Below, piece by piece: positions 1 through 24,160 of a DNA stretch of 24,160 bases. A model generated the notes under the pieces. It worked only from the letters and a program-made list of their open reading frames with translations. It was not told the DNA's origin and did not search any database. Location: the IMG/VR virus record IMGVR_UViG_3300048597_000086, positions 1 to 24,160 of that record, one strand, 5' to 3'. The DNA comes from a virus. The translations under genes were made by a program, and so were the position numbers. Positions within the stretch are counted from its first letter, which is position 1. Every line of letters begins with the position of its first letter.

Positions 1-360
1 CAGCGCGGTTCGCTGCGCGCCGGCATTCGCTGCAGTCAGAAGCGCCAGGCCAGCCGCAGACATGGCCGAGCCTGGCAGCGTGGCGAAGACCCGCTTCGTG
101 CCGGCGGTCAGGTTCACCGCGCTTCCGCCGTTCGAGCTGGCGAGCACAGTCGTTCGGACGAAGTTTGTCGCGGTCGTCAGTTGCCCAACGCCGATCTCCC
201 ACTCTGCGCCGCCGTCGCTGTCGATCGCATACCAGCACGGCTGGCCTGTGCTGAAGGCGTCGTCAAACGACTGAAAGCCAATAGCCGCCCCGATGAGCGT
301 CAGGTCGCCCGTCCCGGTGCTTGTGGTCGATTCAAGAACGCGGTCTGCTGTGATCGTCAT
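1..360 (-). CDS. Tail-fibre or virion-surface protein, N-terminal part (runs off left edge)
   Basis: An open frame begins at the ATG read on the minus strand at 360-358 and stays open for 120 codons to the window edge, so the C-terminus is missing. It begins MTITADRVLESTTSTGTGDL and continues with a segment around YAIDSDGGAEWEIGVGQL and later TTVLASSNGGSAVNLTAGTK. This pattern (a TGTGDLTL stretch, a 'W/E-GVG' strand, then 'TTVLASSNGG..VNL..GTK') is typical of the first ~100 residues of proteins encoded just before or within tail-fibre modules of many Gram-negative phages, where it is thought to be a virion attachment domain. The ATG overlaps the stop of the preceding gene by ATGA, so the two are co-translated. 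Fibre versus other surface protein cannot be settled without the C-terminus. It is absent from simple ORF lists because it is cut by the edge. Confidence 0.65.
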   Translation of the reverse strand, partial: MTITADRVLESTTSTGTGDLTLIGAAIGFQSFDDAFSTGQPCWYAIDSDGGAEWEIGVGQLTTATNFVRTTVLASSNGGSAVNLTAGTKRVFATLPGSAMSAAGLALLTAANAGAQRTAL

Positions 361-869
361 GCTGCGGCGGCCTCAATGGGCACGATGTCGGCGTACAGGA
401 TTAGCTGCGTCCGCTGGTCCCTGGTTACGGTCATCCGCCACGGAGCGCGAGGCACCGCGGCCTGCTGCGGCACGTTCACGGTAACGCGAGGTGCCTCGAC
501 GTTGACCGGCGTCGGCTCGACGTTCACGGTCGGCCCTTCGACGGTGATCTGCGGCGGGGTCTGCTGCGGCACATCGACGTTAAAAGTCGGAAAGACTCGA
601 ACCTCGGCGGCAGGCGGCGCGGCGACGTTGACCTCGGGCGCTGCGACGTTGATCTGCGGCGCATCGGCCGCTGCGACGCTGACGGCCGGCGCCGGCAGTT
701 TCAGCCCGGCCAGGGCCTGCACGAAGCCGGTCAGCAGCGCGGCAACATCGAGCGGCTCGGGCGCCTGCCGCGCTTCGGCGGCCTGCGCGGCGGCGAGCGC
801 CTGCTGTGCAGTGGCGAGCGCCTTCGCGGCCAGCGCCGAGGTCAGAAGCTGGTCTTCAGCCGCCGCCAT
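357..869 (-). CDS. Ala-rich phage structural protein with P-x-V-x-V repeats
   Basis: A 170-residue protein of unrecognised family. Residues 1-40 are almost pure Ala/Gln/Glu/Leu and should form a helix or coiled coil. Residues 62-135 are a run of about eight short units of the form P-x-V/I-x-V (for example APQINV, APEVNV, PQITV, GPTVNV, TPVNV), which would suit an extended beta structure such as a fibrous or beta-prism shaft. Residues 143-166 form a separate C-terminal beta segment. It lies between the portal and the fibre-like gene and overlaps both (14 bases with the portal, ATGA with the fibre gene), so it is probably a virion or virion-assembly component. Function is not known. A low-complexity disordered linker is an alternative reading. 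Confidence 0.7.
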   Translation of the reverse strand: MAAAEDQLLTSALAAKALATAQQALAAAQAAEARQAPEPLDVAALLTGFVQALAGLKLPAPAVSVAAADAPQINVAAPEVNVAAPPAAEVRVFPTFNVDVPQQTPPQITVEGPTVNVEPTPVNVEAPRVTVNVPQQAAVPRAPWRMTVTRDQRTQLILYADIVPIEAAAA

Positions 870-2325
870 TGCTCACTCCCAGGCTGCGCAGGATCGCCTC
901 GCGAACAGGTGCGTTCCGATCGGGGAGCGGCACCACGTTACCGCCGCCCTCTGGCGTGCCATCGACGCCGCGCTGATCTTCGTCGAGCGCTTCCATCAGT
1001 TCGTCGAGCTTCTCGTCTGCAAGCCCGCCGAACTGCAATTGAACAATGCGCTTCTGCTGCTCGACGATCACCGGCCGCGGCATGGCGGCCTGCTGCATCT
1101 CCAGCAGGATCTGCATCTCGACCTCGACATCGGCGATGTCGTAGTCGTCTGCCCAGGCGTTATCCGGCGCCGTGGTGAGCTGCAACCACTTCTGCGACAG
1201 CGCCCAGGCGCGACGCTCCAGGCCGTCGACGCGGTTCGCGCATGCGACCAAGCTCGCGTTGATCGTCTGGAATCGCATCTTCATCGCGACGCCCGACTCC
1301 TGCTGATTGATCGTCGCGACATTGAGCCCGATCTCGTCGATCTGCAACCGCATTTTCTCGATGCGCTGCAGGTACGTCGCGGCCGGGCCGTCAGGCGGGG
1401 CGATGAATGCCGGCGTGCTGCCCGAGTGCACAAGCATGTTCGCCGTGCTGACGGTCTGCCCCGCGGTCTGCGCAACGGCGAGCTTTTGCTCGCTGTTCGT
1501 GCCGTCCTCGACCTGCATGGTCAGCAGCGAGAACGTCTGCCCGCGCAGGATCTCGTCTAGCTCGCTGTCGAGGTTGAAGAGGCGTTTCGACAGATCCGCG
1601 ATCGCAGCGAACGGGCCGAAGTGCGGGAAGTCGCCGCCCTCGGTGCAGATCAAGAGCGGGCACTCGCCGAGCGGGTGATTGCCCTGCGCCAGCGCCTGCG
1701 ATGTGCCGGTCGCGTCTTTCTTGGTCGCGGCCCATGAGGTGCGATCGAAGCGCCAGGTGCAGGCGATGCGCTCGCCGGCGGGGCTGGTCCAGTTGCCAGC
1801 AAACTCGACCCATGCGAACTTGCCGTCGTCGCCGAGTTCGTAGTCGGTCACGTCCTCGGGCTTGACCATCGACCAGTAAGGCGCGACGCGCTGCGCGATC
1901 TGCGCGGCCTGGTTTGGCGCACGATCGGCCGGCGCGGCGTCCATGTCGACGAGCAGCAGCATCGTCCCGCGCGCCTTGAACTGGATCAGGAACTGGGCAA
2001 AGAACTCGTCGAGGCTGTTCCCTTTGCCGTCGATGTCGTCGGCCATCGCCTGATAGAGCGGGTCCTCGATCGTGCGCGTCGGCGGCTTCGTCTGCAGGTA
2101 GCCGACGAATCGACTGCAAGCCTGCATCAGCGGCGAGGCGTAGAAGGCCAGCTCGCAGCGGCGGGCGAATTTCGCATCGCTCTCGCGAGGGTAGCGGATC
2201 AGGTAGCTAGTGCCGGCCAGCGTTGCCAAGCCATCGCCATCCGTCGACACGATCGGGCGGAATGGCCCGTCGCCCGCGAGTGCGTGGCCGATGAACTTGA
2301 AGCGGGAGGCTGCTGTGTTGGACAT
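856..2325 (-). CDS. Portal protein (DUF4055-like)
   Basis: A 489-residue protein with the sequence character of phage portal proteins of the DUF4055 type. The N-terminal part has the 'SYLIRYPRESDAKFARR' and 'YASPLMQACSRFVGYL' segments, followed by an acidic 'LLLVDMD' strand. The central and C-terminal part is helical, including 'LNLDSELDEILRGQ' and 'LQRIEKMRLQIDEIGLNV', as expected for the stem and crown. Portals form the dodecameric ring at one capsid vertex through which DNA is packaged by terminase. Length is within the usual 400-550 range. The ATG at 2325 lacks a strong Shine-Dalgarno. It is oddly placed: the large terminase is about 13 kb away and a plus-strand structural block lies between them. 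Assignment rests on remembered family character, not a search. Confidence 0.75.
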   Translation of the reverse strand: MSNTAASRFKFIGHALAGDGPFRPIVSTDGDGLATLAGTSYLIRYPRESDAKFARRCELAFYASPLMQACSRFVGYLQTKPPTRTIEDPLYQAMADDIDGKGNSLDEFFAQFLIQFKARGTMLLLVDMDAAPADRAPNQAAQIAQRVAPYWSMVKPEDVTDYELGDDGKFAWVEFAGNWTSPAGERIACTWRFDRTSWAATKKDATGTSQALAQGNHPLGECPLLICTEGGDFPHFGPFAAIADLSKRLFNLDSELDEILRGQTFSLLTMQVEDGTNSEQKLAVAQTAGQTVSTANMLVHSGSTPAFIAPPDGPAATYLQRIEKMRLQIDEIGLNVATINQQESGVAMKMRFQTINASLVACANRVDGLERRAWALSQKWLQLTTAPDNAWADDYDIADVEVEMQILLEMQQAAMPRPVIVEQQKRIVQLQFGGLADEKLDELMEALDEDQRGVDGTPEGGGNVVPLPDRNAPVREAILRSLGVSNGGG

Positions 2326-2351
2326 CGTGCCAGGCGTCCCGGCGGCGTTGC

Positions 2352-2401
2352 AATGGCCGCGACTATCTGCGCGCGACCATTGGCGGCGCGAATGGTCGCG
2401 C
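2352..2401. repeat. Three copies of AATGGYCGCG in the divergent portal/scaffold gap
   Basis: The gap between the leftward portal gene and the rightward scaffold gene holds AATGGCCGCG at 2352-2361, its inverted match CGCGACCATT at 2372-2381, and AATGGTCGCG at 2391-2400. The second and third copies form a perfect 11-base inverted repeat (2371-2381 with 2391-2401, 9-base spacer). Centres are about 20 and 19 bases apart, close to two helical turns, so all three would lie on the same DNA face. There is no T-tract, so a terminator is unlikely. An operator for divergent late promoters is the simplest reading (inference). Confidence 0.5.
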
Positions 2402-2441
2402 CCGCAAAGTCCTCGACGTTATGACTTCGGCGGGAGGCCGA

Positions 2442-3122
2442 TTGGACATCGAAGCATTGAAGGAAGCGCTCGGGGACGAGAAGTTCGCGGCGCTGAAGAC
2501 GTTTGTCGAGGATCTGCAGGGCCAGCGCGACGCGGCCCGCAATGAGTCGATCAACGGGCGAAAGGGATTGCGCGAGAAGCTCACAGCAATGGAGGCATCG
2601 CAGCGCACCCTGATGGAAAAGCTAGGCGTGGATTCCATCGACGAGATCGACGCGCTGCCAGATGCAAAGGGCCTGGCAGAAGCGGCGAAGCAGTTTGACG
2701 TGAAGCTGAAGCGCCTGGAGCGTGAACGGGCCGAGGCGCTTGAAAAGGCGACCACGGTCGAGACGAAGTGGCGCGACTCGCTCAAGCGGGCCGCAGTCGC
2801 CGAGGCGATCGGGAAACACGAGTTTGTCGATCGCGAGGTAGTCGAGTCGTTCGTGAGCCAGCGGCTCACGTTCGAGGGCGATGACATTTTTTTCAAGTCC
2901 GAGGACGGCAAGCTCTTGCCCGTCGCGGATGGAGTGGCCGGGATCGCGAAGACGCGCCCCGGACTGCTCAAACCTACCGGCGCGGGAGGCGCGGGGGTGA
3001 GACAGAGCAACGCGGGAGGCGGTGCTGCAGGCGCGAAGACGATGACCCGAGCCGAATTCGACGCCGCCGATCAGGCGACGCGGATGGCCTTCGCAAAAGA
3101 AGGCGGCAAGGTCGCAGGCTAA
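2442..3122 (+). CDS. Capsid scaffolding protein, probable TTG start
   Basis: A 226-residue, strongly helical and charged protein immediately upstream of the coat gene, the usual place for a scaffold. Residues about 1-150 are coiled-coil-like (EDLQGQRDAARNESINGRKG, LKRLERERAEALEKATTVET), and the C-terminus is Gly/Ala-rich and ends with a short helix (TRAEFDAADQATRMAFAKEG), as in phage scaffold/minor structural proteins. An upstream in-frame ATG exists at 2421, but GGGAGG at 2432-2437 lies just ahead of an in-frame TTG at 2442, and that start gives MDIEALKEALGDEKF, the normal opening of such proteins. I therefore prefer TTG, although the 4-base spacing is short. The scaffold directs assembly of the coat shell and is removed before maturation. 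Confidence 0.75.
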   Translation: MDIEALKEALGDEKFAALKTFVEDLQGQRDAARNESINGRKGLREKLTAMEASQRTLMEKLGVDSIDEIDALPDAKGLAEAAKQFDVKLKRLERERAEALEKATTVETKWRDSLKRAAVAEAIGKHEFVDREVVESFVSQRLTFEGDDIFFKSEDGKLLPVADGVAGIAKTRPGLLKPTGAGGAGVRQSNAGGGAAGAKTMTRAEFDAADQATRMAFAKEGGKVAG

Positions 3123-3158
3123 CCCCACAACCACCGAAATACCCGAGGATTTTCAGAC

Positions 3159-4319
3159 ATGGCAAACGTACTCGACGACCTGGCCGCAGACATCTACCGC
3201 GCTGCGGACATCATCGGCCGCGAAGCGGTCGGCTTCATTCCGTCCGTCACCCTGAACACCGGCAGCGAACGCGTCGCTGTTGGGCAGACCGTGCGCTCGC
3301 ACTTCACGCGCGCCGCGACTGTCGGCACCCTCGCGCCCTCGATGACGATCCCGGAAGGCACCGACCAGACCGTCGACACGAAGACGCTGACGCTGACCAA
3401 GCAGCGCGGCGTGCCGATCCCCTGGACCGGCGAGGACATCCGCTTCGTGAACGGCGGCGCCGGCTGGACGACCATCTACGGCGACCAGATCGCCCAGGCG
3501 ATGCGCGCCATCGTGAACGAGATCGAGGCTGACCTCGCGACCGAGGCATACCAGAACGCGAGCCGCGCAGTCGGCGCCGCCGGCACCACGCCGTTCGGCT
3601 CGAACACCGACGTGATCGTCGACGCCCGTCAGGTGCTGTTTGACAACGGCATGCCGGTAACGGATGGCCGCATGTCGCTGGTGCTGGGCTCACTGGCCTC
3701 CAACAAGCTGCGAAAGCTGACCGGGCTGCAGAAGGTGAACGAGTCGGGCGACACTCGCCTGCTGCGCCAGGGCGTGCTGATCGACCTCTTCGGGGCGATG
3801 ATCAAGGAGTCGGCGCAGGTTCAGTCGCATACCAAGGGTGCAGGCACCGGGTATGACTTCGTGACGGCCGGTGAGGCGATCGGGCAGACGACTCTCAGCG
3901 TCGAGGGCGGCACGGTGAACGTGACCGGCATCAAGGCCGGCGACGTGATCACGCACGCGGCCGATGCGGTGAACAAGTACGTAGTTAACACTGGCATCAC
4001 TGCAACCAGCGGCGACATCATCATCGGCTCGCCTGGCCTGAGGATCGCTGGCGCCGACGCCAACGAGATCACGATCGGCGACAGCTACGTTGCGAACGTT
4101 CTGCTGCACCAGAACGCGGTCGAGCTGGCAATGCGCGCCCCTGCGAAGCCTGCCGGCGGCGACGCCGCGGTCGACGTGATGACCGTTCAAGACCCGCACT
4201 CTGGCCTGGTGTTCGAGGTGTCGGTCTACAAGGGCTTCAACAAGGCGATGATCTACGTCGCTGCGGTCTGGGGCAAGAAGGCGTGGAAGCCTGACGGCAT
4301 CACTATCGTGATGGGCTGA
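3159..4319 (+). CDS. Major capsid protein, P22 coat (gp5) type
   Basis: A 386-residue coat protein. It opens with LDDLAADIYRAADIIGREAV and GFIPSVTLNTGSERVAVGQT, followed by an E-loop-like stretch with KTLTLTKQRGVPIPWTGEDI. These are characteristic of the P22-type coat family, which has the HK97 fold plus an inserted beta-rich I-domain. The segment from about residue 235 to 310 (GDVITHAADAVNKYVV... then ITATSGDIIIG) fits that insertion. The C-terminal part (LVFEVSVYKGFNKAMIYVAA) is the expected closing domain. It is the main shell component and follows the scaffold after 36 bases, with GAGG about a dozen bases before the ATG. P22-type coats also occur in siphoviruses, which fits the long-tail genes downstream. 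Confidence 0.92.
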   Translation: MANVLDDLAADIYRAADIIGREAVGFIPSVTLNTGSERVAVGQTVRSHFTRAATVGTLAPSMTIPEGTDQTVDTKTLTLTKQRGVPIPWTGEDIRFVNGGAGWTTIYGDQIAQAMRAIVNEIEADLATEAYQNASRAVGAAGTTPFGSNTDVIVDARQVLFDNGMPVTDGRMSLVLGSLASNKLRKLTGLQKVNESGDTRLLRQGVLIDLFGAMIKESAQVQSHTKGAGTGYDFVTAGEAIGQTTLSVEGGTVNVTGIKAGDVITHAADAVNKYVVNTGITATSGDIIIGSPGLRIAGADANEITIGDSYVANVLLHQNAVELAMRAPAKPAGGDAAVDVMTVQDPHSGLVFEVSVYKGFNKAMIYVAAVWGKKAWKPDGITIVMG

Positions 4320-4325
4320 TCGGCC

Positions 4326-4550
4326 ATGCCCGACACGCTACTTGACCCGAACGCGCCGGTCTGCATCAAGGTCTGCAGGGATGGCCCGCGCGGCTGGCAT
4401 TGGATCTCGCTCGCGAGCTTCAATCCGGCTGTGCACCGGCCATACCCGCCCCGAGATGAGCCGGCGCCGGAAGCGAACAAGCGGCCTGTCGGGCGGCCTC
4501 GCAAGCACGCACCACAACCCATGACGGAGGCCACCAATGGCGACCGCTGA
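4326..4550 (+). CDS. Small basic protein with AT-hook-like motif
   Basis: A 74-residue protein starting 7 bases after the coat gene and overlapping the tail tube gene by 14 bases. Residues 23-40 are Trp/His-containing (WHWISLASFNP), and residues 52-61 read KRPVGRPRKH, a good match to the AT-hook core R-G-R-P-like minor-groove-binding motif (here V-G-R-P). Its place next to the coat suggests a small head-associated or DNA-contacting protein, but no function is established. The 14-base overlap and the neighbouring gene order support it being real. Confidence 0.65.
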   Translation: MPDTLLDPNAPVCIKVCRDGPRGWHWISLASFNPAVHRPYPPRDEPAPEANKRPVGRPRKHAPQPMTEATNGDR

Positions 4551-5553
4551 GAATGCAAAACTGCAATACGAGGCCGGGCAGAACAGCACGGCCATGACGC
4601 TGCTCACGAACAGCGGCGACAACCTGACCTTCACCAGCGCCGCGAGCCTATGGTCGGGCCGCTCCGGGTATACGCCAGTCGTGCGCCCGAATGGCCTGCT
4701 GACCGGCGGCACCGTGACGCCTGACGCCTCCGCGGCGAACAACGTGGTCGACGTGGCCGCGCTGACCTGCAACCTGAACGGCGTGGTCACTGCCGTATCA
4801 GCCGGCGAGGGCACGATCACGCGCCCGGCCTCGGCGGTATCGAAGGTCTGCTCGATCACGATCAACGCGAGCGGCGCGATTGCTGTCGTCGCCGGCACGG
4901 ACGGCGCCACGACGGCATTCAGCGAGACACGCGCAGCCGCTGGCGGCCCGCCGCTGATCCCGGTCGACTCGATCGAGATCGCGCAGGTTCGCGTGACCTC
5001 GAACACTGCCGCGCCGATCACTGCCGCGCAGATTTTCCAAGTCGTCGGCACGCACACCGAGCGCGCAGACTTCCCGCTGTATGACGTGAACTACGGCCCG
5101 ACGATCGATGGCGGCGTGCAGACGAAGGCCGGCGGCTCGGTGACGATGTACGACACGCTCCCGCTGATCCACACCGGGCCGACCGCCAAGCGGGTCTATG
5201 CGTCTTACTCTTCGCCGATCTTCGCCGACATCAGCCTCGCGTCGGACTTCGTGCCGCCAGAGACGACGCACAGCGTGACCTCCACGCAAGTCTACGGCGC
5301 CACCCTTGGCAGCACGGCCTCGACGCTCGGACAGGGGACGTTCACCGCGTACCTACAGGACGGCGTGACAGATGCCTTGGTGACGCTGAAAAACGCGACG
5401 CTATGGTTTAAGTTCTTCCCGGACCGCTACGCCTCGCCCTTCATTCTGTGCAATGGAAAGCTCGGCGTCGGCCGCGCCTTCCCGGCCGGCGATGCGATCA
5501 CTTCGGCCTGCACGATCAGCGCCAGCAAGTCGGCGACGGAATCCGCTTCGTAG
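4537..5553 (+). CDS. Major tail (tube) protein
   Basis: A 338-residue beta-rich protein, rich in Thr/Ser/Ala. Its C-terminal end has the character of siphovirus tail-tube subunits: QGTFTAYLQDG, then a 'TLWFKFFPDRYASPF' strand, LGVGRAFPAGDAI and a Ser/Ala-rich tail. It sits directly before the tail assembly chaperones and tape measure, the standard position for the tube gene. The middle region (about 45-130) contains repeated short beta strands and may be an immunoglobulin-like insert (inference). A strong terminator follows the stop codon, so this is the last abundantly transcribed gene of the coat-tube block. Confidence 0.75.
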   Translation: MATAENAKLQYEAGQNSTAMTLLTNSGDNLTFTSAASLWSGRSGYTPVVRPNGLLTGGTVTPDASAANNVVDVAALTCNLNGVVTAVSAGEGTITRPASAVSKVCSITINASGAIAVVAGTDGATTAFSETRAAAGGPPLIPVDSIEIAQVRVTSNTAAPITAAQIFQVVGTHTERADFPLYDVNYGPTIDGGVQTKAGGSVTMYDTLPLIHTGPTAKRVYASYSSPIFADISLASDFVPPETTHSVTSTQVYGATLGSTASTLGQGTFTAYLQDGVTDALVTLKNATLWFKFFPDRYASPFILCNGKLGVGRAFPAGDAITSACTISASKSATESAS

Positions 5554-5564
5554 GTTGTCTCCTG

Positions 5565-5579
5565 CACCCCTGGGGGGTG
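5565..5579 (+). other. Small hairpin CACCCC-TGG-GGGGTG
   Basis: Arms CACCCC (5565-5570) and GGGGTG (5574-5579) are perfectly complementary across a 3-base loop, 12 bases after the tail tube stop codon and just upstream of the larger terminator stem. It may stabilise the 3' end of the coat/tube message or pause polymerase (inference). Confidence 0.4.
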
Positions 5580-5584
5580 ATTCC

Positions 5585-5620
5585 AGGCCCGGCCGGTGTC
5601 CATCGCGCCGGGCCTTTTTT
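5585..5620 (+). terminator. Intrinsic terminator after tail tube gene
   Basis: A 9-bp perfect stem pairs AGGCCCGGC (5585-5593) with GCCGGGCCT (5607-5615), with a 13-base loop, followed directly by T residues to 5620. This is a classic Rho-independent terminator on the plus strand. It stands between the tail tube gene and the tail chaperones. The chaperone ribosome-binding site begins just past the T-tract, so partial read-through would give low levels of chaperones and tape measure relative to coat and tube. Confidence 0.85.
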
Positions 5621-5631
5621 CTGAGGACCGC

Positions 5632-6153
5632 ATGCCATTTGACCCCGACAGATTCGAGCAGGCAAAGCTGATGCCGCGCACGCGCACGGTCAGCGTGGAG
5701 GCGCTCGCGCCATTTTTCGACGACGGCGAAAAGCCCGAATGGACCGTTCGCGGGTTGACGGCGAACGAGCTGCATCGCGCGCTCGAGGCCGGGAAGCGGC
5801 AGGGCAGCGTCGAGGCGATCGTCGCAGCGCTGGCGACCAAGGCAGACCAGGCCGAGGCGATCCGCAAGGCCATCGGGCTGACCGCCGACACACCGGGCGA
5901 GATGGCGAAGCGCCTGGAGATGCTGACCCTCGCATCGGTCGCGCCGCGGATCGAGCTACCGATCGCGGTCAAGCTGGCCGAGGCTTTCCCCATCGAGTTC
6001 CTGACGCTCACGAACACGATCAGCGAGCTAACCGGACAGGGCGCCGACGTGGTAAAGCCCGCCGCCGCCTCGCAGCAGATGCCCAGCTCTTCGCCTGCAT
6101 GCGAATCGCCGAGCAGCGAGGCGGCTACCTCTACGAAGTCAGGCCCGACGTGA
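5632..6153 (+). CDS. Tail assembly chaperone (lambda gpG-like, unshifted product)
   Basis: A 173-residue protein with start ATG at 5632 preceded by GAGGA at 5623-5627. An in-frame ATG at 5596 lies inside the terminator loop and is not credible as a start. The protein is mostly helical (LTANELHRALEAGKRQGSVE, then MAKRLEMLTLASVAPRIELP) with a C-terminal 'AVKLAEAFPIEFLTLTNTIS' helix, typical of the chaperone that coats the tape measure before tube polymerisation. Beyond about residue 145 the sequence becomes Ser/Pro-rich low-complexity, a sign that the reading frame used biologically switches near there. It is placed correctly between tube and tape measure. Confidence 0.75.
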   Translation: MPFDPDRFEQAKLMPRTRTVSVEALAPFFDDGEKPEWTVRGLTANELHRALEAGKRQGSVEAIVAALATKADQAEAIRKAIGLTADTPGEMAKRLEMLTLASVAPRIELPIAVKLAEAFPIEFLTLTNTISELTGQGADVVKPAAASQQMPSSSPACESPSSEAATSTKSGPT

Positions 6154-6239
6154 TCCCGCAGGGCTTTATGACCGACGAAGAACTCGCGCTGTGGGCCGCT
6201 TACTACGAACGCAGGGCCAAGGAATCAAAGCATGGCTGA
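5632..6239 (+). CDS. Tail chaperone GT-type fusion made by -1 frameshift
   Basis: A second open frame, -1 relative to the chaperone, continues to 6239. Its C-terminal ~45 residues (from LFACMRIAEQRGGYLYEVRP to WAAYYERRAKESKHG) look like a genuine acidic/aromatic folded segment, yet it lacks a convincing start. The -1 overlap holds GGTAAAG at 6051-6057, read G-GTA-AAG in the first frame; this differs by one base from the lambda slippery heptamer GGGAAAG, and AAG to AAA re-pairing is favourable. Slipping there gives about 202 residues with junction ADVVK-ARRRLAADAQLF. Known family behaviour: a few percent of ribosomes shift in lambda-like phages. The exact slip site is inferred. Confidence 0.6.
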
Positions 6240-7914
6240 CCTGAGCAAGACCGTCGCGATCATCTTCCAGGGGCAGGACAACGCGAGCGGGGTCAGCGAC
6301 AAGCTGGCCGACAACCTGAAGAGCGTCGGCACGGCCGGCAGCGCCGCGACCAAGCAGGTCGACGACCTGGCAAAGAGCACCGAGCGCCTGGGGGACACCG
6401 AGGGCTCGGTCGTCTCGCTGTCCAACGCGATGAAGGCGCTTGCCGCCTCGCTGGTGTTCAAGTCTTTTATCGATGCAAACATCGAACTTGAGCGCTTTGA
6501 GCTGGGAATGACGCAGGTCACAGGGTCATCTCAGGCCGCGGGGAAAGAACTTGAATATGTGCGCGGCGTGGCCGATCGCCTCGGCTTAGATGTCGGAGAA
6601 GCCGGGCAGGCGTGGCTAGGGCTGTCAGCGGCGACGAAGGGATCGGCGCTGGAGGGCGAAGGCGCTCGCGCTATCTTCGAGGCGATCAGCGGTCAATTCA
6701 AGCTGCTAGGGAGGTCATCGGCTGACGTTGCCGGCGCTCTGGTGCAGGTGCAGCAGGGCATAAGTAAGGGGAAGTTTGAACTCGAAGATTTGAAGTCGAT
6801 CGCGGAGCGCATGCCCCGCTTTTTTGATGCCTTTGCGGAGTCGCTCGGCAGGACGACGCCGGAACTGTTCAAGCTGATTTCCGAGGGCAAGATCGGCGCT
6901 GTCGAATTTTTGAGGTTTGCCGAGAGCATAAATGCTGGCATCGGTTCGCTGCGGATCGAAGGATTCGAGGCAGACCTCGCCCGCCTACGCAACGAGATCA
7001 AGGCAACATTCACAGAACTCGGGCAGGCCGGCGCGTTCGACGCGCTGACAAAGGGGCTTCAAGTCGCAACGGCTGCGATCGTCGGAGCCGTCGCTTATTT
7101 CAAACTTCTGGGCGAGACGTGGGGCAACGTGCTTGGCGCGATTGTCAGCGGCGATTTTTCGGAGCTGGGCGGGTCTATAGACGCCTCGCTACAAAAGGCG
7201 GCGGAATCAACCCGCAAGGCCCGAGACGCGATGCTCGGATACAAAGAGGCGACCAGCCAGGCGAGCAATGCCAACGCGGCGGCGAGCAAAGACCTCGACC
7301 AGATGATTGCCGGCATGGGGCGAAACGCTGATGCCCAAAAGATCGCAGAGGATGCAACTAAGAAGGCGAGCGAATCCTCGAAGGCAGCAGCGAAGGCGCT
7401 AGCCGATGAGACGAAAGAGCGCCAGCGCGCCGAAGAGGCAGCGCAAAAGTACGCGCTCGAACTGGAAAAGCTTGCCAGCAATGAACGAATCAAGTTCATC
7501 GAGGCCAAGGTCTCGCTTGACATAGCGAACGTCCAGGCCAACGCCGAGAAGGTCATCGCCGCTTTTGACTCGATCAACACGAGTATCTCCAGCACTGGCG
7601 ACGTGCTCGGCGAACTCTTCGGCCTGTTTAACAACCTGTCCAGCCTAGACAGCAGCGCGCGGAATGCATTGTTCGCCCAGATCGACAAGGAGAACGCGGC
7701 GCGCGAAAAGGCATTCGAGCTACAGAAGGCGCTGACCGAGGCGCAGATCGAGAACCTGCGCGCACAGACGCGCCAGATCGACAAGGGCGACGCGCTGATC
7801 AAGATCGAGGGCGCGGGGCTGCAGCCTCACCTTGAGGCGTTTATGTGGGAGATCCTGAAGGCGATTCAGGTCCGCGTGAACAACGACGGACTCGCCCTAC
7901 TGCTCGGGACCTGA
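6232..7914 (+). CDS. Tape measure protein
   Basis: A 560-residue, Ala/Glu/Lys-rich, mainly helical protein starting with an 8-base overlap (ATGGCTGA) with the shifted chaperone product. Residues about 60-240 (MKALAASLVFKSFIDANIEL, YVRGVADRLGLDVGEAGQAW, FELEDLKSIAERMPRFFDAF) match the conserved N-terminal domain of tape measure proteins. Residues about 325-430 form a long coiled-coil-like stretch (SQASNANAAASKDLDQMIAG, AEDATKKASESSKAAAKALA). At roughly 1.5 angstroms per residue the predicted tail is near 85 nm. It sets tail length and occupies the tube lumen. Between about 6470 and 6960 it uses ATA, TTA, AGT and AGG codons more than its neighbours, hinting at a mosaic segment. Confidence 0.88.
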   Translation: MADLSKTVAIIFQGQDNASGVSDKLADNLKSVGTAGSAATKQVDDLAKSTERLGDTEGSVVSLSNAMKALAASLVFKSFIDANIELERFELGMTQVTGSSQAAGKELEYVRGVADRLGLDVGEAGQAWLGLSAATKGSALEGEGARAIFEAISGQFKLLGRSSADVAGALVQVQQGISKGKFELEDLKSIAERMPRFFDAFAESLGRTTPELFKLISEGKIGAVEFLRFAESINAGIGSLRIEGFEADLARLRNEIKATFTELGQAGAFDALTKGLQVATAAIVGAVAYFKLLGETWGNVLGAIVSGDFSELGGSIDASLQKAAESTRKARDAMLGYKEATSQASNANAAASKDLDQMIAGMGRNADAQKIAEDATKKASESSKAAAKALADETKERQRAEEAAQKYALELEKLASNERIKFIEAKVSLDIANVQANAEKVIAAFDSINTSISSTGDVLGELFGLFNNLSSLDSSARNALFAQIDKENAAREKAFELQKALTEAQIENLRAQTRQIDKGDALIKIEGAGLQPHLEAFMWEILKAIQVRVNNDGLALLLGT

Positions 7915-7918
7915 TGCC

Positions 7919-8272
7919 ATGCTCAACACCATTTCCAGCGCAGAAGCGGACCTAGCCGGATACGTCGAATTGGACGTAACGCCGGAGAGCACTGACGGCG
8001 ACGTGTTGCGGCGCGTCTCGCGCGTGGCGACGCTCGACGGCGGTGTCGTGCTGAACGATGCCGGATTCTCCGAAGCGGATCGCACGATTGAACTCGCCTG
8101 GTCGCCGGTCTCGGCAGAAATCGAGGCCTCGATCGTGCGGCTGCTGCAGACGTACAGCCGGCTTCAGGTATCGACGCGCTCGGGATGCTTTCTCGCCGCG
8201 CCGGAAGCCTACCGCCCAGGGGCGCGAGAGTCCACGCTGCGCCTTCTGGTCGTCTCGAAACTCAGCGCCTAA
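7919..8272 (+). CDS. Minor tail protein, unknown family
   Basis: A 117-residue protein starting 4 bases after the tape measure stop. It is acidic and beta-rich in the first half (SAEADLAGYVELDVTPESTD), with a helix around residues 60-80 (EIEASIVRLLQTYSRLQVST) and a C-terminal strand. No family is recognised with certainty. Position directly after the tape measure is where phages encode small distal-tail or tail-tip proteins, so a tail-tip role is inferred. Confidence 0.65.
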   Translation: MLNTISSAEADLAGYVELDVTPESTDGDVLRRVSRVATLDGGVVLNDAGFSEADRTIELAWSPVSAEIEASIVRLLQTYSRLQVSTRSGCFLAAPEAYRPGARESTLRLLVVSKLSA

Positions 8273-8290
8273 CCCACAGGAGGCCACACC

Positions 8291-8680
8291 ATGCCAGCAC
8301 CAGGAGCACCTACCTACAGCGGGGCCGCGAAGGTCGCCGCACACACATCCTTTCGGGATCTCGTCGACAGCGGCGCAGGCGCCGGCACGATCAAGGTCTA
8401 CACGAGCGCCGACGTGCTGCTCGCTACGATCACGCTCACAGACCCATGCGGCACCGTGAACGGCACGACAGGGCAGCTCACGCTGACGGCATCGGGCGCG
8501 GCGACGGCCGTCGCCACCGGGACCGCGGCCTATTGCGCGATCACAAACTCGACCGGCACGGTTTACCTGTCGCTTGACGCCCAGGCCGGCAGCTCGGCAG
8601 TCAGCGGAAAGATCGTGCTCAATTCGCTTTCGATCACGTCAGGCGGCTCTGTCTCGCTGATCAGCGCCACCATCGGCTAA
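8291..8680 (+). CDS. Small beta-rich virion protein
   Basis: A 129-residue protein rich in Thr, Ala, Gly and Ser, almost entirely predicted beta (IKVYTSADVLLATITLTDPC, GQLTLTASGAATAVATGTAA). An AGGAGG-type site (cacaggaggcc, about 8278-8287) precedes the ATG closely. The short alternating hydrophobic/polar strands resemble immunoglobulin- or jelly-roll-type tail decoration domains. No signal peptide is visible. It lies among tail-tip genes, so a surface or tip role is likely, but no family is named. Confidence 0.65.
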   Translation: MPAPGAPTYSGAAKVAAHTSFRDLVDSGAGAGTIKVYTSADVLLATITLTDPCGTVNGTTGQLTLTASGAATAVATGTAAYCAITNSTGTVYLSLDAQAGSSAVSGKIVLNSLSITSGGSVSLISATIG

Positions 8681-8690
8681 GGCCGGCGCC

Positions 8691-10154
8691 GTGTCCGATC
8701 CGAACTTCTCCGACGTTGCGCTGCTACTGCACTGCAACGGCAGCGACGCCTCGACCACGTTCACCGACAGCGGGCCAGATGCGCGCACGGTGACGGTGAT
8801 CAGCCCTGCGCAGCTCGACACCGCGCAAAAGAAGTTTGGCACCGCCTCGGGGCTGTTCGACGCCATCACGTCTGCTCTCACCGTTGCGGACGCGAGCGCC
8901 TTCTCGATGGGGACGGGAGCGTTCACCGTCGAGCTGTGGTTCCGCATGGACGCGCTGCCTGACGAGGACTACCCGAATCGGCAACTGGTCAACAAGTACG
9001 ACCAAAGCTCCGGGGTTTGGCCGTGGGGCATCTACATTGACGGGTCGAACTCCAACAAACTGACAGCGACGTGCTTCAACACGTCGAACACGGCTATCGC
9101 GACCATCGCGCACGGCACGGTTCCATCGACCGGTGTCTGGTATCACGTCGCGCTGGTGCGGGACGGAACCACGTTTAAGCTGTACCTCGACGGCGTGGCG
9201 GCGGCGACAGCGCCGACAAGTTCCGCGAGCCTGAAGGTTTCCGCAGATCCGGTCGTCGTGGGAGGCACGCGCCTATCGGGCTCCACGCTCGACACCTGGG
9301 GCGGCTGGATCGACGAGGTTCGGATCACGAAGGGCGTCGCGCGCTACACGTCGAACTTCACCCCGCCGACCGCGGAGTTCGAGGAAGGATCGACAGGCGC
9401 AGACGCATATGTCGCGCACGATCCTGGGCCGCTCTGTACCGACGCGCTGCTGCTGGTCGGGCAGTCTGGTGCATTCGTCTCTGCCGACTCTCCGCTCGGC
9501 GCTGCGCTGATCCTGGCGTCTAACTTTCATGCGTTCCTGGCCGCCGATTCGCCGCTCGGTGCAGCACTGGTGCGGGGCTTCTCCGACTTCACGCTCGGCC
9601 TTGCGCCCGAGGTCATGCAGCTGCAGCGCTACTTCTGCGACCTCGACACGCCGGGCGGGGCAGTGCGCGTGCCGGTCAGCAGTTGGCAGTCGACGCAGCA
9701 GACCGGCGCGGCGTGCTACGCGCAGGCGGTGGTGCCTGGGAGTGATGTTTACGCGGACGATCTGAACGACGCGACCGGGTTCGTGATCTGGCGGCAGGCC
9801 AGGCTGAAAGACGGCAGCACGATCGAGATCGAGGTCGTGCGCAGCACCCTCGACACGCTGCAATTCTCCGAAGGTCGGATCAACCGCACGGCGACGATGA
9901 GCGGCTACGGCCCCGCGCTCGAAGAGGACACGGACCCGGACCCTGCTGGCGATCGAACGCTCGTCGGCGTGCGCTCGGTCAGCACCTACCCGAGCGGGGC
10001 GCGCGTGCGCTGCGCGATCGACTGGCTCGTCAAGCCTGCGCAGCGCGCCTTCTACGCCGACACGTCAATGATCGTGTCATTCGTGAACTACTACGTCACG
10101 CAGAACAATTCGTCGGTCGAGTCCTACATGGATGTAGGCGAACGCCTCGTCTGA
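8691..10154 (+). CDS. Tail protein with N-terminal LamG/concanavalin-like domain
   Basis: A 487-residue protein with a GTG start (8691). Residues about 5-230 form a LamG/laminin-G-3 type jelly roll, seen from 'GAFTVELWFRMDALPDEDY', then 'VWYHVALVRDGTTFKLYLDG' and 'GGWIDEVRITKGVARYTSNF', the standard strand order of this carbohydrate-binding fold. Residues about 240-300 contain a short tandem duplication (FVSADSPLGAAL then FLAADSPLGAAL). The rest (about 300-487) is a separate beta-rich domain (LQRYFCDLDTPGGAVRVPVS) of tail-tip character. LamG domains on tails usually bind host surface glycans (known family role); receptor binding here is inferred. The start lacks a strong Shine-Dalgarno. Confidence 0.78.
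   Translation: MSDPNFSDVALLLHCNGSDASTTFTDSGPDARTVTVISPAQLDTAQKKFGTASGLFDAITSALTVADASAFSMGTGAFTVELWFRMDALPDEDYPNRQLVNKYDQSSGVWPWGIYIDGSNSNKLTATCFNTSNTAIATIAHGTVPSTGVWYHVALVRDGTTFKLYLDGVAAATAPTSSASLKVSADPVVVGGTRLSGSTLDTWGGWIDEVRITKGVARYTSNFTPPTAEFEEGSTGADAYVAHDPGPLCTDALLLVGQSGAFVSADSPLGAALILASNFHAFLAADSPLGAALVRGFSDFTLGLAPEVMQLQRYFCDLDTPGGAVRVPVSSWQSTQQTGAACYAQAVVPGSDVYADDLNDATGFVIWRQARLKDGSTIEIEVVRSTLDTLQFSEGRINRTATMSGYGPALEEDTDPDPAGDRTLVGVRSVSTYPSGARVRCAIDWLVKPAQRAFYADTSMIVSFVNYYVTQNNSSVESYMDVGERLV
9460..9573 (+). repeat. Short tandem duplication within the LamG tail protein
   Basis: The coding DNA contains two related segments about 63 bases apart that both encode ADSPLGAAL (cores near 9483-9510 and 9546-9573), with preceding residues 'aFvs' and 'aFla'. 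The copies differ mainly at third positions, so the duplication is old and kept at protein level. It probably forms two matching strands or a linker between the LamG and C-terminal domains. Confidence 0.5.
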
Positions 10155-10156
10155 TC

Positions 10157-11638
10157 ATGGGCTATGCGCTGATCACTGCGGGCGGGGAAAACGGTCGCTA
10201 TACGATCTCGCTCGACTACGGCGAGACGCAACGCGCAGCGCTTGCGGCCATCGCATCGGCTGCAGTCGTCACGCTTGAATCACAGATCATCGAACAGCAG
10301 GAGATCGTTGACGAAGCCGACGCCGCCGAGGCGGTGCTGCGCGCGAATTTGGACGCACAGTTCAATTTCATTGCCGAGCAAATGCAGGCATCGCCAGGGG
10401 GATCGACCGCCGCGGCGCAAAGCGTTTATGAGGACCTGCTGCGTCAGTATCGGTTACTGCAGGCGCAGCACGAGCCGGCGCGAACGAACCTTCGCAAGCT
10501 CAAGGCAACGAAGGCGGCGGCACAAGCGCGGGCGACATTCTGGGCAGAACTGAGTGTCACCTCGACGCGCGAGGCCTGGTGCGTTGACTTCACCGAGGAT
10601 GCGGCCGGCTACGTCGCGACGGTAGAGATACCGGGCGAGCCGAATCTAACGCTGATCGCCCCAGGCGGGCGCACGCACATAGGAATCATTGACGGATTCA
10701 TGACGGCGCGCGAGCTGATGTCGCCCGAACAGGCGTACTTCAACGCGGCGATTTTGCCGGGCTGGCAGAAGTTCAAGCCGACGTACCGATGGGGCACGAT
10801 CACGGCGATCAATGACGAGGCCGAGACGGTAGACATTGCCCTCTTCGACTCGACCAGCAGCGCGCAGCGACTGGGCGTCAATCAGGCCGCGTCGCTGTCA
10901 GGCGTAGCGGTCGAATACATGGAATGCGGGCACACGATCTTTGAGGTCGGCGATCGTGTCGTCGTGCAGTTCGTCAATCAGAACTGGGCTCAGCCGAAGG
11001 TGATCGGGTTCGTCGACAACCCGCGGGCCTGCCGCTGGCCTGTCGTCGGGTCTGTTCGCGGGCCATCGGTGCAGCAGTTCTATGCGATCTTCGGCACCAG
11101 GGATGCAGGCGAGATCGCGGACCTGCACTCCGGCGCCGCTACCGTCGAATGCCGCGTCAATCGCGGATCATGGTTCACGATGACGCGCTCGGTGATCACA
11201 GGCACAGCCGGATTCGGCGGGACGAACGTCGCGCAGTACGCAGTCGACACGCAGCCCTCGGCGGTCAACGTCGGCGATGTCTACCTGCGCGTGATTCTGC
11301 AGCCCTTCGTCACTGCAGACACAGCCGGCGATTCGATCCTGCCGGATTCCTACGCGGGGGGCGTCTACCTAGATTCGGCGCCGCAGTCGCCGCCGGCCGG
11401 CACGTTCCCGAGTTTCACGCCGCGCAGCACCTACTCGATCGTCGAGGTACGCGCCACGCTCGGCGGCGAAACGCTGTTCAACGCGGCCATTGAAGAGATC
11501 GGTTACTCAAACGAGGTCAAGGCGGCCAGGGTTCGCGGCGTCGGCGGCTATCTGACGCAGATCGAGGCCGTGACGCAGTTCACCTACGACCGCATCGTCG
11601 GCGAGGAATATCGGCTTTTCAACGAGACAGGGGATTGA
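10157..11638 (+). CDS. Large tail-tip/baseplate-like structural protein
   Basis: A 493-residue protein starting two bases after the previous stop. Residues about 22-125 are helical with coiled-coil character (TLESQIIEQQEIVDEADAAE, YEDLLRQYRLLQAQHEPART). The middle (about 140-280) is beta-rich and includes 'KFKPTYRWGTITAINDEAET' and 'FEVGDRVVVQFVNQNWAQPK', reminiscent of the OB-like barrels of phage tail hubs and baseplate spikes. The C-terminal 200 residues are beta-rich with no recognised domain. The context among tail-tip genes supports a hub or central tail-tip role. I cannot name a family with certainty. Confidence 0.65.
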   Translation: MGYALITAGGENGRYTISLDYGETQRAALAAIASAAVVTLESQIIEQQEIVDEADAAEAVLRANLDAQFNFIAEQMQASPGGSTAAAQSVYEDLLRQYRLLQAQHEPARTNLRKLKATKAAAQARATFWAELSVTSTREAWCVDFTEDAAGYVATVEIPGEPNLTLIAPGGRTHIGIIDGFMTARELMSPEQAYFNAAILPGWQKFKPTYRWGTITAINDEAETVDIALFDSTSSAQRLGVNQAASLSGVAVEYMECGHTIFEVGDRVVVQFVNQNWAQPKVIGFVDNPRACRWPVVGSVRGPSVQQFYAIFGTRDAGEIADLHSGAATVECRVNRGSWFTMTRSVITGTAGFGGTNVAQYAVDTQPSAVNVGDVYLRVILQPFVTADTAGDSILPDSYAGGVYLDSAPQSPPAGTFPSFTPRSTYSIVEVRATLGGETLFNAAIEEIGYSNEVKAARVRGVGGYLTQIEAVTQFTYDRIVGEEYRLFNETGD

Positions 11639-11641
11639 CCG

Positions 11642-12082
11642 ATGGCGACCGCAATCCGCATTGAGAACCTCGCCGAGACGATCGTCGAGATCCGGCAGCT
11701 ACCGCAGGCGATCGAGCGGCGCCTCATCCTCGACATGGGGCAGATCGCCTACGACAGCATGCAGCGCGGCGCCGGCAGGCACACGCAGACGGGCGCGCTG
11801 TTTCAGTCCGTCTACAACCGGCAGCTCGGCCCGGCGAAGCGGCAGATTGGGCACGACACGAACCGCGCGCCACATGCCGCATTCGTGATCCACGGCACAA
11901 AGCCGCACGTCATCAGGCCGAAGGACAAGAAAGCGCTTCGCTGGGTCGTCGGCAATCGCTTCGTCTTCGCGCGCTTCGTGAAACACCCAGGCTATCGCGG
12001 CGACGACTACCTAGAACGCGCGGCCGATGATGCCGTGCGGCAGTTTTCCGCGATCGTCGATCGAGCAACCAAGGAGGCCTGA
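11642..12082 (+). CDS. HK97 gp10-like neck/tail-completion protein
   Basis: A 146-residue protein whose sequence follows the HK97 gp10-like pattern: an N-terminal helix pair (IENLAETIVEIRQLPQAIER), 'GRHTQTGALFQSVYNRQLGP', the loop 'HAAFVIHGTKPHVIRPKDKK' and the C-terminal 'FVKHPGYRGDDYLERAADDA'. Proteins of this family join the head connector to the tail tube. It is normally encoded between coat and tail tube genes. Here it comes after the tail-tip genes, next to two more candidate joining proteins. Confidence 0.75.
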   Translation: MATAIRIENLAETIVEIRQLPQAIERRLILDMGQIAYDSMQRGAGRHTQTGALFQSVYNRQLGPAKRQIGHDTNRAPHAAFVIHGTKPHVIRPKDKKALRWVVGNRFVFARFVKHPGYRGDDYLERAADDAVRQFSAIVDRATKEA

Positions 12083-12083
12083 G

Positions 12084-12413
12084 ATGGCACTGACCTACAC
12101 CTACCCCGACGCCTACCTGCAGCCCTTCTGCACCGAGGACCGCGAAGACCGCGCGCTCGCCGACGTGGCTGTGATGGCCGGCAGTCGCATATTTTCGGCG
12201 GCGTACATCGAGCGTCTGACCATCGTGCAGACGTACATCATCGCGTGCATGGAGAACCAGGCCGACGCCGAGGATCTGTTCACGGCAAAGCTGAAGACCT
12301 ACCGCGCGCAGATCGCGATTTTGCTGCCGCAGGCCATCGCAGACGCCGACGCAACCGCTGACGTGCAGGGCGCGGGCGTGGCGCTCTTCTCGATCCCGCT
12401 GGAGCGCGCGTGA
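12084..12413 (+). CDS. Small head-tail joining candidate
   Basis: A 109-residue mostly helical protein. The start ATG at 12084 is preceded by AAGGAGG (12071-12076 region) at good spacing. An earlier in-frame ATG at 12027 lies inside the previous gene and has no such signal. It contains IERLTIVQTYIIACMENQAD and DLFTAKLKTYRAQIAILLPQ helices. Size and position between a gp10-like protein and a tail-terminator-like protein fit an adaptor or connector of the gp6 kind, but the sequence does not prove this. The stop overlaps the next gene's ATG (TGATG). Confidence 0.6.
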   Translation: MALTYTYPDAYLQPFCTEDREDRALADVAVMAGSRIFSAAYIERLTIVQTYIIACMENQADAEDLFTAKLKTYRAQIAILLPQAIADADATADVQGAGVALFSIPLERA

Positions 12414-13234
12414 TGATGGCCGCACTGGAAGCGGCGCGCGATGCGCTGGCCGCATGCGCCTCGATCCTGACCGCGCAGGCTGCGACGCCGCCGACAGGCT
12501 CGTGCAAGGTCGGGCTTGAGCCGAACATCAGCCCGGCGAGCTATCCCATGATCCGCGTCGTGCCGTCGCGCATCGTGCCGGGCAAGCCCTACGCCGGGCG
12601 CTCGATAGAAACGCTGCTGTACTTCGGAACGCAGACGGCGACCTCTGTCGGCATGGAAACGGTTTACGAGAACCTTTCGACGCTCGAAGGTGAGATGCTG
12701 GCCGTGCTGAAAACGCTCGGCGCGCGGTACATCGAGACGATCACGGACGAGGACCGCCTCGACGCCTACAAGCTGATGGTCATTCGCTGCGAGCTGCCCG
12801 ACCCGCCCGCGGCGCTGGTGCGTTGCCAGATCAACGCGGCGAGCCTGGCGCAGTCGCTGACATCGACGCCGGCCGCGCTGGCGCCGTTCACCGTGCTCGC
12901 GCAGGAGGCCGCGCCGGCAGACTGGACGCCGACGCTCGCCTCGGGATCGATCTCGCGCCTGCTCAATGGCGCCGCCAGCACGACGACGCGGATCAACGCT
13001 GCCGGTTCGGTATCGGGGCCTGATGGCGCCGCGGTGCTCGTGGCGCTGCATGCCGGCGGCGTGCAGATCGGCAACGCGGTACAGGTACTGACGACCGGAG
13101 CCGGCGAGCAGGTGGCGTTCGAGGTGTCGGCCGTCGCCGTGGATTCTGGGACAGTGGCGATCGACCTGCGCGCGTCAGCGGATCAAGACGCGGCGTTCGC
13201 GTTCGCGGATTTGCGGATCACGGCAGCGGGTTGA
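12413..13234 (+). CDS. Tail-terminator-like protein fused to a beta-sandwich domain
   Basis: About 273 residues. The first ATG that overlaps the upstream stop is at 12413; a GTG at 12410 and another ATG at 12416 are also in frame. Residues about 1-135 (ALEAARDALAACASILTAQA, SYPMIRVVPSRIVPGKPYAG, FGTQTATSVGMETVYENLST) have the helix-strand pattern and length of small tail-terminator or minor tail proteins. Residues about 165-274 are a separate beta-rich module with repeated strands (VSGPDGAAVLVALHAGGVQI, EQVAFEVSAVAVDSGTVAID), like a jelly-roll or TNF-type decoration domain. The fusion is unusual for a tail terminator. The 3' end overlaps the convergent nuclease gene by 17 bases. Confidence 0.55.
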   Translation: MMAALEAARDALAACASILTAQAATPPTGSCKVGLEPNISPASYPMIRVVPSRIVPGKPYAGRSIETLLYFGTQTATSVGMETVYENLSTLEGEMLAVLKTLGARYIETITDEDRLDAYKLMVIRCELPDPPAALVRCQINAASLAQSLTSTPAALAPFTVLAQEAAPADWTPTLASGSISRLLNGAASTTTRINAAGSVSGPDGAAVLVALHAGGVQIGNAVQVLTTGAGEQVAFEVSAVAVDSGTVAIDLRASADQDAAFAFADLRITAAG

Positions 13235-13763
13235 TCCTGCGACCGATGCTCGATATGTTTCGCCACGGGTTTGGCGGCCGACTTGGCTGGAGCCAATCTA
13301 GCAGCGAGGAAACCATCCATCGGGGCGAAGCCTTGCCAAGCATGAATGGTGCGGGCATGGCCCCGGTTTTCACCAGAGCAGACAGTTCAGCCTTATTCAA
13401 GCCGAAAACACTGCAAACTGTTTCTGGTTTGAGGCACTGAAACTCTGCGAACCTTTCTAGTTCCGCGACCGCCTTGCGTGTAGTCTCAGAACAAAAATTC
13501 TTTCGCGCTTTCACTGGATCACTTTTAGGTGGCAGATCACGAAGGCGAATGTTATACAATGGGCGCTCTGCGCGGACTGCGAGGCGTTCCGCATCTAGTG
13601 CTTGTTCGCGAGTTTGAAAATGTTCGATAGTCACACGCGCGATTGACGCAGCCCAGGCCGAGTTGCCGGAGTGCTCCGATAATCGCCGCATTGCAGACAG
13701 CGAGACGCCGACATAAAGCAATCTGCCGGTTTTGTCAAAGTGACGGTAAAGGCTTGTTTTCAT
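13218..13763 (-). CDS. GIY-YIG endonuclease with C-terminal HTH
   Basis: A 181-residue protein. The N-terminal GIY-YIG fold is visible as S-L-Y6, then Y17-V18-G19 (YIG-like), R26/R27 and H31, followed by the 'EQALDAERLAVRAERPLYNI' helix with candidate metal-binding Glu59 and Asn71. These are the positions expected for catalysis. Residues 112-160 (VCSVFGLNKAELSALVKTGA and then PRWMVSSLLDWL) resemble an AlpA/excisionase-like winged HTH, giving a nuclease with its own DNA-targeting module, as in homing endonucleases. Counted GC at 13441-13560 is about 46%, against about 73% for 14281-14340 in the next gene, a strong sign of recent transfer. It lies at the convergent boundary between the two operons. 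Confidence 0.8.
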   Translation of the reverse strand: MKTSLYRHFDKTGRLLYVGVSLSAMRRLSEHSGNSAWAASIARVTIEHFQTREQALDAERLAVRAERPLYNIRLRDLPPKSDPVKARKNFCSETTRKAVAELERFAEFQCLKPETVCSVFGLNKAELSALVKTGAMPAPFMLGKASPRWMVSSLLDWLQPSRPPNPWRNISSIGRRINPLP

Positions 13764-13778
13764 ATTGAATAGCCGCGA

Positions 13779-14897
13779 TCACAGCGGCGGCGTAGCCTCT
13801 GCAACCGTCCGCGTGCGGTACTGCGGCAGCTTGCCAGCGTTGACGACCGCTTCGGCGCTGTCGCCATTCAGCACCCGCTCAAGCTTCGCGCGACTGCCGA
13901 CGACACGCGCGGCTGCGCTGGGGTCGAGGCGGCGCAGGAAGTAGGCGTCGGCCTCGTCGTCGAGCGCGCCGGCTGTGGCCCGGCCGGTCAGGTCCAGGCG
14001 CGGCGCCACCACGCACCTACAGTAAGGATGGAAGGGCGGCAGCGGCGCGCGATCCTTCGGGTACACGCCAGCGCCCAGGCCGAACAGGTCGCGCCCGGTG
14101 TAGAGCACGCAGATGCACGGCTCCTGCTTGCCTGGCGCGCGGCGAACCTGCACGAACTGAACGTCCGTGTCCTGCATCAGCGCCAGCGCCTCGCGGTTCG
14201 CGTAGGCCCGGTGGATCTCGGTCTGGGCGATGCGCTGCGAGAAGTAGCGCATGCGCTCGAAGAATGCCACCTCTAGGCGTTTGTCCAGGCCGCGGGCGCC
14301 TATGCCCTGCTCCGCTTCGGCAATCGCCGCCAGCGCCTCGGAATAGGCCGCGCGCAGCCCTGGCGTGGTCAGTCCGTTCACCTGAAGCTGCGCGAAGTGC
14401 ACGGCGAGCGCCCGCTCAACGCCGGGCTCGGTGAGCAGCACGTCGCGCAGGTAGCGCGGCAGGCGCGGGTTCGAGCGGTTGAACTGCAGCGGCTCGGCAT
14501 CAGGCGCGCGGAACTGGTAGCCCTCGAAGAGCGTCAGCGCCAGGCGGCGGGCGTCGGCGTATCCGTCAATGTGGCGCTGCACGATGCCGGCGACGACGCT
14601 GGAGGTCTGCGCCGCCTCGCTGTAGAGGCGCGAACTGAGCTGCAGTGGGCCGACCTGCATGCGCAGCACGTCGGATGCCGTGACCTCGCGTTCAAGAACG
14701 ACCGTCAGGCCGGCGGCCAGCGCCGCGGCGATGTCGGCCTGCACGTCGCCCATGATCTCGGCGACGGCGGCGCGCGGGTCCTGGCCGGCGCGGATGGCCT
14801 TGACTAGCTCGCCAAAGCGCTCGCGCATGTCCTCGTCGAGCCTGGCGGCAGTGGCGGCCAGCAGGGCGCGCTCTTGGGATGGGGTGTCTGCGTTCAC
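13779..14897 (-). CDS. Minor head morphogenesis protein (SPP1 gp7/Mu F type)
   Basis: A 372-residue protein with GTG start (14897), overlapping the small membrane gene upstream by GTGA. The N-terminal 200 residues are helical. The segment AQTEIHRAYANREALALMQD (about 224-243) and the C261-x-C263 ... F-H290-P-Y-C293-x-C295 signature (about 258-300, including PPFHPYCRCVV) are hallmarks of the phage Mu F/SPP1 gp7 minor head family, where the Cys/His cluster is a putative metal-binding site. These proteins associate with the portal and packaged DNA in the head. Here it is separated from the portal by the whole plus-strand structural block. Confidence 0.85.
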   Translation of the reverse strand: MNADTPSQERALLAATAARLDEDMRERFGELVKAIRAGQDPRAAVAEIMGDVQADIAAALAAGLTVVLEREVTASDVLRMQVGPLQLSSRLYSEAAQTSSVVAGIVQRHIDGYADARRLALTLFEGYQFRAPDAEPLQFNRSNPRLPRYLRDVLLTEPGVERALAVHFAQLQVNGLTTPGLRAAYSEALAAIAEAEQGIGARGLDKRLEVAFFERMRYFSQRIAQTEIHRAYANREALALMQDTDVQFVQVRRAPGKQEPCICVLYTGRDLFGLGAGVYPKDRAPLPPFHPYCRCVVAPRLDLTGRATAGALDDEADAYFLRRLDPSAAARVVGSRAKLERVLNGDSAEAVVNAGKLPQYRTRTVAEATPPL

Positions 14898-15007
14898 AGC
14901 ACAGCCGCCACGACTAGCACCCAGGTCGCGCCGAGGATCATCGCGCCAGCCAGCGCGCCGAGCGCCAGCGTGCCGACGAGCCAGATCAGGGCGGCCAGTG
15001 GAATCAC
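14894..15007 (-). CDS. 37-residue membrane protein
   Basis: A very small gene missed by size filters. It starts with GTG at 15007-15005, overlapping the upstream stop by GTGA, and ends with TGA overlapping the next GTG (GTGA). The product is MIPLAALIWLVGTLALGALA followed by a hydrophobic run ending VVAAVL: nearly one or two membrane-spanning helices with a single basic/acidic-poor loop. Short coupled membrane proteins in phages can be holins, antiholins or superinfection factors; the function here is not known. Translational coupling on both sides makes it likely to be expressed. Confidence 0.6.
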   Translation of the reverse strand: MIPLAALIWLVGTLALGALAGAMILGATWVLVVAAVL

Positions 15008-15207
15008 ATCAGCACCTTGCCTTTGGTGTCGCCTTCAAACGCTCTTAACCATACGAAATAGGCTTCTTGCGGCGTTTCCCCGACTCCGACGATCATTGAA
15101 CCTTCGCACAGCCACCACTTCGGCGCCACGAGTTTCAGTCTCGGTCTCGGCCGGGGCCATCCGAAGATCCCGCCGAACAGTTCCTGGAAGGTGCGAACGA
15201 AACTCAT
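15004..15207 (-). CDS. Hypothetical 67-residue phage protein
   Basis: Start ATG at 15207 shares a base with the upstream stop (TGATG); a longer in-frame start at 15252 would overlap the previous gene and has an Arg-rich shadow-like N-terminus, so it is rejected. The product opens MSFVRTFQELFGGIFGWPRP and has a 'KWWLCEGSMIVGVGETPQEA' segment like a small Trp-rich beta domain. There is no recognised family. Confidence 0.6.
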   Translation of the reverse strand: MSFVRTFQELFGGIFGWPRPRPRLKLVAPKWWLCEGSMIVGVGETPQEAYFVWLRAFEGDTKGKVLM

Positions 15208-15464
15208 CACACCGGCCCGGCCATGTCGAACGCCATGTCGACGACGAGCCACGCAGTCGGCTGCGAGACGCCGAACCGGCGCTGAATCACGCCGCTGACC
15301 TCGCGCCGCGGCAGGCCTGCGCGCAGCAGATCCATCGCTGCCTTCACGCGCCGGGCGCGCTCGCAGGCCTGCGGGTCGATGGCGAAGACGACTTCCAGCA
15401 GATCCGCGGGCGGGCGCTCTGCCGGCGCTGGCGCATGGCGCACCCTGGCGAGAACGGCGCTCAT
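15207..15464 (-). CDS. Small HTH-like protein after large terminase
   Basis: An 85-residue protein overlapping the terminase stop by ATGA. Residues about 28-75 (DPQACERARRVKAAMDLLRA then RREVSGVIQRRFGVSQPTAW) look like a helix-turn-helix, with GVSQPTAW as the recognition helix. It may be a DNA-binding accessory of packaging or a regulator of the operon. No family name is given with confidence. Confidence 0.65.
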   Translation of the reverse strand: MSAVLARVRHAPAPAERPPADLLEVVFAIDPQACERARRVKAAMDLLRAGLPRREVSGVIQRRFGVSQPTAWLVVDMAFDMAGPV

Positions 15465-16876
15465 AGCCCGGCCACCTTCGCGCCTGCCGGGCGCTGGTCG
15501 ACGACGCCGAGCAGGTTCGCGAATGCCCTGCTTAGGCCGTCGATCTGGTCGTCGTGCTTCCCGTTCGGGAAGGCGCGCATTTCGTCGATCAGCGCCGCAT
15601 TCCAGTCGCCGGCCAGCATCAGGACGTTGCCGACGTTGACCTGCGAGGCGAAGGGCTCGGCCCGCGTGATCTTGTCGCCCGACTCCGGGCTGCTGTGCAC
15701 TGAGAAGCCGGCCAGCTTGCGTGTCAGGTCTAGGACCTGCGTCTTGCCAGCCTGCCCCGGGTCTTGGGGTATGGATATGCGCACGTTCACTCCGTCACGG
15801 ACTGCGGTGTTCGTGAGCGCCCGGTCCCGCTCGTCGGGGCCGGCGCGCAGTCGCACCATGTCTGCAATGAGGAAGCGTCCGTCCCGGAGCTTGCCCAGCT
15901 TTGGACCTGCAGTGTAGTCGCCTGCCGTGGTGCTTGCAAAGTCCCAGGCCCGGCACCACTCGACGCCGCCGGCCGGAATGGCGCCGACGATCTGCAACTG
16001 GTCGGGCTTGAAGAGGGCAGAAGTCGGCGGAACGGGCGTCTGCCGGTACTGCCCGGCGAACGTGTACGGGCTCGCCTGCTCCATGCGTTCGAGATCCGCC
16101 GCGCTGTGCTTCTCGGGCCACAGCGGCAGGCCGGCGGCCTCGTCGTGCCAGGCGCTCAGGCACAGATGCTCCCATGCCTCGCCATTGCCGCCGCCGAGCA
16201 GCCAGCCGGCGAGATCTTCTTCGTGCAGGCGCTGCATGATCAGGACGATCGGCGCCTCGGGGCTGTTCTTCCGGCTTTCCAGCGTGTTCTGGAACCAGTC
16301 GATCACGCCCTTGCGCACGACATCAGATCGCGCCTCGTCGGCCTTGTGCGGGTCGTCGATGATGATCGCGCCGCCGAATCCGGCGCGCATCTTGCCGGCG
16401 CCGAATCCGGTGATCGTGCCGGCTGCGCCCGCGGCGTAGACGACGCCGCCCTTCGTCGTGCGCCAGTGATCCCGCGCCCGGCTGTCGTCGGCGACCACCA
16501 CGTCGGGAAAGATGTCGCGGTATGCCTCGTGCGTCGTCAGGTCGCGCACGGCGGCGCTGTTGTTCGCGGCGAGCGTCGCGCTGTAGCTGGTGTGAATGAA
16601 CTCGGCGTCGGGGCAGTGCCCGAGCGCCCAGGCAATGAAGTTGACGACGGCAAGCTCGGTCTTCGAGTACCGCGGCGGCACGTTGATGATCAGCCGGCGG
16701 CACTCGCCGCGATAGACGCGCATCAGGGCGTCGCAGATCGCGCGATGGTGCATGGCGCGCTGCCAAGTGAAGCCGCGGCGCTTCTGGAACATCCAGCGCG
16801 CGAAGAAGTACAGATCCGCCCGCGCCAGCTCGGCGGCGACAAGCCGCTCGCGCAGGGCGTGGTCGGGTGCCGTCAT
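15461..16876 (-). CDS. terL: Large terminase (packaging ATPase-nuclease)
   Basis: A 471-residue terminase large subunit. The N-terminal ATPase has a Walker-A-like PPRYSKTE at 67-74, a Walker B IIIDDPH at 171-177 and a QRLHEEDLAGWL segment after it (coupling region). The C-terminal RNase-H-like nuclease shows AWDFASTTAGDYTAG around residue 310-324, and acidic residues in NGKHDDQIDGLSRAFANLLG near 438-457. The protein threads DNA into the prohead through the portal and cuts the concatemer. The ATG at 16876 overlaps the small terminase stop (ATGA). The catalytic residues expected for an active enzyme are present. There is no portal gene next to it, which is unusual. Confidence 0.93.
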   Translation of the reverse strand: MTAPDHALRERLVAAELARADLYFFARWMFQKRRGFTWQRAMHHRAICDALMRVYRGECRRLIINVPPRYSKTELAVVNFIAWALGHCPDAEFIHTSYSATLAANNSAAVRDLTTHEAYRDIFPDVVVADDSRARDHWRTTKGGVVYAAGAAGTITGFGAGKMRAGFGGAIIIDDPHKADEARSDVVRKGVIDWFQNTLESRKNSPEAPIVLIMQRLHEEDLAGWLLGGGNGEAWEHLCLSAWHDEAAGLPLWPEKHSAADLERMEQASPYTFAGQYRQTPVPPTSALFKPDQLQIVGAIPAGGVEWCRAWDFASTTAGDYTAGPKLGKLRDGRFLIADMVRLRAGPDERDRALTNTAVRDGVNVRISIPQDPGQAGKTQVLDLTRKLAGFSVHSSPESGDKITRAEPFASQVNVGNVLMLAGDWNAALIDEMRAFPNGKHDDQIDGLSRAFANLLGVVDQRPAGAKVAGL

Positions 16877-17379
16877 GTCTTCGATGCGATCTCAAGCGCC
16901 AGCGCGCGGAACTCGGCGGGCGTCATGCTCACGGCGGCAATGCCTAGCGGCGACTTCGGATCGCCCGCGATGGTCGTGCGGTCGCCGTAGCGGTTCGGGT
17001 CCCATTTCGCCAGCAGTTGAAGCCGCGTCCAGATCCGCAGCTTGCTGCGCTGCACGTTCTCGCCGTTCGCGCGCCAGCCGGCCTCCTCGCCGTGGTTCGC
17101 CTCCATCCAGTCGTTGCGCGCGTCGTCGGCGATCTGCAGCGTGCTGGCCGCGATGGCATCGTGCCCCATGACGCGCGCGCGCGCGAAGGCGGCAGAAAAG
17201 TCGCGGCGCTTTTCCGTCCAGTCGTTCACCGTGCGAACCGCCGGCATGCGCTCATCGCGGCACACCGACTGCAGCGTTTCTCCCTCGCCGATGCGCCGGC
17301 AGATTTCCGCGGCGACGGCGTGCGAGTACAGCGACGGCCGACCGCGTGGCCGCTTTGCGACTGCCTTCGCCTTCGTCAT
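16873..17379 (-). CDS. terS: Small terminase, Sf6-like
   Basis: A 168-residue protein. A longer frame starts at 17499, but the first 40 residues there are Cys/Gly-rich shadow of the PEP-CTERM gene; the ATG at 17379 overlaps that gene's stop (ATGA) and has GGAGG about 10 bases upstream. The product begins MTKAKAVAKRPRGRPSLYSH, with an AT-hook-like KRPRGRPS, then an HTH (EICRRIGEGETLQSVCRDER, then VRTVNDWTEKRRDF) and C-terminal 'LRIWTRLQLLAKWDPNRYGD', the pattern of Sf6-type small terminases. It binds the packaging site and recruits the large subunit. Together with the P22-type coat this suggests a P22/Sf6-like packaging ancestry. Confidence 0.85.
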   Translation of the reverse strand: MTKAKAVAKRPRGRPSLYSHAVAAEICRRIGEGETLQSVCRDERMPAVRTVNDWTEKRRDFSAAFARARVMGHDAIAASTLQIADDARNDWMEANHGEEAGWRANGENVQRSKLRIWTRLQLLAKWDPNRYGDRTTIAGDPKSPLGIAAVSMTPAEFRALALEIASKT

Positions 17380-17696
17380 GCCCTCGGCCTCCGCGCTTTC
17401 GCTGCCAGGACAGCAAGCCCCGCAGCCCACAGCCACCACGCCGCAGGCTCGGGCACAGGCGACGCAGGCGCCAGGGGGGGCAGGATCGCAGCCCTGCACC
17501 CTTCGCCGAGGATGTCGCAGCGCCAGCCAGGGCCGATGAAGTGCTCGAAGAACGCGACGTCGCTGGCGTCATACCGGCCCCAGGACGTGCCGGCGGCCAG
17601 ATCCTCGAAGCTCGGCCCCTGGAAGTCGCCTTGTGTTGCCCAGGCCTGCACCGGCAGGCACAGCGCGAGGGCGGCGAGGATGGCGGCGCGGGTCAT
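17376..17696 (-). CDS. Secreted protein with PEP-CTERM sorting signal
   Basis: A 106-residue protein coupled to its neighbours by ATGA overlaps on both sides. Residues 1-20 form a signal peptide (MTRAAILAALALCLPVQAWA, cleavage after A-W-A). The mature part is short, with Cys60 and Cys67 flanking IGPGWRCDILGEGCRAAI. The C-terminus has the complete tripartite exosortase signal: V-P82-E83-P84, a hydrophobic helix 85-99 (AAWWLWAAGLAVLAA) and a basic tail 100-106 (KARRPRA). In bacteria this signal directs sorting by exosortase to the cell surface or matrix. A phage-coded example, between a membrane protein and the terminases, is unusual. Its role is unknown; a two-membrane anchor such as an inner spanin-like protein is less likely given the precise PEP motif. 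Confidence 0.75.
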   Translation of the reverse strand: MTRAAILAALALCLPVQAWATQGDFQGPSFEDLAAGTSWGRYDASDVAFFEHFIGPGWRCDILGEGCRAAILPPLAPASPVPEPAAWWLWAAGLAVLAAKARRPRA

Positions 17697-17821
17697 CGCC
17701 GCGCCCCTGTGACCCAGGCAACGCCGACGAGCAGCCAGCGCGCACCAAGCAGGAGCGGCATGACGGCGGCGAATACCGCCACGGTCAGCAGCAGGCGGGA
17801 AAGTTCTAGCATCAGCCGCAT
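17693..17821 (-). CDS. 42-residue membrane protein before the PEP-CTERM gene
   Basis: A small gene below usual size cut-offs. The ATG at 17821 has AAGGAGG (complement of 17829-17835) 7 bases upstream, and its stop overlaps the PEP-CTERM ATG (ATGA). A second ATG at 17812 also overlaps the NinG stop (TGATG). The product MRLMLELSRLLLTVAVFAAV continues PLLLGARWLLVGVAWVTG and ends ARR: two hydrophobic stretches with positive ends, probably two membrane passes. A role together with the PEP-CTERM protein, or as a holin-like protein, is possible (inference). Confidence 0.6.
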   Translation of the reverse strand: MRLMLELSRLLLTVAVFAAVMPLLLGARWLLVGVAWVTGARR

Positions 17822-18363
17822 GCCTTGGCCTCCTTGAGTTTCAGTCGGTAGCGGTCGCGGATCTCGCGCAGGTCAGGGATCGAGAACTTGCGCAGCGCCT
17901 GGTCGGCCTCCAGCGCCTCGACGGCCGGCAGACCGATCCGCGCGATCAGCCCGAGGCGGTAGTCGACCGCCCGGCCGGCGCCGTAGCGGTTGCACTGCTT
18001 GAGCTGCCGGTGCGCGTTGTCCTCGTGGAATCGCAAATGCGGCGCGCTGCCGGTGCTTCGGTAGTGGCCGCAGTCCCAGACGCCGCCGCGCGATTCGCTG
18101 TCGGAGAACTTGCCGCAGCAGATGCAGGGACGGGCCTGGTCGCGGTGGCGAATCCAGGCATTGAATGCGGCTTGGGCCTCCCCCAGCCACTGCCCTCGGG
18201 GCTTCGCGGCCTCCTGCCGTCGCTTGAACTCGGCGCGCTCGGCCTTGCGTGCGGCCTTGATGGACTTCGCGGCACAGCGCGGGCTGCATACCCGGTGAAG
18301 CGTTGACCGGCTCATGAATTCCTTGCTGCATACCGCGCACTCGGCCATCGGCTCGGGTTTCAT
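17812..18363 (-). CDS. ninG: NinG/Rap-like recombination protein
   Basis: A 183-residue protein. Residues 9-30 form a CxxC...C...C zinc finger (Cys9, Cys12, Cys26, Cys30). Residues 60-125 carry the NinG core: AAFNAWIRHRDQARPCICCG, then DCGHYRSTGSAPHLRFHEDN and HRQLKQCNRYGAGR, an HNH-like His/Cys/Asn arrangement. Lambda NinG (Rap) is a structure-specific endonuclease acting on recombination intermediates, especially branched and Holliday-type DNA, and promotes phage recombination. Its place in the replication operon fits. The ATG overlaps the upstream stop (ATGA). Confidence 0.9.
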   Translation of the reverse strand: MKPEPMAECAVCSKEFMSRSTLHRVCSPRCAAKSIKAARKAERAEFKRRQEAAKPRGQWLGEAQAAFNAWIRHRDQARPCICCGKFSDSESRGGVWDCGHYRSTGSAPHLRFHEDNAHRQLKQCNRYGAGRAVDYRLGLIARIGLPAVEALEADQALRKFSIPDLREIRDRYRLKLKEAKACG

Positions 18364-18560
18364 GCCGCCCGCTCCTGCTCTGCCACGTCCTCGGCAATCG
18401 CCAGCCAGTTATCGCACTGCCAGGCGCCCGACTCGTCTCGCCGCATTGCCGGCTCGATGCCCTCCGCGGCATAGGCCCATCTAACGCAGGTCGTCGGGCA
18501 CATCCGCATCACGCCGGGGTGAAGCCGCGACAGTGCGCCTGGGCATTTGGGGGCTGTCAT
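18360..18560 (-). CDS. 66-residue Cys-containing hypothetical protein
   Basis: Start ATG at 18560 overlaps the previous gene's stop by ATGA, and the stop overlaps the NinG ATG in the same way. An in-frame extension upstream has Arg-rich shadow composition and is rejected. The product MTAPKCPGALSRLHPGVMRM continues CPTTCVRWAYAAEGIEPAMR and ends with an acidic helix (NWLAIAEDVAEQERAA). Three cysteines in the first 25 residues plus one at 49 could bind a metal. Position in the operon suggests a small accessory of replication or recombination; unknown function. Confidence 0.65.
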   Translation of the reverse strand: MTAPKCPGALSRLHPGVMRMCPTTCVRWAYAAEGIEPAMRRDESGAWQCDNWLAIAEDVAEQERAA

Positions 18561-19207
18561 GCTGCGGCCCTTTCGACTACTGCAGCGCGCCGCGCGATGT
18601 CGATCAGCACGTCGCGGAAAGCCGGCGGCGTGGTGTTCCTGATGCGCGTCTTGTGCTTGCCACCGACCATCGCCACCACGCCGATGCGCCGCGCCTTTTC
18701 GTAGCCGTAACGCTCGATCATCCAGGCCGGCAGGCGTTGCTCGCCCTTTGTCCAGTTCAGCGCAGGCGGGCTGTAGACGTTTGCCAGAAGCCATGTCGGC
18801 TTGCGGCTGTCGTGCCCGTAGTGCCCCTGCTCGACGTGACACACCCAGTAGCCGCTGACGGGGTGGCCCATGTCGCCGCGGCGCCATCCTTCGCCCTGCC
18901 TCGGCTTTGTCAACCCGAAGGCGTCCCACGCCTTGCTGTGTGCTGGATGTTCAAGCACGCCCCCCCAGCGCAGCACAGCGTGCAGCGCAGCCTCGAAACA
19001 CCCGCCATCGTCGCCCAGTTTGTACTGGTGCGGCTTGCGCGTGCTGCCGTGCCAGAAACGGCCCCATCGCTGGCACGGCGGATGCGCTACGACAGGATGC
19101 GGCCCGGCGTACTTGCGCGCGTCGCGCGCCTCGTCCCAGGGATCGACATCGGGCAGGCCAAAATAGACGCCTGCGGGCTCCACGTAGAGGGCGGCGACCG
19201 TGCTCAT
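18557..19207 (-). CDS. Methylase-like phage protein with PPCQ motif
   Basis: A 216-residue protein. Near residues 38-50 is VVAHPPCQRWGRF, which resembles the catalytic PPC(Q) motif IV of cytosine-5 DNA methyltransferases, and GGVLEHPAHSKAWDAFGL (82-99) resembles the E-N/H-P motif VI region. The usual N-terminal SAM-binding FxGxG motif is not visible. The C-terminal half (ARRIGVVAMVGGKHKTRIRN) is basic and could be a target-recognition part. Either an unusual DNA-modification enzyme with a different SAM site or a family that has lost methylation is possible. It is coupled to the HNH gene by ATGA. Confidence 0.55.
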   Translation of the reverse strand: MSTVAALYVEPAGVYFGLPDVDPWDEARDARKYAGPHPVVAHPPCQRWGRFWHGSTRKPHQYKLGDDGGCFEAALHAVLRWGGVLEHPAHSKAWDAFGLTKPRQGEGWRRGDMGHPVSGYWVCHVEQGHYGHDSRKPTWLLANVYSPPALNWTKGEQRLPAWMIERYGYEKARRIGVVAMVGGKHKTRIRNTTPPAFRDVLIDIARRAAVVERAAA

Positions 19208-19806
19208 GCCGCCCGCGCCTCATCGTCGTTGACCGCGATCTGGCCGCGCCAGTCGAACGCGCTGGCGACCTTCATCCCGACCAAAACGTGCCGGTGCGTC
19301 TTTCCTCTTCGGGCCAGCCATACCGCGCATTGCGAAACCCCGAACCTCTGAGCCAGGGCATAGGTGCTCTCATCGGTCGATCGGATCTCGCGGACCATGT
19401 CGGGCGTCAGCGTGCGGCCGCGCTTGTCCCAGGCAGCGGCGTTTGCGTTCGAGGTCTTGCCTTTGATGAACCGCCCTGAAGCGACAAGCCATGCCATGAA
19501 GGCTTTTTTGTTCCCGCTGCGGGAGTGCTCCGGGTTCACGCAGTCATCGGACTCGCAACACATGCGGGCGAATGCGATCTGGCCCTTTGCGAGATCCTTG
19601 CCGCGCTGCAGGTACAGCGCCGCGCGGCGCCCGCGCAGCTTGATCCGCCGGCCGTCATCAGGCGTGACGCAGTGCAGGATCGGCACTCCACGAGTCAGGC
19701 TCAGGCCCCAATGCCAGCAGCCAGTCACAGGATCGACGCGGCTTCGCTGCCGCAAACATTCGACGGTGCGGATTCCGCCGAGGTAGGTTCCGTGTGCGTG
19801 GCTCAT
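19204..19806 (-). CDS. HNH endonuclease with C-terminal HTH
   Basis: A 200-residue protein; the true ATG at 19806 overlaps the replication gene's stop (ATGA), and a much longer in-frame extension is Arg-rich shadow. DPVTGCWHWGLSLTRG (25-40) and ARMCCESDDCVNPEHSRSGN (80-99, including C83/C84, C89, N91, H94) match the HNH-3 pattern of phage nucleases, though the first His of the usual motif is replaced by Cys/Met-rich sequence. Residues 133-170 (TLTPDMVREIRSTDESTYAL, QRFGVSQCAVWLARRG) are a helix-turn-helix. It may be a homing-type or DNA-processing nuclease. It could be inactive if the substituted His is essential. Confidence 0.72.
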   Translation of the reverse strand: MSHAHGTYLGGIRTVECLRQRSRVDPVTGCWHWGLSLTRGVPILHCVTPDDGRRIKLRGRRAALYLQRGKDLAKGQIAFARMCCESDDCVNPEHSRSGNKKAFMAWLVASGRFIKGKTSNANAAAWDKRGRTLTPDMVREIRSTDESTYALAQRFGVSQCAVWLARRGKTHRHVLVGMKVASAFDWRGQIAVNDDEARAA

Positions 19807-20687
19807 GCTGCAGCCCTCCCGAGTTTCGCCAGCGCGGAGCGCCTGGCCTGTTGTGATTCCGGTGTGCTGGCGTCGGCGGCCCGCTGCGCCATGTCGGCCA
19901 GCAGCGCGGCGGTTTTCACCGGCTCGGCGCTGGCGACGGTTGCCGGCGGTGGTGGCGCCAGCGCGATTGCGGCGGCGTCGGAGCGCCGGCCGACCAGCGT
20001 CGCCAGCGCCCAGGCGAAACCTTTGCCGCGCTTTGCGCCCTCGGCGGCCACGCTGGCAAGCTCGGCCTGCGTCGCGCCCTGCTCGAGCAGCGACAGCAGC
20101 CGCGGGTCGCCCGGGTTCACGTCGGGCATGCCGGCTTGGCGCATCGCTCGGCAGGCAAGGCCAGCGGCCGTAGGGCTGTGGCCTTCCGTGTCGACCTCGG
20201 GCGCGGAAGTACTGCCTACACCTTCCCCGCTCTGGTCTTGTGTTAAAGGTATGGGTATGGGTGCATCGGTTTGCCATGGGTTTTGCGATGCGTCTGCCAT
20301 AGCTGTGCCATCACTTTCGCCAATGGCTGTGTCATCCTTTTGCCATCGGCTCGCGGCCCCTTTCGCCCCCGCCTTCGCCTTGCTGTTGCTATGCTCCTTC
20401 GCCCTGACAAGCTCGTCGGCCAGGCGCTTCTGCGTGATCCCGGCGCCGTCCGTGCGCTCGGTAAAGAACTCCATCAGCACCGACTTCGCGGCGCGCCACT
20501 TGGACGCCGGCATGCGCGCGATGGCCGCGAGCTGCTGATCACTGGCCGGCAGCGATCCGTCGCGCTTCCACATCGCCATCAGCAGCAGCAAGTAAGCGCC
20601 GTGCTGCTCGGTGGTCAGGTGCGTCGTGTCGCCGAGATACTTGTCGATCAGCAGCGGCATCCATGCGTCGACCTTCTTGGTTTTCAT
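19803..20687 (-). CDS. DUF1376 replication initiator-like protein
   Basis: A 294-residue protein. The ATG at 20687 overlaps the upstream stop (ATGA); a GTG at 20699 is less likely. Residues 1-90 are the DUF1376 domain, with KVDAWMPLLIDKYLGDTTHL, TEQHGAYLLLLMAMWKRDGS and DQQLAAIARMPASKWRAA, a winged-helix found in phage O-like initiation proteins. A Lys/Ala/Gly linker (SKAKAGAKGAASRWQK) and a low-complexity section follow. The C-terminal helix (PRLLSLLEQGATQAELASVA, then RGKGFAWALATLVGR) is the expected end of such proteins. It probably binds the origin; a helicase loader is not seen. Confidence 0.8.
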   Translation of the reverse strand: MKTKKVDAWMPLLIDKYLGDTTHLTTEQHGAYLLLLMAMWKRDGSLPASDQQLAAIARMPASKWRAAKSVLMEFFTERTDGAGITQKRLADELVRAKEHSNSKAKAGAKGAASRWQKDDTAIGESDGTAMADASQNPWQTDAPIPIPLTQDQSGEGVGSTSAPEVDTEGHSPTAAGLACRAMRQAGMPDVNPGDPRLLSLLEQGATQAELASVAAEGAKRGKGFAWALATLVGRRSDAAAIALAPPPPATVASAEPVKTAALLADMAQRAADASTPESQQARRSALAKLGRAAA

Positions 20688-20986
20688 GCCCTCGCCCACT
20701 CTCTCTCAAGCCTGCCCGCCGTACTCGCCACCTTGCGGCCGGTGGCCCGTATCAGGCCGGCGCGCTCAAGTTCGGTCAGGCGCCTGCATGTCTGCACGCC
20801 GTCCAGCCGGGTGCGCGCCGCGATGCCGTCTTTGCCGAGCGCGCCGTGCTGCTCCAGGCACGCCAATATCAAACGCTGATGGACGCCCTGCAGCTCCTTC
20901 GCCTGCGCCGCCGCGTCCTTCGAGGTGTCGGGGTCCGTGCGCCGGGCCTGCGGCACGTCGTCGAGGAGGGAAAGCTGGACGCTCAT
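20684..20986 (-). CDS. Winged-helix phage regulator/accessory
   Basis: A 100-residue protein. RTDPDTSKDAAAQAKELQGV (16-35) then QRLILACLEQHGALGKDGIA (37-56) and QTCRRLTELERAGLIRATGR (65-84) give a classic winged HTH (recognition around GIAARTRLDGVQTCRRLTEL). Common beside replication genes in Pseudomonadota phages; it may affect replication or transcription. Coupled to its neighbours by ATGA on both sides. Confidence 0.75.
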   Translation of the reverse strand: MSVQLSLLDDVPQARRTDPDTSKDAAAQAKELQGVHQRLILACLEQHGALGKDGIAARTRLDGVQTCRRLTELERAGLIRATGRKVASTAGRLEREWARA

Positions 20987-21234
20987 GCCCCAATCTCCCG
21001 CGGCGGCACGATCTGCGCCTCGGCCATAGCCGCGATCGCCCGCGTGTTGCCAGCGTTGATCGCGAACCCGTCGTCGATCAGGCGATCGCCGCGGCGTGAC
21101 AGGTAGGTGAACAGGTAGCAGCTACGCGCCAGCCCATGCTCTGCCGGCGGGTCCAGGCGGCACAGCCGGCCGCTCGGGCTGAAATACACGCGCCCCGGCA
21201 CTAGGTCTGCGGCTCGAAGTGGTTTGCTCTGCAT
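20983..21234 (-). CDS. Hypothetical 83-residue protein
   Basis: A small protein beginning MQSKPLRAADLVPGRVYFSP, with strands 'RLCRLDPPAEHGLARSCYLF' and 'RGDRLIDDGFAINAGNTRAI'. No recognised domain. Its ATGA overlap with the winged-helix gene and its even base composition support it as a real gene of the leftward operon. Confidence 0.6.
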   Translation of the reverse strand: MQSKPLRAADLVPGRVYFSPSGRLCRLDPPAEHGLARSCYLFTYLSRRGDRLIDDGFAINAGNTRAIAAMAEAQIVPPREIGA

Positions 21235-21248
21235 TGCTTTGCACGGCG

Positions 21249-21461
21249 TTACTTGCCGGCCTCCTGCTCGACGCCCAGACTTGCGGCATGCCCAAAAACG
21301 TGACGCTCCAGCACCCGGCGCACATACTCGCTGAGGGTGCGGTCGTCTTCTGCTGCGAGTCGCATCAGCGCCTGCGCGAGCGTCTCGCTACATCGCACAG
21401 GGGGAAGCTGCGTGATTCGCTTTTCGTGTGCTTGCATGAAGGTTTCGAGAATGGTTGCCAT
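21249..21461 (-). CDS. Ribbon-helix-helix (CopG/Arc-like) protein
   Basis: A 70-residue protein. 'TQLPPVRCSETLAQALMRLA' followed by 'EDDRTLSEYVRRVLERHVFG' is the ribbon-helix-helix arrangement (strand PPVRCSE, two helices). RHH proteins of this size are DNA-binding regulators, often autoregulating or antitoxin-like. It lies between the Cro-like regulator and the replication genes of the leftward operon; 14 bases separate it from the next gene, and no toxin gene is visible beside it. Confidence 0.75.
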   Translation of the reverse strand: MATILETFMQAHEKRITQLPPVRCSETLAQALMRLAAEDDRTLSEYVRRVLERHVFGHAASLGVEQEAGK

Positions 21462-21529
21462 GAGCCCCGACGCTGTTGCTGTTGTTCGCGGTGATCCCTT
21501 GTGCGGCGCCTGCGGCGCTCTGGTGTGCT

Positions 21530-21649
21530 GTGAGTGAGCGCGACATCGCAGACGCGGAATGGGCGGCGCGTGCCGTGCGTGATTCGATCCGCCTAGCGCT
21601 GCTCATGGCCTCGGCCGAGCTGGCGCTGCTGGCTAGGCTGCTGAAGTGA
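21530..21649 (+). CDS. Possible 39-residue protein, opposite to the surrounding operon
   Basis: A plus-strand frame with GTG start at 21530 encodes MSERDIADAEWAARAVRDSI continuing RLALLMASAELALLARLLK, ending in TGA at 21649, one base before the Cro-like gene's end. The composition (acidic N-terminus, amphipathic helix) is protein-like, but there is no clear ribosome-binding site and it lies antisense to the leader of the leftward operon. An ATG at 21460 gives another short frame (25 residues, four Cys). It may be an antisense or leader feature rather than a gene. Confidence 0.3.
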   Translation: MSERDIADAEWAARAVRDSIRLALLMASAELALLARLLK

Positions 21650-21650
21650 G

Positions 21651-21845
21651 TCACGCGCTCGCCTTCTCGGCAGCGCGCTCGACGCGCTTGATGGCCGCAA
21701 GCAGCCTCTCAACCGTGTCCAGCGTTGGGGAGTTCTTCTGGTGCCGCAGGCGGTAGATCGTCTTGGTCGAGACCTTTGCGGCTTTCGCCACATCCTCGAC
21801 GTTGACCCGCCCAAGCATTTCGGCAAGTTGCTTCTGTGTGACCAT
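21651..21845 (-). CDS. Short XRE-type HTH regulator (Cro-like)
   Basis: A 64-residue protein with a complete helix-turn-helix: QLAEMLGRVNVEDVAKAAKV, then VSTKTIYRLRHQKNSPTLDT and a C-terminal helix (VERLLAAIKRVERAAEKA). It is the first gene of the leftward operon, opposite the XRE protein at 21904. Size and position fit a Cro-like regulator, but which of the two is the repressor is not decided by sequence alone. A TGTCCAAT octamer 23-30 bases upstream of the ATG is a likely operator. Confidence 0.78.
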   Translation of the reverse strand: MVTQKQLAEMLGRVNVEDVAKAAKVSTKTIYRLRHQKNSPTLDTVERLLAAIKRVERAAEKASA

Positions 21846-21903
21846 GGCGCCGATTATGCGTCATCTTTGTCCAATGTAGGCAAGACATAGTTGACTAAGC
21901 CGC
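21846..21903. promoter_or_regulatory. Divergent control region between the two XRE genes
   Basis: The 58-base gap holds TGTCCAAT at 21868-21875, part of an imperfect dyad with GACA at 21884-21887. Reading leftward, CATAAT (complement of ATTATG at 21852-21857 region) could be a -10 box 8-13 bases from the octamer, so a repressor on the octamer would cover the leftward promoter. On the plus strand, TTGACT at 21891-21896 lies too near the 21904 start for a normal -35. The same octamer recurs at 22325-22332 and, inverted, at 22288-22295. Confidence 0.5.
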
Positions 21904-22251
21904 ATGGACATGCGTGCCACCATCGGAGTTATGCCTCCCCCCGACTCCCGCGCTGTACTGGCGGCGAATCTGTTGCGTATGATCGACGCCACATCCCACG
22001 CCGGGGATCGGAAGCCCAGCATCCGCGCCTGGGCGTTAGACAGGGGGCTCGATGTGCGGATGATTGACCGACTGACCAAGAGGCAGCACGCCATCACCTT
22101 GGACAAGCTGCAAGAGATAGCCGACGCCTGCGGCCTGCAGCCGTGGCAACTGCTGATCGAAGACCTCGATCCCGGCAACCCACCAGAAGCAAATGTAACG
22201 GCCGAGGATCGCGCGATGTTGGCGCGGCTCCGCACGCTACTTTCGACCTAA
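21904..22251 (+). CDS. XRE-family HTH regulator (possible repressor)
   Basis: A 115-residue protein. Residues about 15-85 show the HTH (SIRAWALDRGLDVRMIDRLT, then KRQHAITLDKLQEIADACGL and QPWQLL), the standard XRE/Cro-CI fold end. The short acidic C-terminus (EDLDPGNPPEANVTAEDRAM) lacks a LexA/Ser-Lys peptidase domain, so any induction would not be by self-cleavage. Start is uncertain: ATG at 21904, 21910 and 21931 are in frame, none with a strong Shine-Dalgarno. It lies between two operator-bearing gaps, which fits a switch regulator. Confidence 0.72.
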   Translation: MDMRATIGVMPPPDSRAVLAANLLRMIDATSHAGDRKPSIRAWALDRGLDVRMIDRLTKRQHAITLDKLQEIADACGLQPWQLLIEDLDPGNPPEANVTAEDRAMLARLRTLLST

Positions 22252-22372
22252 GTAGTTTCCCTGCAATGCCCCCTAAGTTTAGTGGGAATTGGACAAGTTT
22301 GACTTGACCTTGATTGGTCATCGGTGTCCAATATCTCCACGCCCTGCAGATCGGGGCGCAGGATCAAAGCAG
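22252..22372 (+). promoter_or_regulatory. Operator/promoter region of the rightward early genes
   Basis: This 121-base gap is AT-richer than the genes around it and full of dyads: ATTGGACA (22288-22295) paired with TGTCCAAT (22325-22332); CAAGT-TTG-ACTTG (22294-22306); TGACC-(6)-GGTCA (22305-22320); and CTAA-GT-TTAG near 22274-22283. TTGACT at 22299-22304 and TTGACC at 22304-22309 are candidate -35 boxes, with CAATAT at 22329-22334 a possible -10 (19-base spacer from the second). This fits a repressor-controlled early promoter with operators overlapping it. Exact boxes are not certain. Confidence 0.5.
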
Positions 22373-22825
22373 ATGCAGATCACCCACTACGGCCCCGGCG
22401 ACGCGATCACATGGGGCGCCTGCGCCGGCCACCCGCACGACCCGCGCACGCCCGAGCCTGAGGTCGAATACATCGCCGAGGAAGACGCGCCCGAGCTCGC
22501 CGCCGACCTGATCCGCAGCACGCCGGCCACGTTCTCCGCATGGCTGGCGAAGGAATGCGCAGGCAGCACCGAATCGCTCGACTGGTACTCGCTTACCAAG
22601 CAGCAGCACCGCGGCGACCGGCTGACCGTGCCGCAGCTTTTGGCGGTGGTGGTGTGCGGCTTCGACGTGCCGGCCCGCAAGGCTGCGCAATTCGAGCTGG
22701 TGGAGAGGTTCGACGCGGCGCACGCAGAGCAGGCGCAGCAAGACGCAGCGGACATGCTCGACGCGCAAGCGCGCGAGGCGCGCGAGATCGCGCGGTGGGG
22801 CGACGACATGGGGTGCACGCAATGA
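22373..22825 (+). CDS. Early protein, hypothetical
   Basis: A 150-residue protein. An in-frame ATG at 22289 would fall inside the operator dyads; the ATG at 22373 gives MQITHYGPGDAITWGACAGH and has AGGA at 22359-22362. It has an acidic middle (TPEPEVEYIAEEDAPELAAD), a helical core (LTVPQLLAVVVCGFDVPARK) and a long charged C-terminal helix (AEQAQQDAADMLDAQAREAR). No family is recognised. First gene of the rightward early operon. Confidence 0.65.
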   Translation: MQITHYGPGDAITWGACAGHPHDPRTPEPEVEYIAEEDAPELAADLIRSTPATFSAWLAKECAGSTESLDWYSLTKQQHRGDRLTVPQLLAVVVCGFDVPARKAAQFELVERFDAAHAEQAQQDAADMLDAQAREAREIARWGDDMGCTQ

Positions 22826-22989
22826 ACACCACTACCCGACGCTTTCCGCGCACGTCGCAGGCCGAGCCCTGGCGCGGCGTCATCACCTACTACCCGCGCC
22901 CGCTGTCTGCGCGCGTGTGGGACGCGATCTTCGTCACCGTGCTCGCCACCAGTTCGGCGGTGGGCGTTTTCCTCTACTTGTCGAGGTAG
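22822..22989 (+). CDS. 55-residue membrane protein
   Basis: Start ATG at 22822 overlaps the previous stop (ATGA); a longer upstream frame is Arg/Gly-rich shadow. The product has an N-terminal Arg/Tyr section (GVITYYPRPLSARVWD) and one transmembrane helix at about 34-52 (AIFVTVLATSSAVGVFLYL). A small early membrane protein; function unknown. Confidence 0.6.
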   Translation: MNTTTRRFPRTSQAEPWRGVITYYPRPLSARVWDAIFVTVLATSSAVGVFLYLSR

Positions 22990-22991
22990 CC

Positions 22992-23318
22992 ATGCACATC
23001 AACCTGAACGACACGCCCGCATGCGGCCCGCTGACGGCCGAAGAACTCGACCGCTATCGCAACCTTCACCGGGTCACGCTGCCCGGCGTCGACATCGACG
23101 CAGCGCACCGCAGGCGCGCCCCAGGCCGGCAGACGCTCGCGCACTGCGCCGGGCCGTGCCAGCAGGGGCGGCGCTTGTGCCCATGCCCTGAGGCGTGCGA
23201 AGCGGCCACCGAGGACACGGACGCGCTCGGCGCAGCGAAAGGCGTGATCGTCGGCCTGATCTGCGGCCTAGCGATATGGGCCGCAGGAGCCGCCGCCTGG
23301 CTCGCCTTGCGCACCTGA
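22992..23318 (+). CDS. Cys-cluster membrane protein
   Basis: A 108-residue protein, start ATG at 22992. Residues 52-69 hold five cysteines (Cys52, 56, 63, 65, 69 in HCAGPCQQGRRLCPCPEAC), likely a metal-binding motif, and residues 84-105 form a transmembrane helix (VIVGLICGLAIWAAGAAAWL). Small proteins with a 'C..C.QGR.C.CP' cluster are frequent in phages and mobile elements of Betaproteobacteria and relatives (family impression, not searched). Function unknown. Confidence 0.65.
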   Translation: MHINLNDTPACGPLTAEELDRYRNLHRVTLPGVDIDAAHRRRAPGRQTLAHCAGPCQQGRRLCPCPEACEAATEDTDALGAAKGVIVGLICGLAIWAAGAAAWLALRT

Positions 23319-23395
23319 TCACAGGCCGCGACGCGCCGCAGCGCAACCCATATCGGCCGGGCCTTCTTTCACCACCACACCTAGGAAAGCAGACG

Positions 23396-23689
23396 ATGAA
23401 GATCAAGATCGAAGGCGCGTTGTACTTCCGCACCGTTAAGGACTTCGCAGGCGACGCGGACTATATGTTCCTTCCGGGCGCGGCGTCCGACTTCAGCCGC
23501 GGCAAGGTCATTGCCGCCCACACCATCGAAGTCGACGCGCCGGAAGGATTTGACCCGCGCGCCGTCGAACTGGAGGCGCTCAAGGAAAAGCGCAAGCAGG
23601 TACACGACGCCTTCGCCGCGGCGGTGATGGAGATCGACCAGCGCATCAACAGTTTGTTGGCTATCGAGAACGAGGCGACGCCAGCATGA
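23396..23689 (+). CDS. Hypothetical early protein
   Basis: A 97-residue protein. The ATG at 23396 has TAGGAAAG (23382-23389) as a likely Shine-Dalgarno, preferred over the shadow-like extension to 23195. MKIKIEGALYFRTVKDFAGD, a short middle, then VELEALKEKRKQVHDAFAAA and a C-terminal helix form a beta-then-helix layout seen in many phage early proteins of unknown role. The 77 bases before it carry no strong promoter or terminator. Confidence 0.68.
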   Translation: MKIKIEGALYFRTVKDFAGDADYMFLPGAASDFSRGKVIAAHTIEVDAPEGFDPRAVELEALKEKRKQVHDAFAAAVMEIDQRINSLLAIENEATPA

Positions 23690-23904
23690 GCGCCCTACGC
23701 GGACGCGACAAGCGCACCCAGCGTCTAGACGTTGTGGCAGCGAAGCACGCAGCACTAGAGCCTAGCGATGAGGTCTGGGAGTCTGCGCCGGAATGGTGGC
23801 GAGACTTCTGCGCGCACAGCGAGATGACCGACGATCAGGCATGGCGCGATGCGCTGGCCGATGCGAACGGCCGGAGTAACGAGATTAATGGGAGCAGAGG
23901 ATAA
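23686..23904 (+). CDS. Hypothetical 72-residue protein
   Basis: Overlaps the previous stop by ATGA. MSALRGRDKRTQRLDVVAAK, then SAPEWWRDFCAHSEMTDDQA and WRDALADANGRSNEINGSRG: an acidic, Trp-containing small protein without a recognised domain. Likely co-translated with its neighbours in the early operon. Confidence 0.62.
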   Translation: MSALRGRDKRTQRLDVVAAKHAALEPSDEVWESAPEWWRDFCAHSEMTDDQAWRDALADANGRSNEINGSRG

Positions 23905-23906
23905 GC

Positions 23907-24160
23907 ATGGAAATCCGTAAAGCAATCCGCCGCAAGGCAAAGTTGCGCCTTGGACTTGTTGCACCTAGCGGCGCAGGCAAGACCTATTCCGCCCTGATGA
24001 TGGCTTTCGGCCTTGGAGGCAAGGTTGGGTTGATTGATACCGAACACGGCAGCGGCGACCTGTATGCGCAGCTTGGTGATTACGACATCATCCAGATTGA
24101 AGCGCCATACACGATTGCCAAGTACCGCGACGCTATCGCCGCTTTTGAGAAAGCCGGTTA
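23907..24160 (+). CDS. RecA/Sak4-like P-loop ATPase, N-terminal part
   Basis: Starts at ATG 23907 and runs off the right edge. Residues 19-26 are a Walker A (APSGAGKT), followed by 'YSALMMAFGLGGKVGLIDTE' and 'LIDTEHG' (42-48) and a beta segment 'DLYAQLGDYDIIQIEAPYTI'. This matches phage AAA_24/RecA-like single-strand annealing or recombination ATPases of the Sak4 kind, found in early phage operons. The catalytic core continues beyond the window. Confidence 0.78.
   Translation, partial: MEIRKAIRRKAKLRLGLVAPSGAGKTYSALMMAFGLGGKVGLIDTEHGSGDLYAQLGDYDIIQIEAPYTIAKYRDAIAAFEKAG

Follow-up and report, generated by a model that had tools for sequence, protein, structure and literature searches.

The question raised by this locus is whether a gene lying within the terminase operon of a phage encodes a genuine substrate for a bacterial exosortase and, if so, what such a protein would do for the phage. 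The window, that is, the whole stretch of DNA analysed, comprises the 24,160 bases of contig IMGVR_UViG_3300048597_000086, in which genes for a P22-like coat protein, portal, tape measure, head morphogenesis and Cro/CI-type HTH proteins are present, a set indicating a tailed, probably temperate phage. Its layout is an unusual mosaic: the genes from terminase to portal run opposite in direction to the coat/tail module, the portal (856–2325, minus strand) and coat (3159–4319, plus strand) genes are divergent, and a GIY-YIG domain protein, perhaps a homing endonuclease (13218–13763, minus strand; PF01541, 23.2 bits), is encoded where the two opposing modules meet.

The gene in question occupies positions 17376–17696 of the minus strand and is embedded in a series of overlapping genes on that strand. 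Upstream lies the NinG/Rap recombination endonuclease (17812–18363; PF05766, 167.5 bits; phrog_171), the end of which is overlapped by an ORF for a 42-aa hydrophobic membrane protein (17693–17821) with no match among Pfam and PHROG profiles. Downstream are the Sf6-type small terminase subunit TerS (16873–17379; PF20901, 116.6 bits; phrog_1482) and the large subunit TerL (15461–16876; phrog_38, 347 bits), which also overlap each other. The gene had been described in the earlier note as coupled through ATGA overlaps to a small membrane protein on one side and to terS on the other, and both overlaps were located, at 17693–17696 (shared by the 42-aa ORF and the start of our gene) and at 17376–17379 (shared by its stop and the terS ATG). 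No promoter-like site was found between 15 and 21 kb of the contig, and the sole terminator-like site in that interval is inside terL. At the three codon positions the gene has a GC content of 0.70/0.63/0.83, close to the values for NinG, TerS and TerL, a coding signature consistent with a translated gene.

The 106-aa product (MTRAAILAALALCLPVQAWA, followed by TQGDFQGPSFEDLAAGTSWGRYDASDVAFFEHFIGPGWRCDILGEGCRAAILPPLAPAS PVPEPAAWWLWAAGLAVLAAKARRPRA) begins with a signal-peptide-like segment (residues 1–20, MTRAAILAALALCLPVQAWA; 17637–17696, minus strand), called by eye and hydropathy, with a predicted signal peptidase I site after A-W-A (residues 18–20). It ends in a PEP-CTERM sorting signal (residues 80–103, PVPEPAAWWLWAAGLAVLAAKARR; 17388–17459, minus strand), its tail consisting of PEP at 82–84, a hydrophobic stretch at 85–99 and basic residues at 100–106. 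The PEP motif, hydrophobic stretch and basic residues lie at the positions given in the earlier note, which had also named the A-W-A cleavage, and hydropathy reveals no transmembrane segment between the N-terminus and the tail. The 59-residue exported part contains two cysteines (3.4%), 3.4% threonine and 0% asparagine. The CGG AGG codons of the R-R pair in the tail double as the GGAGG Shine-Dalgarno sequence ahead of terS; some of the tail's basic character may therefore reflect that second use. An AlphaFold model of the single sequence had a mean pLDDT of 45.7, too low for use.

Whether the C-terminus can be called a sorting signal depends in part on the model employed. The full exosortase signal claimed earlier was upheld by Pfam PF07589 (24.2 bits, above the gathering score of 20.7, E = 3.4e-5) but not by TIGR02595, which in a six-frame search reached 14.4 bits, under its cut-off of 16; chromosomal PEP-CTERM copies in hosts of related prophages scored 20–34 bits with the latter model. 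Because of this miss we file the protein as PEP-CTERM-like, with a marginal signal, rather than as a certain family member. PF07589 itself proved specific: it had no match in 14 control genomes, and among 12 hosts of related prophages it was absent from eight and present in 11–62 copies in each of the other four, exactly the four in which exosortase (PF09721) was found. As an empirical null we used 4118 distinct genes from 240 loci related via TerL or NinG, of which 38 encode a C-terminal transmembrane segment with a basic tail; PEP preceded that segment in none of them (0/38). Both the specificity of PF07589 and this null argue against a chance motif, and the signal is genuine but weak.

With the PEP-CTERM/exosortase (EpsH) system the protein shares the PEP motif, hydrophobic helix, basic tail and N-terminal signal peptide, the lack of a transmembrane segment between the two ends, and a sequence that is otherwise unrelated. 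It differs in being phage-borne, very short, encoded in a translationally coupled operon and sub-threshold with TIGR02595. Low cysteine and raised threonine, serine and asparagine have been reported for the family, and the typical gene forms a single-gene operon with a sigma-54-linked upstream site (Haft et al. 2006, PMC1569441), whereas the present protein has cysteines and is not enriched in threonine or asparagine, and no sigma-54-linked site was found near its gene. C-terminal matches of 21.0–25.4 bits to NCBIfam NF038129, NF038119, NF038120 (from residue 26) and NF038126 are far under each cut-off, and membership in these families was rejected.

TerL relatives nearest in named genomes are mostly from Burkholderiales, and the host of the phage is probably betaproteobacterial. 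The best of them (75%) belongs to Aquariibacter albus, the genome of which has 11 PEP-CTERM matches together with exosortase matches. The exosortase matches (G017 C6:5715–6472) are divided between two overlapping frames, which may reflect a frameshift, a pseudogene or an assembly error. Since other near-relative hosts have no exosortase, the exosortase status of the phage's own host is not safely inferred from its relatives.

The earlier note had looked to conservation of the same gene beside terS for support, and no such conservation emerged. No relatives of the 106-aa protein were found in phage records or viral contigs, and 399 Burkholderiales genomes yielded no confident relative beyond the PEP tail. 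L380, a short chromosomal PEP-CTERM protein, was considered as a homologue and set aside, its 33% match offering nothing convincing outside the signal. TerS scans with a single sequence and with a profile gave nothing usable. Fetched flanks of TerL and NinG relatives held no PEP-CTERM gene except in L118, which had itself been found by motif. Three phages encode NinG together with a same-family TerS, and in these the slot is filled by other small genes (a 36-aa transmembrane protein plus a 49-aa ORF in L285, a 74-aa ORF in L305 and a 59-aa transmembrane protein in L328), none of them with a PEP-CTERM match. The slot is therefore variable among relatives, and the gene is best described as accessory.

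Accessory envelope genes of phages are well represented by lambda bor and lom, which are morons active in lysogenic conversion. The present gene resembles them in encoding a small exported protein in a late or packaging region and in that close relatives (L285, L305, L328 and the TerL and NinG relatives) lack it at the corresponding position. In contrast to bor and lom, its product bears an exosortase-type C-terminal signal and not a lipobox or beta-barrel, and no promoter or terminator of its own was seen.

Pattern scans of IMG/VR produced further candidates for phage PEP-CTERM genes, cited here only if identified phage genes lay nearby, as others could be host flanks; all those named pass PF07589. 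Several are close to terminase genes. In L128 the order is NinB, small membrane proteins, PEP-CTERM, HNH, TerS and TerL, while in L388/G432 an ATGA-coupled PEP-CTERM gene is followed by a 51-aa transmembrane protein, a 65-aa lipoprotein-like ORF, one small ORF and TerL. L389/G434 has a PEP-CTERM gene (6058–6702, minus strand), a GC-rich hairpin after it, a putative TerS ORF with no PHROG match, a small ORF and TerL, and this gene-plus-hairpin arrangement is moron-like. L390/G453 has a PEP-CTERM gene upstream of TerL, with a small ORF preceding TerL, and in L118 the gene sits beside relatives of this phage's NinG and of phrog_12600, but on the opposite strand. A PEP-CTERM gene within about 4 kb upstream of TerL on the same strand occurred in 3 of 12 TerL-positive contigs against some 0.6 expected, a suggestive enrichment given that the expectation is a hand estimate from contig sizes. 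A tblastn search of phage records with a bare PEP-CTERM consensus returned no match and carries little weight, the query being repetitive and possibly masked.

Other such genes adjoin lysis genes. Those of L361–L364 (L361:660–1079, L362:5001–5420, L363:25–444, L364:2730–3185) and L108 end one operon and converge on endolysin genes, accompanied in L361–L364 by spanin-like genes. The L361–L364 products (139–151 aa) have an N-terminal transmembrane segment and a Pro-rich middle. The genes of the close relatives L088 (11186–11602, minus strand) and L108 (2548–2973, plus strand) encode 138–141 aa, are ATGA-coupled upstream and lie near lysis genes. In the related phages L391 (6047–6646) and L392 (6456–6995), different PEP-CTERM genes take the same place, flanked by a large gene of the tail region on one side and by lysis (endolysin) genes on the other, and lie on the strand opposite to these neighbours. 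A 95.5-kb phage contig with a tail sheath gene (L091/G430) has two PEP-CTERM genes, at 48756 and 81312.

An N-terminal transmembrane segment with a basic Pro/Gly-rich middle is common to the proteins of L361–L364, L128, L388, L418 and perhaps L088/L108; similarity scores, computed with no low-complexity correction, are suggestive of mutual homology among them. With the 106-aa protein, those of L361–L364, L128, L388 and L418 share small size, phage context and the PEP-CTERM tail, but the relation is in the tail alone, and no homology to it outside the tail was recognisable in any of the phage PEP-CTERM proteins found. Comparison of L088 with L108 gives dS 0.444 and dN 0.020 (dN/dS ~0.05, a sign of strong purifying selection), based on 37 synonymous changes and 6 nonsynonymous ones, of which 10 and 1, respectively, fall in the tail; for L361 against L363 the tail counts are 10 and 5. 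This silent excess suggests that purifying selection maintains at least two phage PEP-CTERM genes, tail included. Together with the occurrence of non-homologous PEP-CTERM genes next to terminase and lysis genes in other phages, this softens the refuting weight of non-conservation at our locus. Recurrence and the two selected gene sets suggest that phages make use of the host PEP-CTERM pathway. A more specific proposition, that several unrelated lineages among the phages of exosortase-bearing bacteria repeatedly hijack exosortase with PEP-CTERM envelope modifiers or decoys, some of them specific to phages and with the tail under purifying selection, the 106-aa gene among them, is held tentatively, at somewhat less than an even chance.

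For the gene itself the reading we prefer, at roughly even odds (about 0.5), is a genuine phage accessory protein, routed via the host exosortase, that alters the cell envelope during infection or lysogeny. The protein would be made with the NinG-terS-terL operon, exported by Sec and cut by signal peptidase; its PEP-CTERM tail would retain it in the inner membrane until host exosortase removed the tail and the exported part of about 60 aa was released or attached in the periplasm, on the outer surface or in the matrix. The envelope would thereby be changed, for example against superinfection. Export, exosortase processing and an effect on the envelope or on exclusion are steps that we infer, and the roles put forward earlier (surface alteration, a block to superinfection, lysis) are guesses. 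Pointing towards this reading are the signal architecture, the PF07589 match and its specificity, the coding signature, two-sided coupling, the 0/38 null, recurrence and selection in other phages, and the PEP-CTERM proteins and exosortase matches of Aquariibacter albus. It is weakened by the TIGR02595 miss, by the want of relatives, by phages of the same synteny that do not have the gene, by the atypical composition of the exported part and by an operon that is not of the single-gene sigma-54 type.

That composition, with two cysteines, little threonine and no asparagine, would also be compatible with a role in lysis or as a decoy. The protein may be a membrane-anchored periplasmic one that works independently of exosortase, for example by assisting lysis or the 42-aa protein, with the PEP tail as a mere anchor. 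In lambda-like phages, lysis genes are located between NinG and terS, the very position seen here, and coupling to the 42-aa protein, the two exported cysteines, the sub-threshold TIGR02595 score and the lysis genes adjoining other phage PEP-CTERM genes are all in keeping with such a role; this is nonetheless rather unlikely, as PEP at such spacing was seen in none of the 38 comparable C-terminal-anchor genes and selection conserves the tails of other phage PEP-CTERM proteins. Alternatively, a short abundant substrate might occupy or block exosortase and strip the host of surface proteins or matrix, aiding release or adsorption. The brevity and unusual make-up of the exported part would suit a decoy, as would the small size and Pro/Gly-rich low-complexity middles of other phage PEP-CTERM proteins, but with up to dozens of substrates per host high expression would be needed, and we consider this distinctly unlikely.

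A host PEP-CTERM gene might have been captured recently as a passenger with no phage function: such proteins abound in plausible hosts, the gene is an orphan and relatives do not have it. Against this stand an intact frame fused by ATGA on both sides, with no promoter or intergenic remnant, and purifying selection on other phage PEP-CTERM genes, making a passenger very unlikely. Chance resemblance, in which an ordinary small exported protein has an anchor after Pro-Glu-Pro and a basic tail set in part by the terS Shine-Dalgarno sequence, would account for the TIGR02595 shortfall and the dual use of CGG AGG; we judge it extremely improbable in view of the PF07589 score, the null set and a VPEP-TM-RR order and spacing that match the family.

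In the open-access literature we found no report of PEP-CTERM proteins in phages, in agreement with the statement in the earlier note that no description was established; virus-borne TIGR03118 proteins with a putative exosortase-interaction domain receive a passing mention in one source (PMC11003980). The kind of signal is already known, while in that literature we found no description of its placement in a phage operon or of its recurrence in phages. If phages do supply exosortase substrates or decoys, infection would be tied to the control of surface and matrix in environmental bacteria, whose flocs, biofilms and cell surfaces are shaped by PEP-CTERM proteins, and the phage proteins would offer small natural substrates for the study of exosortase action.
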